Shown here: positions 1 to 64,000 of the stretch, in pieces
How positions within the stretch are numbered: the stretch's first letter is position 1
How the letters are laid out: each line of letters opens with the position of its first letter
Assembly (NCBI GenBank): GCA_020848745.1
Contig: JADLHM010000038.1
Coordinates: 1-64,000, forward strand
DNA: 64,000 bases
Direction of reading: 5' to 3'
DNA from: Deltaproteobacteria bacterium
GTDB taxonomy: Bacteria > Desulfobacterota > Binatia > UTPRO1
The notes under the pieces: generated by a model
What the model was told of the DNA's origin: nothing
What the model saw: the letters and a program-made list of their open reading frames with translations, nothing else
The model's database searches: none
Translations under genes and position numbers: made by a program

Positions 1-41
1 CGCTCCTCGCCGCCGGCGAGCAGGTCCTCCCCCAGCCCCAT
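1..41 (-). CDS. N-terminus of an unidentified protein, cut by the window edge
   Basis: An ATG at 41 on the minus strand follows a strong Shine-Dalgarno (GGAGGTGGGACG then ATG) and opens a frame that runs off the left edge. Only 13 residues are visible, beginning MGLGEDLLAGG. They are too few to name the protein. The gene lies 100 bp downstream of meaB on the same strand, so an acyl-CoA metabolism partner such as a mutase subunit is possible, but this is a guess from position only. Confidence 0.55.
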   Translation of the reverse strand, partial: MGLGEDLLAGGEE

Positions 42-104
42 CGTCCCACCTCCCCACCCCGCGAGGGGAATAGCGGACGCTGGGAGCGATCCAAAACCTT
101 CAAC

Positions 105-122
105 CCGGTCTTATGTGACCGG
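105..122. terminator. Stem-loop after meaB
   Basis: CCGGTC and GACCGG form a perfect 6-bp stem around the 6-nt loop TTATGT, 20 bp beyond the meaB stop codon. No run of T follows. It may act as a weak terminator or an mRNA 3' end structure before the next leftward gene. Confidence 0.4.
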
Positions 123-141
123 CATTGGTTCTAGGCCGGGG

Positions 142-1107
142 CTACAGCGCGAGGACGCGCCGCGCGGCCGCGGTCGGCGACATTTCGCCCGTGACGACGG
201 CGGTCTCGAGCTCGGCGAGGAGCTTGCGGACCTCGGGGCGCGCGAGGAAGCGCGACTTGATCCCTTCGTCGACGACGTTCCAGAACCAGCCGCGCTGCTG
301 CTCGCGGCGCTTCGCTTCGAGCTCGCCCGTCGCGGTGAGCTTGGCGCGGTGATCCTCGACGATGCTCCAGATGCGGTCCATGCCGCGCATCTCGATCGCG
401 CTCATGGTGACGACGGGCGGCATCCAGGTCGGGGTCGTATGGCGGAAGAGGTTCAACGCGGCGATGTACTGCGCCGCGGCTTGCTGCGCGCGCGCCAGGT
501 TGTCGCCGTCGGCTTTGTTGATCGCGAGCGCGTCGGCGATCTCGACGATGCCCTTCTTGATGCCCTGCAGCTCGTCGCCGGCGCCCGCGAGCATCAGCAC
601 GAGGAAGAAGTCGACCATGCCGCTCACGGCGATCTCGCTCTGCCCGACGCCGACCGTCTCGACGATCACGACGTCGTAGCCCGCCGCTTCGCAGACGAGC
701 ATGGCTTCGCGCGTGCGGCGCGCGACGCCGCCGAGGGAGCCGCCGGACGGACTCGGCCGGATGAAGGCGGCGGGCGTCGCGGAGAGCCTCGCCATGCGGG
801 TCTTGTCGCCGAGAATGCTGCCGCCGGTGCGCGCGCTCGACGGGTCGACGGCGAGGACGGCGACGCGCTTCCCCCGCGCGATCAGGAAGAGCCCGAAGGC
901 CTCGATGAACGTGCTCTTGCCGACGCCGGGAACGCCGGTGATGCCCACGCGGACGGCGGTGCCGGTGCGCGGCAGGAGGCGCTCGAGGAGCGCTTGCGCG
1001 GCCTCCTGATGGTCGGGGCGCGTGCTCTCGACGAGCGTGATCGCCTTCGCGAGCATGCGGCGGTCGCCGTCGAGCACGCCGATCGCGAGCTGGGCGGCGT
1101 CGATCAT
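142..1107 (-). CDS. meaB: Methylmalonyl-CoA mutase-associated GTPase MeaB (ArgK family)
   Basis: This 321-residue cytoplasmic GTPase of the MeaB/ArgK family is expected to protect and reload the adenosylcobalamin of methylmalonyl-CoA mutase or a related B12 mutase. The Walker A motif GVPGVGKST is at about residues 58-66. VETVGVGQSEIAV (switch II region) and the base-recognition motif NKAD follow, and the C-terminal helices end at RVLAL, all normal for the family. The ATG at 1107 was chosen because it overlaps the upstream TGA in an ATGA, which implies translational coupling to the glycosyltransferase gene. The same frame stays open far upstream, but that part only shadows the glycosyltransferase. 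No mutase gene is visible; it may lie beyond the left edge. Coupling to a glycosyltransferase is unusual for meaB. Confidence 0.93.
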   Translation of the reverse strand: MIDAAQLAIGVLDGDRRMLAKAITLVESTRPDHQEAAQALLERLLPRTGTAVRVGITGVPGVGKSTFIEAFGLFLIARGKRVAVLAVDPSSARTGGSILGDKTRMARLSATPAAFIRPSPSGGSLGGVARRTREAMLVCEAAGYDVVIVETVGVGQSEIAVSGMVDFFLVLMLAGAGDELQGIKKGIVEIADALAINKADGDNLARAQQAAAQYIAALNLFRHTTPTWMPPVVTMSAIEMRGMDRIWSIVEDHRAKLTATGELEAKRREQQRGWFWNVVDEGIKSRFLARPEVRKLLAELETAVVTGEMSPTAAARRVLAL

Positions 1108-2600
1108 CGGTTGGCGGCGACGTTGGCGGTCGCCGTGGAGCGCGGCCGGAAGCAGTAGATGCGGATGCCGCGCACGTCGATGCCGGGGCAGCTCGGGTAG
1201 GCGTCGACGAGCGCGGCCTGCAAGGCGCCGTCGCGGTCGGTGACCCACGCGCGCCCGACGAGGTAGATCGCGCGCGCGCGGTCCGCCATCGGGAAGGCCT
1301 CGACGAGCGCGCGGACGCGCGCCGGATCGACGAGACCGCGGCCATCCGGGTAGCGACGGAACTTGCGGCCCGGCCACGTGAAGCGCGCGAGCACCTCCAT
1401 CTCCGAGGAGGTGACGAGGATCTCCTCGTCGGGCGGTACGTTGGCGTCGAGCCACCGCCCGGCGGCACGGAGGTCCTCGCGTCCGTGGGTCGTGTCCCAC
1501 AAGTGGAGGAACGTCGCCGCGCTCATGATCACGAGCAGCACGGCGGTCGCGATGCCGCGTGCGCTGCGATCGAGGACCATGCCCGCGCCCGTCACGACGA
1601 CGACGGGCGCGATCGCGGCCGCGAAGTAGCGCGGGTGCACGCCGACGCCGGCGGCGAGCCGGTAGGCGAACGGCGCGCAGAGCGCCACCGTGAAGATCGC
1701 GAGCAGGAGCACGCGCCCTTCGCGGCGCATCGTACGCAGCCCCGCCGCGGCCACGAGCGCGAACGCCGGCAGCGTCGGGAGGGCGACCGGGAGGTAGGGC
1801 AGCATCGCGCGCGTCCCGCCGAGCGCGTGCAAGTCCTCCGAAGTCGGCATGAGGGCGTAGCCGGTGAGCAGCGACCACACGACGCCCGGCATGGCGGTGA
1901 TCCCGAAGACGTAGCGCGCGCCGAAGTCGCCCGAGGCCCGGCCGACCGCCGTGAGCACGAGCGCGCCGCAGAGGCCGGCGGCGACGACGCCGGCCGGCAG
2001 CCAGCCCCGCACGGGCGCTGGCCGCAGGATCAGCAACGCCAGGCCCTGCCCGGCGAGGAAGAAGATGCCGTAGTAGTGCGTCGCCACGACGACGAAGGCG
2101 GACGCCACCCACCAGAACCCGAGGCGCGGCGAGCGTCCGACGAGGAAGCGGACCAGGATCAGGAGATTGGCGGTCGCGACCGCCGCGAGGAGCGCGTAGG
2201 GACGCGCGTCCTGCGCGTGCTGGATCAGGAGCGGCGAGAGCGCGGCGACCCACGCGGCCATACGCGCCGCGCGCGCGCCCGCCACGAGCCGCGTCACGGC
2301 GGCCGCGAGCGGGATGCAGGCGAGCGACGCCAGCAGACCCGGGGCGCGGAGGGCCGCCGTCGACCAGCCCCCGAGCGCGGTCCATCCCTTGGTGACGACG
2401 TAGTAGAGGGGGGCCTGGTTGTCCCGCATCGCCGCGCCGAGGAGCGCGTCCCAGGGCACGCGCAGCATCTCGAACGTGTACATCTCGTCGAGCCAGAACG
2501 GCGCCGTGCCGAGGTTCACGAGCCGCAGCGCCAAACCCGCCACCACGGCGGCGATGACCCAGGGATCGATTCGTCGGGTAGCCACGCGTGCGCCATACAA
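1104..2600 (-). CDS. GT39-like integral membrane glycosyltransferase (GT-C fold)
   Basis: This 498-residue polytopic inner-membrane protein resembles dolichyl-phosphate-mannose-protein mannosyltransferase and ArnT-like enzymes, which move a sugar from a polyprenyl-phosphate donor to lipid or protein on the periplasmic side. The acidic motif PFWLDEMYTFE near residue 36 carries the expected catalytic Asp-Glu in the first periplasmic loop. QHAQDARPYALL near residue 130 is also typical, and about eleven hydrophobic segments follow. The frame opens at a TTG (2600); a GTG at 2585 is an alternative, and neither has a clear ribosome site. It overlaps meaB by 4 bp and follows the lipoprotein gene by 22 bp. 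Acceptor and donor cannot be read from sequence. A second such protein is at 11775-13331. Confidence 0.85.
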   Translation of the reverse strand: MYGARVATRRIDPWVIAAVVAGLALRLVNLGTAPFWLDEMYTFEMLRVPWDALLGAAMRDNQAPLYYVVTKGWTALGGWSTAALRAPGLLASLACIPLAAAVTRLVAGARAARMAAWVAALSPLLIQHAQDARPYALLAAVATANLLILVRFLVGRSPRLGFWWVASAFVVVATHYYGIFFLAGQGLALLILRPAPVRGWLPAGVVAAGLCGALVLTAVGRASGDFGARYVFGITAMPGVVWSLLTGYALMPTSEDLHALGGTRAMLPYLPVALPTLPAFALVAAAGLRTMRREGRVLLLAIFTVALCAPFAYRLAAGVGVHPRYFAAAIAPVVVVTGAGMVLDRSARGIATAVLLVIMSAATFLHLWDTTHGREDLRAAGRWLDANVPPDEEILVTSSEMEVLARFTWPGRKFRRYPDGRGLVDPARVRALVEAFPMADRARAIYLVGRAWVTDRDGALQAALVDAYPSCPGIDVRGIRIYCFRPRSTATANVAANR

Positions 2601-2622
2601 TATGTGAGGATCGCTCCGGCCG

Positions 2623-3468
2623 CTACGACCGAGGCGCGGGGGAGGGCTGCGGCAGCATCGGCACGAGCGGCACCGACCAGAACGACATCAGCTCGGGCGA
2701 GTCGTACCACGCGACCGTGCGGCGCCACTGCGCCGCGATCGGCACGTCGCTCGCGATGCGCACGCCGTAGTGCTTGTTGCGGAGCGTGACGAGGTCGTCC
2801 ATGCGGACGGCGCGGACGCGGCGCGGGGCGACCTCGACCGCGTGCGCGCGGGCGAAGCGGCGGAAGTAGAGCGCCAGCTCGACGCGCGCGGGGCGATCGC
2901 CCGGGTTCAGCAGCACCGCCCACTCGGACTCGCGGACCCAGAGCGTGCTCGGCCTGTCGAGCACGATGCCGTCGGCGAGATACCAGCGTTCGGCGAGCGC
3001 CGGGAGCGCCATGTACGACGTCACGGCCTCGCGCGGCCGGCCACCGTCGGGCGCGCGCGCCGTCGGCCGGTTGTCGTTTCCGACGTTGTTCCAGCCGATG
3101 GTTGCCTGCGCGACGACCGGCTCCGAGCTCGCGATGCCGAGCGCGAACCGCTCGCCGGGCTTCACGGGCCAGCCCGCGTAGTTGGACTCGGTGGAGGCGC
3201 CCGGCGCCGCTTCGAGCGCGAAACGCGCCGGTTCGCGATCCTCGTAGTAGACGGTCACGTCGAGAGTCGCGGCGCGCGGCGCGGGGTTGAATACCACGAG
3301 GTGGCCCATGGTCGCCGCGCGGGTCGCGGGGTCGTCGAGATAGGTGAAATCGACGAGCCAATGGGTCTTCATGCTCGCGGGCGGCACGACGGCGAGCGTC
3401 TCGTAGCGTTCGCAGCCGGCGATCGTCGCCGCGACGAGCGCCAGCGCCGCGACGGCGGGCCGGCTCAT
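2623..3468 (-). CDS. Lipoprotein with two sensory-rhodopsin-transducer-like beta domains
   Basis: The 281-residue protein starts MSRPAVAALALVAATIAGC, a lipoprotein signal with the acylated Cys at about residue 19. Two similar beta-rich segments follow. The first has LVVFNPAPRAATLDVTVYYE and the second WAVLLNPGDRPARVELALYF ending in SDVPIAAQWRR. This pattern (a hydrophobic strand, N-P/A-G-D, a YY/YF-acidic strand, then SDVPI-Q) resembles the Anabaena sensory rhodopsin transducer family, a small beta-sandwich also found away from rhodopsins. The resemblance is by eye, and no rhodopsin gene is nearby. The ATG at 3468 overlaps the upstream acetyltransferase stop (ATGA). A periplasmic or outer-membrane location is inferred from the lipobox. 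Confidence 0.7.
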   Translation of the reverse strand: MSRPAVAALALVAATIAGCERYETLAVVPPASMKTHWLVDFTYLDDPATRAATMGHLVVFNPAPRAATLDVTVYYEDREPARFALEAAPGASTESNYAGWPVKPGERFALGIASSEPVVAQATIGWNNVGNDNRPTARAPDGGRPREAVTSYMALPALAERWYLADGIVLDRPSTLWVRESEWAVLLNPGDRPARVELALYFRRFARAHAVEVAPRRVRAVRMDDLVTLRNKHYGVRIASDVPIAAQWRRTVAWYDSPELMSFWSVPLVPMLPQPSPAPRS

Positions 3469-4559
3469 ACCGTGAGACCGTCGCCCCATGTGAAGTGCCA
3501 GTTGGCGCCGTCGCGCCAGCGCGTATCGGAGGCGTGCGGCCCCCGCGCATCGACGCCCGGCCACGCGCGCTGCGGAAAGGCCCGCGCGGGGAGCGCGAGG
3601 AAGCCGAGTCCGCGGAGCACGCGTCGCTGCGCCGAGCCGCGCGTCCCCATCGCGGCGACGCCGTGCGCTCCGGCGCGGCGCGCGAGCGCCAGCACGTCGC
3701 GAGCAGCCGCACGCGCGGCGTCGACGGCGCCGCGCCGCCAATGCCATTCCATGACGAGCACGAGACGGAGCCCGGCCGCCTCCACCGCGCGGACGACCGC
3801 CGTCGCGAGGACGCGGTCGCCGGCGACGACGTCGCGCTGCGCGTACGGGTAGCCGGCCGAATCGGGGTAGCGCCAGGCGAGCGCGGCGGCGTCACGGACG
3901 AACGCGATCGGCGGCAGATCTCCGGCGTGCGCGAAGAGATCGTCGTGGCGGGCGTCGAAGCGCGGCGGCGTCCAGGCCCCACGCCCGGCGTGGATGAGCG
4001 ACGGTCCGGGCGGAGCCGGGACGGGTCCGGAGGCCGCGCATTCCGGGACCACGTGCGCGTCCGGGCTGCGCCGTTGCGTGAGAAAATGGCGCGCGATCGC
4101 CGCCAGGCTCCCGAGCGGTCGGAGCGGACGCACGAGGACCGGAAACGCGCCGAGCGGCCGGCGGTGCTCGTACTCCTCCGCGAGGCGCCTGGCCGCGTCG
4201 TTCGCGACGCCGTAGCTGACGTGCACCGCGTCGCGCTCGAGCGCTTGGGCCGACGCGGCGACGAGCGCGGGAAACACGCCCCGATGCTGCCAGTCGGGAT
4301 GGACGACCGTGTCGAGCACGTGGGCGATCGGCTGCTCCGCGCCGAAGAACCGGACACGCCGGCGGAGGTTCGCGATCTGTCCGACGATCCTGCCGTCGTG
4401 GCGCGCCACCACGATCACTGACGGGCCGGCCGGGTTTTCGCAGTGGAGGTGCCGCCAGCGCTCGATCCGGGCCGGGGCGGCGAAGGTCTCGCGCAGGCAA
4501 GCGACGATGGCCGCCTCGTCGCCGGCGCGATAGCCGTCGATCGCCGGGACCGGAGTCAT
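3465..4559 (-). CDS. GNAT-family N-acetyltransferase
   Basis: A 364-residue cytoplasmic protein. Its first about 150 residues form a GNAT fold: beta strands SVIVVARHDGRIVGQIANL, then VLDTVVHPDWQHRGVFPALV, which is the acetyl-CoA-binding V-x-x-x-x-R/Q-x-x-G segment. About 200 C-terminal residues are unlike a plain GNAT and include a second block, VLALARRAGAHGVAAMGT, that may be a degenerate second GNAT half. It is the first gene of the leftward run with the lipoprotein, GT39-like enzyme and meaB, so modification of a cell-surface sugar or amine is plausible. The ATG at 4559 has no ribosome site in front; the upstream strand is pyrimidine-rich (CCTCCTCCCC). Confidence 0.8.
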   Translation of the reverse strand: MTPVPAIDGYRAGDEAAIVACLRETFAAPARIERWRHLHCENPAGPSVIVVARHDGRIVGQIANLRRRVRFFGAEQPIAHVLDTVVHPDWQHRGVFPALVAASAQALERDAVHVSYGVANDAARRLAEEYEHRRPLGAFPVLVRPLRPLGSLAAIARHFLTQRRSPDAHVVPECAASGPVPAPPGPSLIHAGRGAWTPPRFDARHDDLFAHAGDLPPIAFVRDAAALAWRYPDSAGYPYAQRDVVAGDRVLATAVVRAVEAAGLRLVLVMEWHWRRGAVDAARAAARDVLALARRAGAHGVAAMGTRGSAQRRVLRGLGFLALPARAFPQRAWPGVDARGPHASDTRWRDGANWHFTWGDGLTV

Positions 4560-5171
4560 TTCACCGGGGAGGAGGGGGAAGCGGGCGGCACCGCGGCCAT
4601 CCTACGTGAAATCGCGGATCGCGTCTGGATCGGGAAGGGCAGGTAGCCTCGTTAGGCTTCGTTAGGCAAGCCTGGGTAGGGAGTTGCGCGGATGCGAGAT
4701 TGGGGGCGCTACTGCCTCCTGGGTGGAGCCCGCTCTCCCGCGAGTCCCGAGCCCCTGAACCATCCCGGGAGGAAAAGCAACGTCCGGGTAGGCGCGCGCG
4801 TAGGCCTTGAACGTGACCGATCGAGAATGGAACGAAACGGTGGATCTGCAAGTACGTAGATTCCTGGCCTCTGCGGAGAGCCGATTGATAGACGGCGCCC
4901 TCCACCCACTGAACCCCACCGTGCGCCGCGGTCCAACGCACCGCCCTCGTCGAGCGCGAACAGAAGGATGATGACCATCTCGCCCCAACCCTGAACGCAC
5001 GAGAAGAACAATCAAGACCAAAGATTCGCTACCGCCCAAGACGCTTGACCGGGGACGCCGCTACGACGAAGAAACGAATCTTTGATGGGCGGTGCGGCCC
5101 TGGCCCCACGCCGTCGCTGTTCACGTGTTCGTTGTCGATTCACTTCCGTGGCCTGGAAGGAGTTCTCCGCC
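4560..5171. other. 612-bp gap of lower GC content with no recognisable gene
   Basis: This stretch between two divergent genes is visibly less GC-rich than its surroundings. All frames are short, overlap one another and carry poor codon bias; none gives a protein I recognise. CGTTAGGC occurs twice in tandem near 4650, and GGCTT/AAGCC forms a small hairpin there. It may be a decayed gene, foreign DNA or a long regulatory region. Confidence 0.5.
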
Positions 5172-6196
5172 ATGAAGACTCTTCGTCTGGCGTCGCCATT
5201 GCGTCTGCCGTCGTCGTCCTTTGCCTCTCCGTGCAACCGGCGTTCGCCGTCTGTGGCGATTTGATCCCGGATCCCGGGGAGCAGTGCGACGACGGCAACG
5301 TCGTGAGCGGTGACGGCTGCGACAGCAATTGTACGCCGAGCGGCTGCGGCAACACCGTCGTCTCGCCCAGCGAGACCTGCGACAACGGCGCCGCCAACGG
5401 GACCGACCTCTGTTGCTCGGCCACGTGTCAGGCGATCGACGTTGATGGCGACGGCATCTGCGACCGGGACGACATCTGTCCGAACAGCGCGGATCCGGCG
5501 CAGAGCAACGTCGACGGCGACATCTTCGGCGACGGCTGCGACATCTGTCCCGGCGACGTCAACAACGACAGCGACGGCGACCTCTTCTGCCTCGGGACGC
5601 TCTACAATCCGCCCGCGAAGGGCGGCGACGATCCGTGCTCGCGCACCGGCATCGCCGGCACCTGGGTCAAGCCGAAGGTGCTCTTCGCGCGCGTCGGCGC
5701 TCCGGCGGGCGACGATACCATGCGGTTGAAGGGCTTCTTTTCGGTCGGGTCGTTGCAGCCGAACATCCAGCCCGATCTTTACGGCGTGCACGTGCGCGTC
5801 ACCGACAAGAACGGGCGCGTCATGGTCGACGAGCACATTCCTGGCAGGAACGACCTCACCTCGACGTTGCAGAGCTGGAAGGCGGTCGGCAGCCCGCCGA
5901 ACCAGTGGATCTACGCCGACCGCACCAAGCCGGCGATCAAGAACGGCATCTCGAAGGTGATCGTCCGCAACCGCTCCTTCGTCGATCCGTACAGCTTCAG
6001 CGTGGCTGTCCAGGGCAACAAGGGTACCTACTCGATCGTGCCCGACGAGGAGCCCGTTCGCGTCACCGTCGAGCTCAACGACACCGCCCTGCCTCCGGGC
6101 GGTGCGCCCGGCCGCGACCAGTGCGGCGAGATCCAGTTCCTCGAGAACGCCACGCCAACCTGCAAGTTCGTGAAGTTCAAGGCGTCCTGCCGGTAG
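5172..6196 (+). CDS. Secreted Myxococcus-type Cys-rich repeat protein, frame interrupted in the signal peptide
   Basis: The mature part is read in one frame to the stop at 6196. A signal core IASAVVVLCLSVQPAFA leads to two four-cysteine repeats (CGDLIPDPGEQCDDGN, then CGNTVVSPSETCDNGA). Next come Asp-rich calcium-binding repeats like thrombospondin type 3 (DVDGDGICDRDDICPN and its successors), then a beta-rich C-terminal domain of about 190 residues with VRVTDKNGRVMV. The only well-placed start, ATG 5172 nine bases after GGAAGGAG, is in another frame and would give MKTLR followed by nonsense. Joining MKTLR to SGVAIAS would make an ideal signal peptide, so one base seems lost near 5187. In-frame TTG starts upstream (such as 5045) lack support. 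The C-terminal domain resembles the end of the 44017 protein, which suggests a shared outer-surface role. Confidence 0.7.
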
Positions 6197-6212
6197 CGAA
6201 GTGCACGAGGCT

Positions 6213-6240
6213 GCGGTGTCGCGTGTTTGAGCGACACCGC
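6213..6240. terminator. Bidirectional terminator between convergent genes
   Basis: GCGGTGTCGC (6213-6222) and GCGACACCGC (6231-6240) form a perfect 10-bp stem with the 8-nt loop GTGTTTGA. It lies 16 bp past the end of the rightward Cys-rich gene and 20 bp past the end of the leftward mosaic protein gene. The placement fits a terminator for both genes. Confidence 0.8.
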
Positions 6241-6260
6241 TTGCCGGGTGCGATCGGCTA

Positions 6261-9200
6261 CTACTCGGGAAACGTAACCTGTGAGGGAACGCAGAGTTCG
6301 CGAGCTCCGTAGACGCCGTATTGGTCGGTTCCGAACTGGTCGGTGGTGTAGATCAGATTCGGTAGCTGTGCGGCTGGCGTGCCCGGTGAGACCACGACCT
6401 TATAGCACATCAGGTTCTGTGTGAGGTCGGGGATACCCTCACCGTTCTTGTCGGCGTTCACGCAGAGATGCGTTGGCTTCTTGATGTCGACGGTGATGAA
6501 GCCGAACTGGTCTTCGACGGTGATGTTGAACTTCCGCAGCTTCGCGTAAGCGATCTTGTAGCACTTGAAGTGATCGACACCGAAGCTCGGAGGCATGACC
6601 GGCGGACCGGTAAGGCTCTTCGCGGTCGGCAACAGAAGACGATCGGGCTTCGTGACGTTCATCCGCTGGATGCCGAACTGGTTCTCGACGACGACGTCTT
6701 CTACCGGACGGAACCTCGGGCTTGTTTGCTTGATCGTGAAAACGCCGAGGTGATCTGGATCCATCGGCGCCGTCGGATCTTCCATGTTCTTGTCGGCGGG
6801 TGCGCAGATTCTCTTCAGCTTCTTGAGGTCGACCACGCTTGGGCCGAAAACGTCGTCGAGCGTGACGCCGTAGATGCGCGCCGGTTGACGATGCGTCTCG
6901 TAGCATTGGAAGTGGTTCAGCGGTGGGAGCACTGCCGTCGGAGTGGCGGTTGGTGTGCGCGTCGGGCTTGGCGTGGCCGTGCGGGTCGCCGTGACCGTCG
7001 GCGTGGCCGTGACCGTGCGCGTCGCCGTCACGGTCGGCGTTGCCGTCGCGGTCGGGGTGGCGGTCACCGTCGGCGTCGGCGTGACGGTCGGCGTGGCGGT
7101 CACCGTCGGCGTGGCGGTCAGCGCCGGCGTGGCGGTACGCGTCGGCGTCGGTGTCACCGTGGGGGTGGCGGTGACCGTGGCGGTCGCTGTCACGGTAGGC
7201 GTGGGGGTCAGCGTCGGAGTCGCCGTGACCGTCGGTGTGGCGGTGCGGGTCGGCGTCGGCGTCACGGTGACGGTGGCGGTCGTCGTGGGCGTCGCCGTCA
7301 GGGTCGGTGTCGCCGTGCGTGTGGCGGTCACCGTCGCGGTACGGGTCGGCGTGGGCGTCGTCGTGATCGTCGGCGTCGGGGTGACCGTCGGTGGCAGGCG
7401 GTACCCGAAGTCGGCGGTCAGGTTGCACTGGCCGCCGGCGAGCGTGATCGCCTTCGGGTCGTTCGCGGTCGTGAGGACGTAGCCCGCCGGCACCGTCGCG
7501 TTCACGACGTCCACGATGTAGGTGCCGGCCTCGATCCCGTAGAAGTGGTAGATGCCGCTGCCGTTCGTCGCCTGAGTGGCGATCACGTCCTCGCCGCCGT
7601 CGATGGACCCGTTGCCGTTGGCGTCGCGGTAGAGGTTCAGTTGCACCGACGGGATGCCCGTCTCGGGCCCGCCGTCCTGCACCGTGTCGGCGTCGAGGTC
7701 GTTCCACACGAAGTCGCCGATGCAGCCGAAGATCGTCGTCGTGTCCGCGCAGGGGACCTGGATGCCGAGCGCGGTCGCGGAGCAGAGGTTCACGATCTGG
7801 GTCGTACCGGGCGTCAGGTTCGGAAAGGAGTCGATCAGCACCTGGAACGTCACCGTGTACGTGCCGCCCACCGGCAGCGGGTTCACGCTGTCGAGGACCT
7901 TGCCGGGCCCGTCGAGCGGGAACGCGGTGCCGATCCCGTCGTCGGGAATCGGCGTCGTCACGTTCGATGCGTTGGTGAAGAGCGTGCTGTTGGGAACGTA
8001 GGTGACGTCGGCGGGGAGCGAGTCCTGCAGCAGCACGTTCGGCACCGGCGCCCGGCTGATGTTGGTGACGACGATCGAATAGGTGAGCACGTCGCCGGGG
8101 CTGACGAAGCCGTCGCCGTCGTTGTCGGTGTGGAGCGTACCGTTCTTGCCGGACGAGAACATCGCGAGAGGCGGGACGCCGGTGCCGACGTCGAGGCCCG
8201 GGGCGCCGCCGGTCGCCGTCGCGGGATCCTGACCCCAGGCGGCGGCGAGATCCACGCCGTTCGCGAGCGTGTAGAGAAGCATGCCGGTCTGATTGCGGTC
8301 GTTGGTGTCGTAGACCTTGGCGCGCTCGAGTTCCTTCAGGCTGAGCGCGACGTCGTACTTGTTGCCGTTCGGGTCGGTGAGCCCGCCGGTGGCGGGGTTG
8401 GCGTCGTAATCGACGTAGACGGTGACGGCCGTGTCGCCGTTTCCGACCGGCGTCACCCACACCGGATTGCCGTTCTCGTTGGGGTTCACGCCCGACGTCG
8501 GATCGCGACCGAGACCGAGGCCGATCAGCACCTGGCGCGTCAGCGACTCCTCGGGCACGAGGGTGAAGCCCCAGTCCCACGCCTGGTTGCCGCCCGTCGA
8601 CGAGTCCGTCGAGTTGGTGGTCGAGAAGGCGAAGAAGTCCGAGGCGGCGGTGAAGCGGGCGCCGTAGCCGTCGGGGATGATCTGCGCCAGGTAGCCGCCG
8701 GCGGCGCCGCCGGGCACGACGAGCGGGGTCGTGATGAGGTTCCCGCCGCCGTCGCGGGTCGTGTACTGCACCGTCAGGTTGCCGGCGCCCGGATTGTAGA
8801 GCCATACCGTCGTGCCGGTGCCGCCCGTGGTCACGGTCGAGACCGGCGTGTACGCGGCGGTCGACCAGCGCGACACCGGCACGAGCGCCGAGTCGCGGCT
8901 CTCGTAGTTGGAGCCGATGTCGCCCGTCAGGATGTCCACCTGTACGGGAGCGTCCGCGAGCACGCGCGCCCCGGCGTTCACCCCGCCGTTCACGAAGTAG
9001 CTCTCGCCCTCGGCGAGGGCGACGTTGGTATCGAACGTTCCGTTGGCGTCGGCGTCGATCTGGACGTTCGCGCCGCCTTCGCCGGCCTGGATGACGAGGG
9101 ACGTGTACTCGAACATCTGGTGATCGGTCGCGTCGGGGATGTCCTGGCCGACCGGCGCCCGGTACTCGAGGCCCCAGTTCGAGGTGTCGAGCACCTCGAC

Positions 9201-9770
9201 CGATCCGGCGAGGAGCGTGCCGGAGCCGGCCGCCCACGCCGTGTGCGTCACCGCGACGGTGCGCGTCGCCGCGATCTTGTCGCGGCCGTCGAAGTCGATG
9301 GCGAGGAGGTTGCCGGTGTTGATGTTGTTGTTGAGGATGATGACGGTGCCGGCGTTGATGAGGTCGGACGGCACCCCGGGGGGGAACCCGTTCGTGGTGT
9401 TGCCGTCGCCCCAGATCTGCGTGCCGTCGGTGTTGCCGGGCGAGCTGTAGAGGTCCGTCGGGTTGGCGATGTCGCTGTCGTACCCGTTCTCCCACTGGTC
9501 GTAGTAGATGATGGTGCCGTTCGCGACCGCGGCGATGGAGATGTACGTCGTGATCGGGTTCGTCGGGTCGGTGCTCGAGCTCCCGGACTCGATCGCCTGC
9601 AAGCCGGTGAGCAGCTGGTCTTCCGGGAACGGCATGTAGAAGAGCTGCACCGGAGTCGGGTTGGCCGCGAGGGCGAGGCGAGCGGCTCCGAGGAGTGCGA
9701 TCATCGCAAGGGCAGACAGCACGCGCAGCGCGGGCGTGCGATGTCGTGGGCGAACGGGGAGCTGCGGCAT
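6261..9770 (-). CDS. Large mosaic surface protein: DUF11, SdrD-B-like domain, Thr-Pro linker and four C-terminal repeats
   Basis: The protein has 1169 residues. The ATG at 9770 follows GAGGAGGAG, and the same frame stays open upstream only as antisense of the acyl-CoA ligase. A Sec signal ends LALAANPTP. Residues to about 540 form a beta-rich region containing [18 protein letters not shown], somewhat like IgGFc-binding-type proteins. A DUF11 domain ([11 protein letters not shown]) lies at about 545-670. An SdrD B-like repeat ([17 protein letters not shown]) is at about 680-795, then a Thr-Pro-Arg linker at about 792-943. Four copies of a roughly 55-residue unit close the protein: HFQCYETHR, then [19 protein letters not shown] and LMCYKVVVS, each with an FG and most with an LC/IC near the end. 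No LPXTG or type 9 sorting signal is visible. An outer-surface, possibly adhesive, role is inferred. Confidence 0.85.
6943..7398 (-). repeat. Thr-Pro/Thr-Ala low-complexity coding repeat
   Basis: About 455 bp of short tandem units (variants of GGCGTGGCGGTCACCGTC on the plus strand) encode alternating [14 protein letters not shown] and TVTATP on the minus strand. It forms the extended linker between the SdrD-B-like domain and the C-terminal repeats. Such DNA is prone to slippage, so copy number may vary between strains or be mis-assembled. Confidence 0.9.
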
Positions 9771-10025
9771 GGTCTCCTCCTCGAAGACGGGAGTGTTGAC
9801 GGGTTTCGGCACGGAGAAGAAGCGCACTGCGTCTACCAGATACGCGCGACGTCGCACAAGCGTCCGGCTCGTGTGAAGGGCGGGCGGCGCGAACGCGATG
9901 GCGGATGCGCTCAGGCGATCACGCGGGTTGGTGAGGCCCTCCCGCGGGTCGGGTTCGTGCTTGAGGCGGACCCCGGCCCGCGCTAGGTCGACTCCCTCCA
10001 TATTCTCGACGACGGGAGGTTCCCC

Positions 10026-11774
10026 ATGACGACCGAGCGCCCCGATCTGTCCGCCGGCTTCCCCGCCATGTCCATCGAGGAAGCGCACCGCCGCATGACG
10101 GCCCCGGGGTCGATGCTGGAGGTGGAGGAGCGCGAGATCCGCGGCGTCCGCATCAAGGTCTGGAAGAACGCGCCGCCGACGCTCGCCGAAGTGTTCGCGA
10201 TGAGCCAGTTCTTCGCGGACCGCACCTTCCTCGTGAACGACGACGAGCGCGTGACCTTCGACGCGCACCGGCGCGCCGTGGCCCGCTTCGCCGCCCGCCT
10301 CGTCGCCGACGGCGTGAAGAAGGGCGACCGCGTCGCGATCGTCATGCGGAACCTGCCCGAATGGAGCGTCGCGTTCTGGGCCGCGGCGCTCACGGGCGCG
10401 ATCGTGACGCCGCTCAACGCCTGGTGGACCGGTCCCGAGCTCGAGTACGGCCTCCGGGACTCCGGCACCAAGATCGCGATCGCCGATGCCGAGCGCTGGG
10501 AGCGCCTGCGCGAGCACGTCGACGCCTGTCCCGATCTCGAGAGGATCTACGTCAGCCGCTCGACCGAGCAGGACATCGCCGACCCACGCGTGCAGAAGCT
10601 CGAGGAGATCGTCGGCCCGCCGAACGGGTGGGCCGCGATCGAGCAGGTCGACGTGCCGAACGTCGCTCTCGATGCCGACGACGACGCCACCATCTTCTAC
10701 ACCTCGGGGACGACCGGGAAGCCGAAGGGCGCGGTCATCACCCACCGCAACATCATTTCCAACGTGTTCAACGCGCTCGCCGCGCAGTCGCGCGCCTTTC
10801 TCCGCCGCGGCGAGGCGCCGCCGGCGCCGAATCCGCTCGCGGCTCAGAAGGCGATGCTCATCTCGGTGCCGTTCTTCCATGCGACCGGCTGCTTCGCGAT
10901 CATGGTCCCGGCGCTCCTCGCCGGCATGAAGCTCGTGATGCAGCGCCGCTGGAACGTCGACCAGGCGCTCGAGATCATCCAGCGCGAGCGCATCACCAAC
11001 GCGGGCGGCGTTCCGACGATCGCCTGGCAGATCATCGAGCACCCGCGCTTCGACGAGTTCGACCTGTCGTCGCTCGAGAGCATCGCCTACGGCGGCGCGC
11101 CGTCGGCGCCGGAGCTGGTGCGGCGCCTGAAGGAGCGGTTCCCGAAGATGACGCCCGGACAGGGCTGGGGCATGACGGAGACGTCCGCCACCGCGACGAG
11201 CAACGTCGGAGAGGACTACGAGCGGAAGCCGTCGAGCTGCGGCGTGCCGTCGCCGACCGGCGAGGTGCGGATCGTGGGGAACGACGGCGCCGACGTGGCG
11301 ACGGGGGAGGTCGGCGAGCTCTGGTATCGCGGTCCGATCGTCGTGCGCGGCTACTGGAACAATCCGCAGGCGACCGCCGAGACGTTCGTCGATGGCTGGG
11401 TGAAGACGGGCGACCTCGCGCGCCTCGACGACGAGGGCTTCGTCTACATCGTCGACCGCGCCAAGGACATGTTGATCCGCGGCGGCGAGAACATCTACTG
11501 CGTCGAGGTCGAGAGCGCGCTCTACGAGCACCCGGCGGTGATGGATGCGGCGGTCGTCGGCATTCCCCACCGGACGCTCGGCGAGGAGCCGGCGGCCGTC
11601 GTCCACTTGAAGGCGGACGTCCACGCGACCGAGGAGGAGCTCCGCCACTTCGTCTCGCAGAAGCTCGCGGCGTTCAAGGTGCCGGTGAAGATCCTCTTCC
11701 TCCCCGAGACCCTGCCGCGGAACGCCAACGGCAAGATCCTGAAGAAGGACCTGAAGGCCCTCTTCGGCGCGTAG
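10026..11774 (+). CDS. Acyl-CoA synthetase (AMP-binding, class I adenylate-forming)
   Basis: This 582-residue cytoplasmic ligase activates a carboxylic acid with ATP to an acyl-adenylate and then an acyl-CoA thioester. The P-loop [13 protein letters not shown] starts at residue 225. GWGMTETSA (A5), [14 protein letters not shown], the hinge region [19 protein letters not shown], and the catalytic Lys in NANGK (K570) are all intact. The ATG at 10026 follows GGGAGG at normal spacing. Length and motifs match medium- or long-chain fatty-acyl-CoA ligases (FadD-like), but the substrate cannot be set. The 255 bp between this gene and the divergent mosaic-protein gene should hold both promoters; I see no clear -35/-10 pair. 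It abuts a convergent glycosyltransferase gene with no gap. Confidence 0.95.
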
Positions 11775-13331
11775 TCAGCGCCCGAGCAGCTCCTTCATGC
11801 GGGCGGGATCGGCGAGGTCCTGCGGCGTGAGCTTCAAGTGGCGGACCTCGCCCGGCGCGCGGACGACTTCGAAGAGGTGCAGGGACGCGCCGCCCGCCGC
11901 CTCGCGCACGTCGAGCTGGCGGGCATAGGGCGTGAGGTCGGCGAGGATCGCGTCGCGCTCGGAGCGGCCGGTCGCCGCCGTGTGGACGTGCGAGAAGAGC
12001 AGCCAGAGGCGCCGGCCGGGAACGAGGAACGGCTTCAGCTCGGCGCCGTACGCGGCCGGGTCGCTCCGGTGCGAGCCGCCGAGCGTGATCGCGGGATCGA
12101 GCGCGGGATGGTGGAAGCGGAAGGCCTGCACCGCGCCGTCGTACACGTAGACGCGGTCGCCCGGCTGTCGCGCCGCCGCGAGCGCGGCCACGAGCGGCGC
12201 CGTCTCCTCGTAGACGACGCCCGCCGCGGGAGCGCGGAGGCCGGCGAGGATCGTCGGCGCGACCACGACGGCGCTCGCGAGGGCGAGGAGCGCGCGCGCG
12301 GCCGCCGGCAGCGGGCGGCGGCCGGCGGGCGGCGCCGCCGCGGCGCCGACGCCGAGGTAGACGAAGGGGAGGAGAAAGGTCGTCGTGCGTCCGCCCGCGA
12401 GGGGATAGACGCGCCACGCGGCCGCGACGACGACCGTGGCGAGGCTCGCGAGCGCGGCGACGCCGAGCCAGCGCGCCGCGAGCGCGAGCCCGGCTACGAC
12501 CAGCATCGCCGTGAGCCACGTCGGGCGGAGCGAAGCGTAGCCGAGGAACTCGCCGAGCCGTTCCACGACCCACCCCGCGCCCGGCACGCCCTCGATCGGC
12601 GGAAAGTCGCCTGCCCAGTACGCGGCGACCACGGGACGCGCGCGCTGCGGACCGATCACGAGGGCGTACCAGGCGAGGGTGGCGGCGCCGCTCACGACGT
12701 GCGCGGCCACCCAGCGCCGGCGCGCGGCGCCGTCGCGGCACGCAGCGAAGGTCGCGAGCGCGATGCCCGGCAGCACGAGCGCGCTCGGGTACGAGAGGCC
12801 GGGGGCCGTGCTTTCGAGCAGCGCCAGCGCGAGCCAGCGCCGCGGCGCCGGCGTCCGCGCGACGGCGCCCGCGGCCGCGAGGAGGAGCAGCACGACCGTG
12901 ATGTCGGTCGAATACTGCTTGAGTTCCTGGCCGTGGAGGAGCGCGGTCGGCGAGGCGGCGAAGAGGAGCGCCGCGACGAGGCCGGCCGCGGGTCCGGCGG
13001 CGCGGCGCGCGACGACCCACGCGAGCGGCACCGCGGCGACGCTCGCGACGACCGGCAGCGCCCGCATGCCGAGCGCGGAATGGCCGACGACCGCGCTGAT
13101 CGCACGGAGGGCGAGCGCAAAGAGCGGAGGCATCGGCGCCGTGATTCCGCCGCCGCCGAGCACCTGGGTCCAGAAGGCGTCGGCGTGCGGCGCGAGCGCG
13201 ACGTTGGCGCGCCACGCCTCGTCGAGCCAGAGCGAGCGGCCGAGCGTCGGCGCGCGGAGCAGCGCCGCGGCGACCGTCAGCGCGGCGACCGTCCAGGCGG
13301 CGGCGCGGCCGGAAGCGGGCGAGCCGTGCAC
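11775..13331 (-). CDS. GT39-like integral membrane glycosyltransferase (second copy)
   Basis: This 518-residue polytopic membrane protein has the GT-C layout. TLGRSLWLDEAWRANVAL near residue 35 carries the catalytic acidic pair in the first periplasmic loop. LHGQELKQYSTDITVVLLLL, the counterpart of the QHAQDARPYALL segment in the 1104 protein, follows, with about eleven hydrophobic helices. The soluble C-terminal part contains DRVYVYDGAVQAFRFHHP, and such tails are common in this group. It starts at a GTG (13331) without a strong ribosome site and ends directly against the convergent acyl-CoA ligase stop. Role: transfer of a sugar from a polyprenyl-phosphate donor in the periplasm; acceptor unknown. 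No partner glycan genes are adjacent. Confidence 0.85.
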   Translation of the reverse strand: MHGSPASGRAAAWTVAALTVAAALLRAPTLGRSLWLDEAWRANVALAPHADAFWTQVLGGGGITAPMPPLFALALRAISAVVGHSALGMRALPVVASVAAVPLAWVVARRAAGPAAGLVAALLFAASPTALLHGQELKQYSTDITVVLLLLAAAGAVARTPAPRRWLALALLESTAPGLSYPSALVLPGIALATFAACRDGAARRRWVAAHVVSGAATLAWYALVIGPQRARPVVAAYWAGDFPPIEGVPGAGWVVERLGEFLGYASLRPTWLTAMLVVAGLALAARWLGVAALASLATVVVAAAWRVYPLAGGRTTTFLLPFVYLGVGAAAAPPAGRRPLPAAARALLALASAVVVAPTILAGLRAPAAGVVYEETAPLVAALAAARQPGDRVYVYDGAVQAFRFHHPALDPAITLGGSHRSDPAAYGAELKPFLVPGRRLWLLFSHVHTAATGRSERDAILADLTPYARQLDVREAAGGASLHLFEVVRAPGEVRHLKLTPQDLADPARMKELLGR

Positions 13332-13416
13332 GGGGCGGTGAAGCTAGGCGATGCCGGTCGGAGGCGCAACCGAAGCTGGCGAGCCGAGGCAGGTGCGCTC
13401 GGACAGCGCGACCGGG

Positions 13417-13803
13417 CTACCAGAGCGTGCGAACCGGATAGCGACCGATCTCGGGATCGGGAGTGACGAGCATCATCGCGCCGATGAGGGCCTGGCAGAT
13501 GAGCATGCGGTCGAACGGATCCCGGTGAAGCATGGGCAGGCGAGCGAGGTGGAGCGCCGCTTCCTCATCGAGGGGGAGAGGCTCGATCCCGCGCGCGCGG
13601 CGCTGTGTCGGGACGTACTTCTCCGGCGCTTCGGGGAGCGGCAGCTTTCCGAGCGCGTGCTTCGTCGCGATCTCCCATGCCGACACGCTGCTGAGGTAGA
13701 CGGTGTTCGTCGCGTCGGCGAGCGCGGCCCGCGCCGCCTCGGAGATCGCGGCGCCGCCTTCGATGCTCCAGAGGAAGGTGCAGGTGTCGAGGAGCAGGTT
13801 CAC
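13417..13803 (-). CDS. vapC: PIN-domain ribonuclease toxin (VapC-like)
   Basis: This 128-residue protein is a full-length PIN domain. It opens MNLLLDTCTFLWSI with the first metal-binding Asp at residue 6. The second acidic site is in SVSAWEIATK, and HRDPFDRMLICQAL carries the third cluster. The ending TPDPEIGRYPVRTLW is typical of type II toxins paired with Phd-type antitoxins. It should cleave RNA when freed from its antitoxin. The ATG at 13803 overlaps the antitoxin stop by 4 bp, with the antitoxin gene first, the usual order. All catalytic positions seem present, so the module is probably active, unlike the remnants at 20799 and 59867. Confidence 0.9.
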   Translation of the reverse strand: MNLLLDTCTFLWSIEGGAAISEAARAALADATNTVYLSSVSAWEIATKHALGKLPLPEAPEKYVPTQRRARGIEPLPLDEEAALHLARLPMLHRDPFDRMLICQALIGAMMLVTPDPEIGRYPVRTLW

Positions 13804-14048
13804 GAGCGGCCTTCGAACCCGCGCATCACCTCCTCGGAGAGCGGTTCGAAGAATCCCTCGGCCAGCTTGAAGCGGGGATCGCGCCGGAAGATCGGACGGG
13901 GAGTCTTGCGGGGCCTCGGCAGCGCCCGGAGCTCCGCGATCGGCTCGTTGCGTCGGCAGATCGTGACCACGTCTTCCTCGCCGCGCTCGAGACGATCGAG
14001 GTACTCGGAAAGGCGGGTTTTCGCCTCATGGATGTTGAGCTTCACCAC
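13800..14048 (-). CDS. Phd/YefM-family antitoxin
   Basis: This 82-residue protein begins VKLNIHEAKTRLSEYLDRLE and goes on to VVTICRRNEPIAELRAL, the DNA-binding and dimer half of Phd/YefM antitoxins. The C-terminal third (FKLAEGFFEPLSEEVMRGF) should wrap the PIN toxin. The start is one of two tandem GTG codons (14048 or 14045). It is the promoter-proximal gene of the pair and is likely to repress its own promoter in the AT-rich gap at 14049-14086. Confidence 0.88.
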   Translation of the reverse strand: MVKLNIHEAKTRLSEYLDRLERGEEDVVTICRRNEPIAELRALPRPRKTPRPIFRRDPRFKLAEGFFEPLSEEVMRGFEGRS

Positions 14049-14086
14049 GAACTCACAAATAAACTAGATAGTAGACTAAGTAAAGG
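14049..14086 (-). promoter_or_regulatory. AT-rich promoter/operator of the toxin-antitoxin pair
   Basis: On the minus strand TTTACT and TATTTG, 17 bp apart, sit just upstream of the antitoxin start, in the only AT-rich segment of the neighbourhood. This is a plausible sigma70-type promoter and the expected site for antitoxin autorepression. It is read by eye only. Confidence 0.4.
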
Positions 14087-14104
14087 CGGCGGGTCGTGCC
14101 GTGA

Positions 14105-14118
14105 CACGCCGTGGCGTG
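14105..14118. promoter_or_regulatory. Short palindrome upstream of the aminotransferase
   Basis: CACGCC-GT-GGCGTG is a perfect 6-bp inverted repeat with a 2-bp centre, 30 bp before the aminotransferase ATG. Its size fits a dimeric repressor operator. No regulator can be assigned. Confidence 0.35.
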
Positions 14119-14148
14119 CCCCGGGTCCAGCCGGTATAGGGAGGCCCC

Positions 14149-15348
14149 ATGGCCGCATCCGTGCTTGCCGGCGTCGAGATGGCGCCCCGTGACCCGATCC
14201 TCGGCATCACCGAGGCGTTCAACGCCGACCAGAATCCCGCCAAGGTGAACCTCGGGGTCGGCGTCTACTACGACGAGAACGGGAAGATCCCGTTGCTCGA
14301 GTGCGTGCGGCGCGCCGAGCAGCAGCTCGTCCAGACGCCGCGCCCGCGCGGCTACCTGCCGATCGACGGCATGCCCGTCTACGACCAGGCGGTGCGGACG
14401 CTCGTCTTCGGGGCCGACCACCCGGCGATCACCGAGAAGCGCGTCGTCACCGTGCAGACGCTCGGCGGCACCGGCGGGCTCAAGGTTGGAGCCGACTTCT
14501 TGCGGCGCGTCGCGCCGAGCGCCGGCCTCTGGATCAGCGATCCGAGCTGGGAGAACCACCGGGCGCTCTTCGAGAACGCGGGCTTCACCGTCGCGACCTA
14601 TCCCTATTACGACGCCGCGACCAAGGGCCTGCGCTTCGAGGCGATGCTCGAGGGCTTGGGCGCGATCCCGAGCGGCGACGTGGTCGTGTTGCACGCGTGC
14701 TGCCACAACCCGACGGGCGTCGACCTCTCGTCCGCGCAGTGGCAGGCGGTCGCGGAGGTCGTGAAGACACGCGGGCTCGTACCCTTCCTCGACATGGCAT
14801 ACCAGGGTTTCGCCGAGGGCATCGACGCCGACGCCGCCGCGGTGCGTGCGTTCGCGTCGACGCTCGACCCGGTCTTCGTGTCGAGCTCGTTTTCGAAGTC
14901 GTTCTCGCTCTATGGCGAGCGCGTCGGCGCGCTCAGCATCGTCGCGGGCAGCGCCGACGAGGCGGCGCGCGCGCTCAGCCAGTTGAAGCGGCTCGTCCGT
15001 ACCAACTACTCCAATCCGCCGACGCACGGCGGACAGGTGGTGGCGACGGTGCTGAACGACCCCGAGCTCCGCCGCCTCTGGGACGAGGAGCTCGCCGGTA
15101 TGCGCGACCGCATCCGCCGCATGCGCGAGAAGCTGACCGCGCTCCTCGCGGCGAAGCGGCCCGGAGTCGACTACGGGTTCATGACGCGCCAGCGCGGGAT
15201 GTTCTCGTATTCGGGGCTCACCAAGGAGCAGGTGACGGCGCTCCGCGAGCGTTTCGCGATCTACGCCGTCGATTCGGGGCGCATCTGCGTCGCGGCTCTC
15301 AACGAGCGGAACATCGCGGCCGTCGCGGACGCGATGGCCGCGGTCTGA
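14149..15348 (+). CDS. Aromatic/aspartate aminotransferase (AspC/TyrB family, class I)
   Basis: This 399-residue PLP enzyme of the AspC/TyrB group swaps the amino group between aspartate or aromatic amino acids and 2-oxoglutarate. The PLP Lys is K250 in SSSFSKSFSLYGERVG. HACCHNPTGVDLS carries the Asn that contacts PLP, DMAYQGFAEGID gives the PLP-N1 Asp and the Tyr, and SGRICVAALNERN at the end gives the substrate-carboxylate Arg. Length is standard. The ATG at 14149 follows AGGGAGG at 5-nt spacing. It is transcribed away from the toxin-antitoxin pair. AspC and TyrB specificity cannot be separated by eye, so no symbol is given. Confidence 0.93.
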   Translation: MAASVLAGVEMAPRDPILGITEAFNADQNPAKVNLGVGVYYDENGKIPLLECVRRAEQQLVQTPRPRGYLPIDGMPVYDQAVRTLVFGADHPAITEKRVVTVQTLGGTGGLKVGADFLRRVAPSAGLWISDPSWENHRALFENAGFTVATYPYYDAATKGLRFEAMLEGLGAIPSGDVVVLHACCHNPTGVDLSSAQWQAVAEVVKTRGLVPFLDMAYQGFAEGIDADAAAVRAFASTLDPVFVSSSFSKSFSLYGERVGALSIVAGSADEAARALSQLKRLVRTNYSNPPTHGGQVVATVLNDPELRRLWDEELAGMRDRIRRMREKLTALLAAKRPGVDYGFMTRQRGMFSYSGLTKEQVTALRERFAIYAVDSGRICVAALNERNIAAVADAMAAV

Positions 15349-15537
15349 TTCGCGGCGCCGTCGTTGTCTCGTGTTCAGGCCTCTTCCGTGCGGCGCCCCG
15401 ATCGATCGCGCGTCGCCTCGTGGTGGTCGGCCGCCTGGCCGATCGTTCTCGGGCTCGCCCTCGCCGCGCCGGTCCCGGCGGACGTCGTAGCGACGCCGTC
15501 GCGATCGGTGCTACCAAGACCCGAGAGGAGCGCCACG

Positions 15538-16545
15538 ATGTCGAGCAAACGCTACGAGAAGCCGGCGGCACCCGAACTCGAGAGCCGCCTCACGCCGGTG
15601 CAATACGAGGTCACGCAGAAGGCGGCGACCGAGCCGCCCTTCCGCAACGAGTTCTGGGACAACCACGAGCCCGGGCTCTACGTCGACGTCGCGACCGGCG
15701 AGCCGCTCTTCAGCTCGACCGACAAGTTCGACTCGGGCACCGGCTGGCCGAGCTTCACGCGTCCGGTCGAGCCCGGCCGCGTCGTCGAGCACGACGACAC
15801 GAGCCACGGTATGCGGCGCATCGAGGTCCGCTCGCAGGGGGGCGCGTCGCACCTCGGGCACGTCTTCGACGACGGGCCCGGGCCGACCGGCACGCGCTAC
15901 TGCATCAACTCGGCCGCGCTCCGTTTCATCCCGGCCGCGCGGGTCGCCGCCGAGGGCTACCCGGAGTACGCGAGCCTTTTCGAGAACGGCGGCGCCGGGT
16001 CCGCGGCCGCGCACAGCGGCACGGCGGACGGCGGGGACGAGCCCGGATGCTCGCCGACGCTCGAGACCGCGCTCCTCGCCGGTGGCTGCTTCTGGGGCAT
16101 GGAGGACCTCCTGAGGAAGATCCCGGGCGTGCTCGAGACGGAAGCCGTCTACACCGGCGGCGCGCTCCCCGATCCGACGTACGAGGACCTGCACGATGGC
16201 ACGTCGGGCCACGCGGAGGCGGTGAGGGTCGTCTTCGACCCGACGCGGATCTCGTATGCCGACCTGCTCGAGCGGTGGTTCTTCCGTATGCACGATCCGA
16301 CGACCAAGGACCGCCAGGGGAACGACATCGGGTCGCAGTACCGCTCGGCGATCTTCGTGACGTCCCCCGAGCAGCGGAAGGTCGCCGAGGAGGTGAGGGC
16401 GCGCGTCGACGCGGCGGGCAGGTGGAAGCGGCCGATCGTGACCGAGATCGTGGAGGCGGGCCCGGTCTGGCGTGCGGAGGAGTACCACCAGGACTACCTG
16501 CAGAAGCACCCGGGCGGGTATACCTGTCACTACCTGCGCGACTGA
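15538..16545 (+). CDS. msrBA: Fused methionine sulfoxide reductase MsrB-MsrA
   Basis: Two repair enzymes lie in one 335-residue chain and reduce the R and S epimers of methionine sulfoxide. MsrB is first (about residues 5-140): [22 protein letters not shown] and the catalytic C122 in RYCINS. It lacks the two CxxC zinc pairs of the other MsrB form. MsrA follows from about 175, with nucleophile C184 in GGCFWGME and [13 protein letters not shown] near the end. The ATG at 15538 has GAGAGGAG in front. The same frame extends to GTG 15388 or TTG 15364 and would add [19 protein letters not shown], which looks like a Sec signal, so an exported long form is possible. It lies 189 bp after the aminotransferase gene. 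Confidence 0.93.
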
Positions 16546-16582
16546 CGATCGCCGCGCGGGCAGCGTGGCCGCGCCGCGGCGG

Positions 16583-17518
16583 CTATCTCCCGGCGGCGGG
16601 CGGCGGCGCGGTCGCGGTAGGCTCGAGGCGCACGAGCACGGCGTCGTGATCCGAGAACGGATCGTCGACGCGGCGGTTCACGATGCGGTCCGCGGCCGCC
16701 GCCGCGGGTAGATCGCGGGTGAGCACGTAGTCGAGCCAGCGCGCGGGTCGCCGCATGACGGGGCGGGTGCCGCACGCGCCGCAGGCGAGGCGGAGGTCGG
16801 CCGTGCGGTCCGTGCCGAGGAGGGCGAGGTGGCTCTCGTAGAGCCCGCTCTCTTCGCCCGGCGCGGTGTTGAAGTCGCCGCCGACCACGACCGCCCGGCC
16901 GCCGAAGCGCCGCGCGAGCGTCGACGCCAGCTGGTCCAGTTGGCGCCGGCGGATGTCGGAGTAGTCGCGACGATGGCGCGCGTACCCGGCCTGGAGGTGG
17001 GTGTCGACGATCGCGATCACGGCGCCGCCGCGCACGAGCTCGGTCGCGAGGAAGCCCTTCTTCGCGATGCCGTCCCACTCGGCGAGGCGATACCAGGGCG
17101 CGGAGTCGTCGTAGGCGACGAACGTCGGGGCCGTCGGCATCCACCCACTCGCGATGCGGACGAGCACGAGGAGGCCGCCGCACGGGAACGGCCGGCCGCA
17201 GCCGGTCGCCGCGACCGGGCGATAGGCGCCGCCGAGGTTGCGCGCGAGCTGGCGCGCGTACGCGTGCGACCAGACTTCCTGCAGGAGCACGACGTCCGGC
17301 TGCTGCTCGTGGATCTTCACCGCGACGTTCCGGAGGCGCGCGCTCGGACGCGGCGCCATGAACGGGATCGCGTGCACGTTCCAGGTGAGGACGCGGAAGC
17401 AGGCGGCCTCGGCGCACGGCAGGAGCGGCGGCGCGGGCTCGGGACGGCCGAGCGCGTGCGGCAGACAGCCGGAGCACGTGCCGAGCACGAGCGCGGCGAG
17501 CAGAGCCAACGAACGCAT
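16583..17518 (-). CDS. Endonuclease/exonuclease/phosphatase-family lipoprotein
   Basis: This 311-residue protein begins with the lipoprotein signal MRSLALLAALVLGTCSGC. The EEP fold follows: FRVLTWNVHAIP (metal Asn), VVLLQEVWS (metal Glu), VDTHLQAG, VVVGGDFNTAPG, and SDHDAVLVRLE (catalytic Asp-His) at the end. Family members hydrolyse phosphodiesters in nucleic acids, inositol phosphates or sphingomyelin. An exported lipid-anchored copy suggests an extracellular DNase or lipid phosphodiesterase, which the sequence cannot decide. Four extra cysteines (LPCAEAAC, CGACG) may form disulfides. It is convergent with msrBA and divergent from the GAF histidine kinase. Confidence 0.85.
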   Translation of the reverse strand: MRSLALLAALVLGTCSGCLPHALGRPEPAPPLLPCAEAACFRVLTWNVHAIPFMAPRPSARLRNVAVKIHEQQPDVVLLQEVWSHAYARQLARNLGGAYRPVAATGCGRPFPCGGLLVLVRIASGWMPTAPTFVAYDDSAPWYRLAEWDGIAKKGFLATELVRGGAVIAIVDTHLQAGYARHRRDYSDIRRRQLDQLASTLARRFGGRAVVVGGDFNTAPGEESGLYESHLALLGTDRTADLRLACGACGTRPVMRRPARWLDYVLTRDLPAAAAADRIVNRRVDDPFSDHDAVLVRLEPTATAPPPAAGR

Positions 17519-17710
17519 CCTACCCGCTCAACATGCCCCGATCGCGCTGGGTCGGATAGCGGGGTCGGGGGACGACGAACCCCCTCTCTCGGGCGCGGTG
17601 GCGGCCTCCTCGCCGGGGCGAAGCGCCGCCCATCGACCGCGTGGATCGCACGCGTGGATCGCCGCCTTGACGCCCGCGCGCGGCGTGTGCCAGAGCCCGA
17701 GCCGGTGGCG

Positions 17711-18970
17711 ATGCCGGCACAACGCTTCGCGAAGCACCCGATCGCGGCGTACGAGGCGGCGCTCGAGGACCTCGCGCGCCTACCGGTCGACGAGCGGCGC
17801 TCGCTCGTCCGCATGTTCCAGCAGGCGACCAGGCTCATCGCGAGCACGCTCTCGGTCGAGCGCGTCGGCATCTGGCTGTACGAGCACGAACGGACGCACC
17901 TCCGGCTCGTCTGCCAGTACGCCCGCGCGCGCGACGCCTACCGCGCCGACGACGTGCTGCTCGAGGCCGACTTTCCGGTCTACTTCCGCGCCTTGCGGGA
18001 TTATCGCGCGATCGTCGCCGACGACGCCCGCACCCACCCGCTGACGAGCGAGCTTGCCGCGGCGTATCTCGTGCCGAACGCGATCACGTCCATGTTGGAT
18101 GCTCCTCTCGTGCGCCATGGCGAGGTGGTCGGCGTGGTCTGCCACGAGCACGTCGGCCCGCTGCGCACCTGGACGCCGAGCGAGACGAGCTTCGTCGCGT
18201 CGGTCGCCGATCTGGTCGCGGTCGCGATGGAGCAGGCCGCGCACATCGAGGCGCGGCGGGCGCTCGAGGAGACAGCGCGGCGCGCCGGCGAGGAGCAGCG
18301 CATGGCGGCGCTCGGGCGGGTCGCGGCGGCGGTCGGCCACGATTTCGGCCATCTCCTCACGATGGTGCTCTCGCACGCGCAGGAGATCCTCGCGGTGCCG
18401 GACCTTCCGGTCGCGGCGAAGTCGCACGCGGCGGCGGTGGTCGACACCATCAACCGCAGCCGCGAGTTGACGCGCCAGCTCGCCGAGCTCGGACGCAACG
18501 GCGACACGCCGGCGGCGGCGATCGCGCTCGACACGAGTGTCGCGACCGCCGCGGACTTCCTGCGCGCGATGCCGCGCCAGGGGCAGCGCATCGACCTCGC
18601 GCTCGGCGCGGCCGGGGCGCGGGTCCGCTTCGAGCCGACCCAGCTCGATCAGGTCCTGATGAACCTGGTGAACAACGCGCTCGACGCGACCGGCGAGGGC
18701 TCCACGATCCGCATCGCGACGAGCCTCACCGACGAGCCGGGCGACGGACGCATGGCCGTGTTGCGGGTCACCGACGACGGCGCCGGCATCGACGACGAGA
18801 CCAAGACGCACATCTTCGAGCCGTACTTCACGACCAAGGGCGGCGCCGGCACCGGCCTCGGGCTCGCGATCGTGCACGCGCTCGTCGAGCGCGCCGGCGG
18901 CTTCATCCACGTCGAGAGCGCGTCCGGGAAGGGCACGAGCGTCGAGCTGCATCTCCCGCTCGCGGCGTAG
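17711..18970 (+). CDS. GAF-domain sensor histidine kinase
   Basis: This 419-residue kinase has no membrane segment. A GAF domain spans about residues 15-175 (ERVGIWLYEHERTHLRLVC to FVASVADLVAVAMEQ), then a short coiled linker. The phosphoacceptor block VAAAVGHDFGHLLTM has its likely phosphorylated H210. The ATPase domain has LVNNALDATG (N box), VTDDGAGID (G1), FEPYFTTKGGAGTGLGLAIV (F and G2 boxes). The usual HDFNNLL is HDFGHLL here. The ATG at 17711 was chosen; GTG 17705 is close and the ribosome site is weak. No response regulator is adjacent, so its partner must be elsewhere. Confidence 0.88.
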   Translation: MPAQRFAKHPIAAYEAALEDLARLPVDERRSLVRMFQQATRLIASTLSVERVGIWLYEHERTHLRLVCQYARARDAYRADDVLLEADFPVYFRALRDYRAIVADDARTHPLTSELAAAYLVPNAITSMLDAPLVRHGEVVGVVCHEHVGPLRTWTPSETSFVASVADLVAVAMEQAAHIEARRALEETARRAGEEQRMAALGRVAAAVGHDFGHLLTMVLSHAQEILAVPDLPVAAKSHAAAVVDTINRSRELTRQLAELGRNGDTPAAAIALDTSVATAADFLRAMPRQGQRIDLALGAAGARVRFEPTQLDQVLMNLVNNALDATGEGSTIRIATSLTDEPGDGRMAVLRVTDDGAGIDDETKTHIFEPYFTTKGGAGTGLGLAIVHALVERAGGFIHVESASGKGTSVELHLPLAA

Positions 18971-19004
18971 CCGCGGCGGGCCGGCCGATCGCGGGTGGCC
19001 GCGG
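18971..19004. terminator. Possible terminator between convergent genes
   Basis: CCGCGGC (18971-18977) and GCCGCGG (18998-19004) pair across a 20-nt loop that contains GGCCGGCC. It lies in the 40-bp gap where the histidine kinase and SDR genes converge. There is no T tract. Confidence 0.4.
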
Positions 19005-19010
19005 GCGGCG

Positions 19011-19964
19011 CTACGCGAACGCGAACCGCTCGCCGACGAGCCGCTCGGAGACCTCCCACAGGCGCTCGGCGTTCGCGCCATCGAGGGCGTAGGACTTCAC
19101 GCCTTCGGGTGCCTCGGGGGCGTCGTCGATCTCGGCGACGTGGCAATCCTCGAGGTAGAGCCCGCCGCGTCCCGCCAGCTCGGGCGCGGAGGCGGCGAAG
19201 CAGCTCGTCGCGGCGCCTTGCTCGACCGTCTTGAACTGCATGCCGCGCGCCCGCGATCGGAGGTATTCCAGGTCCTCGGCCTGGAGGTGGCGTCCGAGCT
19301 CGGTCACGATCGCGCCCGGGTGGACCGCGAAGGCGTGCACGCCGCGCGTGCCGAGCCGCCGCTCGAGCCCGACCGCGAACAGCACGTTCGCGGTCTTGGC
19401 CTGTCCGTACGCCTGCCACTTGTCGTAGGGCCGCCGTTCGAAGCCGAGGTCGTCGAAGTCGACGGGTGCGATGTGGTGCCCGCGCGAGCTCAAGCACACG
19501 ACGCGCGCGGCGTCGCTTCGCAGGAGCGCCGGTACGAGCGAGCAGACCGCGAGGAAGTGCCCGAGGTGGTTCGACCCGAACTGCAGCTCGAAGCCGTCGC
19601 TCGTCCTCGCGAGCGGGCACGCCATGACGCCCGCGTTGGCGACGAGGAGGTCGATCCGCGGGTGCTTCGCGCGCATGCGCTCGGCGAAGCGTCGGATGCT
19701 CGCGAGCGACCCGAGCTCGAGCTCCTGCACCGAGACGGCGGCGTTGCCGGTCGACGCCCGGACGTCGGCCGCGACCGCCTCGCCCTTCGGGACGTCGCGC
19801 GCGGTGAGAACCACCTCGGCGCCGTGCGCCGCGAGGGCGCGCGCCGTCTCGCGCCCGAGCCCGCTCGAGCCGCCCGTCACGAGCGCTACGCGCCCGCCGA
19901 GGTCGATGCCGCCGAGGACTTCGTCGGTGGTGGTCGTAGGGCCGAAGCTCGCGGGGTCGCGCAT
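19011..19964 (-). CDS. Short-chain dehydrogenase/reductase (retinol dehydrogenase-like)
   Basis: This 317-residue classical SDR has the cofactor motif VTGGSSGLGRETARAL near residue 30. ARD after the second strand suggests NADP preference. LVANAGVMACP and the active-site YGQAK (Tyr and Lys) with CLSSRGHH (Ser) are intact. HLGHFLAVCSL and VHPGAIVTELGRHL place it with the WWOX/retinol dehydrogenase-like branch that is abundant in soil bacteria with lipid or xenobiotic metabolism. The ATG at 19964 was chosen because the upstream part of the frame is non-coding in appearance. The substrate is unknown. Confidence 0.9.
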   Translation of the reverse strand: MRDPASFGPTTTTDEVLGGIDLGGRVALVTGGSSGLGRETARALAAHGAEVVLTARDVPKGEAVAADVRASTGNAAVSVQELELGSLASIRRFAERMRAKHPRIDLLVANAGVMACPLARTSDGFELQFGSNHLGHFLAVCSLVPALLRSDAARVVCLSSRGHHIAPVDFDDLGFERRPYDKWQAYGQAKTANVLFAVGLERRLGTRGVHAFAVHPGAIVTELGRHLQAEDLEYLRSRARGMQFKTVEQGAATSCFAASAPELAGRGGLYLEDCHVAEIDDAPEAPEGVKSYALDGANAERLWEVSERLVGERFAFA

Positions 19965-20027
19965 CCGCGCTCTATAGCGATCGCCCGAGCGCCCGTCGAT
20001 ATGATGGCTGCTGCTGCGGCAAGTAGG

Positions 20028-20131
20028 GGGGCGCTTTGCGGCTCCCGGTTCCAGGAGCCCAGCGCCGAGGGCCCGCCGGTGGCTCTCCGCCTCGGGGTCA
20101 AGCGAGCTGTCCGCCGCTCGCAAAGCGCCCC
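20028..20131. repeat. 104-nt cloverleaf-like palindromic element
   Basis: The ends GGGGCGCTTTGCG (20028-20040) and CGCAAAGCGCCCC (20119-20131) are a perfect 13-bp inverted repeat. Inside are GGCTCC/GGAGCC (20040-20059, 8-nt loop), CCGAGG/CCTCGG (20065-20095) and a short AGCG/CGCT hairpin. Together they fold as three arms on one long stem. It does not match a tRNA: no CCA-ready end, and no T-loop TTC in the right place. It could be a small mobile palindrome, an RNA structure ahead of the 20226 gene, or an unknown ncRNA. Confidence 0.55.
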
Positions 20132-20225
20132 AGCACCCGGCGGCGCGCACGCGGGCTCTTGGCTTGCGGATCGCATGTGACGCTGCCAGGGTGCGCGAGC
20201 CGTCATCGCCCAGCGAGGAGCCCCC

Positions 20226-20600
20226 ATGCGCCAGCGTCTCCGTCTCGTGATCGTCGTCCTCGGCGCGTTCTTCCTCCTCCAGGGCGTCGCCTGGCTCGTC
20301 GACCCGGCGCGCGTCGCCGCCGGGCTCGGCATGCCGCTCCTCGACGGCCTCGCACGCAGCACGCAGGTCGGCGACTTCGCGTCCTTCTTCCTCGTGGCGG
20401 GCGCGACGATGCTGCTCGGCAGCCGCCACGGCCGCTCGGAGCTGCTCTGGGTGCCGGCGGCGCTCATTGGCGGCGCGGCGGTGACGCGCACCCTCGCGTG
20501 GATGTTCCAGGGCGCCGCGTTCGCGTTCCTCTTCATCACCGTCGAGGTCGTCGTCGCGGCGATCCTCGTGACCGGTGCGCGCCGGCTCGACTCGCTCTAG
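20226..20600 (+). CDS. Small four-helix integral membrane protein
   Basis: This 124-residue protein is almost all hydrophobic. Helices lie at about residues 6-26 (LVIVVLGAFFLLQGVAWLV), 47-65 (FASFFLVAGATMLLG), 70-90 (LLWVPAALIGGAAVTRTLAW) and 92-116 (AAFAFLFITVEVVVAAILV). The second half of helix one continues to DPARVAAGLGM, a motif seen in small DUF4345-like membrane proteins, but I cannot assign a function. The ATG at 20226 follows GAGGAG. It sits 94 bp after the cloverleaf palindrome and 4 bp before a nitroreductase remnant. Confidence 0.8.
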   Translation: MRQRLRLVIVVLGAFFLLQGVAWLVDPARVAAGLGMPLLDGLARSTQVGDFASFFLVAGATMLLGSRHGRSELLWVPAALIGGAAVTRTLAWMFQGAAFAFLFITVEVVVAAILVTGARRLDSL

Positions 20601-20604
20601 GACG

Positions 20605-20688
20605 ATGACGAAGCAATGGCCCGGCTACGACGACTACCAGGCGGGCACCCCGCGCGACATTCCGGTCGTGTTGCTGCGTCCGCGCTGA
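20605..20688 (+). pseudogene. C-terminal remnant of an F420-type nitroreductase (DUF385)
   Basis: Twenty-seven codons remain, starting MTKQWPGYDDYQ and ending IPVVLLRPR before TGA. They match the last strand and tail of deazaflavin-dependent nitroreductase-family proteins, which end with a WP/YP-x-Y-x-x-YQ-x-x-T-x-R-x-IPVV-LxPR pattern. The other about 120 residues of the family are missing. The fragment begins four bases after the upstream membrane-protein gene, so a deletion likely removed the rest. Confidence 0.6.
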
Positions 20689-20798
20689 CGAAGCTCGCCG
20701 ATCGCCGCGCGCGCATGCTGCAGCATACCGTGGTGCCGCTGCCGGGCGGAGGCTGGTTCAGCCCCTACGGACGGTCTGGCGAGGTATTGCGCGACGCA

Positions 20799-20978
20799 TC
20801 AGTGCACCCGGAAGTCGCGCAGCAGCGTGATGGCGCCGAGACCGTGCGCCTTCCGGTAGTAGGCTTCGTCCGCCGTGACGCAGAGAGTCTCGCGTTCGCA
20901 CCGGGCGACCGCATGATAGAGCGTGTCGAAGACGTGGTGACGCAGCGACGCCGCAAGTCGGCACACTTCGACGTACAC
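20799..20978 (-). pseudogene. C-terminal half of a PIN-domain (VapC-like) toxin
   Basis: The frame from GTG 20978 encodes 59 residues that match the second half of a PIN domain: LRHHVFDTLYHAVARCERET, then LCVTADEAYYRKA and LLRDFRVH at the stop. The conserved H-x-x-x-D-x-x-Y and TAD acidic residues are kept, but the N-terminal half with the first catalytic Asp is absent. A strong ribosome site (GGGAGGAGGGGACG) with an ATG sits just upstream, in a frame that stops after six codons. No antitoxin gene is seen. Confidence 0.6.
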
Positions 20979-21013
20979 CGCGACGTCCTCAGTGGACTCG
21001 GGGCGGTCAACCG

Positions 21014-21853
21014 CTATTCGGATCCATCGTCCCCTCCTCCCGCCGACCGACGGGGCGCGGGATCGGCAGCCTGGTTCACCCTAGGCACGGGTGCTGCCGG
21101 CCGCCCGTCCTCGGCGCGCATGCGGGCGAGATTCGCGTCGATCTGGTCGTGGAGGTGGGCGACCAGATCGGCGTGATCCTCGCCGGGGGTCCGCGCGATC
21201 GGGTCGTCGATGCGGACGCGTACCCGCACACCGAACGGGATCGGCCAGAAGTTCCGCTGCATGAGCCGCCAGGAATGCTCGATCGTGACGGGGACGATCG
21301 GCGTCGCCGGCGCCGCCGTGAGCAGTGCGACGGTTCCGCGCGGCTTGAACGGCTTCAGCTCGCCGCGTCGCGCCCGCGTGCCTTCGGGGAAGATCACCGC
21401 CGAGACGCACCGCTTCTCGACGCGCCGGCCGAGCTCGGTGATCGCCGCGGTCGCCTGATCGGCGTCGTCACGGTCGATGAGACAGTTGCCGCCGCGGCGC
21501 AGGTTGTACGAGACGCTCGGGATGCGGCGCGCGAGCTCGCGCTTCGAGACGAATTTCGGGAAGTTCGTGAAGAACAGGTGCAGCAGGAGCGCGATGTCGA
21601 ACATGCTCTGGTGGTTGGACACGATGAGGTAGGCGGTGCGCGGCCGGACCCGCGGCGAGCGGTCGATCGTGAGCCGCAGACCGGTGATGCGAAAGGCCTC
21701 GACGAGCGCGGTGCCGAGGCAGGCGACGCTCCAGTCGTGGGTCCGCTTGCCGAACGCCTTCGCGATCCATTGGACCGGCTCGAACACCAGGAGGATGAGC
21801 CCGAAGACGACCGAGAAGACGATCGTCATCGGCCAGTCGAGGATGCGCGCCAT
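21014..21853 (-). CDS. plsC: 1-acyl-sn-glycerol-3-phosphate acyltransferase (PlsC family)
   Basis: This 279-residue membrane-bound enzyme acylates lysophosphatidate to phosphatidate in phospholipid synthesis. The N-terminal hydrophobic helix MARILDWPMTIVFSVVFGLI is followed by motif I NHQSMFD (catalytic His-Asp) and a middle block ARRIPSVSYNLRRGGNCLID. Motif III is IFPEGTRARRGELKPFKPRG, and motif IV is PIVPVTIEHS. The ATG at 21853 begins the membrane helix directly; an in-frame GTG at 21925 would add 24 residues without a signal. The charged, Pro-rich tail after about residue 240 is unusual. It lies just downstream of the pqi operon on the same strand, which fits an envelope-lipid theme. Confidence 0.88.
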   Translation of the reverse strand: MARILDWPMTIVFSVVFGLILLVFEPVQWIAKAFGKRTHDWSVACLGTALVEAFRITGLRLTIDRSPRVRPRTAYLIVSNHQSMFDIALLLHLFFTNFPKFVSKRELARRIPSVSYNLRRGGNCLIDRDDADQATAAITELGRRVEKRCVSAVIFPEGTRARRGELKPFKPRGTVALLTAAPATPIVPVTIEHSWRLMQRNFWPIPFGVRVRVRIDDPIARTPGEDHADLVAHLHDQIDANLARMRAEDGRPAAPVPRVNQAADPAPRRSAGGGDDGSE

Positions 21854-21930
21854 CGGGCGCGATAGGTGCAGCAATCGCGCCCCGGACACAAGCCGCGCGG
21901 CGTGCGCCTCCGATGCGCGGCCCACTCCGG

Positions 21931-22539
21931 TCAGCGCTGCCGCGGATGCGGCTCCCGAGCGGCGGAGGCGCGGATCGCGTCGGCCACGTCGACGCTCACC
22001 GCCGCGAGGGCGCGGCTATGCGCGGCGGCGAGGGCGTCGAAGCCGCCGCCCGGCGCGGGCTCGCGCGCGACGGTGCGGCCCGAACGCGCCGCCCCGCCGC
22101 GCGCCGGACGCACCGACCAGACGACCTCGACCTCGGCCCCCTCGCCGGGCAGCGAGGCGAAGCGCCGCACCGCGAGGGCGACGGTGTGCGTGACGGCGAA
22201 GCTCGCGCCCGCGCCGGCGACGACGTCGGGCGTACCGAGCAGCGTCGCGAGGTTCGCGGCGACCGTGGCGGCGATCGCCTCGGGCAGCGGCGCCGCCCAG
22301 CGGTTGAACTCGTCGATGTCGACGCGGTTCGGCGCCACCTGCACGACGAGCTGCGGCCGGTCGAGGGCGGGCGGGATCGTGACCGGCCCGACGACGACGC
22401 CGTAGGGCGCGGCGGCGCGGCCGCTGGGCGTGGCGACGGCTTCGAGCGTGTAGAAGCGCGCCGGCTTGGTGGCGCCGCAGGCGGCGAGCCCGGCGGCGAG
22501 GAGCGTCAACAGGGCGACGCGGGGGCGCGGGGTCGTCAT
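21931..22539 (-). CDS. pqiC: PqiC-type transport auxiliary lipoprotein
   Basis: This 202-residue lipoprotein has the signal VALLTLLAAGLAACG, with Cys at residue 21, then KPARFYTLEAVA, the hallmark start of the ABC-type transport auxiliary (DUF330/PqiC) domain. VVVGPVTIPPALDRPQLVV and FNRWAAPLPEAI are also characteristic. In E. coli PqiC sits in the outer membrane and docks the PqiB needle. The ATG overlaps the pqiB stop by 4 bp (ATGA), so it is translated with pqiB as the last gene of the operon. Confidence 0.9.
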   Translation of the reverse strand: MTTPRPRVALLTLLAAGLAACGATKPARFYTLEAVATPSGRAAAPYGVVVGPVTIPPALDRPQLVVQVAPNRVDIDEFNRWAAPLPEAIAATVAANLATLLGTPDVVAGAGASFAVTHTVALAVRRFASLPGEGAEVEVVWSVRPARGGAARSGRTVAREPAPGGGFDALAAAHSRALAAVSVDVADAIRASAAREPHPRQR

Positions 22540-24092
22540 CGGGCCTCTCCTGACTTGCCGCGCAGCAGCGCTTCGGGATGGCGCTCGAGGTAGTCGCCGA
22601 GCACGCGGATCGCGCGCGCGGCGCGCGTGACCTCCTGGAGGGTGGTGGTGAGCTCGGTCGCGAGCGGCGAGCTCGGGGCGACGAGCTTTCCGGCGCTGTC
22701 GAGCGCGCCGCGCGCGCTCGACAGCGTCTGATCGAGCTGGACGAGCGCCTTCGCGACGTCGTCGCCGATCGCTTGCAACGGCAGCTGATCGATCTTGCGC
22801 ACGATGCTGGCGAGGCTCGCCTCCAGGCCTTCGAGGGCGCCGGGCACCGTCGGGAAGTCGAGGGGCTTGGCGTTCCAGTCGATGCTGGCGGGCGCGGCGT
22901 CGGGAAAGACGTCGAAGGCGACGAAGAGCGCGCCGGTGAGGAGGCTCCCGGAGCGCAGCTGCGCGCGGACGCCGTGCGCGATCAGCGAGTCCCAGAGGCG
23001 GCGGCGGATCGCGGTGGGATCGTCGCCGGGATCGAGGTCGGTGAAGCGCACGCCGAAGCGCGCGCCCTCGAGGTGGATCTTCACCGGCACGGAGATCGCG
23101 AGGGTCTTGACGTCGACCTCCGCGCCGACCTCGACCACCTGGCCGACCTGGATGCCGCGGAACTCGACCGGCGCGCCCGCCGCGAGGCCGCGGACCGACT
23201 GCTTGAAGACGAGACGCACCTCGAGCGGGTTCCGTTCCGGAGCCCGGAACGCCTCGGCGCGATCGCGATGGAGGAGGAAGCTCGTGTTCTCCCCGGCGGG
23301 CGGGAGCGCGGCCTCGGCGACCGGCGTCTCGAAGGCGATGCCGCCGATCAGGATCGACATCAGCGACTGCGTCTGGACGCTGAACCCGGTCGCCGACATC
23401 GAGACGTCGAGCCCGCTCGCGTGCCAGAAGCGCGTCGCCGACGTCACGTACCGATCGTACGGCGCTTGCACGAACGCCTTGACGGTGAGGCCCGAGCCGT
23501 CCGGATCGAGCTCGTAGCCGACCACCTCGCCGACCTGCAGGCGGCGATAGAAGACGGGCGTGCCGCTGTCGAGCGAGCCGAGGTCGCTCGTCTTCAGCAC
23601 GAAGGAGCGGCCCGGAACGTCGCGCATCACGATGGGCGGCGTCTCGAGGCCGACGAACGCGCGCTGCTCGTCGCGGGCCTGGCCGATGTCCATGCGGACG
23701 TAGGCGCCGGAGATGAGGGTGCCGAGCCCGCTGATGTTGGCGCCCGAGATGCGCGGGCGCACCACCCAGAAGCGGGTGTCGGCCACGAGAAAGCTCTCGG
23801 TCTTCGGCTCCATGCGTACGGTGGCGACCACGCCCAGGTGGTCGTCGGAGAGTCGGATCGCCGTCATGGTGCCGACGTCGACGCCGTTGTAGCGGACCTT
23901 CGTCTTGCCGGCCTCGAGCCCCTCGGCGGAGCGAAAGTCGATCGTGATGGTCGGGCCCTCGGCGAGGACGCGGGTGACGGCGACCCACGCGCCGGCGAGC
24001 GCCGCGACGACCGGCACGATCCAGACGAGCGAGGGCCGGCGCTCCTTCTTCGGGACGGTGCGCGAGCTCGGCAGCTCCACGGGTTCAGGCAT
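22536..24092 (-). CDS. pqiB: PqiB-type MCE-domain intermembrane transport protein
   Basis: This 518-residue protein has one N-terminal membrane helix (LVWIVPVVAALAGAWVAV, about 23-40), then three MCE domains. The first opens ITIDFRSAEGLEAGKTKVRY, the second has SLDSGTPVFYRRLQVGEVVGY, and the third VRGLAAGAPVEFRGIQVGQV. The C-terminal about 120 residues are predicted helical (LDQTLSSARGALDSAGK), as in E. coli PqiB, where stacked MCE rings and a coiled-coil needle span the periplasm for lipid transport. The ATG at 24092 overlaps the end of the second pqiA gene by 8 bp. Confidence 0.93.
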   Translation of the reverse strand: MPEPVELPSSRTVPKKERRPSLVWIVPVVAALAGAWVAVTRVLAEGPTITIDFRSAEGLEAGKTKVRYNGVDVGTMTAIRLSDDHLGVVATVRMEPKTESFLVADTRFWVVRPRISGANISGLGTLISGAYVRMDIGQARDEQRAFVGLETPPIVMRDVPGRSFVLKTSDLGSLDSGTPVFYRRLQVGEVVGYELDPDGSGLTVKAFVQAPYDRYVTSATRFWHASGLDVSMSATGFSVQTQSLMSILIGGIAFETPVAEAALPPAGENTSFLLHRDRAEAFRAPERNPLEVRLVFKQSVRGLAAGAPVEFRGIQVGQVVEVGAEVDVKTLAISVPVKIHLEGARFGVRFTDLDPGDDPTAIRRRLWDSLIAHGVRAQLRSGSLLTGALFVAFDVFPDAAPASIDWNAKPLDFPTVPGALEGLEASLASIVRKIDQLPLQAIGDDVAKALVQLDQTLSSARGALDSAGKLVAPSSPLATELTTTLQEVTRAARAIRVLGDYLERHPEALLRGKSGEAR

Positions 24093-24720
24093 GAACGACC
24101 TCCTCGGAGGGCGCGGCGTCCCAGATCAGGCGCGGGTCGAACGACTCGACGGCGAGCATCGTCAGCACGACGACCGCCGCGAAGAACAAGAGCCCCGGTC
24201 CGGGCTCGACCGCCATGAGCGGCTGGAGTTGAACGAGGGCGGCGGTGAAGGTGTCGACGAAGACGTCCACCATCGACCAGCGCCCGATCAGCTCGACGGT
24301 GCGGAAGAGCCGCACGCGCTCCGCGTTGTTGGCGACCGAGCCGCGCTGGACGGTCACGAGCAGGTACACGAGCGCGAGGATCTTGGCGCTCGGGATCATG
24401 ATGCTCGCGATGAGAACGATCAGCGACAGCGGCCAGCCCGTCGGCGACCAGAGGAGGATCACGCCTTCCATGATCGTGTCCGGGGCGCTGCCGGCGGCTG
24501 TCGTCGTCACCATCACCGGCAAGAGGTTCGCGGGCACGTAGCAGACGGCGGCCGCGATCACGAAGGCCCACGTGCGTTCGATGCTGCGGTGCTTGCGGAA
24601 CGCGAGCTCTTCGCCGCAGCGCGGGCAGGCGCCTGCGTCGGCGCCGGGACGCGAGAGGAGCCCGCAGGCCTCGCAGCTCTGCCAGCCGCGCTGTATCGCG
24701 GCGACGGGAGCCGTGGTCAC
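24085..24720 (-). CDS. pqiA: PqiA domain protein, C-terminal-type half
   Basis: This 211-residue membrane protein has one PqiA unit. A zinc-ribbon-like start CEACGLL followed by CPRCGEEL leads to four helices including AFVIAAAVCYVPANLLPVM and WPLSLIVLIASIMIPSAKIL, and ends FDPRLIWDA. The motif YVPANLLPVM is diagnostic. E. coli PqiA is one protein with two such units; here each unit has its own gene. The start is a GTG (24720) that overlaps the previous gene stop as GTGA. The two halves probably assemble as the inner-membrane partner of PqiB. Confidence 0.88.
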   Translation of the reverse strand: MTTAPVAAIQRGWQSCEACGLLSRPGADAGACPRCGEELAFRKHRSIERTWAFVIAAAVCYVPANLLPVMVTTTAAGSAPDTIMEGVILLWSPTGWPLSLIVLIASIMIPSAKILALVYLLVTVQRGSVANNAERVRLFRTVELIGRWSMVDVFVDTFTAALVQLQPLMAVEPGPGLLFFAAVVVLTMLAVESFDPRLIWDAAPSEEVVHA

Positions 24721-25412
24721 GACGGCACCTCGGCGGCGGCGTCGCGCGCGGCGCGTTCCACGGCGCTTCGCGCCGCCGCGTCGGCCCATTCGACGCGAGC
24801 CCAGACCTCGCGCGGGTCGAACGCGGACTGCATCGCGGCGAGCAGCACCACGAGCGCGCCGAGCGCGAAGAGCGCCAGACCCGCGTTCACCGACGCGTAG
24901 TCCGCGATCTTGATGAGCGCGACCAGCACGCCGAGGATCATGACCTCGATCATGCTCCAGGTGGCGGTTCTCGGGTGGTGGCGAAGGAGCGTCCCGACCC
25001 ACGACGGCGGGCACGGCCGGCGTGCGCCCACCACGATCGCCAGCATGGACCCGATCTGGAGCGCGGGCGCGACCACGGCGGTGAAGAGCACGAGCACCGC
25101 GACGATCTCCTGCCCGTCGTCCCAGAGGTGGCGCGCGCCGCCGAAGAGCGTCGTCGACGCGTGGTGCCCGACCGCGGACAGGCCGAGCATCGGGACGGTG
25201 TTGGCGACGACGTAGAGGATCGCCGCGGCGATCGCCAGCGCGAGCGTGCGCTCGAGCGGGTCCTCGCGTCGCCGCCAGAGCTCCTTGTCGCAGCGCGGGC
25301 AGCGCGCCGCTTCGCCCGCCGCGAGCGCCGGCAGGCGCTGCAAGAGATCGCAGTGCGGACACGCGACGACGCGGAGGTCGGTGGTCGGCGAGTTGAAGAC
25401 CGGCTCGGGCAT
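24717..25412 (-). CDS. pqiA: PqiA domain protein, N-terminal-type half
   Basis: This 231-residue membrane protein has the same plan as its neighbour. The metal-binding pair CPHCDLL and CPRCDKEL leads to helices including LAIAAAILYVVANTVPMLGL and WSMIEVMILGVLVALIKIA, then a FDPREVWARVEW ending. It represents the first half of a canonical PqiA. The ATG at 25412 was chosen because MPEPVFNSPTTDLRVVAC resembles family starts; the frame also opens further upstream at GTG codons. It is the first gene of the four-gene set pqiA1-pqiA2-pqiB-pqiC, all linked by 4-8 bp overlaps. Confidence 0.87.
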   Translation of the reverse strand: MPEPVFNSPTTDLRVVACPHCDLLQRLPALAAGEAARCPRCDKELWRRREDPLERTLALAIAAAILYVVANTVPMLGLSAVGHHASTTLFGGARHLWDDGQEIVAVLVLFTAVVAPALQIGSMLAIVVGARRPCPPSWVGTLLRHHPRTATWSMIEVMILGVLVALIKIADYASVNAGLALFALGALVVLLAAMQSAFDPREVWARVEWADAAARSAVERAARDAAAEVPS

Positions 25413-25452
25413 GGCGTGCGTCACGGCCCCCCTCACGGGGACGGCGGCCTCC

Positions 25453-26235
25453 TCACCGCGTGACCTCCGGGACACCCATGCGGACGAGCGCTTCGCGGAC
25501 CGGCGCGCTCGGGATGCGGATCGTGCCGGTGAAGGGCTTGTCCATCTCGAGGACCAGGTAGACCGATGCGGCGATCGAGACCGAAGAGACGAGCATCGCG
25601 ATCATCACGGTGCCGTTGCGCGGTGCGAAGAGGCCGAAGCTCGCGAAGAGGACGCTCAGCCAGAGGACCAGGATGCCGAGAAACGGCAGTGGGATGCTGC
25701 TGCCGCGATGCACGTCGATCAGCCACCGCGTGCGCGCGATCGTGGCGCTCACCTCGAGCGCCCGCTCGCGCAGCCAGCGCTGCGCGTCGCCTCGTGGCGC
25801 CAGGGCGCGGATGCGGTCCTGGACGTTCTCGAACAGGATCCACCCGTCGTGGTCGGCCGCGTGCCCGAACTCGTCGGGCCAGGCGAGCTTCGCCACGTGG
25901 GAGGCATAGCGATGGAGGAGATGGCGCGTGTCGGCGGCGTCCGAGCCGTAGTGCACGAATTGACGATCGAGGAGGATGAGGTCGGCGGACAATTGCGTGA
26001 TCTCTTCGGCGCGCTCGTCGAACGACGAGCGCGCCGCGGCGACGAGGAGCCCGAGCACGAGCGCGGTCAGCGTGGCGAGCGTGCCCATCGCGATGCGGAC
26101 GGCGTCCTCGGTCGGCTTGTCGAGGTGGTGCTTCGGCAGCCGGGCGCGGACCCACATGCCGAGGAGCGAGCCGCAGAAGATGGAGCCGCACACCAGAGCG
26201 GCGAGCGAGAGATCGTGCTGCGGCCCTGCGATCAC
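25453..26235 (-). CDS. DUF4239-family membrane protein
   Basis: This 260-residue protein has two N-terminal helices (LAALVCGSIFCGSLLGMWV, about 12-30, and TLATLTALVLGLLVAAA, about 52-68) and two near the C-terminus (IPLPFLGILVLWLSVLFASF and VMIAMLVSSVSIAASVYLVL). A helical soluble region of about 110 residues lies between. The block SSFDERAEEITQLSADLILLD, GxxA near the middle and LEMDKPFTGTIRI near the end mark the DUF4239 (bestrophin-like) family, whose role is unknown; ion conduction has been suggested from the fold. It starts at GTG 26235, 10 bp after the Cys-rich lipoprotein gene and 40 bp before the pqi set. Confidence 0.85.
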   Translation of the reverse strand: MIAGPQHDLSLAALVCGSIFCGSLLGMWVRARLPKHHLDKPTEDAVRIAMGTLATLTALVLGLLVAAARSSFDERAEEITQLSADLILLDRQFVHYGSDAADTRHLLHRYASHVAKLAWPDEFGHAADHDGWILFENVQDRIRALAPRGDAQRWLRERALEVSATIARTRWLIDVHRGSSIPLPFLGILVLWLSVLFASFGLFAPRNGTVMIAMLVSSVSIAASVYLVLEMDKPFTGTIRIPSAPVREALVRMGVPEVTR

Positions 26236-26245
26236 GCTGGCGTCT

Positions 26246-26518
26246 CTACTGCGCGCCGGCGCAGTGCGCGAGGCAGTCCTGCTTCCGCGGGATGCAGACC
26301 TCCATGTCGCACGCGGGGGTCATCATGCAGGGATCGCCGTTCGCGCATTCCTTGTACTGGCGGTGGCAGATCGTCTGGCAGTCCGGGCCCGGGGACGGGA
26401 ACGGCGGCGGGCCGGCCGGCTTGGCGGCGGCCGCGCAGGCGGCGAGTCCGAGCGCGCCCGCGATGGGGAGCCAGCGGCGAAGGGCGAGGCGGACGGACGT
26501 CACGGTCGGGCGCCTCAC
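26246..26518 (-). CDS. Small Cys-rich lipoprotein
   Basis: This 90-residue protein has a lipoprotein signal (LPIAGALGLAACAAAA, Cys near residue 28), a Pro-rich spacer and a mature part with eight cysteines: CQTICHRQYKEC, then CMMTPAC, CIPRKQDC and CAGAQ at the end. The spacing suggests four disulfides in a compact domain. I know no family for it. It starts at GTG 26518, overlapping the YVTN gene stop (GTGA), so the two are translated together. Confidence 0.75.
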   Translation of the reverse strand: MRRPTVTSVRLALRRWLPIAGALGLAACAAAAKPAGPPPFPSPGPDCQTICHRQYKECANGDPCMMTPACDMEVCIPRKQDCLAHCAGAQ

Positions 26519-27531
26519 GATTCCGCCGCGCGGCTCAGGTCGATGACCGACAGCGACGACAGCGAGTGGGTGACGTACGCGAAACGGCCGTCGGGGCTGA
26601 TCGCGATCGCGCGCGGCATGCTCGCGACGCCGATCCGTCCGACGACGTTGCCCGCCAGCGTGTCGATCACGTCGATGCGCGCGGTGCCGACGCTTGCGAC
26701 GTAGAGCAGGCGTCCGTTCGGGTGGAGCGCGATGCCGAGCGGCTGCGGGCTCACGGCGACCGAGGACACGGCGCCCGACGGCAGCTCGACGATCGCGACC
26801 GACGCGTCACGTCCGTTCGCGACGTAGGCGCGCTTGCCGTCCGGCGCGAGCGCGAGACCCGACGGCGCCGCCGCGAGGGCGAGGGTCGACGTCACGTCCG
26901 CGGTGGTCGGGTCGAGGGTGAGGAGCGCGCCGTCGATGCACGCGAGCTTGCAGCCGACGACGTAGACCCGCGTGCCGTCCGGGCTCGCCGCGACGCCGGC
27001 GGGATGCAGCGGCAGGAACTTGTCCTTCACGATCCGGTTCGTTCCGGCGTCGACGATCAGCAGATGGTCGTCGTCGCTCGTCGCGTTGGTGACGTAGGCG
27101 TGCCGGCCGTCGGGCGCGACGGCGACCGACGGCGCGAGGATCGGGCGCGCCATGCTGGAGACCGGCAGGCGCGTCGCGAGCGCGTCGCTCCTGGTGTCGA
27201 GCACGAAGAGGCTCTGCGCCGACATGTCCATCACGTAGCCGCGGGCGCCGTCGGGCGTGAGCGCGATGGCGCCCGGCTGGCCGCCGGTGGTGATCGTCGC
27301 CGCGACGGTACGGCTCGCGGTATCGATCGCCACCACCTTGTTGGTCCTGAGCGTGACGTACGCCCGCTTGCCGTCGGGTCTGAGGGCGACGTCGGTGCCG
27401 TAGTCGCCGATCGGGATGCTCGCGACGACCGCGCTGCTCGGCGGCTCTGACGGGCCGAGGCCCGTCGACCCGATCCCGCACGCGGAGACCGCGACGAGGG
27501 TGAGAGCGACGACGAGACGGGGGGCGTGCAT
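26515..27531 (-). CDS. YVTN/YncE-type beta-propeller lipoprotein
   Basis: This 338-residue protein has a lipoprotein signal (LVVALTLVAVSACG, Cys at about 18) and seven blade repeats of about 42 residues. Each has a form like VALRPDGKRAYVTLRTNKVV and IALTPDGARGYVMDMSAQSL, the YVTN pattern. Such propellers are scaffolds or ligand binders on the outer side of the membrane. The ATG at 27531 follows CAGGAGG. It lies 21 bp after the sulfatase gene on the same strand, suggesting one operon; the cysteine pair CKLAC in blade four is unusual. Confidence 0.88.
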   Translation of the reverse strand: MHAPRLVVALTLVAVSACGIGSTGLGPSEPPSSAVVASIPIGDYGTDVALRPDGKRAYVTLRTNKVVAIDTASRTVAATITTGGQPGAIALTPDGARGYVMDMSAQSLFVLDTRSDALATRLPVSSMARPILAPSVAVAPDGRHAYVTNATSDDDHLLIVDAGTNRIVKDKFLPLHPAGVAASPDGTRVYVVGCKLACIDGALLTLDPTTADVTSTLALAAAPSGLALAPDGKRAYVANGRDASVAIVELPSGAVSSVAVSPQPLGIALHPNGRLLYVASVGTARIDVIDTLAGNVVGRIGVASMPRAIAISPDGRFAYVTHSLSSLSVIDLSRAAES

Positions 27532-27552
27532 GATCGTCCTCCTGGGCCCGGG

Positions 27553-30138
27553 TCAGTGTGGCCCCGGCTGTACCCGATCGAGCGGCTTGCCGTCGAGTGC
27601 CTCCGCCTCGGCGGTTTCGAGCTTCTGGACGTCCGCGGGTGACAACTGCGGCCGGTTCACCTTGATGGTCAGCTTGTCGAGCTTGGCGGTCAGCGTGAAC
27701 GGCGGCGTGTAATCCTCGTCGTTCACGCCGGTCAGCGTGTCGGAGCCGATGTCGAAGCTCTCGTCCCATTGCAGGATCATGGGGAGCGTGTGCTCCATCT
27801 CGATGGTCTGCGCCGCCTTGCCGTCCACGCTGAGCGTGCCGGTGCCGGACCGTCCGAGGCCGCTCATGTCGTTGAAGGCGAGCGTGCCGGCGCCGAGGCC
27901 GTCGTAGGTGAAGTCGAAGGCGAGCGTGTGCTTGCCCGGCGCGAGCTTGTCCTTGCCCGCCCACTTGATCCGCTTCAGGCCGACCAGGTTCCACAGGAAG
28001 ACCGGCTTGCCTTTGAGCAGGTAGAACCCGTAGCCGGCGAACCGCCCGCCGGAAGTCAGGATCATCCCCTCGGCGCCGCCCTTCGGGACCTCGATGTCGG
28101 CGGTGATCGTGTACGAGGCGTTCAGCAACATCGGCGAATCGCCCTGCGGGAGGCCGACCATCGGCCGCGTGTAGACGAACTCCGCGCGCCCGGCGGTGAT
28201 GTTCGGCCGCGGCGCGACGATGCGCGCCGCCACCGACGCGTCCATCGGGAAGACGTGGTACTTCGTCGCCTCGGCGACGAACTTCTTGCGCAGCTCCGCC
28301 ACCTTCTTCGGGTTCGCGGCGGCGACGTCGTGGGCCTGGTTGAAGTCCTTGCGCAGGTCGTAGAGCTGGAACACCTGCTTGTTGAGTGGATCGTCGTTCG
28401 CGGCGCCGAAGGCCTGCCACGGCGCGCGGTTCACCCGGGTGCCGAGCAGCCAGCCCTCGTCGTAGAGCGCCCACTGGCCCATCATCTCGAAGTACTGGGT
28501 CTTGTGCCGCGATGGCGCCGCGGCGTTCTTCGCATCGAACGTGTAGGCGAAGCTCGTGCCCTCGATCGGCGCCTGCTCGATGCCGTCGACCGTCTCGGGC
28601 GCCTCGATGCCGGCTGCTTCGAGGATGGTCGGCACGACGTCGATGACGTGGACGAACTGCTGGCGGAGTCCGCCTTTGTCCTCGATGCGCGCCGGCCACG
28701 ACACCACCATGTTCTGGTTGATGCCGCCGAGCCGCGAGGCATTCTGCTTGAACCAGTCGAAGGGCGTGTCGAAGGCCCACGACCACCCGGCCGACATGTG
28801 ATTGTAGGTCTGCTCGGTGCCCCAGACGTCGTAGAACTTCATTTGCACGTCCACGGGCATCTCGTTGACACCGTTGAACCACGCGACCTCGTTCGGCGTG
28901 CCGACCGGCCCGCCTTCGGCGCTCGTGCCGTTGTCGCCGTTGATGTAGATGACGAGCGTGTTGTCGAGCTTGCCGAGATCACGGAACGACTGGATCACGC
29001 GTCCGATCTCGTAGTCGTTGTACGCCGCATAGGCGGCGAAGACCTCGACCTGCCGGATGAAGAGCTTCTTCTCGTCGGCCGAGAGCTGGTTCCAGGGCTT
29101 CAGCATGTCGCTCGGCCACGGAGCCAGTTCGGCGTCCTGGGGGATCACGCCGAGCTTCTTCTGGTTCGCGAAGATGCGCTCGCGCAGCTTCTCGTAGCCG
29201 TCGTCGAAGAGGTGCAGCGCGTGGATCTTGTCGACCCATTCCTTGGTCGGGTGGTGCGGCGCGTGCGTCGCGCCGGGCGCGTACTTGATGAAGAGGGGCT
29301 TCTGCGGGTCGATCTGGTGGATGCGCGTCATGTAGTCGATCGCGTCGTCCGCCATTGCGGTGACGAGGTTCCAGCCCGGCTTGCCCTCGAAGGGATAGAT
29401 CTGCGTCGTGTTGCGGAAGAGGTTCGGCTGCCACTGGTTGGCGTCGCCGCCGACGAATCCGTAGAAGTACTCGAAGCCCATGCCGATCGGCCACTGATCG
29501 AAGGGGCCGGCCTGGCTGGCCGCGAAGGTCGGCGTGTTGTGGTCCTTGCCGAACCAGGCGGTCGAGTAGCCGTTGTCGAGCAGAATGCGGCCGATCGTGG
29601 TTTTGTCCTCTGCGATGATGCTGTTGTAGCCGGGGAAGCCCGTCGATTGCTCGGAGACCACGCCGAAGCCGGCCGAGTGGTGGTTGCGGCCGGTGATCAG
29701 CGCCGCGCGCGTCGGCGAGCAGAGCGCGGTCGAAAACACCCGGTTGTAGCGCAGGCCTTCGTTCGCGATGCGGTCCATCGTCGGCGTCGGGATGACGCCG
29801 CCGAAGGTGCTGGGGATCCCGAAGCCGGCGTCGTCGGTGATGATCAGGAGGACGTTCGGCGCGCCCGCGGGCGGCACCGTGCGCGGCGGCCACCAGGGTT
29901 TCGACCTGAGCGCCTCGTGCTCGATCGTGCCGCCGAACGGCATGTCGGGCGCCGGCAGCTGCTTGCCGTTGATTGCGCGCGTGGCGCCGGCCGAACCGAC
30001 CGGAGGTCGGTCGGGCGATTTTTGTGCCCGGGCGCTCGGCGCGTGCGCGCAGACGAGACCGAGGACCATCACGGTCACGACGAATCCTGCGCGTGATCCG
30101 CCCGTGGCGGAAGGAACGAGGAAGTCGGGTGCGCTCAT
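27553..30138 (-). CDS. Arylsulfatase-type sulfatase, large exported form
   Basis: This 861-residue enzyme has a signal region (VVTVMVLGLVCAHAPSARA) and the full alkaline-phosphatase-like sulfatase core. TDDAGFG (metal Asp 102-103) and TALCSPTRAALITGRNHH carry the CxPxR site, where C140 would be converted to formylglycine. The NGDNGTSAEGG block gives the second metal site. The C-terminal about 190 residues (YTITADIEVPKGGAEGMIL) form a beta-sandwich, as in the large arylsulfatases of soil proteobacteria. It should release sulfate from an organic ester. No formylglycine-generating enzyme is in the window. The ATG at 30138 follows GGAGGAAAA. It begins 44 bp after the DUF1254 gene. Confidence 0.93.
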   Translation of the reverse strand: MSAPDFLVPSATGGSRAGFVVTVMVLGLVCAHAPSARAQKSPDRPPVGSAGATRAINGKQLPAPDMPFGGTIEHEALRSKPWWPPRTVPPAGAPNVLLIITDDAGFGIPSTFGGVIPTPTMDRIANEGLRYNRVFSTALCSPTRAALITGRNHHSAGFGVVSEQSTGFPGYNSIIAEDKTTIGRILLDNGYSTAWFGKDHNTPTFAASQAGPFDQWPIGMGFEYFYGFVGGDANQWQPNLFRNTTQIYPFEGKPGWNLVTAMADDAIDYMTRIHQIDPQKPLFIKYAPGATHAPHHPTKEWVDKIHALHLFDDGYEKLRERIFANQKKLGVIPQDAELAPWPSDMLKPWNQLSADEKKLFIRQVEVFAAYAAYNDYEIGRVIQSFRDLGKLDNTLVIYINGDNGTSAEGGPVGTPNEVAWFNGVNEMPVDVQMKFYDVWGTEQTYNHMSAGWSWAFDTPFDWFKQNASRLGGINQNMVVSWPARIEDKGGLRQQFVHVIDVVPTILEAAGIEAPETVDGIEQAPIEGTSFAYTFDAKNAAAPSRHKTQYFEMMGQWALYDEGWLLGTRVNRAPWQAFGAANDDPLNKQVFQLYDLRKDFNQAHDVAAANPKKVAELRKKFVAEATKYHVFPMDASVAARIVAPRPNITAGRAEFVYTRPMVGLPQGDSPMLLNASYTITADIEVPKGGAEGMILTSGGRFAGYGFYLLKGKPVFLWNLVGLKRIKWAGKDKLAPGKHTLAFDFTYDGLGAGTLAFNDMSGLGRSGTGTLSVDGKAAQTIEMEHTLPMILQWDESFDIGSDTLTGVNDEDYTPPFTLTAKLDKLTIKVNRPQLSPADVQKLETAEAEALDGKPLDRVQPGPH

Positions 30139-30182
30139 CGCGATGTTTTCCTCCTGCGGTCGGGATCGCACGAACCGTGCGC

Positions 30183-31628
30183 TCAGGATGCCTCGTGCAC
30201 GCGCGGGATCTTCCAGCTGCCGTCGAGAATCGAAGATCGCTTGTCCTTCGGCCAGTACATTCGCATCATCAGCACGAACCGGCCGGCGGGCGCGGGGAGC
30301 CAGTTCGCTTCCTTCGCCTTTCCGGGCGACTCGTGTTGGATGTAGAGGTCGATCGAGCCGTCCTTGTTCGCGACGAGCTTGTCGCGCTGGCTCAGGGTCG
30401 ACCGGTGGAGCGCGTTCCGGACGAAGAAGTAGTTTTCGTCGTACATGGTGAGCGACCAGAAGGCGTTCACGGGCGGCAGCGCGCCCTTCGCGAAGTGCAT
30501 CACGTACTTCTTCTTCCCGTCATACTTGGCGAGGACGTCGGGACCGTCGGACGTCGGGTAGATCGCATCCTGCGGACGATTCGCCCCGAGCCCGAGCCAG
30601 GTGATGAACGCCCGCTGGCGATAGTTCGTACCGTAGACGCCGGTATTGATCGTGTAGAGCCAGCCGTCCTCGATCTTGTTGTCACGGAGCAGGACGCCTT
30701 CCTTCATCCACGCGGGGATCTTCTCTTGTCCGACCTTCGGCGCCGCCTGGATGCCCTGCAGGACGGCGGGATCGAGCTTCGCGGCGTCGAAGCTCCGGCC
30801 GGGCACGAGTCCGATCGCGGCGAACTTGGCGACGGCGGCTGCGTCGGCCGCTGCCGGCGGGTTGGTCTTCATGAGCTCCGCGAGCATCGTGAAGAACGCG
30901 ACGCCGTCGAGGGCGTTCACCTGGTCGCGCGTCGGCGTCTTCGCGTCGATCTTGGGATCGACGACGCCGGAGGGCGGCGTGTAAGGCTTGCCGTAGCTGC
31001 TGAGCGGCACCACCGACAGGGCGTCCTGCGCCGCGTGCACCGCGGCGTAGTCCGCGGGCGTCCCGGTGCAGTAGATGCGGCCGAGGATCCACACCATGCC
31101 CGTCGGCGACTTGTACTCGGTCACGCCCGCGGGCAGCGTTCCGCGCCATCCCGGCCCCGTGATCGCGTACTTCTGCGCGCCGGTGCCGGTCGTCCGCTTG
31201 CCGGGCACCTGGAAGACGTCGGTCCAGCCATCCAGCATCGGCAGCAGAAAGTAGCGGTCCTTCATGTCGGGCACGCTGAGGACCCACGGCTCCTTCGAGA
31301 CGTCGAGCCACGCGACCGTGTAGAGCGTGTCGGCATTGGGCGCCGTCACGTCCTTGTCGTCCGGGCCCGGATACGCGCGGACCCTGGCGAACTGGCCCAT
31401 GGGCGCGAGCATACCGGCAGGCGTCGCGACGTTCGTCATGATCCGCCGGGTCATCTCCATCGTGACGAGCGGGTATCCGTAGATGTAGGCGTCGACCGCG
31501 GTCTCTTTCGCTTCGTGCGCCTTCAGGCCGGACTCCATCCCCTTCAGTCCGGAGCTCCCCTTCATCCCGCAGCCGCTCGCGAGGAGCAGGCAGATCGCAA
31601 GAGTCGTCCATCGGTGCGTCGTGGTCAT
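30183..31628 (-). CDS. DUF1254/DUF1214 lipoprotein
   Basis: This 481-residue protein has a lipoprotein signal (LAICLLLASGCGMKG, Cys at 20). DUF1254 follows (AVDAYIYGYPLVTMEMTRR near residue 45, then APNADTLYTVAWLDVSKEPW), and DUF1214 is at the C-terminus (LPPVNAFWSLTMYDENYFFV, then PAGRFVLMMRMYWPK). The family is widespread in bacteria that degrade organic compounds, but its reaction is unknown. ATG 31628 follows AAAGGAAAGGAA. It lies between the sulfatase and Gly-rich genes with short gaps (44 and 32 bp), so co-transcription is likely. Confidence 0.9.
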   Translation of the reverse strand: MTTTHRWTTLAICLLLASGCGMKGSSGLKGMESGLKAHEAKETAVDAYIYGYPLVTMEMTRRIMTNVATPAGMLAPMGQFARVRAYPGPDDKDVTAPNADTLYTVAWLDVSKEPWVLSVPDMKDRYFLLPMLDGWTDVFQVPGKRTTGTGAQKYAITGPGWRGTLPAGVTEYKSPTGMVWILGRIYCTGTPADYAAVHAAQDALSVVPLSSYGKPYTPPSGVVDPKIDAKTPTRDQVNALDGVAFFTMLAELMKTNPPAAADAAAVAKFAAIGLVPGRSFDAAKLDPAVLQGIQAAPKVGQEKIPAWMKEGVLLRDNKIEDGWLYTINTGVYGTNYRQRAFITWLGLGANRPQDAIYPTSDGPDVLAKYDGKKKYVMHFAKGALPPVNAFWSLTMYDENYFFVRNALHRSTLSQRDKLVANKDGSIDLYIQHESPGKAKEANWLPAPAGRFVLMMRMYWPKDKRSSILDGSWKIPRVHEAS

Positions 31629-31660
31629 GTCGGTTCCTTTCCTTTCGTCCTTCGCAGAAG

Positions 31661-32395
31661 TCAGGGCGCCGTGACGACGCGGTAGAAGACGCCGTTGGCG
31701 CCGTACGACGGTTTCAGCCACATGCCGTTGCAGTCGTAGTAGGGGTTGCCGCCGACGGCGACGTACTGGCAGTGCGCGGGAAGCGTGGTGACGATCGCGC
31801 CGACGTTCGAGGCCTGGCCGGCGGCGACACCGGCCGCGTAGGCATTGGCGGCGGTGCTCTGGTTCGCGGCGTTCGCGCTCGCGGCGCCGATGGCGGCGCC
31901 CGCGGCGAGGCCGACCGCGGCCGCGCCCGCTGCGTTCCACCCGCCGCAATTGCCGCAGCCGGTCGAGTAGTACGAGTTGACGACCGTCGGCGGGTGGTAG
32001 GCCGCGTAGGTACCTCCGTAGTAGGCGCCGCCGTGATACGCGTAGGCCGTTCCGCCCGAGGCGACCGCCGCCGTGCCGCCGGCGGTCACGCCGTGGACCT
32101 CGCCGCCGCCCCCGACGGCGTAGCCGCCGCGATAACCCTCGCCGCTCCACGAGCCGCCGCCGCCCGACGCGTGGCCGCCACGGAAGCCTTGGGCGTTCCA
32201 CGAGCCGCCGCCACCCGACGCCTCGCCGCCGCGGAAGCCCTCGGCGTTCCACGAGCCGCCGCCGCCCGAGACGGTGCTGCCGCGCATGCCCGTGTGGCTC
32301 CACGAGCCGCCGCCGGCGTGACCGAAGGCGAGCGCGGAACTCGCCGAGCCGGCGACCAACGAGCAAGCAGCCAACAACGCGATCAGGGTGCGCAT
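31661..32395 (-). CDS. Gly-rich exported protein with tandem repeats
   Basis: This 244-residue protein has a Sec signal (LIALLAACSLVAGSASSALA). Residues about 25-100 carry four imperfect repeats like SGGGGSWNAEGFRGGEA. A Gly/Ala/Tyr-rich stretch (YAYHGGAYYGGTYAAYHPP) and an Ala-rich helix follow. The C-terminal domain of about 50 residues, with CQYVAVGGNPYYDCNGMWLK, may hold a disulfide and resembles small periplasmic DUF domains. It follows AGGGAGGACGAAC-ATG. The function is unknown; a surface coat or matrix role is a guess from composition. Confidence 0.8.
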   Translation of the reverse strand: MRTLIALLAACSLVAGSASSALAFGHAGGGSWSHTGMRGSTVSGGGGSWNAEGFRGGEASGGGGSWNAQGFRGGHASGGGGSWSGEGYRGGYAVGGGGEVHGVTAGGTAAVASGGTAYAYHGGAYYGGTYAAYHPPTVVNSYYSTGCGNCGGWNAAGAAAVGLAAGAAIGAASANAANQSTAANAYAAGVAAGQASNVGAIVTTLPAHCQYVAVGGNPYYDCNGMWLKPSYGANGVFYRVVTAP

Positions 32396-32421
32396 GTTCG
32401 TCCTCCCTAGGGCGTCGCGCT

Positions 32422-33279
32422 TCAGCGGAGCGCGGCCGGCGCGTCCTTGGTGGTCGCCGGCGCTCCCGCGGGTGGCTGCGGCTCCGGACGCGCGAACGCG
32501 ATCCGCTTTGCCTTCGCCGCCTTCGCGGGCGCCGTGAACGCCGAGGCCGGCACGGCGCCGTTCACCTGCCAGCGCGAGAGCGACACCTCGTGCCGCAGTC
32601 GCGCCGGGTCGTCGAGGTAGACGGCGCGTACGCGACGCGGCAGCTGGTCCTTGGCGCCGACCCAGATCTGCGCGAACACGCGCTCGTTCGCGATCACGAC
32701 CATGTCGGTCGTGGTGCCGTCGACGACTTGCGACTGCCCGACGTAGAACGCGACCTTCAGTCCCTTGGCGATGTCCTCGTAGGGGTCGGCGACGACGACG
32801 TCGGTGAACGGAAAGTAGATGTCGGCCTGGTGGTAGGCCTGCTGCAGCACGTCGTCGATCGTGCCCGTGGCGGCGGCGGTCGCGACCAGGTCCTCGCCGG
32901 GCGCGTAGGCGGTCACGGTCTTGCCGTCGTAGAAGAACTGCTGCGCCGGCCCGTCGCCGGGCGTCACGACGCGGAGCTTGTTCGGCCGCTGCAGCGCGAC
33001 GTCCGACGTCGTCGTGTACGCGATCTCCGGGCCGAAGCGGCTCGGGCTCTCGTAGGTGGCGACGGCCGTGAAGGCGAGCGTGTGCGCCGAGGCGAGGCGC
33101 GCGCTCATCGCCTTCAGGACGCCGATCGCCTTCGACTCGAGGTCGGGGGCGCCCGAGAAGAGCGGGGCGACGCGTGGACCGGTTGCGGCCTGCGGAGCCG
33201 GAGCCCTGTGCGCGCAGGCGACGAGGCACGTCGCCGCGAGCGCGGCCGCGAGACCGAGAGAGAGCGTCTGCTTCGTCAT
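32422..33279 (-). CDS. DUF2092-family lipoprotein
   Basis: This 285-residue protein has the lipoprotein signal LGLAAALAATCLVACAH. The mature part matches the DUF2092 pattern: LKAMSARLASAHTLAFTAVA, VALQRPNKLRVV, FFYDGKTVTAYAP and DVLQQAYHQADIYFPFTDVV. The fold is like LolA/LolB-type half barrels, so it may bind lipids in the periplasm, but this is unproven. ATG 33279 follows CAGGAGCC. It is the first gene of the leftward envelope cluster; the AraC regulator is 130 bp further upstream. Confidence 0.85.
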   Translation of the reverse strand: MTKQTLSLGLAAALAATCLVACAHRAPAPQAATGPRVAPLFSGAPDLESKAIGVLKAMSARLASAHTLAFTAVATYESPSRFGPEIAYTTTSDVALQRPNKLRVVTPGDGPAQQFFYDGKTVTAYAPGEDLVATAAATGTIDDVLQQAYHQADIYFPFTDVVVADPYEDIAKGLKVAFYVGQSQVVDGTTTDMVVIANERVFAQIWVGAKDQLPRRVRAVYLDDPARLRHEVSLSRWQVNGAVPASAFTAPAKAAKAKRIAFARPEPQPPAGAPATTKDAPAALR

Positions 33280-33409
33280 GGCGATGGCTCCTGCTGCTGC
33301 GAACGAAAGACGGGGTGCGAGCGACACATGTGCCATCCGCCGCCCCGGACGCGAGCGGCGGCTTGCCAGATCACGCCATCTTCGATTGCGCCGAGGCGGC
33401 GCGGGCGCG

Positions 33410-34417
33410 TCAGCCCTGCGAAAGGACGGAGCGCCGATACGCGTGCGGCGACGTGCCGGTCCAGCGGCGGAACGCCTTGTGGAACGCGCCGACGTCCGCG
33501 AAGCCCATCTCGTCGGCGACGATCGTGATCGTCGCCGCGGGGTCGGCGAGACGCTGCAGCGCGCGCTCGTGTCGGGCCTCGTCGCGAAGCGCCCGGAACG
33601 ACGTTCCCTCGTCCTCGAGCCGGCGTTGCAGCGTGCGATGGCTGATCGCGAGCCGCTTCGCGACCGCTGCCGGCGACGCGTCCTCGCGGCGCGCGAGCGC
33701 GGCGCGGACCTCGGCGCCGACGCGACGGCCGATCGACGCGGTCGCGGCGAACCCGAGCTGCTGCTCGGCGGCGGCGCGCAGCACGGCCGCGACCTCCGGG
33801 CTCTGGGTGTCGAGCGGGGAGGTCAAGATCGCGTCCGAGACGACGATCTCGAAGCGAGGTTGCTCGAAGGCGACGCGGCAACGCAGCACGCGCTCGTACT
33901 CGGCCAGGTCGCCGGCGCGCGCGTGCGGGAAGCGGATCGCGGTCGGCCGGAACCGGCCGCCCGTCGAGCGCGCGAGGTCGGTGACGATCACGCCGGCGAG
34001 GTACTCGGCGAGCTGGCGCGCCGCGGCCTCGGGCCAGGCCGTGAAGACGGCGGCGGCTCCGCCCGGGCGGCGTTGCCACGCCACCTCGACCTCGTCCATC
34101 GAGACCGCGAGGAAACGCGTGAGCTCCTCGAGCGCGCGGGCGACCGTCGGTTGGGTGGTGGCGAGGTAGCTCAGGAGGTCGCGCGAGCCGAGCTCGGCCG
34201 CGTGCAGCGCGACGAGCGGGTCGCCGCGCGCCGCCTCGGCCGCGGTCAGGACCGCGCGCACCACGCGCCACGGCACGCGCGTCGTCGGCAGGAGCAGGGT
34301 CGCGTGATCGAGGCCGACGGCGCCGCAGATCGGCCCGGGATCGAGTCCGAGGAGCCGAAGATTCTGCAGCAGGTCCCCGACCTGGATGCCGCCGGCGCCC
34401 GAGGTGCGTTCGCCCAC
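33410..34417 (-). CDS. AraC-family transcriptional regulator (arabinose-binding-like N-domain)
   Basis: This 335-residue regulator has an N-terminal domain of about 220 residues of the OruR/ArgR-like type (LVALHAAELGSRDLLSYLAT, then VEVAWQRRPGGAAAVF). A C-terminal AraC double helix-turn-helix follows, with VAKRLAISHRTLQRRLEDEG and VADEMGFADVGAFHKAFRRW. It starts at GTG 34417. It could control the leftward cluster that follows (DUF2092 to sulfatase), the divergent SDR-ThDP operon, or both. The 133-bp gap to the SDR gene is the likely operator site. A second regulator of the same type is at 37124. Confidence 0.9.
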   Translation of the reverse strand: MGERTSGAGGIQVGDLLQNLRLLGLDPGPICGAVGLDHATLLLPTTRVPWRVVRAVLTAAEAARGDPLVALHAAELGSRDLLSYLATTQPTVARALEELTRFLAVSMDEVEVAWQRRPGGAAAVFTAWPEAAARQLAEYLAGVIVTDLARSTGGRFRPTAIRFPHARAGDLAEYERVLRCRVAFEQPRFEIVVSDAILTSPLDTQSPEVAAVLRAAAEQQLGFAATASIGRRVGAEVRAALARREDASPAAVAKRLAISHRTLQRRLEDEGTSFRALRDEARHERALQRLADPAATITIVADEMGFADVGAFHKAFRRWTGTSPHAYRRSVLSQG

Positions 34418-34550
34418 GGGTCGGCGGCTTAACCCAGGCCGCTGGCGCGAATCAACCGGTCTTTGGCGCGTTCGGGCAACACGGGGCGCCGCTGTCGACG
34501 TAGGCCTCGCTCCACGATGCAGGCGTTCGCGCGCGCACAGGAGGCGCCCC

Positions 34551-35387
34551 ATGGCGATCGCGTCGCTGCGTGACAAGCGCGTCGTCGTGACCGGCGCCGC
34601 GTCCGGCATCGGACGCTCGGCGGTCCTCGCGTTCGGGCGGGAGGGCGCGCACCTCGTCGCGCTCGATCGCGACGCGGCGGGACTCGCCGCCGTCGGGCTC
34701 CAGGCCCGCGAGGCCGGGCTCTCGTGCGAGACCCGGGTGCTCGACGTGACCGACGCCGACGCCTGGCGCGCGCTCGCCGCGACGCTCGCGGATGACGGCG
34801 CAACGCCCCACGTGCTCGTGAACAACGCTGGCATCGGCTACTTCGGGCTCTTCCTCGAGAGCGACCTCGCGCACTGGCGGCGCGTCCTCGACGTGAACCT
34901 GATGGGGGTGGTGCACGGCTGCCACGCGTTCCTGCCGTCGATGCTCGCCGCCGGCGGACCGCGGCACGTGCTCAACGTGGCGTCCTCGGCCGGCAATTTT
35001 CCCGTTCCGTCGATGGCGGCGTACGCCGCCTCGAAGTTCGCGGTGAACGGCTTCACCGAGGTATTGCGAATGGAGCTGGCGGCGACGAACGTGCGCTTCA
35101 CGACCGTCTGTCCCGGCGTCATCGACACGCCGATCGTGACGGTGCGGAGCAACGTCGCGCCGGGCGTGTCGGAGGCGCAGATGGCGCGCCTGCAGGCGTA
35201 CTACAGGCGCGAGGGCTGCTCGCCCGACGTCGTCGCCGCCGACATGGTGCGGGCGGTCGGACACGACGTCGACATGCTGCTCACCGGCCCCGCGGCGCGT
35301 CTCGTCTATCACCTGCGGCGGATCTCGTTGCGGCTCGCCCGCGCGGTCACGCTGCGCTTCGCCCGGCAATCGGGCTATCTCGCATAG
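34551..35387 (+). CDS. Short-chain dehydrogenase/reductase
   Basis: This 278-residue classical SDR has VVVTGAASGIGRSAVLAF near residue 11, LVNNAGIGYFG, NVASSAGNFPVPSMAAYAAS with the catalytic Ser and Tyr, and SKFAV with the Lys. The C-terminal helix LRRISLRLARAVTLRFARQ is basic and may touch membrane. ATG 34551 follows CAGGAGG. The ThDP enzyme gene starts 9 bp after the stop, so both belong to one operon, divergent from AraC 33410. Substrate not known. Confidence 0.9.
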   Translation: MAIASLRDKRVVVTGAASGIGRSAVLAFGREGAHLVALDRDAAGLAAVGLQAREAGLSCETRVLDVTDADAWRALAATLADDGATPHVLVNNAGIGYFGLFLESDLAHWRRVLDVNLMGVVHGCHAFLPSMLAAGGPRHVLNVASSAGNFPVPSMAAYAASKFAVNGFTEVLRMELAATNVRFTTVCPGVIDTPIVTVRSNVAPGVSEAQMARLQAYYRREGCSPDVVAADMVRAVGHDVDMLLTGPAARLVYHLRRISLRLARAVTLRFARQSGYLA

Positions 35388-35396
35388 GAGGGAACC

Positions 35397-37103
35397 ATGA
35401 GTGACATTACCGGCGGCGAGCTGCTCGCCCGCTCACTCGCCAACGAGGGCATCCGCGTCGTGTTCGGTCTCCCGTGTCCGGAGGTCGATCCGCTGCTCGC
35501 GAGCCTCGACGCGCACGGCATCCGTCTCGTGCCGATCCGCCACGAGGCCGCGGCGGTACACATGGCCGAGGGGCTCTACAAGACGACCGGGCAGGTGGCG
35601 GCCGTGCTCGGCAATCCCGGCCCCGGATCCGCGAACCTCCTGCCGGGGGTGATCACGGCGCGCCACGAAGGCGTGCCGGTCGTCGCGATCACCTCGCAGC
35701 ACCGCCTCGGCATCGTGTACCCGTCGCCGCCGTCGACGTTCCAGGGGCAGGATCAGCTCGACGTCTTCCGTCCGGCGGTGAAGTGGGGCGGGCCGATCTT
35801 CGACTGGAGCCGCATTCCCGAGGTCGTGGCGCTCGCGTTTCGCGAGATGTGGGCGGGGCGGCCGGGTCCGGTGCACCTCGAGGTCCCGGCGCCCGTGCTC
35901 TACGCGACCGGCGACCCGGCGAGCGTCCGCATCGTGGCGCCGGCCGCCTCGCGGGCGGCGCTGCCGCAGGCGGCCGACGCGCAGCTCCGCGCCGCCGCCG
36001 GGATGCTGCACGGGGCGCGCCGGCCGCTCCTCGTCGTCGGCTCGGGCGTCGACCGCGCCGGCGCCAACGCGGCCGTCGCCGAACTCGTCGAGCTCCTGCG
36101 CTGTCCGGTGATCACCACGATGGCCGGCCGCTCGAGCTTCCCGATCGATCATCCGAGCCGCCTGCACGGCTACGGACCGGCCGGCGATCTCGCGCGCCGC
36201 GAGGCCGACGTCGTCTGCGTGCTCGGGTCGCGGCTCGGGAACCTCGACCTGCCGTTCGACAAGTACTGGGGCGACCCGGTGGTGCAGCGCGTGATCCAGA
36301 TCGACGTCGACCCCCGCCACGTCGGGGTGACGCGGCCGGTCGCGCTCGGCGTCGTCAGCGATCTCGCCACCGCCGTTCCGGGTCTCGTCGCGGCCCTCCG
36401 CGCCCTCGGACCGGCGCGAGGCGAGGCGGGCGCGACGGCGCGCTATGCCGAGATCGAGGCGCGGTGGCGGGCGGAGACGATCGCGCCCGTCCTCGCGTGG
36501 GAGGGGCCGGGCATCCATCCGGCGCACGCGATGCGCGTCGTCGGCGAGGTGTTCGGCAAGGACGCCGTCTACGTGACCGACGGCGGCAACACCTCGCTCT
36601 GGGCCCACACCGTCCTGCCCGCGACGGCGCCGCGCTCGTACCACAGCATCCTCGAGCTCGGCATGCTCGGCACCGGCATCCCGTCGGCGCTCGGCGCCAA
36701 GCTCGGCGCGCCCGAGCGCGAGGTCGTGTGCGTGACCGGCGACGGCGCCGCCGGCTTCCACTTCATGGAGATGCAGAGCGCGGCGCGCGAGGGCCTCGGC
36801 ATCACGACCATCGTGTTCGCCGAGGGCTCGTGGACGATGGAGGAGCTGAACGAGCGCCTGCTCTACCAGCGCACCTTCGGCACCGCGATGGGCGACGTCC
36901 GCTGGGACATCGTGGCCGAAGGCCTCGGTTGCCGGCCGGCCTACGTCGACCGGCTCGAGGATCTCGCGCCGGCGCTCGCCGCCGCCCGCGGCGCGGCCGG
37001 CCCGACCGTCGTCTGCCTGCGCACCGCCCGCGACGCCAACCTCGCGCTCCCCTCCGACATGATGACCCGCTTCTTCGAGGTCTATCAGGGGCCGCAAGGT
37101 TGA
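35397..37103 (+). CDS. Thiamine-diphosphate-dependent enzyme, acetolactate synthase-like
   Basis: This 568-residue protein has the three-domain layout of the acetolactate synthase/benzoylformate decarboxylase group. The N-terminal pyrimidine domain has E50 (IRHEAAAVHMAEG), which activates ThDP. The middle domain has PLLVVGSGVDRAG, and the PP domain has VTGDGAAGFHFMEMQSA (GDG at 448-450). The metal-binding motif normally ends in Asn about 27 residues on; here the segment reads IVFAEGSW, with Ala475 and Glu476 where NN or ND is usual. The reaction is therefore uncertain (2-oxo acid decarboxylase, carboligase or a changed function). The start ATG 35397 follows AGGAGGGAACC. It is followed by an AraC gene 20 bp on. 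Confidence 0.88.
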   Translation: MSDITGGELLARSLANEGIRVVFGLPCPEVDPLLASLDAHGIRLVPIRHEAAAVHMAEGLYKTTGQVAAVLGNPGPGSANLLPGVITARHEGVPVVAITSQHRLGIVYPSPPSTFQGQDQLDVFRPAVKWGGPIFDWSRIPEVVALAFREMWAGRPGPVHLEVPAPVLYATGDPASVRIVAPAASRAALPQAADAQLRAAAGMLHGARRPLLVVGSGVDRAGANAAVAELVELLRCPVITTMAGRSSFPIDHPSRLHGYGPAGDLARREADVVCVLGSRLGNLDLPFDKYWGDPVVQRVIQIDVDPRHVGVTRPVALGVVSDLATAVPGLVAALRALGPARGEAGATARYAEIEARWRAETIAPVLAWEGPGIHPAHAMRVVGEVFGKDAVYVTDGGNTSLWAHTVLPATAPRSYHSILELGMLGTGIPSALGAKLGAPEREVVCVTGDGAAGFHFMEMQSAAREGLGITTIVFAEGSWTMEELNERLLYQRTFGTAMGDVRWDIVAEGLGCRPAYVDRLEDLAPALAAARGAAGPTVVCLRTARDANLALPSDMMTRFFEVYQGPQG

Positions 37104-37123
37104 GCGCGCCTCGCATCGCCTTG

Positions 37124-38161
37124 ATGCGGGTCGCGATCCTGCGACCGTTCGAGCGCTTCCTGCGGCGCATCGGGGCGCCGCTCGAGCGCGTCGCGGAGCG
37201 TGTCCACCTGCCGCTCGAAATGCTGCGCGACCCCGAAGCGCTCGTGCCGGCCCGGCTCGGCGCGGCGTTCGTCGCCGAGGCGGCGCGGGTCTCGGGGATC
37301 GAGCACCTCGGCGCAACCGTCGCGGCCACGACGCGCATCGGAGAGCTCGGAACGTACGGACGGATGCTGGCGCGAGCGGCGTCGCTGCAGGAGGTGCTCA
37401 CGACGGTGCGGCGGTTCCACGCGAGCCACCATTCGGGGGAGGTCTACTGGCTCGAGGCCGCGCCCGCGCCGCCGCTCCTCTGCCAGCGGTTCACGGTGCA
37501 GCTCGACGACCCGAACGGGCAGATGAGTCAGTACGCCATCCTGCTCGTCGCCGATCTGCTGGCTGCGCTCGCGCGCGGCGCGTGGCGGCCGACGGTCCAT
37601 CTGCGGAAGGAGGTGCCGCGCTCGGTCGCCGACACGCCATGGGGCGAACGCGCCGACCTCCGCTTCGGCCACGATCGCTGCGCGGTCGCGCTCGATCCGC
37701 AGGCGCTGCCGGCGGTCGCTCTCCCGGGGGCGTTGCCGATCGACGCGGCACGCGAGCTCGTCGACTGGTACGGTACGCGCCCCGCCGCCGGGTTCGTCCC
37801 GAGCCTCCGCCAGTGGCTCGGGCGCGTCCTCCGGACCGACGCCGTCCGCATCGAAGTGCTCGCCGAGACCGTCGGCACGACGCCGCGCACGCTGCAGCGC
37901 CGGCTCGCCGAGGTTGGCACGACCTATGCGCGCGTGCTCGGTGAAGCGCGTTTCCAGATCGCCGCGAGTCTGCTCGCGCGTGACGTCGAGATCCGCGAGG
38001 TCGCGCGTGCGGTCGGCTATCGCGACGCCGCGCATCTGACGCGCGCGTTCCGACGCTGGAGCGGGACGACGCCGAGCGCCTACCGGAGCCGGGTGCACGA
38101 CGCGCTCGTCGGCGCCGCGCTACCGCCGGCAGCCGGCGCGGAATGGCAAGTCTCCGCATGA
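37124..38161 (+). CDS. AraC-family transcriptional regulator (second copy)
   Basis: This 345-residue regulator has an N-terminal ligand or dimer domain (RPFERFLRRIGAPLERVAER, then GYLG-type blocks such as IGELGTYGRMLARAASLQEV). The AraC DNA-binding domain has VLAETVGTTPRTLQRRLAEV and VARAVGYRDAAHLTRAFRRW. The ATG at 37124 was chosen; a TTG at 37100 overlapping the previous TGA is possible. Its stop overlaps the next ATG (ATGA). Being inside the SDR-ThDP-porin-like operon, it probably responds to that pathway's substrate. Confidence 0.9.
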   Translation: MRVAILRPFERFLRRIGAPLERVAERVHLPLEMLRDPEALVPARLGAAFVAEAARVSGIEHLGATVAATTRIGELGTYGRMLARAASLQEVLTTVRRFHASHHSGEVYWLEAAPAPPLLCQRFTVQLDDPNGQMSQYAILLVADLLAALARGAWRPTVHLRKEVPRSVADTPWGERADLRFGHDRCAVALDPQALPAVALPGALPIDAARELVDWYGTRPAAGFVPSLRQWLGRVLRTDAVRIEVLAETVGTTPRTLQRRLAEVGTTYARVLGEARFQIAASLLARDVEIREVARAVGYRDAAHLTRAFRRWSGTTPSAYRSRVHDALVGAALPPAAGAEWQVSA

Positions 38162-38988
38162 TCGCGCGCATGTCCGCCATTCCCGTTCGGGGCCGGGTGC
38201 TCACTTGCATGCTGGCATTCTTCGTTGCCGCGCCCGTGGCGTCTGCGGTCGCGGCCGCGGACGACAGCGCCGAGCTCGCCAAGAAGCTCCAGAACCCGGT
38301 GGCGTCGCTGATCAGCGTGCCGCTGCAAAGCAATTTCGAGTGGGGCGCGGGCCGCAGCAGCGACGGCTTCAAGTACACGCTGAACGTGCAGCCGGTGATC
38401 CCGATCCCGCTCGGCCAGCACTGGAACCTCATCTCACGCACGATCGCGCCCGTGATCCACCAGGATGACCTCGTGCCGAACACCGAGCAATTCGGCCTCG
38501 GCGACGTCGTGCAGAGCCTCTTCCTCTCACCGAGCGCGGCCGGACCGGGCGGCATCATCTGGGGCGCGGGACCGGTCTTGCTCCTGCCGACGGCGACGGA
38601 GGAGTTCCTCGGCGGCGAGAAGCTCGGCCTCGGGCCGACGGCCGTGGTACTGCGGCAGGAGCACGGCTTCACCTACGGCATGCTCGCGAACCACATCTGG
38701 TCCGTTGCGGGCACGAGCCATACGCCGAACGTGAACGCGACCTTCCTGCAGCCTTTTTTCGCGTACACGACGAAGACCTACACGAGCTTCAACGTCTCGA
38801 CCGAGTCCACCTACGACTGGGGAAAGACCAAGTGGACCGTGCCGCTGATCGCGACCGTGTCGCAGCTCTTGAAGGTGAAGGGCGTACCGATCCAGCTCCA
38901 GCTCGGTCCGAAATGGTACGCCGAGGGACCGACGGGCGCACCGGACTGGGGCATTCGCTTCGCCCTCTTCTTCCTCTTCCCGCGCTGA
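38158..38988 (+). CDS. Outer-membrane beta-barrel protein (MetA-pathway/neuromedin U-type)
   Basis: A 276-residue exported protein. After the signal (LTCMLAFFVAAPVASAVAA) comes the block ELAKKLQNPVASLISVPLQS and FKYTLNVQPVIPI, then LISRTIAPVIHQDD. TATEEFLGGEKLGLGPTAVV and ANHIWSVAG follow, and it ends IRFALFFLFPR. This pattern is the bacterial family often labelled neuromedin U or transporter, related to outer-membrane proteins of phenol-degradation loci. Alternating hydrophobic strands and a terminal Arg after aromatic residues fit a beta-barrel. The ATG at 38158 overlaps the AraC stop; ATG 38143 is also in frame. It may admit the operon's substrate. Confidence 0.85.
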   Translation: MIARMSAIPVRGRVLTCMLAFFVAAPVASAVAAADDSAELAKKLQNPVASLISVPLQSNFEWGAGRSSDGFKYTLNVQPVIPIPLGQHWNLISRTIAPVIHQDDLVPNTEQFGLGDVVQSLFLSPSAAGPGGIIWGAGPVLLLPTATEEFLGGEKLGLGPTAVVLRQEHGFTYGMLANHIWSVAGTSHTPNVNATFLQPFFAYTTKTYTSFNVSTESTYDWGKTKWTVPLIATVSQLLKVKGVPIQLQLGPKWYAEGPTGAPDWGIRFALFFLFPR

Positions 38989-39000
38989 GCGCGGCGTCAG

Positions 39001-39126
39001 GGAGTCGCGTCGTCGGCGCAGGAGGAGGCGCGGTCGCTCCGCGGTTTCGACGAGACCCACACCGGCATCCTCGACAGCCCGGCGGCGGTCGCCCACCTGA
39101 ACGCGATCCTGGGCGCGGTGCGGTGA
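39001..39126 (+). pseudogene. C-terminal remnant of an alpha/beta hydrolase
   Basis: An open stretch of 41 codons ending at TGA 39124-39126 reads GFDETHTGILDSPAAVAHLN and IL near its end. That resembles the last catalytic-His loop (TH-G-L) and closing helix of alpha/beta hydrolase or lipase proteins. There is no start codon or upstream body; the preceding 12 bp belong to the outer-membrane gene's 3' end. It is likely a deletion scar. Confidence 0.4.
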
Positions 39127-39198
39127 GCCCGGCCGCTACTTGCCGACGGGGATCGTGAGCGTCGGTACCGTCGCTCCGTCGTCCGCGGCGCGCCCCGC

Positions 39199-39828
39199 TC
39201 AGCGCTCGAAGCTCTGGACGACCGGGGGCTCGGTGAACGAATCCCCCGTGAACACCAGCCCGTCGATGCCCTGGCCGCCGTTCAGCCCGACCTTGCTCGC
39301 GAACCGACCGTCGGTGAGCGTCACGTCGTCGTCCCCGGCTTGCCCGAAGAAGCGGACCTTGCCGCCGAAGCTCACCGTGGTGAGCTGTACGACGTCGCTG
39401 CCGTCGCCGCTGTCGATGCTGACCTTGCGCGCGGTGCTCACGTTTTCGACGTCGAGCGTGTCGTCGCCGACGCCGGTCGCGACGCGGAGGAATCCCGGGA
39501 TCGCGAGGTCTCGTACCTCGACCGAGTCGGTGCCGATGCCGGTCTCGATCGCGATGTTGCGCGCGCCCTCGAGGGTGCGGGCGAAGGTGAACGGCGGCTC
39601 GCCCTCGCGGGTCCGCGTCACGCTGACCGCCATGCTCGCGCCCTGACCGACGACGCTGACGGCGCAATCTCCGCCCCGGCATCGCACCCGCAGCGTCGGG
39701 CCCTTCAGGCGGATGCGGATCGTGGTGGTGTGGGGCTCGGGGACGCGGCGCTCGGCAGCCTGCGCGGCGAGCGGGGCGAGGAGCAGGACGGCGGCGGCGA
39801 GGAGGACGTGCGGGAGGGAAGGGCGCAT
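39199..39828 (-). CDS. Exported beta-repeat protein of unknown function
   Basis: This 209-residue protein has a Sec signal (VLLAAAVLLLAPLAAQAAER). The mature part carries Gly-Asp-rich turns at regular spacing, such as GIGTDSVEVRDLAIPGFLRV, GVGDDTLDVENVSTARKVSI, SGDGSDVVQLTTV and QAGDDDVTLTDGRFASKVGL. The period of about 22 residues and G-D/G-x-D turns suggest a beta-helix or calcium-bound roll related to RTX-like repeats. A pair of cysteines (VRCRGGDCAV) may be bridged. The ATG at 39828 gives the best signal peptide; longer starts lack support. Confidence 0.75.
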   Translation of the reverse strand: MRPSLPHVLLAAAVLLLAPLAAQAAERRVPEPHTTTIRIRLKGPTLRVRCRGGDCAVSVVGQGASMAVSVTRTREGEPPFTFARTLEGARNIAIETGIGTDSVEVRDLAIPGFLRVATGVGDDTLDVENVSTARKVSIDSGDGSDVVQLTTVSFGGKVRFFGQAGDDDVTLTDGRFASKVGLNGGQGIDGLVFTGDSFTEPPVVQSFER

Positions 39829-39925
39829 CCCGGAAGGTGTGTCAGCCGGCGACTTCTGGCGCAAGTCGAAATGTCGAGGCAGCCCGGCCCCCTCTATGGC
39901 GTTCGTGATGCTCCCGCCGGCGCGC

Positions 39926-42328
39926 TCACGCCGCGGTCGCCGGGCTCCGCACGGTGACCGGGCATTCCAGGCGCACGCACGTGCCGCGCCCGGGATCGGA
40001 GACGATCTCGAGACGGCCGCCGAGCGCGAGGGCGCGCTCCTCCATGCTGGCGAGCCCGAGCGAGTCGCTGCGCGAGGTGGCGCGGTCGAAGCCGCGGCCG
40101 TCGTCGCGCACCTCGAGGAGGAGCCTGCCGTCGTCCACGCGCAGCAGGAGATCGACGGTGCGCGCGGCGGCGTGGCGGAGCGCGTTGCCGAGCGACTCCT
40201 GCGCCACGCGGTAGACCGCGATCTCGGTCTCGTCGTCGAGGCGCGGGATCGGGGTCGGGAAGCGGGTGGTGACGCTGCGCTGGAGGGACGAGGCGTTGGT
40301 CGCGAAGGCGCGGAGGCTCTCCATCAAGCCGAGGTCGGAGAGCATCATCGGGCGGAGCTCGCGGCTCACCATGCGCAGGTGCTCGATCACCTCGGCGAGG
40401 TGACGCGTCGCCTGCGCGAGCTCGGCGCTGTCCCGCTCGTGCGCGCGCGAGACCTCGAGCAGCACGCCGATCGCGGCGAGCTCCTGGCAGACGTTGTCGT
40501 GGAGATCGAGGCCGAGCCGGCGGCGTTCCTCTTCGCGGATGGCGGCTTGCCGACGGGCGAGGCGACGCAGCGTCTCCTCGCTCCGCTTCAGGTCCTCGAG
40601 CGAGCGGCGCAGCGCCTCCTCGGCGACGTGGCGCTCGGTCACGTCGCGGCCCGCTCCCTGGATCTCGGTGATGGCGCCGCGCTCGTCGCGGACCACGCCC
40701 TGCTCCCACTCGAAGCGCCGCCACGTCCCGCCGATGCGCACGCGGCTCACGACGACGTTGCGGTAGGGCGGTTGCAGGACGTGCGCGAAGCTCGCGAGCA
40801 CCCGTGCGCGGTCTTCCTCGTGGATGTGCGGCAGGATCGTCACCCGGCCCGCCTCGACGTCCTCGCGGCGGTAGCCGAAGGCGCACAGGTAGGCGTCGTT
40901 GGCGAAGAGGAGCTTGCCGCTCGGGTCGGCGCGGGCGATGAGCTCGAGCCCCGACTCGACCAGGCTCCGGTAGCGGGCCTCGCTCGCCTGCAGGGCATGC
41001 TCCGCTTCTTTGCGCTCGGTGACGTCGAGGCCGATCGACTGGAACTCGCGGATCGAACCGTCCGCCTCCACGATCGCCGAGCCCTCCCACTCGAACCACC
41101 GCCAGCCGTTCGGAGCCGGCACGCGGTTCTCGACCAGCACGCGGTGCGGCGGTTCCATCACGGCGGCCATGCTGGCGCGCGTCGCCGCCAGGTCGTCGGG
41201 GTGCACCCACTGGAACAGGCTCTGGCCCAGCATGGCGTCGAGCGGTAGCCCGATCACGCGGCAGATCGCGTCGTTGGCGAAGAGGATGCGGCCTTCGCGG
41301 TCGAGGCGCGTGAAGACGGCCTGCGTGGACTCGACCAGCCCGCGGTAGCGTGCCTCGCTCTCGTGGAGCGCCTGCTCGGCGTGGCGGCGTTCCTCTTCGG
41401 CGGCGCGCCGCTCGGTGATGTCGCGACCGGTCACCCGGATGCCGACGACGCGGCCGTCATGGTCGCGGATGCGGGTGCCGATCACCTCGAGCCAGCGGCG
41501 CCCGAGCGCCGTCGCGCACTCCGCGGCGAGCGGCGGAACCGTCTCGCCGGCCGCGACGCGCGCGAACGTCGCCGCGACGTCGAGGTTGTCGGGGTGGTCG
41601 GTCAGGAACTCGGACGTCGCGCGCCCGATGAGAGCGTTCGGCGTGTCGCCGAGGAGGCGCGCGGTCGCCTGGTTCAGGTACGTGAGACGCCCTTGGAGGT
41701 CGGCCGTCCAGATGAAGTCGCGCGCGTTCTCGGCGAGGTCGCGATAGGCGTCGTACGACTTCTGCAGCGCGTCCACCGCTTCCCGCTCGCGCGCGCGCAG
41801 CACCAGGCCGGCCTCGAACGTGCGACGCATGCTCTCCGCGAGGCCGAGGGTGATGACCCAGCCGATGACCGTGATGCCGACGAGTTCGAGCGGGGACGTC
41901 GAGACCCCGAGGTGAGGCAGGGCGAGGAGCCAGAGGGTGGCGGTGATCGCGTTCAGCGCGAGCTGCGGCTCCCAGCCCCAGACGAAGAACGCGGCGGCGC
42001 TCGCGGAAAGCGCGAAGAGCATGACGCCGAGGATCTCGGCCGAGCCTCCGAACGACGCGAACGTCCCTGTGATCGACGCCGCGAGCCCGCCGCAGAGCGC
42101 GATCACGATGGCGCGCGCGTGCGCCGCCGACCGCAGCAGCACGGCGCCGCCGACGATGGCCAGGTGCCCCGCGAGGAACGCGAGCGCGAGCCCGAACCGG
42201 AGCCGTCCTTGCAGCGTCTCGATCAGGGTGATGAGCGCGACGACCACGAGCCAGGTGCCCGCGAAGGGCGGCACGCGATTCGCGAGGAGATGCGCGGCTG
42301 CGATCCTGGTGCTCGTGGTGGTCTGCAC
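39926..42328 (-). CDS. Membrane histidine kinase with three PAS domains (HisKA_3 type)
   Basis: This 800-residue sensor has about six N-terminal membrane helices (residues 20-175). Three PAS domains follow: YDAYRDLAENARDFIWTADL at about 200-310, YRGLVESTQAVFTRLDREGR at about 325-440 and YRSLVESGLELIARADPSGK at about 450-565, each ending in a DVTER/DITER PAC segment. The dimer block has RRRLGLDLHDNVCQELAAIG with the phosphoacceptor His. A NarX-type ATPase domain (AQESLGNALRHAA, then VRDDGRGFD and LGLASMEERA) ends the chain. The start is GTG 42328. No LuxR-type response regulator is adjacent. A redox or energy-taxis-like signal is usual for such PAS chains, but nothing here defines it. Confidence 0.92.
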   Translation of the reverse strand: MQTTTSTRIAAAHLLANRVPPFAGTWLVVVALITLIETLQGRLRFGLALAFLAGHLAIVGGAVLLRSAAHARAIVIALCGGLAASITGTFASFGGSAEILGVMLFALSASAAAFFVWGWEPQLALNAITATLWLLALPHLGVSTSPLELVGITVIGWVITLGLAESMRRTFEAGLVLRAREREAVDALQKSYDAYRDLAENARDFIWTADLQGRLTYLNQATARLLGDTPNALIGRATSEFLTDHPDNLDVAATFARVAAGETVPPLAAECATALGRRWLEVIGTRIRDHDGRVVGIRVTGRDITERRAAEEERRHAEQALHESEARYRGLVESTQAVFTRLDREGRILFANDAICRVIGLPLDAMLGQSLFQWVHPDDLAATRASMAAVMEPPHRVLVENRVPAPNGWRWFEWEGSAIVEADGSIREFQSIGLDVTERKEAEHALQASEARYRSLVESGLELIARADPSGKLLFANDAYLCAFGYRREDVEAGRVTILPHIHEEDRARVLASFAHVLQPPYRNVVVSRVRIGGTWRRFEWEQGVVRDERGAITEIQGAGRDVTERHVAEEALRRSLEDLKRSEETLRRLARRQAAIREEERRRLGLDLHDNVCQELAAIGVLLEVSRAHERDSAELAQATRHLAEVIEHLRMVSRELRPMMLSDLGLMESLRAFATNASSLQRSVTTRFPTPIPRLDDETEIAVYRVAQESLGNALRHAAARTVDLLLRVDDGRLLLEVRDDGRGFDRATSRSDSLGLASMEERALALGGRLEIVSDPGRGTCVRLECPVTVRSPATAA

Positions 42329-42464
42329 GGCGTCGGGCCCGGCGGCGGGCGGCGCATTGTAGCGCCGCCCGCCGCCGGTCCGTCAACGGCGCGGAGGGCG
42401 TGTCAAGAACCTCGGCCGACGCGAGAGTCGTGGGAGCGGCATCGCCCCTCCGGGGCGGCGCGAT

Positions 42465-43715
42465 TCACTCGGGGGACGAGTCGGCCGTGCGCGGCGCGCC
42501 GAGCGCGAGCCACGCTGCGTACACCAAGGCCGCGACGAGCGCGGCGGCATTGGTGCCGGTGGCGATTCGCCAGGCGGGCTCGCCGGCCGTGAGCCCGCTC
42601 ACGACGCCGTGCGCCGCGACGTAGTTCACCGCCGGAACGAGCAGCAGCGCGATCAGCGCCGCGTGGGTGCGCGGCCGCGCCGCGGTGATCAGGGCGACGA
42701 TCGGCCAGGTCAACAGCAGTGCGTCGTAGGCGATGTGATAGAGCGGCAGCAGGATCGTGAGGCAAGCGAGCGCGGTCGCGAGACCGCGCGGCGCCGCCGC
42801 TGCTGCCTCGGTCGCGAGCGCGCGCCGGAACGCGGCGATGCCGACGAGGAGGGCCGCCGCTCCGGCGGCGAGCCCCGCTCGCGCCGGCAGTGCGAGCACC
42901 TGGCCCGTGAGGAAGCCCACGTCGATGCGCGTCCACCCGATCGCCGGATCGGCGACGGCCGCGCTGCTGCGGCCGATCGCCGTGAGCCAGCTGGCCGGGC
43001 CGTCGGATCCGGCGGCGGCGAGCAGCGTCCCGAGCGAGAGCACGCCCGTCGCGGCGACGCCGACGGCGACCGCGCGCAGATCTCCGCGGGCGAGCATGAG
43101 CAGCGCGAGCGGCAGCGCGAATTGCGGCTTCATGCTCGCGAGCACGATCCCGAGCGCGCCGAGCGCCGGCCGCCGCGCGCCGTGGAGGAGGCCGAGGTAG
43201 CACCCCAGCACGATCTCGAGCGTGCACTGTCCGAGGAGGAGGTTCTGCTGGCCGGGCCGGCTGAGCAGCACGAGCGTCGCGAGCGTCAGTATGGAGGGGA
43301 GTCCGGTCGCGAGCCCGCAGGCCCGGCACACGACGCGCGCCAGGGCGACCGTCAGGCCGATCGTCAGCAGGAAGTAGGCGGCCTCCGCGGTGTGGACCGG
43401 AAGGAGTCCGAGCGGCCAGTGCGCCAGGACGGCGACCGGTCCGTACGGCGGGAGCGGTCGCTGCACGGGATGGTCGTGTGCGAACCGCGCCGCCCAGGGA
43501 TTCTCCCCCGCGCGGAGCGCGACCGCGGGGTAGTAGAGGGTGTCGCGGAAGTCGATCATCGCCCAGCGGCCGGGGTCGCCGTGCGCGGCGAACGCATGAC
43601 GCTCGACGGCGCGGTGCGTGGACGCCGCCACGATCGCGAGGAAGCCGGCGATCGCCACCCAGGACGGCACGCGGCGGACGAGCCCGAGCGGCGTCGGCGC
43701 GGGCTCGGACGACAT
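42465..43715 (-). CDS. GT87-family membrane glycosyltransferase (DUF2029)
   Basis: This 416-residue polytopic protein has the GT87 pattern. FRDTLYYPAVALRAGENPW (with the key acidic residue in the first loop) is followed by PPYGPVAVLAHWPLGLLP, then about nine more helices. GQQNLLLGQCTLEIVLGCYL and ASMKPQFALPLALLML are family signatures (the GQ-N and KPQ blocks). Known members transfer mannose or arabinose from polyprenyl-phosphate donors in the envelope. The ATG at 43715 lies 301 bp from the divergent adhesin gene. It is a third GT-C enzyme in this window. Confidence 0.88.
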   Translation of the reverse strand: MSSEPAPTPLGLVRRVPSWVAIAGFLAIVAASTHRAVERHAFAAHGDPGRWAMIDFRDTLYYPAVALRAGENPWAARFAHDHPVQRPLPPYGPVAVLAHWPLGLLPVHTAEAAYFLLTIGLTVALARVVCRACGLATGLPSILTLATLVLLSRPGQQNLLLGQCTLEIVLGCYLGLLHGARRPALGALGIVLASMKPQFALPLALLMLARGDLRAVAVGVAATGVLSLGTLLAAAGSDGPASWLTAIGRSSAAVADPAIGWTRIDVGFLTGQVLALPARAGLAAGAAALLVGIAAFRRALATEAAAAAPRGLATALACLTILLPLYHIAYDALLLTWPIVALITAARPRTHAALIALLLVPAVNYVAAHGVVSGLTAGEPAWRIATGTNAAALVAALVYAAWLALGAPRTADSSPE

Positions 43716-44016
43716 GGCGCGCGATCGTGGTGGAGCGGGCGGGCGCGGTCAAGCCGCGCGGCGCGCGCGTGGCGCGCGCGCCGGCGCCGGTGCAGGTCGC
43801 GATGCCGTGGCACGCTCTGCGCGCTCCGACACGACGTCTCGCATGCGGGCTTTCGTGCGGGGGCGTGGGCGGTGCGATCGAAATGCGAGAGCCCCGAAGC
43901 GTCCTGCAATCGCGCAAGAATCGCCGCGCGTAAGTCGGCGAATCGTCGAAGCGCTTTTCGGCACGAGTCTCGCTTCCCGAGCTTGGCATCTGACGCAACT
44001 CGTGAGGGAAAATCAT
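43716..44016. promoter_or_regulatory. 301-bp divergent gap with an AT-rich end
   Basis: The gap separates the leftward GT87 gene and the rightward adhesin gene. The first 230 bp are GC-rich with no gene. The last about 30 bp (GAGGGAAAATCAT) are strikingly AT-rich and lead into the start codon, where ATCAT and ATGAT (44012-44030) form a small inverted repeat around the ATG. This suggests a controlled promoter and translation start for the adhesin. Confidence 0.45.
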
Positions 44017-46581
44017 ATGCAAAAAATGATATTGGTTGATGGGTGTCGTTTCGTATGTGCGATGATATGTCGTCGCGCCGCGATGGGCGCGCTCGTCGCC
44101 GCCGCGCTCCTCGCCGCGGGCCTGCGCGGCACGCCCGCGCTGGCCGCGGAGGCGACCCTCACGAGTCTTGGGGTCGGGCTCTACGGCGCCGTGACCGGCA
44201 CCACCGGCGGTCCGGTCGAGACGCAGGACTTCGCGGGCACGTTCCACATCTCGATCGACGGCGGCGCGTCGACCGAGGCCTACTGCGTCGACCTCCACAA
44301 TCCGCTGACCTTCGGCGACGCGCAGCCGCAGGTTCCGCCCGACTATCCGTGCGAGGTCGTCCACATTCTCGGCAACGCCTATCCGAACCCGGGCACGATC
44401 GGGTCGCCGCTCGCCGACACCCCCCGTGAGGCGGCCGCGGTCCAGGCGGCGATCTGGTACTTCACCGACGGGTTCGTCGTCACGGGCCCGGCGGATGTCC
44501 AGGCGCGGGCCGCCGAGATCATCGACATCGCCGGAGACCAGTGCGGCCAGGTGCCGGCGGTGCCGCACGAGCTGACGCTCTCGCCCGCCGACGCGACCAA
44601 CTACCTCCCGGGCGAGGAGGCGCACACGGTCACCGCGACGTTGCGCGACACCCAGGGGCAGCCCGTGCCCGGCCACGCCGTCCAGGTGACGATCGCGGGC
44701 GCCGCCGGCCCGCAGGTGTTCCAGGGTTTCACGGATGCGCAGGGCGACTTCGTCGTGACCTACGAGAACGGGCTCCAGGTGCCCGGGACCGACACGATCA
44801 GCGCGACCGCTTCGTTCACGGTCCCCGTCGGCCTGAAGTTCAAGGCCGAGGGGCTCCAGGGCATCGTCGTCGCCGGCGCGCCGCGCCCCGGCACCGTCAC
44901 CGGCACCGCGACCAAGCATTGGGTGCCGGCTGCGTGCGGTGACGGCGTTGTCAACCAGGCCGGCGAAGAGTGCGACGACGGCAACCTCGCCGACGGCGAC
45001 GGCTGCGACCACACCTGCGCGCCGACGGCGTGCGGCAACGGCGTCGTGACCGGCGGCGAGCTCTGTGACGACGGCAACCTTCTCGACGGCGACGGCTGCG
45101 ACGGCGACTGTACGCCGACCGCCTGCGGCAACGGCATCGTCACGATCGGGGAAGAGTGCGACGACGGCAACACGGTGAACGGCGACGAGTGCGATGCCAA
45201 CTGCACGGCTCCGCGGTGCGGCAACGGCGTCGCCGGCCCGGGCGAGCAGTGCGACGATGGCAACGCGACCAACGGCGACGGCTGTGACGCCAACTGCACC
45301 GTCAGCGCCTGCGGCAACGGCGTGGTGACGGCGGGTGAGCAGTGCGACGACGGCAATCAGGTCGACGGCGACGCGTGCGACGCGAACTGCACTGCCACCG
45401 CGTGCGGCAACGGCATCGTCACCGCGGGCGAGCAGTGCGACGACGGCAACGCGGTGAACGGCGACGGTTGCGACGCCAACTGCACCGCCAGCGCCTGCGG
45501 CAACGGCATCGTCGCCGGCGCCGAGCAGTGCGACGACGGCAACGCGGTGAACGGCGACGGTTGCGATGCCAACTGCACCACCAGCGCCTGCGGCAACGGC
45601 GTGGTGACGGCGGGTGAGCAGTGCGACGACGGCAACGCGGCGGACGGCGACGGCTGCGACGCCAACTGCACCGTCACGGCCTGCGGCAACGGCGTCGTCA
45701 GCGCGGACGAGCAGTGCGACGACGGCAACCTCGCGAGCGGCGACGCGTGCGACGCCAACTGCACGCTCCCCGCGTGCGGCAACGGCATCGTGACGGCCGG
45801 CGAGCAGTGCGACGACGGCAACCAGGTCGACGGCGACGGCTGCGATCACGACTGCACCTCGACCGGCTGTGGCAACGGCATCGTCACCGGCGACGAGCAG
45901 TGCGACGACGGGAACCAGGCCGACGGCGACCTCTGCGAGGCCGACTGCACGGCCGCGCGGTGCGGCAACGGCATCCTCGACCAGGGCGAGCAGTGCGACG
46001 ACGGTCATCTGCAGGGCGGCGACGGGTGCGACGCCACCTGCCGCCTGCAGGAGGTCTGCACCAACACCGTCGACGACGACGGCGACGGCGCGATCGACTG
46101 CGACGACACCGATTGCGCCTGCCTCCAGATCCAGCGCGATCCGGCGGTCATCCGCTTCGCCCACCGCCAACCGAAGTCGTCGCGGATGCGCACCCGCCCC
46201 GACTTCTTCCGGGTCCACGGCCGCCTCGAGCCGAAGACCGCGCACGACGCGCTCACGGAGGGACTCACCCTCGTGGTCACGAACACGAACGGCGTGATCT
46301 ACCAGGCGCGCCTTCTTCCGGGCGATCTCCAGAAGCACTGGTCGACGCTGTCGTTCGTCGACAAGGCGGCGGCGCGCGGTGAGGGCGAGCGCGACGGTCT
46401 CTACCGCGTGAAGCTGCGGCGCGGCGTCCGCGACAGCCTCTTCGTGGTGATCGAGGCGTACGGCGACTTCAGCGCCGCGACGCTGCCGACCATGACGATC
46501 CAGATCGGCATCGGCGACGACATGTTCTACACCAAAGGCGCGTTCTCGGCGCGCCGCTACGGCTGGTACTGGGCGTTCTGA
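44017..46581 (+). CDS. Putative thioester-domain adhesin with twelve four-cysteine repeats
   Basis: This 854-residue exported protein has a signal core GALVAAALLAAGL. Residues about 45-175 look like a thioester domain. C90 in TEAYCVDLHNP and Q143 in AVQAAIWYFTDGF match the YC and Q-x-AIW pair that forms a Cys-Gln thioester in Gram-positive adhesins. An Ig-like Big-1-type domain (VTATLRDTQGQPVPGHAVQV) spans about 190-290. Twelve Myxococcus-type repeats of 31 residues (CGNGIVTAGEQCDDGN, then DGCDANC) lie at about 306-678, with DDDGDGAIDCDDTDC next. A beta-rich C-terminal domain (VVTNTNGVIYQARLLPG) like that of the 5172 protein ends the chain. ATG 44017 follows GAGGGA; ATG 44062 is possible. Role in attachment to a surface or host is inferred. 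Confidence 0.85.
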   Translation: MQKMILVDGCRFVCAMICRRAAMGALVAAALLAAGLRGTPALAAEATLTSLGVGLYGAVTGTTGGPVETQDFAGTFHISIDGGASTEAYCVDLHNPLTFGDAQPQVPPDYPCEVVHILGNAYPNPGTIGSPLADTPREAAAVQAAIWYFTDGFVVTGPADVQARAAEIIDIAGDQCGQVPAVPHELTLSPADATNYLPGEEAHTVTATLRDTQGQPVPGHAVQVTIAGAAGPQVFQGFTDAQGDFVVTYENGLQVPGTDTISATASFTVPVGLKFKAEGLQGIVVAGAPRPGTVTGTATKHWVPAACGDGVVNQAGEECDDGNLADGDGCDHTCAPTACGNGVVTGGELCDDGNLLDGDGCDGDCTPTACGNGIVTIGEECDDGNTVNGDECDANCTAPRCGNGVAGPGEQCDDGNATNGDGCDANCTVSACGNGVVTAGEQCDDGNQVDGDACDANCTATACGNGIVTAGEQCDDGNAVNGDGCDANCTASACGNGIVAGAEQCDDGNAVNGDGCDANCTTSACGNGVVTAGEQCDDGNAADGDGCDANCTVTACGNGVVSADEQCDDGNLASGDACDANCTLPACGNGIVTAGEQCDDGNQVDGDGCDHDCTSTGCGNGIVTGDEQCDDGNQADGDLCEADCTAARCGNGILDQGEQCDDGHLQGGDGCDATCRLQEVCTNTVDDDGDGAIDCDDTDCACLQIQRDPAVIRFAHRQPKSSRMRTRPDFFRVHGRLEPKTAHDALTEGLTLVVTNTNGVIYQARLLPGDLQKHWSTLSFVDKAAARGEGERDGLYRVKLRRGVRDSLFVVIEAYGDFSAATLPTMTIQIGIGDDMFYTKGAFSARRYGWYWAF
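44932..46050 (+). repeat. Twelve tandem 93-bp coding repeats (four-cysteine units)
   Basis: Units of 93 bp encode CGNG-x9-CDDGN-x6-CD-x2-C with four cysteines each. Copies 5 to 8 are nearly identical, while the first and last are more divergent, the pattern expected from unequal exchange in the middle of an array. The near-identity makes copy number a likely strain variable and a risk for assembly collapse. Confidence 0.93.
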
Positions 46582-46598
46582 TCCGGGACCGGAGCTCG

Positions 46599-46648
46599 CC
46601 GGCCGTCGTCGCGCGCCGCCGCCGCGAGGGGTGCGCGGCGACGGCCGG
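46599..46648. terminator. Strong terminator between the adhesin and NTF2-like genes
   Basis: The arms at 46599-46617 and 46630-46648 form a 19-bp stem with two G-T pairs around a 12-nt loop; the outer ten bases (CCGGCCGTCG/CGACGGCCGG) match perfectly. It lies in the 72-bp gap where two genes converge, so it can stop both. Confidence 0.8.
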
Positions 46649-46653
46649 GGACT

Positions 46654-47109
46654 TCACTTGCGGGCGCGCGCGGCGACCATCTCGGCAAAGCGTCCGCCGG
46701 TGATGCTCAGGGTGTGCTCGCGGCGCGACGCGAACCGCCACCCGGCCTGCGTCCGGACGTACTCGTCGTAGTAGACCCCGCTCACGTCCATCACCTCGCT
46801 CGTGCCGTCGAAGACGACGCCGTGGCGCGCGAGCATGTGAATGGCGCCGTTCACGGTGTCGGGACCCGTCGGTTGGAGCCGGTGGGTGAACGCCGAGTGG
46901 AGCGTCCAGGTGAACAGCGACAGCGCCTGCGGCATCCACGCCGCCACCTGCGCCGGCGAGCCCGCGATGCCGCCCGCCGACTCGTAGTCGATGCGCGCGT
47001 CGGGCGTGAAGAGCGCCTCGAACGCCTGCCAGTTCCGCTCGTCGATCGCGTACGCGTAGGCGACGACGAGATCGCCGATGAGCGCCCGGTCTTCGGGGGT
47101 GAGAGCCAT
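46654..47109 (-). CDS. NTF2-like/SnoaL-like domain protein
   Basis: This 151-residue protein matches the SnoaL-like cone fold: IGDLVVAYAYAIDERNWQAF, LFTPDARIDYESAGG, AFTHRLQPTGPDTVNGAIHM and SGVYYDEYVRTQAGWRFASR. Family members include small dehydratases, isomerases and ring-hydroxylating dioxygenase beta subunits; the Tyr-Asp and His are in the usual pocket positions. ATG 47109 follows AAGGGAC. It is divergent from the TetR gene (103 bp), which is likely to control it. Confidence 0.85.
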   Translation of the reverse strand: MALTPEDRALIGDLVVAYAYAIDERNWQAFEALFTPDARIDYESAGGIAGSPAQVAAWMPQALSLFTWTLHSAFTHRLQPTGPDTVNGAIHMLARHGVVFDGTSEVMDVSGVYYDEYVRTQAGWRFASRREHTLSITGGRFAEMVAARARK

Positions 47110-47212
47110 GGCGGCGTCCCTTGCCACAGGGGGCGGCCGTTTGCGACTTGACCCGGCGGACGCCCGGACGATACGGAGCGGCCACCCCGGTTTCCCTGCC
47201 GCAGTCCGTCGC

Positions 47213-47851
47213 ATGCCCCTCGCCCGCGCCACCGATCGACTCCGCCCGCGCAAGCGGCCGAGACAGGCCCGCTCGCGGCGGACGGTCGACGCCATCGTGA
47301 AGGCGGCGGCCGAGATCTTCTCCCGGCGCGGCTACGCCGCCACCACCACCAATCACATCGCCGAGCGCGCCGGCGTGTCGATCGGGTCGCTCTACGAGTA
47401 CTTTTCGAGCAAGGACGCGCTCCTCGCGGCTCTCATGGAGGCGCACGTCGAAGAGGCCGAGGAGGTGCTGACGCTCGCCGCCGGCGAGGTCGCGGCCGGC
47501 GCGCGCGACCTCGCCGGGACGATCCGCCACCTCGTGCGCACCATGATCGCGCTGCACGCGCGCGACCGCGATCTCCATCGCGTCCTGTTCGAGGAGGCGC
47601 CGCTCTCCCGCCGGCTCCGCCAGGCGCTGCGCGCCGTCGAGGAGCGGACCGTCGGCTGGGTGGCTGGGCTCCTCGACGCGCATCCCCAGGTGCGGGTCGG
47701 CGACGTCCCGCTCGCCGCCGCGGTCGTCGTGCGCACCGTCGAGTCGCTGACGCACAACCTCGTGCTGCACGGCCATGACGACGTCGACGTCGACGCGTAC
47801 AGCGACGAGATCGTGCGCCTCGTGACGCGCTACCTCGCGCCGGCGCCGTAG
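47213..47851 (+). CDS. TetR-family transcriptional regulator
   Basis: This 212-residue repressor has an N-terminal helix-turn-helix (IFSRRGYAATTTNHIAERAG, then VSIGSLYEYFSSKDALLAAL) and an all-helical ligand domain. ATG 47213 was chosen; the preceding in-frame codons lack a better start. It is divergent from the NTF2-like gene and 156 bp upstream of the thiolase gene, so it may regulate either or both. A strong stem-loop follows at 47926. Confidence 0.92.
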   Translation: MPLARATDRLRPRKRPRQARSRRTVDAIVKAAAEIFSRRGYAATTTNHIAERAGVSIGSLYEYFSSKDALLAALMEAHVEEAEEVLTLAAGEVAAGARDLAGTIRHLVRTMIALHARDRDLHRVLFEEAPLSRRLRQALRAVEERTVGWVAGLLDAHPQVRVGDVPLAAAVVVRTVESLTHNLVLHGHDDVDVDAYSDEIVRLVTRYLAPAP

Positions 47852-47925
47852 GCGGCGCGAACGCCGGGACTCCCACGGCGGAAGGTGGGGCGGCGCGGAC
47901 GGTCGGCGGGCCGGTGGCAGGCGGC

Positions 47926-47951
47926 GCGCCGCGGTTGAACCACCGCGGCGC
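47926..47951. terminator. Stem-loop after the TetR gene
   Basis: GCGCCGCGGT and ACCGCGGCGC form a perfect 10-bp stem with the 6-nt loop TGAACC, 75 bp past the tetR stop and 57 bp before the thiolase ATG. It probably ends the regulator transcript, so the thiolase would have its own promoter. Confidence 0.65.
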
Positions 47952-48007
47952 ATGCAGCAAGGTGCCCGGATCGGGCGGGTCGAGTCCCCATCCAAAGGAG
48001 ATGTCCA

Positions 48008-49198
48008 ATGCGTGAAGCCGTGATCGTCGAAGCCGTGCGAACCCCTCTCGGACGAGGCAAGCAGACGGGGGCGCTCTATCCCGTCCATGCCGTCGATCTT
48101 GCCGCGAAGGCGCTCGGGGCCCTCATCGACAGGTCGGGGATCGATCCCGCGCTCGTCGAGGACGTGATCATGGGATGCGTGAGCCAGGTCGGCGAGCAGG
48201 GTCTGAACGTCGGCCGCAACGCGGCGCTCGCCGCGGGCTTTCCCGAGACCGTCGTCGGGACGACGGTCGACCGGCAGTGCGGGTCGAGCCAGCAGGCGCT
48301 GCACTTCGCCGCGCAGGGCGTGATCGCCGGCGCGTACGACGTGGTGATCGCCGCCGGCGTCGAGTCGATGAGCCGGGTGCCGATGGGCACGAGCGCGTAC
48401 GCCGGCGGCCAGCCCTTCGGGCCGAGCATGATGCAGCGCTACGTCGACCAGAACCTCTACGGCGTCGGCGGTCTCGTGCAGCAAGGCATCTCCGCGGAGA
48501 TCGTCGCCGAGAAGTGGAACCTCTCGCGGGAGACGCTCGACGAGTTCTCGGTCGGCTCGCACCAGAAGGCGGCCGCCGCGACGCGGAACGGCTGGTTCAA
48601 GAACGAGATCGTCCCCGTCGAGGTGCAGCGTCCGGACGGCAGCCGCGACGTCGTCACGACCGACGAGGGCATCCGCGCCGACAGCTCGCTCGCGAAGCTC
48701 CTGAGCCTGAAGCCGGCGTTCAAGGACGACGGCGTCATCACCGCCGGCAACTCGAGCCAGATCACCGACGGCGCCGCCGCCGTGCTGGTGATGGAGAAGC
48801 GGAAGGCGCTCGCGCTCGGCCTCCGGCCGCGCGCGCGCTTCCACACCTTCGCGCTCGGCGGCGTCGATCCGGTCATCATGCTGACGGGCCCGATTCCGGC
48901 GACGCACAACGCTCTCGAGCGCTCGGGCCTCGCGTTCGAGGACATCGATGCGGTCGAGATCAACGAAGCCTTCGCGCCGGTCGTGCTCGCGTGGCAGCGG
49001 GAGTTCGACGCCGACCTCGGCAGGGTGAACCTGAACGGCGGCGCCATCGCGCTCGGCCACCCCCTCGGCTGCAGCGGCGCCCGCCTCATGACGACGCTCG
49101 TGAACATCCTCGAGCGAACCGGCGGGCGCTACGGCCTCCAGACGATGTGCGAGGGCGGCGGCATGGCGAACGCGACGATCATCGAGCGGTTGGACTGA
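48008..49198 (+). CDS. Acetyl-CoA acetyltransferase / 3-ketoacyl-CoA thiolase
   Basis: This 396-residue thiolase has the nucleophile C91 in VDRQCGSSQQAL, H351 in LGHPLGCSGARL and the second catalytic Cys C381 in MCEGGGMANATI. NEAFAPVVLAW is also standard. It either condenses two acetyl-CoA or cleaves 3-oxoacyl-CoA in beta-oxidation; the Ala-to-Cys change at C355 in the GHP-x-G-A-SG motif and the sequence SQQALHFAAQ are typical of the steroid/lipid-oxidation branch. It has a strong ribosome site (AAAGGAGAT then ATG). The TetR repressor upstream suggests induction by a lipid or CoA ester. Confidence 0.93.
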   Translation: MREAVIVEAVRTPLGRGKQTGALYPVHAVDLAAKALGALIDRSGIDPALVEDVIMGCVSQVGEQGLNVGRNAALAAGFPETVVGTTVDRQCGSSQQALHFAAQGVIAGAYDVVIAAGVESMSRVPMGTSAYAGGQPFGPSMMQRYVDQNLYGVGGLVQQGISAEIVAEKWNLSRETLDEFSVGSHQKAAAATRNGWFKNEIVPVEVQRPDGSRDVVTTDEGIRADSSLAKLLSLKPAFKDDGVITAGNSSQITDGAAAVLVMEKRKALALGLRPRARFHTFALGGVDPVIMLTGPIPATHNALERSGLAFEDIDAVEINEAFAPVVLAWQREFDADLGRVNLNGGAIALGHPLGCSGARLMTTLVNILERTGGRYGLQTMCEGGGMANATIIERLD

Positions 49199-49354
49199 AG
49201 CCGGCCCCTCGTGCGTCGAGCTGCTTGCGCGTTCGTTACGGTTTCGTGAACGCACGCGCGAAGGCCCGGTTCGACCTGGATCTTTGTATCCGTTCTCCCT
49301 AGTGAGGTCGCCGTCACGCGGACGCTACGCGCGTCGCGACCAAAGGGGGATACG

Positions 49355-50860
49355 ATGTCCATGAGGCTGGAGCCGCGCTCGACGCGGATGCGGCGAGTCC
49401 GCGTGCTGATCGCGCTTGCCGTCTCGATCGGGTTCGCCGGCGCGCCGGCGAGGCTGCTCGCCGAAGCGGGCGGCGCGCCGACCATCGAGCTCTACGTCGA
49501 CGACGCGACCGGCCAGGTGTTCACCAAGCCCGGTCCGGGACGGAAGCCGCTCGGAACGTTCCAGCGGGTCGAGCCACAGCCGGCCGCGACGGCGCCCGTG
49601 GCCCCGACGCAAGCCGCACCGGCGGCGGCGAGGGCTCCCGCGCAGCCGCCGGCGGCCGCGCCCGCCGTCGCGGCGAGCCCGCACACCGAGGAAGAGGTTG
49701 CCGGCATCGTCGGCAGGATCTTCAAGAACAAGTGGTACGAGCGCATCTCGCTGCGCGGCTACACCCAGTTCCGCTACACGGCGCTCCTCGAGAAGGACGG
49801 GGCGGGCTGGTTCGCGCCCGCCGACCGGAGCGTGCGCGACAACGCCGGCTTCCTGATCCGTCGCGGCCGGATGATCTTCTCGGGCGATCTCTCGGACCAC
49901 CTCTCGATCTACGTCCAGCCCGACCTGAACGCGTCCCCGACCGACGGCGACTTCTCGCTGCAGCTGCGCGATCTCTACGCCGACGTCGCGCTCGACAAGA
50001 AGAAGGAGTTCCGCTTCCGGCTCGGGCAGTCCAAGGTGCCCTTCGGCTGGGTGAACCTGCAGTCGAGCCAGAACCGCATTCCGCTCGAACGACCCGACGC
50101 GATCAACTCCGCCGTCGAGGGCGAGCGCGACATCGGCGTCTTCTTCTACTGGGCGCCGGCCGAGATCCGGGAGCGCTTCCGGAACCTCATCAAGGACGGC
50201 CTCAAGGGCTCGGGCGACTACGGCGTCTTCGCGCTCGGCATGTACAACGGCCAGGGTCTGAACCGGCTCGACTCGAACGACAACCTGCACGTCGTGAGCC
50301 GGCTCACCTATCCCTTCGAGTTGCCGAACGGCCAGTTCATCGAGCCCGGCATCCAGGGCATGTACGGTCGCTTCGTCGTGCGACGCTCGGCCATCCCGAC
50401 CGGTCCGGACGGCGAGGATCTGACGCCGGAGGATTTCGAGGGCGGCCGCGTCGACCGCCGGGCCGCGGTCACGTTCGTCCTCTATCCGCAGCCGATCGGC
50501 TTCGAGACCGAGTGGACGATCGGCGACGGGCCTCGGCTCGTCGCCGGCGACACCCGGATCGGGACCCGCTCGTTCTGGGGCGGCTACGTCCAGGCGCACT
50601 ACCGGACGCCGTTTCCCTGGGGCAGCTTCATCCCGTTCGTCCGCTGGCAGTACGAGGACGGCGGCCGCAAGTTCGCGCGCAACGCGCCGCGTGCGCGGCT
50701 GAACGAGGTCGACTTCGGCATCGAGTACGCGCCGATCTCCGAGCTCGAGATGACGCTGATGTACACCTACTCGCCGTACCGCACGAACACGAACAGCTAT
50801 CCGTACGACGACATCGACGACGGGTCGCGGCTCGGGATGCAGGTGCAGTGGAACTACTGA
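49355..50860 (+). CDS. Phosphate-selective porin O/P-type outer-membrane protein
   Basis: This 501-residue protein has a signal (VLIALAVSIGFAGAPARLLAEA), an Ala-Pro-rich spacer (about 75-110), then an OprO/OprP-type barrel. The barrel has ISLRGYTQFRYTALLE, FLIRRGRMIFSGDLSDHLSI and RFRLGQSKVPFGWVNLQSSQ. VEGERDIGVFFYW and the last residues LGMQVQWNY with a terminal aromatic residue fit a beta-barrel. It would let anions, possibly phosphate, cross the outer membrane. ATG 49355 follows AAAGGGGGA. The 156-bp gap before it has GCGTTC/GAACGC as a loose inverted repeat near 49229. Confidence 0.87.
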   Translation: MSMRLEPRSTRMRRVRVLIALAVSIGFAGAPARLLAEAGGAPTIELYVDDATGQVFTKPGPGRKPLGTFQRVEPQPAATAPVAPTQAAPAAARAPAQPPAAAPAVAASPHTEEEVAGIVGRIFKNKWYERISLRGYTQFRYTALLEKDGAGWFAPADRSVRDNAGFLIRRGRMIFSGDLSDHLSIYVQPDLNASPTDGDFSLQLRDLYADVALDKKKEFRFRLGQSKVPFGWVNLQSSQNRIPLERPDAINSAVEGERDIGVFFYWAPAEIRERFRNLIKDGLKGSGDYGVFALGMYNGQGLNRLDSNDNLHVVSRLTYPFELPNGQFIEPGIQGMYGRFVVRRSAIPTGPDGEDLTPEDFEGGRVDRRAAVTFVLYPQPIGFETEWTIGDGPRLVAGDTRIGTRSFWGGYVQAHYRTPFPWGSFIPFVRWQYEDGGRKFARNAPRARLNEVDFGIEYAPISELEMTLMYTYSPYRTNTNSYPYDDIDDGSRLGMQVQWNY

Positions 50861-50949
50861 TCGGCTAGACCGTAGCGAGGGCGATCGTGCCCGCGGCGCG
50901 GGGGCCGTCGAGATGCGGCCCGACGCGTCGGAGCCGTGAAGGAGAGGCC

Positions 50950-52365
50950 ATGGACGCGGCGAGCCTGAGTCCGGAGCAGAAGGCGCTCCAGCTCAACCTG
51001 GACGACCAGAAGTACGGCACGATCGCCGAGATCGGCGCCGGCCAGGAGGTCGCGAGCTGGTTCTTCCGGGCCGGCCGGGCGGCCGGCACGGTCGCCAAGT
51101 CGGTGTCGGCCTACGACATGAAGGTCAGCGACGCGATCTACGGTCGGAGCGGGCGCTACGTCTGCCGCGAGCGGCTGCTCGCGATGCTGCAGCACGAGTA
51201 CGACCTCCTGCTCGAGCGCTTGGCGGAGACGCGCGGCGACACGACGTGCTTCTTCGCCTTCGCCGACACCGTCGCGACGTGCAGCGCTACGCGCGAGCGT
51301 GGCGAGGCATGGCTCGGGATCCGCTTCCAACACGCGCCGCGCGCCGAGTCGTCCGACATCCTGCTGCACGTGCACCTGCTCGACCGCGTGCGTCTCCACG
51401 AGCAGGAAGCCCTCGGCATCCTCGGCGTGAACCTCATCTACGGCGCGTACTTCATGGGCAGCGACCCGAAGGCGCTCGTCGCCCTGCTGCTCGACGACCT
51501 CTCCTCCCGGCGCGTCGAGATCGATCTCATCCGCTTGTCGGGTCCGGCGTTCCCCGGGATCGACAACCGGCTGATGAGCCTCCAGCTCGTCGAGCAGGAG
51601 CACACCGATGCCGTCATGTTCACCGCGGCCGGCGAGGTCGTGCAGCCGTCCGAGGTGCTCTATCGGAAGCCCGTGCTCGTCGAGCGCGGCCGTTTCCGCC
51701 CCCTCACCCACCTCACGCTCGACATCCTGGAGCGCGCCTACGAGCAGTTCGTCGAGGACCCCGCCCTCGAGGGCGAGCAGCCGGTCGTGCTGATGGAGAT
51801 GACGCTCGCCGGGCTCGGCGGCGAGGGCGGCTCGATCGTCCATGCCGACTACCTCTCACGCGTCGACACGCTGCGGACGGTCGGTCAGACCGTGCTGGTC
51901 TCGAAGTTCGGCCGCTACTTCCGCCTGGTCGAGTACCTGGCGCGCTATACCCAGAACAGGATCGGTCTCGCGGTCGGCCTCCCGAGCGTCCGCCAGATCG
52001 ACGACGAGAAGTTCTACGATGACCTTCCCGGCGGCGCGCTCGAAGCCGCGGGCCGGCTCTTCCGCCGCAACGTCCGCATGTACGTCTACCCGGCGCTCGA
52101 CCCGACGACCGGCGGGGTCATCACGGCCGAGACCGTCGAGCTGCCGGCGGAGTCCCGGCCGCTGCACGCCTTCCTGCGGCAGCGGCGGAGCTTCGAGGCC
52201 ATCCGCGGCTACAACCCCGACTTCCTCCGCATCATCGCCGACGACGTGCTGGCGCGGCTGCAGAAGGGCGATCCGTCGTGGGAGGCCTCGGTGCCGGCGG
52301 GCGTCGCGGCGGCGATCAAGCGGGAAGGGCTGTTCGGTTGGACGGGGGCGCGGAAGGGCGCGTAG
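50950..52365 (+). CDS. Conserved protein of unknown function, 471 residues
   Basis: It begins LQLNLDDQKYGTIAEIGAGQ and goes on to EVASWFFRAG, a start that I recognise from a widespread bacterial family with no agreed function. There is no signal peptide or membrane helix. Other blocks are AYDMKVSDAIYGRSGRYVCR, LLERLAETRGDTTCFFAFAD, DILLHVHLLDRVRLHEQEAL and ILGVNLIYGAYFMGSDPKAL. The many charged residues and length suggest a cytoplasmic enzyme or scaffold. The ATG at 50950 follows GGAGAGG. It lies 89 bp after the porin gene and may share its transcript. Confidence 0.8.
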   Translation: MDAASLSPEQKALQLNLDDQKYGTIAEIGAGQEVASWFFRAGRAAGTVAKSVSAYDMKVSDAIYGRSGRYVCRERLLAMLQHEYDLLLERLAETRGDTTCFFAFADTVATCSATRERGEAWLGIRFQHAPRAESSDILLHVHLLDRVRLHEQEALGILGVNLIYGAYFMGSDPKALVALLLDDLSSRRVEIDLIRLSGPAFPGIDNRLMSLQLVEQEHTDAVMFTAAGEVVQPSEVLYRKPVLVERGRFRPLTHLTLDILERAYEQFVEDPALEGEQPVVLMEMTLAGLGGEGGSIVHADYLSRVDTLRTVGQTVLVSKFGRYFRLVEYLARYTQNRIGLAVGLPSVRQIDDEKFYDDLPGGALEAAGRLFRRNVRMYVYPALDPTTGGVITAETVELPAESRPLHAFLRQRRSFEAIRGYNPDFLRIIADDVLARLQKGDPSWEASVPAGVAAAIKREGLFGWTGARKGA

Positions 52366-52385
52366 GGCGCACCGCTTCGACGGCT

Positions 52386-53087
52386 TCAGCCGCCGGCGCG
52401 GCGGCGGAACTCGCGAGCGCGCCGGGTGGTCCCGTGGAGCTCGAGGAACAGGAGCCCGCGCGCGACCATCATGAAGTAGACCCACAAGGAGAGGAGCGCG
52501 GGCCGCGCGAACGCCAGCATCCCCGGCAGCGGGAGCTCCACGAGCAGGACGAGCGGCCCCGCCAGGACGATCACCGCCGGGAACCACTCGATCCAGTTGT
52601 CGGCGATGAACCGATAGCTCTCGGCGAGGAGGTCGAGCGACGAATGGTGTCCGAGGTAGATCAGCTCCGGGACGGCGTTGAAGAGCACCACGATCACGAG
52701 ATTCATCCCGAGGATGATGCCGGGACCCTGCGGGATCGTGCGGAGCGCCGGTGTCGCGAGCGCGAACACCACCCAGAGGAGGAAGGTCACGCCGACGACG
52801 TCCCAGAGGTAGACTCCGAAGCTCCGGCGGAAGTCGGCCAGCGAGACCGAGCCCGTCCGCAGGATCATCTCGACCAGGTACAGGAACGAGCTCACGCACG
52901 CCGCGGAGACGAGGCTCGTCAGGAAGCCCCCGAGAAGCCCCATGCCCGACGCGACCGTCGCCGCGGCCGCGAGCGCGAGCGCGTACGCGAACGCCGTCCC
53001 CGCGACCGGCCAGTTGCGGAGGGTGAGGTCGCCGGCACGCCGGAAAGCGCGTCCGTACATCGCCAGGGTGGTCGCGAGCCAGGTCAT
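52386..53087 (-). CDS. Integral membrane protein of unknown function
   Basis: This 233-residue protein has about five helices: FAYALALAAAATVASGMGLL, LLGGFLTSLVSAACVSSFLY, VVGVTFLLWVVFALATPAL, IILGMNLVIVVLFNAVPELI and WFPAVIVLAGPLVLLVELPL. The block PELIYLGHHSSLDLLAESYR between helices four and five is polar and may be functional. No family known to me. It lies 7 bp downstream of namZ, so it is the last gene of a three-gene operon with the DOMON-like protein. Confidence 0.8.
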   Translation of the reverse strand: MTWLATTLAMYGRAFRRAGDLTLRNWPVAGTAFAYALALAAAATVASGMGLLGGFLTSLVSAACVSSFLYLVEMILRTGSVSLADFRRSFGVYLWDVVGVTFLLWVVFALATPALRTIPQGPGIILGMNLVIVVLFNAVPELIYLGHHSSLDLLAESYRFIADNWIEWFPAVIVLAGPLVLLVELPLPGMLAFARPALLSLWVYFMMVARGLLFLELHGTTRRAREFRRRAGG

Positions 53088-53094
53088 CGGGACG

Positions 53095-54321
53095 TCATGG
53101 ATGCACGGGGGAGTCGCGATAGATCAACAGATCCTGTCGTTCCGCTTCCCAGGCCGTCTCGTCGCGCGCGGCGAGCGCGTCGAGGTCGGCGGGGGTCGCC
53201 GCCGCGTCGTCGACCCACTCGCGCAGCAGGCTGCTTCCGTTGATGACGTCGATCGCGAGCCGCCCCGGCTCGTACTCGTAGAGGAAGTCGCGCCAGAGCG
53301 GGTAGTCGGGACGGAGTCGGCGGATCGTCTTCAGCGCGAGCGCGACGAGGCGCCACGGACGGAACGCCGCGTGGCCGTACGCGGAATCGTCGACGTGGAC
53401 CTGCACGCCGGCGCAGAGCGTGCCGACGTGCTTGTGGAAGGTCGGCTCGAACCAGCACGGACGGAGGCGGCAGCCGCGGAGCCACGCGGGCGCGAGCGAT
53501 TCCATGGTGCGCAGCAGCGCGGGAGCGTCGAGGTCGGGCGCCCCGAAGAGCTCGAGCGGGCGGGTCGTTCCCCGACCTTCGGAGAGCGTCGTGCCTTCGA
53601 GCATGACCGTCCCGGGATACGCGCGCGTCGTCCAGAGCGTCGGGACGTTCGGGCTCGGATTCACCCACGAACGCTCGCCGATCGGCCAGCCGTAGCCGGG
53701 AGCGTCATGCGGCCGCCAGCCGTCCATGGCGACGACCTCGCACTCGACGTCGAGCCGCTTCTCGCGCACGAACCAGCGCGCGAGCTCGCCCATCGTGAGC
53801 CCGTGGCGCATCGGCAGCGGCCCCGCGCCGACGAAGCTCTCCGCGCCGGGTCGGAGGCGGAGCCCCTCGATCGGTCGTCCGGCGGGGTTCGGCCGGTCGA
53901 GCACGACGACCGGCTTCCGCTTCGCCGCCGCTCCTTCGAGCACGTAGAGCAGCGTCGTAGCGAAGGTGTAGATGCGGCAGCCGACGTCCTGGAGATCCAT
54001 GACGAGCACGTCGCAGGTGTCCAGCATCGCGTCGGTCGGACGGCGGACGGCGCCGTAGAGGCTGAAGACCGGAATCCCGTGGGCGGGATCGTGGAAGTCC
54101 GCCGACTCCATCATGTTGTCCTGCTTGTCGCCGCGGAGGCCGTGCTGCGGGCCGAACGCCGCCGTCACACCGAGGTCGCCGCTCGCGGCGAGCGCGTCGA
54201 GGGTGTGGACGAGGTCGCGCGTGACCGAGGCGGGGTGGGCGACGAGGCCGAGGCGCTTGCCGGCGAGCGGGCGGCGGAGCGCTCGATCCGCGAGCAGGCG
54301 GTCGATGCCGAAGAGCGTCAT
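53095..54321 (-). CDS. namZ: Exo-beta-N-acetylmuramidase NamZ-type (DUF1343)
   Basis: This 408-residue protein matches DUF1343. GKRLGLVAHPASVTRDLVHT is followed by FGPQHGLRGDKQDNM, then VFSLYGAVRRPTDAML, DVLVMDLQDVGCRIYTFATT and VVVLDRPNPAGRPIEGL. VNPSPNVPTLWTTRAYPGTV, then EGTTLSEGRGTTRPLELFGA complete the signature. NamZ removes N-acetylmuramic acid from the non-reducing end of peptidoglycan fragments. No signal peptide is seen, so it probably works on imported muropeptides in cell-wall recycling, though a missed upstream start cannot be excluded. The ATG overlaps the DOMON-like gene stop (ATGA). Confidence 0.9.
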   Translation of the reverse strand: MTLFGIDRLLADRALRRPLAGKRLGLVAHPASVTRDLVHTLDALAASGDLGVTAAFGPQHGLRGDKQDNMMESADFHDPAHGIPVFSLYGAVRRPTDAMLDTCDVLVMDLQDVGCRIYTFATTLLYVLEGAAAKRKPVVVLDRPNPAGRPIEGLRLRPGAESFVGAGPLPMRHGLTMGELARWFVREKRLDVECEVVAMDGWRPHDAPGYGWPIGERSWVNPSPNVPTLWTTRAYPGTVMLEGTTLSEGRGTTRPLELFGAPDLDAPALLRTMESLAPAWLRGCRLRPCWFEPTFHKHVGTLCAGVQVHVDDSAYGHAAFRPWRLVALALKTIRRLRPDYPLWRDFLYEYEPGRLAIDVINGSSLLREWVDDAAATPADLDALAARDETAWEAERQDLLIYRDSPVHP

Positions 54322-54869
54322 GTCGATGGCCCCCGCTCCGCGAGCCGAAGGGCGAAGCCGTCGGGGTGGTGGAAGTCGGGCTTCACGGTCGGGTGGCGGA
54401 GCGCCCAGTACGAAAGGCGGCCGTCGGCCGCCTCGACAACCACCGCCAAGCCGATGCGCAGGGCGGCGTTCGCATGGGACGCGGAGAGGTCGGCGAGCGC
54501 CACGAGCACGTCGAGCGCGAGGGCGTCGTGGTCGAGCCGCACGACGATGCGCGGCTCGCGCGCGGCCGCGGGGAGCGGGGCGCCCTCGCGATAGGCCGCG
54601 AACGCGTACGCCGCCCATTCCCGCGCCGGCGAGACGTTGAGCTCGACGTACGCGGAAGCGCCTTCGGCCGCCACGAACACCTCGGCGCAGGTGTGCTCCC
54701 AGAGGCGGTCCCCGCGGCGAAGCGGGCCGGGCGGGGGCAGGCGCATGCCGTCGAGGGCGCCGCGCAGGACGTAGCGCAGGCGCAGGGTGCCGTCGGCGGC
54801 GCGCTCCGCGAGAGCGGAGACGTCCCACGCGTCGTCGGGTGTCGACGGGTGCGGTGCGAGCGGGATCAC
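54318..54869 (-). CDS. DOMON-like domain protein
   Basis: This 183-residue soluble protein has the DOMON-like beta-sandwich pattern: TLRLRYVLRGALDGMRLPPP, DRLWEHTCAEVFVAAEGASA, YVELNVSPAREWAAYAFAAY and LSYWALRHPTVKPDFHHPDG. The W-E-H-T-C-x-E-x-F block and the terminal KPDFH are diagnostic. Family members bind sugars or heme; this small cytoplasmic form is of unknown role. It starts at GTG 54869 and is coupled to namZ. Confidence 0.87.
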   Translation of the reverse strand: MIPLAPHPSTPDDAWDVSALAERAADGTLRLRYVLRGALDGMRLPPPGPLRRGDRLWEHTCAEVFVAAEGASAYVELNVSPAREWAAYAFAAYREGAPLPAAAREPRIVVRLDHDALALDVLVALADLSASHANAALRIGLAVVVEAADGRLSYWALRHPTVKPDFHHPDGFALRLAERGPST

Positions 54870-54978
54870 GACGTTCGACTCGATGCCATCTCGACGCGCC
54901 GCCGTCGAGAGTCGGCGGGATGTCCGCCCGACAATTCGTATCTGGAACGGCGCGGCCTCCTCGCTTAGGCTTGCCGCC

Positions 54979-55695
54979 GTGAAGCGCGCCGACCAACGTC
55001 CGCCGGCTCACGGCCGGCGCGTGCCGACGCTCGCCGCGGAGCGGAGGGCCGTCGCCGAGCTGAGCCGTCGGCTCGCGAGCTCGAAGATGGTGCCCGCGAC
55101 CGCCGGGAACGTCAGCGTCCGCGCCGGCGGTCTCGTGGCGATCACGCCGACGGGCGCCAACCTCGCCGAGCTCACCCCGCGTCAGGTGTCGGTCGTCGAC
55201 CTCGACGGCCGCCTGGTCCACGGCGACCTCGCGCCGAGCTCGGAGCTCGGCCTCCATCTCGGCATCTACCGGGAGCACGGCGCCGGCGCCGTCGTGCACA
55301 CCCACGCGCCCGCGTGTACGGCCGTCGCGAGCGTCCGCGACGAGCTGCCGTGCGTCCACTACGCGATGCTCGGCTTCGGCGGGGCCGTGCCGGTGGCGCC
55401 GTACGCGACGTACGGCAGCGCGGAGCTCGCCGCCAACGTGGTCGCCGCGCTCGCCGGCCGGAACGCGACGCTCATGGCGAGCCACGGCGCGATCACGTAC
55501 GGCCCGACGCTCGCCAAGGCGTTCGAGGCGATGGAGCTCCTCGAGTGGGCGTGCGACCTCTACCTGCGCGCGCTGCCGCTCGGCGAGCCGCGCGTGCTCA
55601 CCGCCGAGCAGACGGAAGCCGTCGTGACGACGTCCCGCGCGCGGCAGTACGGGACGGTGAGGAAGGTTCCGAAGCCGCGCCGCCAGCCTCGGTGA
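54979..55695 (+). CDS. Class II aldolase/adducin-family protein
   Basis: This 238-residue enzyme resembles L-fuculose-phosphate and ribulose-phosphate aldolases. SSKMVPATAGNVSVRAGGLV and ITPTGANLAELTPRQVSVVD form the N-terminal half. SSELGLHLGIYREHG gives the catalytic Glu, VVHTHAPACTAVAS two zinc His residues, and MASHGAITYGPTLAKAFEAM the third. It starts at GTG 54979, the first start after the divergent gap. The natural sugar phosphate cannot be decided. It may feed the same sugar pool as namZ, but no shared operator is clear in the 109-bp gap. Confidence 0.88.
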   Translation: MKRADQRPPAHGRRVPTLAAERRAVAELSRRLASSKMVPATAGNVSVRAGGLVAITPTGANLAELTPRQVSVVDLDGRLVHGDLAPSSELGLHLGIYREHGAGAVVHTHAPACTAVASVRDELPCVHYAMLGFGGAVPVAPYATYGSAELAANVVAALAGRNATLMASHGAITYGPTLAKAFEAMELLEWACDLYLRALPLGEPRVLTAEQTEAVVTTSRARQYGTVRKVPKPRRQPR

Positions 55696-55767
55696 GGGGT
55701 GCGCTCGCGTTGGCGCGGGCGCCTCGTCGGATCACGAACGCCGCCGGCGTCCCGAGCCGTCCGCCGT

Positions 55768-58380
55768 TCAGATCCACCCGCGTGCGTGCAGGGCGCGCTT
55801 CACGAGCTGCGTGAGCGCGAGGTAGCCGATCACCGTCACCACGAGGAACGGCCAGAAGGCGAGCGGGAGCGGCGTGAAGCCGAGCGGGCCCGCGAGCGGC
55901 GAGGTGGGGAGCCAGAGCCCGACGAGCATGATGCCGAGGGTCGTCGCGAGGAGCGCGTGGCTCGCGCGGCTCTGGAGGAACGGGACGCGGTTCGTGCGGA
56001 TGACGTGGATCACGAGCGTCTGCGTCAGCAACGACTCCACGAACCATCCCGTCTGGAAGAGCGCTGCGCGCGCCGGGTCCCAGCAGCCGAACACGTAGAG
56101 CAGGACGAAGTAGGTCGTGTAGTCGAAGATCGAGCTGCACGGCCCGAGGGTAAGGATGAAGCGGGTGATCTCGCGCATCGACCAGGGCCGCGGCGCGGCG
56201 ATCTGCTCCGGGTCGACGTCGTCGGTCGGGATCGGCACCTGCGAGAAGTCGTAGAGCAGGTTGTTGGTGAGGATCTGCAGCGGAGCCATCGGCACGAAGG
56301 GCAGCAGCGCGCTCGCGCCGAGCACGCTCAGCATGTTGCCGAAGTTCGAACTCGCGCCCATGCGGACGTACTTGAGGATGTTGCAGAAGACCTTGCGGCC
56401 CTCGAGCACGCCGTGCTCCACGACGAGCAGGCTCTTCTCGAGGAGCACGATGTCGGCGGCCTCCTTCGCGATGTCGACGGCGGAGTCGACCGAGATCCCG
56501 ACGTCGGCGGCGTGGAGCGCCGGCGCGTCGTTGATCCCGTCGCCGAGGAAGCCGACGACGTGGTTCCGCGCCTGCAGCGCCTGGATCACGCGCCGCTTGT
56601 GGGCCGGCGTCATGCGGGCGAAGAGCGTCGTGCGCTCCGCGGCCGCGCCGAGCTCCGCGTCGGGCATCGCTTCCACCTGCGCGCCGAGGAGTACCTGGTC
56701 CGTCGGGATGCCGACGGCGCCGCAGACGTGGCGGCTCACCGCCTCGTTATCGCCGGTCAGGATCTTCGTCTGGATGCCGCGAGCGCCGAGTGCGCGCAGG
56801 GCCACGGACGCGCTGTCCTTCGGCGGGTCGAGGAACGCGATGTAGCCGGCGAGTACGAGGTCGGACTCGTCGCTCTTGGTGTACGTCTCGCGCGCTGGGA
56901 AGTCGCGGTAGGCGAGGGCGAGCACCCGGAAACCCTGGCGGGCGAGCGCGTCGGCCTCTTCGCGGAGGTCGGTGGTCATCACGGCGTCGCTCGGCTGCTC
57001 CTCGTCGTCGAGGGTGAAGCGGGTGCAGCGGGCCGCGACGGCCTCCGGCGCGCCTTTGCAGATCAGGCGGTGGGTGCCCTCGGGATTCGCGACGACCACC
57101 GACATCAAGCGGCGCGTGAAGTCGAACGGCAGCTCGTCGATCTTCTGCCAGTCGGGGACGTTCATGTCGCGATGCACCTCGCGATGCTCGAGGACGGCGC
57201 GGTCGAGGACGCTCTTCAGCCCGGTCTGGAAGTGGCTGTTCAGGTAGGCGAGCGCGAGCACGCGATCGTCCTCCACGCCGGCCACGTTGCAGTGGCGCTC
57301 GAGGATCACGCGGTCCTGGGTCAGCGTGCCGGTCTTGTCGGTGCAGAGCACGTCCATCGCGCCGAGGTTCTGAATCGCGTTCAGCCGCTTCACGATCACC
57401 TTCTTCGCCGACATCGCCAGGCCGCCGCGCGAGAGGCAGACGCTCACGATCATCGGCAGCATCTCGGGCGTCAGTCCGACCGCCACCGCGACCGCGAAGA
57501 AGAACGCCTCGTGCCAGTTGCCCTTGGTGAGGCCGTTCACGACGAACACGAGCGGCACCATGACGGCGATGAAGCGGATCATCAGCCAGGTGAAGCGGGC
57601 GACGCCGCGGTCGAAGCTCGTCTCCTCCGCCTCGCCGGCGAGGATGCGCGCGATGCCGCCGAGGTAGGTACGCGGTCCGGTCTCGACGACGAGCGCCGTG
57701 GCCGAGCCGCTCTCGACGGCGGTGCCGAGGAAGCAGAGGTTGGCGAGCTCGATCGCGGTGCGCTCGGGGCCGGTGACCGCGGCCGTCGCGACCTTCTCGA
57801 CCGACGTCGATTCGCCGGTGAGGCTCGCCTGGGTGACGAAGAGGTCGCGGCAGGCGAGGATGCGGACGTCCGCCGGGATCATGTCGCCGGCGGAGAGCCG
57901 GACGACGTCGCCCGGCACGAGGCGGGCGAGCGGCTCCTCGACCGCCGTACCGGCGCGCAGCGCGGTCGCCGTGACCTGGATCATCGCGCGGAGCTTCGCG
58001 GCTGCGTCGGTGGCGCGCGTCTCTTGTACGAAGCGGAGGCCGATGCCGAGCGCGATCATGAGCGCCATGACGGCCGCCGCCGTCGCGTCCCCGGTCGCGA
58101 GCGAGATCGTCGCGAGCATGGCGAGGAGCAGCACGAGCGGATTCAGGCACGCGCGGACGAAGAGGCGGAGGCGGCCGTGGCGCTCGTTCTGCGTGACGAC
58201 GTTCGGACCGTGGCGCGCCAAACGGCGCTCCACCTCGTCCGCCGCGAGCCCCGCCGCCGCGCTCCCGAGGCGGGCGAGCGCATCTCCGGGCGCCAGGGCG
58301 GCCACCTCGGTGAGCAGCGGCGACGCCTGGATCGCGCGGCCGGACTCCTTCGCGGCTCGGTGCGTGCGGCGAGACAGCAC
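55768..58380 (-). CDS. mgtA: Magnesium-transporting P-type ATPase (MgtA/MgtB type)
   Basis: This 870-residue P3B ATPase imports Mg2+. An N-terminal cation-ATPase domain (GLAADEVERRLARHGPNVVT) is followed by TM pair one, the actuator loop with TGES, and phosphorylation motif CTDKTGTLTQD. Nucleotide-binding KGAPEAV and hinge GDGINDAPALHAADVGISVD follow, and the last TM region includes NLLYDFSQVPIPTDDVDPE, highly characteristic of MgtA. Start at GTG 58380 is weak; other GTG codons are near. No M-box or proline-rich leader is seen upstream, so its regulation may differ from that of Salmonella mgtA. Confidence 0.93.
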   Translation of the reverse strand: MLSRRTHRAAKESGRAIQASPLLTEVAALAPGDALARLGSAAAGLAADEVERRLARHGPNVVTQNERHGRLRLFVRACLNPLVLLLAMLATISLATGDATAAAVMALMIALGIGLRFVQETRATDAAAKLRAMIQVTATALRAGTAVEEPLARLVPGDVVRLSAGDMIPADVRILACRDLFVTQASLTGESTSVEKVATAAVTGPERTAIELANLCFLGTAVESGSATALVVETGPRTYLGGIARILAGEAEETSFDRGVARFTWLMIRFIAVMVPLVFVVNGLTKGNWHEAFFFAVAVAVGLTPEMLPMIVSVCLSRGGLAMSAKKVIVKRLNAIQNLGAMDVLCTDKTGTLTQDRVILERHCNVAGVEDDRVLALAYLNSHFQTGLKSVLDRAVLEHREVHRDMNVPDWQKIDELPFDFTRRLMSVVVANPEGTHRLICKGAPEAVAARCTRFTLDDEEQPSDAVMTTDLREEADALARQGFRVLALAYRDFPARETYTKSDESDLVLAGYIAFLDPPKDSASVALRALGARGIQTKILTGDNEAVSRHVCGAVGIPTDQVLLGAQVEAMPDAELGAAAERTTLFARMTPAHKRRVIQALQARNHVVGFLGDGINDAPALHAADVGISVDSAVDIAKEAADIVLLEKSLLVVEHGVLEGRKVFCNILKYVRMGASSNFGNMLSVLGASALLPFVPMAPLQILTNNLLYDFSQVPIPTDDVDPEQIAAPRPWSMREITRFILTLGPCSSIFDYTTYFVLLYVFGCWDPARAALFQTGWFVESLLTQTLVIHVIRTNRVPFLQSRASHALLATTLGIMLVGLWLPTSPLAGPLGFTPLPLAFWPFLVVTVIGYLALTQLVKRALHARGWI

Positions 58381-58527
58381 GGGGCGGAATCTACGACGGC
58401 TCGCTCATCCGCGCGAGCCCGCAGGCGTCGATCGTGCTGGTATCGGCCGTCTGCCGCGCGGGCTTCGAACGCCAGATCGTCCGGTCGGCTGGCGCGGCGC
58501 GACGACTTCGCGCTAGACCATCGTCAG

Positions 58528-59388
58528 GTGCCGCGACTGCAGCGCAAAGGTTTCACGGGGCCCGACGAGGTTCGCCGGTTTCCGAACGGCGCCGTCGAGA
58601 TCGTCATGCTCGACGAGATCGCCGTGAGCCGGTTCGTCTTCGAGCCGGGATGGCGCTGGACGACCGACGTCGGACCGATCGCCGGCACCGAGACCTGCCA
58701 ACACCGCCACGTCGGCTACACCATCTCCGGCCGCCTGACCGTGCGCATGAACGACGGTACCGTACTGACCATCGGCCCGGGCGACGCGTACGAGATCCCG
58801 GCGGGCCACGTCGGGTGGGTCGCGAGCGACGTTCCCTGGGAATCGGTCGAGTTCACCAGCGGCCACGCCTTCGCCAAGACGCCCGACGCGCTCGGCGAGC
58901 GGGTGCTCGCGACGATCGTGTTCTCCGACATCTGCGACTCGACCGCGATGCTCGCGCGCGTCGGCGACGCCGAATGGGCGCGGATCGTCCGCGAGCACAA
59001 CGAGCGCATCCGGGCCGTGATCGACCGCTTCCGCGGCCGCGAGCTCGCGACGCTCGGCGACGGCTTTCTCGCGGTCTTCGACGGCGCGGCGAAGGCCGTC
59101 ATGGCCGCGGCGGCGATGGAGCCGGCCGTCGCCGATCTCGGCATCCACGTGCGCGCGGGCGTCCACACGGGGGAGGTCGCGATCGTCGGGGGCCAAGCGC
59201 GTGGCATCGCCGTGCACGCCGCCGCGCGCGTCTCGGCGCTCGCAGGCGCGGGCGAGGTCGTCGTGTCGGGCACGACGCACGACTTGCTCGACGGCTCGGG
59301 GCTCGCGTTCAGCTCACGCGGCCACTACGAGCTGAAGGGCCTGACCGGGGCCCGGCCGATGTTCACGCTCGTGCGCTCGGCGGCATGA
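58528..59388 (+). CDS. Cupin-class III adenylate/guanylate cyclase fusion
   Basis: A 286-residue cytoplasmic protein. Residues about 25-115 are a cupin (RFVFEPGWRWTTDVGPIAGT, then CQHRHVGYTISGRLTVRMND), a possible sensor of a small ligand or metal. Residues about 125-285 are a class III cyclase domain: TIVFSDICDSTAMLARVGDA with metal D134, LATLGDGFLAVFDGAAKAVM with D178, and GVHTGEVAIVGGQARGIAVH, then AARVSALAGAGEV. The purine-specifying Lys before the GD motif is Ala174 here, so ATP/GTP preference or even activity is uncertain. Start GTG 58528 was chosen as the nearest start to the domain. It is divergent from mgtA (147 bp). Confidence 0.88.
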   Translation: MPRLQRKGFTGPDEVRRFPNGAVEIVMLDEIAVSRFVFEPGWRWTTDVGPIAGTETCQHRHVGYTISGRLTVRMNDGTVLTIGPGDAYEIPAGHVGWVASDVPWESVEFTSGHAFAKTPDALGERVLATIVFSDICDSTAMLARVGDAEWARIVREHNERIRAVIDRFRGRELATLGDGFLAVFDGAAKAVMAAAAMEPAVADLGIHVRAGVHTGEVAIVGGQARGIAVHAAARVSALAGAGEVVVSGTTHDLLDGSGLAFSSRGHYELKGLTGARPMFTLVRSAA

Positions 59389-59392
59389 CTGA

Positions 59393-59473
59393 GTGACCTC
59401 GACGCCCATGGGCTTCCCCGCGCTGTGCTCGGCCACGCAGACCTGCCAGGGGGGTGTCTGCGCCCAGCCGTAG
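59393..59473 (+). other. 26-codon open frame resembling a Cys-rich protein tail
   Basis: The frame from GTG 59393 ends CSATQTCQGGVCAQP at TAG 59471-59473. A TGA codon precedes it directly and there is no ribosome site. The CxxxQTCxxGxC ending is like that of Cys-rich secreted proteins elsewhere in this genome. It may be the tail of a deleted gene, or chance. Confidence 0.3.
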
Positions 59474-59484
59474 GGGGATCCCGG

Positions 59485-59502
59485 GAGCGGCGCGGGCCGC
59501 TC
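59485..59502. terminator. Stem-loop after the cyclase gene
   Basis: GAGCGGC and GCCGCTC form a perfect 7-bp stem with loop GCGG, 97 bp beyond the cyclase stop. The neighbouring toxin-antitoxin genes begin about 140 bp later, so it may insulate the two units. Confidence 0.5.
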
Positions 59503-59620
59503 GCACGCCGTTCCATGGTCGCGACGGCTTCCGTTCGAGTGGAGCGAGCCCGGGAGTCCGGCCGCCATTCGTAGTCGGTAGAAGTCGCGCTGTCGGCGAG
59601 ACTTGATTTCTGTGAATCAG

Positions 59621-59643
59621 CGTATCACCGTATCAACGTATGA
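59621..59643 (+). promoter_or_regulatory. Three 8-bp-spaced direct repeats over the antitoxin start
   Basis: CGTATCA at 59621 and 59629 and CGTATGA at 59637 are spaced exactly 8 bp. The third contains the ATG start codon of the antitoxin. This looks like a tandem operator for the ribbon-helix-helix antitoxin itself; an ATTTCTGTGAAT inverted repeat lies just upstream (59606-59617). No Shine-Dalgarno is present, so leaderless translation is possible. Confidence 0.55.
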
Positions 59644-59870
59644 GAACGACCGTGACGCTGGACGATGACGTCTTTGAAGCGGCGCAGGCCCAGGCCCAGG
59701 CGTCGGGCAAGAAACTGGGCAAGGTGCTTTCGCAACTGGCTCGGCGTGGCTTGCGCGTCTCCTCGCCGAGCGCCAGTAAGACCGGGTTGCCGGTGTTCAG
59801 AGTCCAGCCGGACGCGGACATCATTCCCAGCTCGCGAGCAAAGGAGTTACTCGCGGAGGATGCGACGTGA
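59640..59870 (+). CDS. Ribbon-helix-helix antitoxin
   Basis: This 76-residue protein begins MRTTVTLDDDVFEAAQAQAQ, an RHH DNA-binding start (short strand, then two helices), and goes on with LGKVLSQLARRGL. A C-terminal tail (GLPVFRVQPDADIIPSSRAK) should bind the toxin. It resembles VapB-type antitoxins paired with PIN toxins. Its stop overlaps the toxin's GTG (GTGA). The toxin is truncated, so the antitoxin may be an orphan repressor now. Confidence 0.8.
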   Translation: MRTTVTLDDDVFEAAQAQAQASGKKLGKVLSQLARRGLRVSSPSASKTGLPVFRVQPDADIIPSSRAKELLAEDAT

Positions 59871-60046
59871 AGGCCGCTTTGCTGGACACGAACGTCCTGC
59901 TCGCGTTGGCCTGGCCCAATCATCAGCATCATTCCGCGGCGCACGGCTGGTTTGCCGCCCGGGCGAAGAAAGGCTGGGCCACCTGTGCGTTCACCCAGCT
60001 TGGTTTCATCCGGCTTTCATCGAGACGTGATCCATCTTCGGGCTGA
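59867..60046 (+). pseudogene. Truncated PIN-domain toxin (VapC-like)
   Basis: From GTG 59867 the frame encodes the N-terminal half of a PIN toxin: MKAALLDTNVLLALAWPNHQ, HHSAAHGWFAARAKKGWATC, then FTQLGFIRLSS. After that it turns to RRDPSSG and stops, at 59 residues versus about 140 for the family. Catalytic Asp 7 is kept, but the later acidic residues are lost. The DNA beyond 60020 is non-coding or belongs to other genes. The module is thus a decayed toxin with an intact antitoxin. Confidence 0.7.
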
Positions 60047-60120
60047 CCCCCGCACGGCGAGCGGCAGACGCCACCCGTTGGGCCTCGGCTTTCGCCGCGG
60101 AACGCTCCTCGACCCGCAAC

Positions 60121-60420
60121 TCAGAAGCGGCCGGCGTCGAGGAACGGCAGCACCCAGTAGTGCAGTCCGCTGCCGCCGAACTCGCGCCGGAGCGCTTCGA
60201 GGAGCGCCGGGGCGTTCTCGCGCGACAGCGCGATCTCGACGCGGAGGCGCGGCCGGCGTCCGGCGACCTGCTCGGCGAGTCGCAGCGAGGCGGGAGATGT
60301 ACCGTGTCCGGCAATGCGTTGGGTGCCGAACCCGGGAACGTCTTCGCGCTCGAGGAGCCAGTCGATCAGGGGTTCCTCCAACTCGGGCGCCGCGAACAAT
60401 ACGAGCAGGCAATCTTCCAT
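60121..60420 (-). CDS. DUF3240-family protein (metal-efflux associated)
   Basis: This 99-residue protein has the DUF3240 pattern: MEDCLLVLFAAPELEEPLID, VPGFGTQRIAGHG, RLRVEIALSRENAPALLEAL and GLHYWVLPFLDAGRF. Its fold is PII-like, and its genes are often located after czcA or cusA, which suggests regulation or chaperone work on metal efflux. ATG 60420 is 11 bp from the RND pump stop, and it is the last gene of the operon. I infer a metal-response role only. Confidence 0.87.
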   Translation of the reverse strand: MEDCLLVLFAAPELEEPLIDWLLEREDVPGFGTQRIAGHGTSPASLRLAEQVAGRRPRLRVEIALSRENAPALLEALRREFGGSGLHYWVLPFLDAGRF

Positions 60421-60431
60421 CGAGCTCTCCC

Positions 60432-63400
60432 TCAGGACATCGCGCCGAAGCGCCGATAGAGGATGGGGAGCAAGACCAGCGTGAGCGTCGTCGCGGAGAC
60501 GAGGCCGCCGATGACGACGATCGCGAGCGGCCGCTGGATCTCCGAGCCCGGACCGCTCGCGAACAACAGCGGCACGAGGCCGAAGGCGGCGATCGTCGCG
60601 GTCATGAGCACGGGGCGGAGGCGGCGTTGCGCACCCTCGACGACGACGCGGTCGATGGGAAGGCCGAGCGCGCGCAGCTCGTTGAAGTGCGTGACCATGA
60701 CGACGCCGTTCAGGACCGCGATGCCGAGCAGAGCGATGAAGCCGACCGACGCGGGAACGGAGAGGTATTCGCCCGTGGCCCAGAGCGCGACGACGCCGCC
60801 GATCATCGCGAAGGGCACGTTGCTTAGCACGAGGCCCGCCTGGCGCACGGAGCCGAACGTCGAGAAGAGCAGGAGGAAGATCAGCGTGATGGCAACCGGG
60901 ACGACCATGCCGAGCCGTCGTGCCGCGCGCTGCTGGTTCTCGAACTGACCTCCCCACTCGAGCAGGAATCCCGTCGGTAACGACAACGACTCCGCGACAC
61001 GCCGCCGGGCCTCGTCGACGAAACCGACCAGATCGCGGCCGGCCACGTTGGCGATGACGACGGCCATGCGGTTCGCCGACTCCCGGCGAAGCGACACCGG
61101 TCCTTCCGCCCGCTCCATCGCGACGAGACCGGAGAGCGGCGCACGGTTCCCATTTGGGAGCGCGACGTGCAGCGCCAGGAGCTCCGCCGGCGACGTCCGG
61201 ATCGCTTCGGCCCCGCGCAGCACGAGCGGAGTCCGGCGCACGCCCTCGTACACCGTGCCGACGGGCACGCCCTCGAGCTGCGCACGCAAGAAGATCCCGA
61301 CCGCGTCCACGGAAAGCCCTCGCCGTCCCGCCTCGAGCCGGTCGACACGCAGGCTCTCGTAGAGCGCGCCCGTGTTGCGCGGCGTGTAGACGTCTTCCGC
61401 TCCAGGGATTGCGCGCAGCACCCGGACGAGATCGTCGGCGGTTCGGTTCAGGCCCTCCAGGTCGGGACCGAAGATCTTGACCGCGACGTCGCCCCGCACT
61501 CCGGTCAGCATCTCTGCGACCCGCATCTCGATGGGCTGCGTGAACGTGTAACCGAGCCCCGGGAACCGGTCGAGCACGCGGCGGAGCTCTCCGGCGAGCG
61601 CCTCCCGCGACTCCATCCGCCACGCGTCACGGGGCCGCAGCTGCAGGAACGCGTCGGTTTCGTTGAGCCCCATCGGGTCGAGACCGATCTCGTCTGCTCC
61701 CGTGCGTGCGACGATGCCGGTCACCTCCGGAACCTCATCGAGGAGAGCGCGTTGTACCCTGCGGTCGAGCTCGACGGATGCCTCGAGACCGATCGACGGC
61801 GACTTCTCGAGCTGCACGATCACGTTCCCCTCGTCCATCGTTGGCAGGAACGTCTTGCCGAGGCGGAAATACAGCAGCCCGGCGACCGCGAGCAGCGCCA
61901 GGGCGACACCGACGACGGCAGCGCCGCGCCGCAAGCAACCCTCGAGCACGGGCTCGTACAGCCGATGGAGCCAGCGCACGATCACGGGCTCCCCCGCGTG
62001 CCCCTCGCCGAGGAGGAACGACGCGAGTACCGGGATGACGGTCAGCGACAAGACCAACGACGCGCTCAGTGCGAACACGATGGTGAGCGCGACCGGCCCG
62101 AAGAGCTTGCCTTCGAGTCCCTGCAGCGTGAGCAGCGGAAGGAAGACCACGACGATGATCCCGATCCCCGACGCCGTCGGCAGCGCGACTTCCTTGGCAG
62201 CGCGGTAGATGACGTGCAGGCGCGGCACGCGGCTGCCGTCACGCTGCTCGCCGAGCCGCGTCACCACGTTCTCGACGACGACGACGGCGGCGTCGACCAG
62301 CATGCCAATGGCGATCGCGAGCCCGCCGAGGCTCATCAGATTGGCCGACAGCCCGACGACATACATCGAGACGAACGTCGCCAGCGCCGCGAGCGGCAGG
62401 ATGAGCGCGACCGTCAACGCGGCGCGTGCGTTCCCCAGGAACACGAGCAGGAGGAACAGCACGAGGACGATCGCCTCGAACAGCGCCTGGCCGACGGTCT
62501 CGACAGCGTGCGCGACGAGCTCGCCGCGGTCGTAGAAGATACGGAGGCGAACGCCGGCGGGTAGCGTCCGCGACAGCTCGTCGAGCTTCCGCCGCACCCC
62601 CTGGACGACCTCGCGCGCGTTGGCTCCGCGCAAACCCAGCACCAGCCCTTCGACGGCCTCCCCGCGGCCATCGGCGCTGACCGCGCCGTAGCGGGTGAGC
62701 GCGCCGATGCGAACGGTCGCGACGTCGCCGACCCGCACCGGCTCGACGGGATCTGGCGCGACGACGATCGCGGAGACGTCGGCCAGAACGCGCACGCCGC
62801 CCTCGGCACGGACCAGAAAGACTTCCTCACCGTACCCGAGACGGCCCGCGCCTTCGTTGCGGTTGTTCGCCTCGAGCGCGCTCCGGAGCTGCTCCATGGT
62901 CACTCCGTGCGCGTTCAAGCGCGCGACGTCGGGGACCACCTCGAACGTCCGGACGAACCCGCCGAGGGCGTTGATGTCGGCGACGCCCGGCACCGTACGC
63001 AGCGCCGGGCGTATCGTCCAATCGAGGAGCGTCCGCCGCTCCTCGAGCGACAGCGTGTCGCCTTCGATCGTGAACATGAACATCTCCCCGAGCGGCGTCG
63101 TCATCGGCGCGAGGCCGCCGCTCACGCCGCTCGGCAGATCCTCCCAGATCCCCGCGAGCCGCTCCGCCACCTGCTGGCGCGCCCAGAAGATGTCGCTGCC
63201 TTCCTGGAAATCGATCGTCACGTCGGCGAGGCCGTACTTCGAGACCGAGCGCAGCGTGGTCTGGCGAGGAATGCCGAGCACCTCGACCTCGATCCGGGCG
63301 GTGATCCGCTGCTCGACCTCCTCGGGCGTCATGCCGGGGGCCTTCACCACGACCTTCACCTGCGTCGTTGAGACGTCCGGGTATGCGTCGATGGGCGTGT

Positions 63401-63497
63401 GGGTGATAGCGAACCACCCGCCGCCGATCAGCGCGCCGACGCCCAGCAGCACGAGCAAGCGCTGGGTCAGGGCGAAACGAATCACGTGCCCGAGCAT
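60432..63497 (-). CDS. Heavy-metal efflux RND pump (CusA/CzcA family)
   Basis: This 1021-residue inner-membrane proton antiporter exports metal cations as a trimer. TM1 lies near the start (LLVLLGVGALIGGGWFAI). PIDAYPDVSTTQVKVVVKAP and APGMTPEEVEQRITARIEVE are the family opening. The TM4 motif AIGMLVDAAVVVVENV keeps one charged Asp, a pattern found in CusA-like pumps; CzcA-type pumps often have two. GADEIGLDPMGLNETDAFLQ is the mid-loop signature, and the last helices include IGGLVSATTLTLVLLPILYR. ATG 63497 overlaps the adaptor stop by one base (TGATG). The metal cannot be set (Cu/Ag versus Co/Zn/Cd). Confidence 0.92.
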   Translation of the reverse strand: MLGHVIRFALTQRLLVLLGVGALIGGGWFAITHTPIDAYPDVSTTQVKVVVKAPGMTPEEVEQRITARIEVEVLGIPRQTTLRSVSKYGLADVTIDFQEGSDIFWARQQVAERLAGIWEDLPSGVSGGLAPMTTPLGEMFMFTIEGDTLSLEERRTLLDWTIRPALRTVPGVADINALGGFVRTFEVVPDVARLNAHGVTMEQLRSALEANNRNEGAGRLGYGEEVFLVRAEGGVRVLADVSAIVVAPDPVEPVRVGDVATVRIGALTRYGAVSADGRGEAVEGLVLGLRGANAREVVQGVRRKLDELSRTLPAGVRLRIFYDRGELVAHAVETVGQALFEAIVLVLFLLLVFLGNARAALTVALILPLAALATFVSMYVVGLSANLMSLGGLAIAIGMLVDAAVVVVENVVTRLGEQRDGSRVPRLHVIYRAAKEVALPTASGIGIIVVVFLPLLTLQGLEGKLFGPVALTIVFALSASLVLSLTVIPVLASFLLGEGHAGEPVIVRWLHRLYEPVLEGCLRRGAAVVGVALALLAVAGLLYFRLGKTFLPTMDEGNVIVQLEKSPSIGLEASVELDRRVQRALLDEVPEVTGIVARTGADEIGLDPMGLNETDAFLQLRPRDAWRMESREALAGELRRVLDRFPGLGYTFTQPIEMRVAEMLTGVRGDVAVKIFGPDLEGLNRTADDLVRVLRAIPGAEDVYTPRNTGALYESLRVDRLEAGRRGLSVDAVGIFLRAQLEGVPVGTVYEGVRRTPLVLRGAEAIRTSPAELLALHVALPNGNRAPLSGLVAMERAEGPVSLRRESANRMAVVIANVAGRDLVGFVDEARRRVAESLSLPTGFLLEWGGQFENQQRAARRLGMVVPVAITLIFLLLFSTFGSVRQAGLVLSNVPFAMIGGVVALWATGEYLSVPASVGFIALLGIAVLNGVVMVTHFNELRALGLPIDRVVVEGAQRRLRPVLMTATIAAFGLVPLLFASGPGSEIQRPLAIVVIGGLVSATTLTLVLLPILYRRFGAMS

Positions 63498-64000
63498 CAG
63501 TCGCCGCCTCGCGTCCACAGGGACTTGAGCGAGGCCGTCCCCCGCACGACGATCTCCGCCTCGTCGGGCAGGCTCGCCTCGACGACCACGGAACGCGGCT
63601 CCTCCGCGAGCACCCGTACGACCACCGGAACGAATCCTTCCGGCCGCGCGAGGAAGACGTAGCTCGCGTTCCCGACGCGGACGATCGAAGCGAGCGGAAC
63701 CCGGTACGCCGGCCCCCCCGCTGTCGCAGGGCGAAACTGGACGGAGACGACCTGTCCCGGACGCAGCCGCTCGGCGCCGTCGCGCACCTCCGCGCGCACC
63801 GTGACGCCCTGGTCCGCCTCGTGGACGGCCCGCCCGACCGCGATGACCTCGGCCGCGATCCCGAGATCGGAGATCGTCACCGGCGTTCCGGGGATGATGC
63901 CGGCGAGTCGCTCGATCGGCGTGTGGATCTCGAGCCAGAGCGGGCTCAGATTGCCGAGCCGGTAGAGGGGGTCCGCGCCCCGCACGCGCTCGCCGACGGT
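63497..64000 (-). CDS. RND efflux periplasmic adaptor (CusB/CzcB-type), 3' part
   Basis: The C-terminal 167 residues of a membrane-fusion protein are visible; the rest lies beyond the right edge. The beta-barrel domain (LWLEIHTPIERLAGIIPGTP) and membrane-proximal domain (LASIVRVGNASYVFLARPEG) end in VVVEASLPDEAEIVVRGTAS. It joins the pump to an outer-membrane channel, which is probably further right. It is translationally linked to the pump gene (TGATG). Confidence 0.88.
   Translation of the reverse strand, partial: TVGERVRGADPLYRLGNLSPLWLEIHTPIERLAGIIPGTPVTISDLGIAAEVIAVGRAVHEADQGVTVRAEVRDGAERLRPGQVVSVQFRPATAGGPAYRVPLASIVRVGNASYVFLARPEGFVPVVVRVLAEEPRSVVVEASLPDEAEIVVRGTASLKSLWTRGGD

Follow-up and report, generated by a model that had tools for sequence, protein, structure and literature searches.

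A lineage-specific family of cloverleaf palindromes, probably mobile and in part MITE-like, in a genome of the class Binatia

A short intergenic segment of a Binatia genome (GenBank assembly GCA_020848745.1, contig JADLHM010000038.1) was described as a 104-nt cloverleaf closed by a perfect 13-bp stem, and the question raised by this locus is what kind of element such a structure represents. The sequence-only reading of the window (by which we mean the whole stretch of 64,000 nt that was analyzed) held it to be unlike a terminator and unlike a tRNA, and offered three possibilities: a small mobile palindrome, an integration hotspot, or a structured RNA.

The perfect stem was confirmed, its two arms (Table 1) being 100% complementary and 78 nt apart, but the length was not: relative to the orthologous site of a congener (G001), the element is an indel of 135 nt and is therefore somewhat longer than first given. 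That the stem encloses hairpins holds for the minus strand, on which the minimum-energy fold combines the closing stem with side hairpins, but not for the plus strand, on which the closing stem is retained and the interior forms a single long arm. When the window copy is folded alone, side 2 of the conserved inner helix becomes an arm of a side hairpin instead. Folding energies are near those of shuffled sequences (z of −0.72 for the plus strand and −1.76 for the minus strand). We rejected a tRNA or other known RNA, as ARAGORN reported 0 tRNAs or tmRNAs in the window and Rfam gave 0 matches there at gathering score (matches by E value only were weak microRNA models, far under their cut-offs); nor was a T-run terminator found at the element.

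Table 1. Coordinates of the window element, its parts, and its neighboring genes
Feature	Position in window	Strand	Basis or remark
Short-chain dehydrogenase gene	start 19964	minus	PF00106
Match of covariance model R1	20004..20150	minus	94.7 bits, E 1.4e-12; this copy is among the 22 model-building copies
Whole element, as indel versus the orthologous site in congener G001	20009..20143		ends uncertain by ~3 nt
Left arm of closing stem	20028..20040		perfect 13-bp inverted repeat
Side hairpin	20040..20059	minus	arms 20040-20048 / 20051-20059, 8/9 complementary; fold and inverted-repeat search
Conserved inner helix, side 1	20071..20076	minus	GCGGGC on minus strand; little or no change across the 22 copies
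Conserved inner helix, side 2	20102..20107	minus	GCTCGC on minus strand; alignment and consensus structure
Right arm of closing stem	20119..20131		perfect 13-bp inverted repeat
DUF4345-like gene	start 20226	plus	26.0 bits, marginally below the cut-off of 26.5

Taken alone, the stem is unexceptional for G+C-rich DNA: perfect 13-bp inverted repeats whose arms are 60 to 120 nt apart number 2 in the window, and 30 first-order Markov simulations gave 0.9 on average (maximum, 3). A chance inverted repeat would thus account for a single stem, and what lifts this one above chance is its family, with 44 distinct, dispersed places in the genome and stems that covary; we accordingly rejected the chance hairpin, to which we give almost no credence.

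A nucleotide search with the window element across the entire genome (G000) returned graded matches, 12 of them (itself included) at an E value of ≤1e-6. From 30 loci found by DNA search, we excluded seven as chance or too short (L021, L023, L025 to L028, and L030; L027 and L028 after alignment) and one as a truncated copy (L007), and the 22 retained copies form the alignment A1, from which the covariance model R1 was built. At an E value of ≤1e-4, R1 recognizes 44 distinct places in G000, with scores that are partly high by construction because the model was built from copies of the same genome; these places derive from 53 rows, of which 7 are the opposite strand of a listed place and two are weak matches left outside the count (C70, which is partial, and C5). 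The element is thus not a single copy but one of many dispersed ones. R1 has 14 matches at an E value of ≤0.01 in G001 and none in a second congener (G002) or in three genomes of the same family, and across the class, under stricter filters and an E value of ≤1e-4, matches occur in 2 of 148 genomes, the other 146 having none. Similar DNA was not found in phage records, and a composite element of subtype B (see below) has no match in plasmid records; a 37-nt match between the window stretch and a Sinorhizobium plasmid was taken as chance.

Most copies come in pairs. Inverted pairs account for 34 of the 44 places (17 pairs, with 66 to 189 nt between matches), always in the order of a minus-strand copy followed by a plus-strand copy, and the remaining 10, the window copy among them, are solitary. 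Two subtypes were assigned from a motif and by eye: subtype A, which includes the window copy, has a core containing GACAGACAGCTCGC or a near variant, and subtype B has one containing GGGGAGCCGCAGCTCGC followed by CGGCGACCGTAG, or near variants. Each of the 13 B pairs combines one copy whose outer stem is B1 (GCCGGCGGGTGGGTCCGGG) with one whose outer stem is B2 (GCAGGCGGGCGGGTCGGGG), as read by eye, and each is therefore one element with two distinguishable ends; one further pair (C141) is mixed. Individual copies carry elaborations of their own: L020 and L022 (G000, C152 and C73) have an extra hairpin, GTGCCCTCGGAGAGGG, common to both cloverleaves and placed in the same loop of each, and the cloverleaf of L155 (positions 1779 to 1970; G001, C16) has another long palindrome nested in its interior.

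The stems of the family covary. In A1, 92.3% of cells pair under the consensus structure, compared with 78.9% in shuffled alignments and 41 to 57% when the structure is slid, and double-sided changes occur at 14 of 24 pairs in the 22 copies. Double-changed cells number 64, compared with a shuffled mean of 20.2 and 11 to 18 on sliding; 0 of 500 shuffles reach 64, although such shuffle counts are not probabilities because the copies are related. The letter changes fall within the closing stem, the inner helix (GCTCGC/GCGGGC) varying so little that it is uninformative on pairing. Three of the four orthologous copies shared with G001 have a closing stem that is less changed than the interior, and in the orthologous copy at C3 the closing stem is decaying, with 8 of 29 pairs broken.

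A conserved core with covarying stems is also what would be expected of a structured RNA (a small RNA or a ribozyme-like molecule) present in many copies, with stems selected on the transcript of the strand bearing the G-rich left arm. This explanation draws further on a T-G pair in the conserved helix, present in 22 of 22 copies, which, as RNA, can form on just one of the strands, and on mismatch counts in the stems of 57 copies (44 from G000 and 13 from G001, excluding L156, whose interior is deleted, and the weak minus-strand match of L155). Under the stricter alignment, G-T exceeds A-C by 65 to 43 (p 0.043), the excess being 36 to 19 in B copies (p 0.03) but only 29 to 24 in A copies (p 0.58), and under a looser count made beforehand it is 105 to 88 (p 0.25), all p values being uncorrected and the copies related. 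These counts point weakly to, at most, a slight G-U excess. Considering also that no Rfam family reaches its gathering score in the window and that a simple scan around the window copy turned up no promoter-like sequence, we regard the structured RNA that the sequence-only reading had proposed as unlikely.

Comparison with congeners shows that the elements vary in presence from genome to genome. The window site is empty in G001, where the flanks, which align at about 90 to 93%, join directly, with at most ~3 nt possibly duplicated at the indel; the difference could reflect either a gain in this genome or a loss from G001. The idea of an integration hotspot is unsupported, the congener's site being simply empty. 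We searched the flanks of 16 further sites in G001 and G002. The element is absent in G001 at C21, C102, C33, C13, C47, C45, and C67, as well as at C56b, where 67 nt stand in its place, and in G002 it is absent at C56a, C25a, C55b, C32, and C3; at the last three, G002 is empty and G001 occupied. With the window counted, 14 of 17 sites are therefore empty in at least one of the two congeners, several of them with untidy junctions, and 3 (C125a, C79, and C92) allowed no judgement on presence or absence. Subtype B contributes to this variation at C21, C102, C33, C13, C47, and C45 (absent from G001) and at C56a (absent from G002). Between the C125a flanks in G001 lie 3.5 kb that we considered as a candidate autonomous copy and set aside, since they contain no cloverleaf and their open reading frames look, by eye, like those of ordinary enzymes.

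The B pairs sit inside elements of ~460 to 570 bp, which reach beyond the cloverleaves to ends like GGTAGTGTCTCAG. We tested ends and target duplications at 26 sites in G000 and 3 in G001, leaving out C73, at which a separate search found one such end. Of the 14 B sites in this test, 9 match GGTAGTGTCTCAG at one end or both with ≤2 mismatches (neither end comes within 2 at the other 5), and 8 have both ends within 4 mismatches, a level reached by the best match in 45 of 590 random placements. Flanking 8-mers are identical (8/8) at the G000 B sites C92, C45, and C13 and agree at 7 of 8 positions at C21, C102, and C152, and C60 in G001 has an 8/8 target duplication of 8 bp; the remaining 8 of 14 G000 B sites lack a 7-of-8 duplication. 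No GGTAGTGTCTCAG-like ends above chance were seen at 12 other tested sites, namely, the window, 7 further A sites, C141, C57, C69, and C79. The best ends of the window copy have 4 to 5 mismatches to GGTAGTGTCTCAG, and its flanking 8-mers agree at 4 of 8 positions.

These ends lead to the IS1 family. The exact 13-mer GGTAGTGTCTCAG is present in 8 of 38 relatives, and in G018 and G094, from two other families of the class, such ends border elements with IS1-like transposases, which match PF03400 (IS1 transposase) with 27.2 and 29.4 bits (cut-off, 24.1) and the NCBIfam IS1 model below its cut-off. Perfect 8-bp duplications, CCTTTATC and CCTGCCTA, flank L213 (which measures 710 bp and retains the remnant of a transposase) and L214; none was found at the L212 element. 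Relatives of the L212 transposase at an E value of ≤1e-10 were not found in G000, G001, or G002, and a mobilizer acting in trans is accordingly putative; as these are draft assemblies without such a transposase, the B elements are best called MITE-like and orphan, rather than a demonstrated active MITE. An autonomous element with cloverleaves around a transposase was considered and rejected, no two cloverleaves lying 0.5 to 5 kb apart on one G000 contig. Further matches to GTAGTGTCTCAG in G000 (L200 to L203) were also discarded, the two that were re-found resembling gene parts. In another family of the class, the 349-bp element L218 (positions 248 to 596; G015, C7) has ends like GGTAGTGTCTCA and folds with strong self-complementarity; it may be a parallel case of a palindromic MITE.

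Inverted pairs of palindromes are equally a feature of REP/REPIN-type elements mobilized by a Y1 (RAYT-like) transposase, and G000 and G001 each contain one match to Y1_Tnp, with none in G002. Both Y1 genes, however, look truncated or broken, no cloverleaf lies near them (best match, 16.6 bits, E 0.35), and the B elements make 8-bp duplications, which Y1 transposition is not known to produce; we consider this origin very unlikely. A perfect 32-bp palindrome adjoins a Y1 transposase fragment at L159 (positions 1434 to 1498; G000, C104).

The genomic setting bears on a further explanation, in which the elements would be BIME-like 3′-end hairpins of use to the host, ending or stabilizing the transcripts of neighboring genes and kept for that reason. 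By a crude, frame-based gene call that yields raw counts only, 5 of 28 sites lie between convergent genes, 16 to 63 nt from the gene ends (C125a, C25a, C67, C56b, and the mixed C141; four A and one mixed). The window copy, in contrast, lies between divergent genes (Table 1), the B sites occur in mixed contexts, and, as noted, the element itself has no T-run terminator, all of which makes such a role quite unlikely. The two gene remnants ascribed to the spot fared unevenly. One, at 20605 to 20688 on the plus strand, comprises the last 27 codons of a gene whose counterpart in G001 (L142, minus strand, ending at 517) is open over a greater length, yet it lies beyond an intact neighbor gene; by eye we take it to be a deazaflavin-dependent nitroreductase-like protein. 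The other, a short minus-strand open reading frame at ~20799 to 20978, similar by eye to the end of a PIN-domain toxin, has no Pfam support. Positions 20692 to 21111 have no alignment in G001.

Dispersed copies, covarying stems, sites empty in congeners, and B ends with 8-bp duplications together bear out the suggestion of a small mobile palindrome. We think it reasonably probable that the elements form a lineage-specific family of palindromic, nonautonomous mobile repeats, that subtype B is an orphan IS1-type MITE, and that the window element is a solitary, worn member of subtype A. The common unit would be the cloverleaf, in which a long closing stem surrounds a conserved core, mostly present as two inverted cloverleaves; the B pair would then be the inside of the ~460- to 570-bp element with GGTAGTGTCTCAG-like outer ends and, at part of the sites, 8-bp duplications. 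By analogy with other MITEs, an IS1-like transposase that is now absent or unassembled here may have mobilized the B elements in trans, and the A copies may be relatives that lost, or never had, GGTAGTGTCTCAG-like ends. The window copy could have arisen by loss of the remainder of a composite or by a separate route for the hairpin.

That separate route is central to a competing possibility, in which the cloverleaf would be a module mobile in its own right, inserting by itself as a folded single strand, and an IS1-type MITE would later have taken up pairs of them. Such a solitary insertion may be hinted at by the 135-bp indel in the window, which has no transposon ends, and recognition by the conserved core and the shape, as opposed to the end sequence, would explain how the closing stem changes freely while remaining paired. 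We hold this to be unlikely, if credible.

Template switching is described as able to create and repair stems like those of this family in at least one account (PMC8794818), and it may be this, rather than selection on an RNA, that maintains them: the arms would be corrected against each other by template switching at replication, letters turning over while pairing stays. In addition, a fold that helps insertions to be tolerated is perhaps selected for. The family adds to known repeats one whose long stems keep their pairing while the letters turn over fast, in dozens of copies at known sites, and thereby offers a natural test bed for template switching versus selection as the keeper of perfect hairpins; it also links paired palindromes to IS1-like ends and, for annotation, accounts for dozens of palindromic gaps in the genome.

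Our search of the literature found no description of the family, which does not by itself prove that none exists. The B elements resemble bacterial MITEs in being short, multicopy, and free of a transposase gene, with inverted ends, target duplications at some copies, and an apparent orphaning from an IS family, but differ in that most of their length is taken up by two cloverleaf palindromes whose stems covary and that the family also includes solitary cloverleaves without ends. With the IS1-family elements L212 and L214 they share the terminal 13-mer GGTAGTGTCTCAG, and with L213 and L214 the 8-bp duplications that occur at part of the B elements, although the B elements contain no transposase and the transposases of the relatives fall below the NCBIfam IS1 cut-off. 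REPINs and BIMEs are likewise dispersed as one unit made of an inverted palindrome pair, along with solitary singlets, but their hairpins measure 20 to 40 nt, versus ~130 to 150 nt for the cloverleaves, and here we see DDE-type ends and duplications and find no intact RAYT. The stem-loop families of Cozzuto et al., as characterized in a 2008 survey of 40 genomes (PMC2267715), are also repeated, largely intergenic, and predicted to share a common fold, a likeness of description only. The present family is, then, a new one of a familiar kind of genomic repeat, set apart by unusually well-kept folded arms.

Follow-up and report, generated by a model that had tools for sequence, protein, structure and literature searches.

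The window analysed here, a 64,000-nucleotide stretch of a contig from an uncultured Binatia-type deltaproteobacterium, contains an open reading frame at positions 44017–46578 of the plus strand (stop codon to 46581) that encodes a protein of 854 amino acids (Table 1). As the original prediction had described, the protein carries C90 within AYCVDLHN, Q143 within AVQAAIWYF, an Ig-like domain and twelve Myxococcus-type repeats, and a Pfam search confirms the thioester domain (TED; PF08341) proposed for its N-terminal tip. The TED match covers residues 88–157 and scores 32.7 bits against a cut-off of 22 (E = 1.1 × 10−7; 36.5 bits in the genome search). Pfam Big_1 matches residues 199–265 slightly below its cut-off of 34.9 when the full protein is scanned (32.6 bits) and slightly above it on the head alone (35.1 bits); the NCBIfam TQXA model (TIGR03934) scores 30.0 bits in the full protein against a cut-off of 30.4, and 32.2 bits on the head alone. 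Downstream, twelve stretches match Pfam DUF4215 (E = 2.3 × 10−64) and twelve match NCBIfam myxo_disulf_rpt (TIGR02232; 310.5 bits, above the model cut-off). This domain make-up is far beyond chance, and routine annotation can reveal the thioester domain, since existing Pfam and NCBIfam models recognise it. No CnaA/B or DUF11 isopeptide or ester stalk domain was found in the protein by the Pfam scan, and the NCBIfam scan gave no match to the T9SS type A sorting domain (TIGR04183). The protein lacks LPXTG and ends in YGWYWAF. Relative to the closest ortholog, the head of which is 86% identical, dN/dS is 0.26 for the whole gene and 0.28 for the head, and the gene is therefore under purifying selection.

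Table 1. Parts of the 854-residue protein and their positions in the window
Feature	Residues	Position	Strand	Basis
Predicted signal peptide (…GTPALA/AEA)	1–43	44017–44145	+	Read from sequence; cleavage site inferred
N-terminal TED lobe: β-barrel strands and helices α1–α3	44–183	44146–44565	+	Pfam TED at 88–157; AlphaFold2 secondary structure; VIA alignment to 6fwv, 6fwy, 5a0g and 5a0l
Predicted thioester Cys, YCVD in [YFL]CΦζ motif	C90	44284–44286	+	Conservation
Helix Gln in VQAAIW (TQxxΦW type), distinct from the predicted bond partner	Q143	44443–44445	+	Conservation; PMC4450167, PMC6194298
Ig-like (Big_1) β-sandwich, inserted between α3 and strands P/Q	184–256	44566–44784	+	Pfam Big_1; AlphaFold2 strands; fold match to class II TEDs across the insertion
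C-terminal P/Q β-hairpin, returning to the TED lobe, with invariant W302	257–304	44785–44928	+	AlphaFold2 strands at model residues 227–239 and 253–273; alignment
Predicted thioester Gln, LQGIV in ΦQζΦΦ	Q281	44857–44859	+	Invariance; joint loss with C90; structural register
Twelve DUF4215/TIGR02232 four-cysteine repeats, predicted stalk	307–677	44935–46047	+	Pfam; NCBIfam
Asp/Cys-rich motif VCTNTVDDDGDGAIDCDDTDCAC	680–702	46054–46122	+	Sequence; conserved in L014, L017, L018, L019 and L077
C-terminal Ig-like β-sandwich	708–854	46138–46578	+	

Two further cysteines of the head, C112 (44350–44352) and C176 (44542–44544), occur together in this protein and in the related locus L018. L014 has cysteine placed similarly, and a lineage-specific disulfide is possible.

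The predicted Gram-negative nature of the host is supported by LptD, encoded in the same genome, and by a Porin_O_P gene on the same contig. The porin gene and the orthologs present in two further genomes of this genus led us to reject contamination by a Gram-positive contig. The TED occurs once in the genome of the window protein and in 11 of 193 related genomes, its own included. No match to Sortase (PF04203) was found in the genome, which excludes sortase anchoring. The neighbouring genes encode a GT87 protein, a PAS histidine kinase, SnoaL, TetR, a thiolase and a porin, a mixture that makes the neighbourhood uninformative on function.

The last repeats and the C-terminal domain were also modelled with AlphaFold2. 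The repeats have pLDDT values under 50, and the C-terminal domain is modelled as an Ig-like sandwich of a common kind that lacks a specific structural relative: the best Foldseek E value is 0.053, and the best VIA Z score, 8.0, is within the range seen without true relatives. This β-sandwich is common to the C-terminal ends of four proteins of the genome, the others being L077, L078 and L079 (weakest match, E = 0.009), and is a candidate sorting or anchoring module. The N-terminal parts of the four proteins are unrelated, and in each the sandwich follows cysteine-rich repeats.

The head has a class II thioester-domain fold in the predicted structure

An AlphaFold2 model of the head was built on an alignment of 24 heads (described below), giving a pLDDT of 92.5 and a pTM of 0.85; residue 251 of the model corresponds to Q281. 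The best PDB matches found by Foldseek are the class II TEDs 6FWY (E = 1 × 10−10) and 6FWV (E = 9 × 10−10), and the hits include the class I TEDs 4c0z and 5a0l as well. VIA aligned model residues 14–274 to 6fwv (Z = 15.1, 236 residues, rmsd 10.0) and to 6fwy (Z = 12.7, 230 residues, rmsd 9.3). The high rmsd of these full-length matches suggests that the lobe and the Ig domain are tilted differently in the model from their arrangement in the two crystal structures. Class I lobes align with Z scores of 10–11.5 and rmsd values of 3.0–3.6. Matches that comprise the lobe and the final strand include 5a0g (Z = 11.5, 141 residues, rmsd 3.2), 5a0l (Z = 10.1, 141 residues, rmsd 3.4) and 6fx6 (Z = 10.7, 139 residues, rmsd 3.7). 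The Ig part alone also matches complement and invasin Ig domains, with Z scores of 10–13. When the PDB was searched by sequence with the single protein, only 4c0z was returned (E = 2.8), and a profile search performed better.

Class II TEDs carry an Ig-like sandwich between the third helix and the last, Gln-bearing hairpin (PMC6194298). The model has this order of elements, with the Ig β-sandwich between α3 and the P/Q hairpin. Moreover, there is no helix α0 between strand D and α1, as in class II: a strand at model residues 72–76 is followed by a helix at 82–90 with none between them. The head is thus almost certainly a member of the class II TED fold.

Q281 is the most likely bonding glutamine

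The original prediction paired C90 with Q143. In known TEDs, however, the bonding Gln lies in a weak β-strand motif, ΦQζΦΦ, near the end of the domain (Walden 2015, PMC4450167; Miller 2018, PMC6194298), and the Gln of the helical TQxxΦW motif is dispensable for the thioester (PMC4450167, PMC6194298). AVQAAIWYF is a helix of the TQxxΦW type, in which VQAAIW falls on model helix 105–121 and Val replaces the Thr, whereas Q281 lies in LQGIVVAG, downstream of the Ig-like domain. C90 and Q281 are 191 residues apart, and the spacing ranges from 180 to 210 across the relatives. These values are close to the published Cys–Gln spacings, which are 188 in TIEpLS20 (Cys68–Gln256, in the motif YQRLM; PMC8092201), 204 in EfmTIE86 and 171 in SaTIE (PMC6194298), and YQRLM resembles the family motif xQKLVLA. 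An hhalign comparison of the 24-head alignment with the single TIEpLS20 sequence was weak (E = 0.0098, probability 4%), covered the Cys region only and did not reach the Gln.

The structural register points to the same residue. The final pairs of the VIA alignments are 259:275 in 5a0g, 260:270 in 5a0l, 262:586 in 2xid and 263:587 in 2xic. If one counts backwards from these pairs and allows no gaps, model residue 251 falls on 267 in 5a0g, 261 in 5a0l and 575 in both 2xid and 2xic. The bonding glutamines are Gln267 in CpTIE and Gln261 in SfbI (PMC4450167), and Gln575 in Cpa (PMC4282584). Q281 would therefore lie opposite the bonding Gln of all three proteins, a register read from the ends of the aligned ranges with the last 8–12 residues assumed to be gap-free; in the mutant structures 5a0d and 4bug it is off by one residue. 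In the model Q281 sits at the edge of a strand rather than inside it, with strands 253–255 and 260–273 beginning just past residue 251.

Conservation was followed in alignments of increasing breadth. Heads of ten related proteins were aligned first, and fourteen heads from a scan of one genome per species (84,980 species) extended the set to 24, drawn from Binatia-type deltaproteobacteria, Thiomargarita and Albibeggiatoa, Ignavibacteria/Melioribacteraceae and Anaerolineae. All 24 match Pfam TED at E ≤ 0.01. Eleven positions are invariant (G74, C90, E138, A140, Q143, W147, D151, R164, G272, Q281 and W302), with C90, W147 and Q281 retained across at least four lineages at identities down to 23%. 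Among 118 distinct heads, Q143 and W147 are present in every one; C90 and Q281 are each present in 109, and 107 have both.

The exceptions are informative about which residues belong together. One frameshifted head and all near-identical rows were removed, and of the 115 heads left, eight lack the Cys. Seven of these eight also lack Q281, and all retain Q143. The joint loss of the Cys and Q281 is the strongest association among 20 conserved columns (Fisher p = 6.5 × 10−9, with relatedness ignored), followed by that of D151 (3 × 10−6). In two heads the Cys is present but Q281 is not, and in one the reverse holds. Because the Cys-less heads fall mostly in one clade of tandem paralogues with weak tree support, the independent losses may number only two or three. 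The direction is nonetheless clear, in that Q281 departs along with the Cys and Q143 stays.

These results suggest that the bonding Gln is most likely Q281 rather than Q143, and we consider it likely that C90 and Q281 form the thioester. Because this Gln lies beyond the Ig-like domain, that domain would be the class II insertion within the TED; its presence was correctly predicted, but the model and the class II match do not support treating it as a module in its own right, attached to the TED.

Related heads in other lineages

The head family is not a one-off but occurs in Binatia, Ignavibacteria, Beggiatoales and Anaerolineae. By profile search, heads were found in 52 of 245 genomes in the class of Stygiobacter, in 26 of 249 in the class of Anaerolineales HSG25 and in 2 of 43 in the order of Albibeggiatoa. 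Binatia-type heads are carried on DUF4215 repeats in the window protein, L013, L014 and L016–L019, and on SdrD_B in L015; L020 and L022, judged by eye, have EGF-like cysteine-rich repeats in this place. At their C-terminal ends, the Ignavibacteria members that were scanned carry the type A sorting domain of the T9SS, with scores of 39.5, 36.5 and 35.8 bits against a cut-off of 23, which places these relatives on a known surface-export route.

Several side observations concern individual groups of heads. In L040 (the head from Stygiobacter electus strain 09-Me) and L042, both from Ignavibacteria, a TED head is combined with DUF11 repeats, a choice-of-anchor A domain and a T9SS tail. Since DUF11 has been shown experimentally to be an isopeptide domain (PMC12617251), these two proteins resemble diderm TIE proteins. 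L154–L163 (G508:C373, G535:C68, G570:C76, G593:C3, G616:C104, G643 and G681) are tandem arrays of head proteins of about 470 amino acids; one scanned L154 copy has a T9SS sorting domain and the tails of the other copies are similar by eye. In some of these copies the Cys is replaced by Ser and Q281 by Pro, which has a Cys beside it (CPK); such copies are either degenerate or changed in function. Head genes are split between frames in L021/L030 (G080:C2) and in L023/L048/L074 (G012:C1), as a result of assembly frameshifts or as pseudogenes.

Other genomes of the phylum encode short secreted proteins (L050, L051, L053, L057 and L060; open frames of 212–297 amino acids) with YC[VA]D, a helix Q..[IL]W and a late AQNILV/HQDVLFV 98–117 residues past the Cys, and these end in PEP-CTERM (exosortase) signals. 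L057 passes the Pfam TED cut-off (30.3 bits), L060 falls below it and L053 has no match. From their motifs, these proteins are putative class I-like thioester domains in diderms.

Discussion

The window protein is probably of the fibrillar-adhesin type, secreted by its diderm host and tipped by a class II TED with a C90–Q281 thioester. On contact with a ligand, a nucleophile such as a Lys amine would attack the thioester carbonyl, and a covalent bond would then link Q281 to the target. The head would be kept at a distance from the cell by the twelve disulfide-rich repeats, with the C-terminal β-sandwich at the base. That covalent adhesion of this sort takes place in nature is plausible, and we lean towards it.

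The alternative that fares best shares this chemistry and differs in the target: a working thioester might serve cell–cell or matrix cross-linking rather than adhesion to a host or surface. Environmental metagenome bins are the source of the related heads, and the class II TED of TIEpLS20 serves mating-pair contact (PMC8092201), a precedent for such a role; however, no conjugation genes adjoin the window gene, and we regard cross-linking as possible but unlikely. More doubtful still is a class II fold that forms no thioester and binds non-covalently, with C90 free or in a disulfide with C112 or C176. The head does have these two extra cysteines, and some paralogues with Ser and Pro at the Cys and Gln positions have been kept. 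By contrast, C112 is found in only 12 of the 118 heads and C176 in 6, so C90, at 109, is not conserved as their disulfide partner, and the joint loss of C90 and Q281 is a further argument for a thioester. Finally, a C90–Q143 bond is highly improbable: the two residues are invariant in the 24 heads, as the homologue check attached to that proposal anticipated, and would be neighbours in any TED, but in known TEDs the helix Gln adjoins the thioester and owes its conservation to other causes, so that tests of proximity or conservation would pass falsely, and the pair is rejected on published mutagenesis (this Gln is dispensable for the bond in Cpa; PMC4450167), on motif position and on the retention of Q143 in every Cys-less head.

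The window protein belongs to a kind already known, the class II TEDs of TIE proteins (BaTIE, 6FWV; EfmTIE86, 6FWY; SaTIE, 6FX6; and TIEpLS20). It has in common with them the Cys motif, the helical Gln/Trp motif, the Ig insertion between α3 and the P/Q hairpin, a ΦQζΦΦ Gln about 190 residues past the Cys and an N-terminal position after a signal peptide. Unlike TIE proteins, it comes from a diderm host that lacks sortase, its stalk consists of twelve DUF4215 repeats in place of isopeptide or ester domains, and it ends in a β-sandwich, not LPXTG. Class I TEDs (SfbI, Cpa and CpTIE) have the same upper lobe fold and register of bonding residues, but they lack the Ig insertion, possess α0 and belong to a Gram-positive pilus or fibronectin-binding context. 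The diderm DUF11/CLIPPER adhesins (PMC12617251), whose DUF11 domain accompanies a TED head in L040 and L042, are likewise covalently cross-linked fibrillar adhesins of Gram-negative bacteria; their bond, however, is an isopeptide rather than a thioester, and is structural rather than target-capturing. The twelve-repeat stalk is that of Myxococcus-type cysteine-rich repeat proteins (TIGR02232/DUF4215), and in the open-licence PMC literature that was searched none of these is described with a thioester head.

In the founding survey (PMC4450167), TEDs turned up "exclusively in Gram-positive bacteria". Among open-licence PMC papers, we found none on diderm thioester domains and none in which "thioester domain" appears together with "type IX secretion". 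What is new here is a class II TED in a diderm on a stalk undescribed for TEDs. More broadly, it seems rather likely that covalent adhesion by thioesters is widespread in diderms, in Binatia, Ignavibacteria, Beggiatoales and PEP-CTERM lineages, with non-sortase routes that include the T9SS and, in places, tandem arrays of paralogues. The two residues to be tested, C90 and Q281, can now be named, with the warning that the conspicuous, conserved Gln of TQxxΦW is the wrong residue to mutate. A diderm branch of the family would uncouple covalent capture from sortase anchoring and isopeptide stalks, and would offer a non-pathogen model of TED chemistry behind an outer membrane and in an oxidising periplasm.
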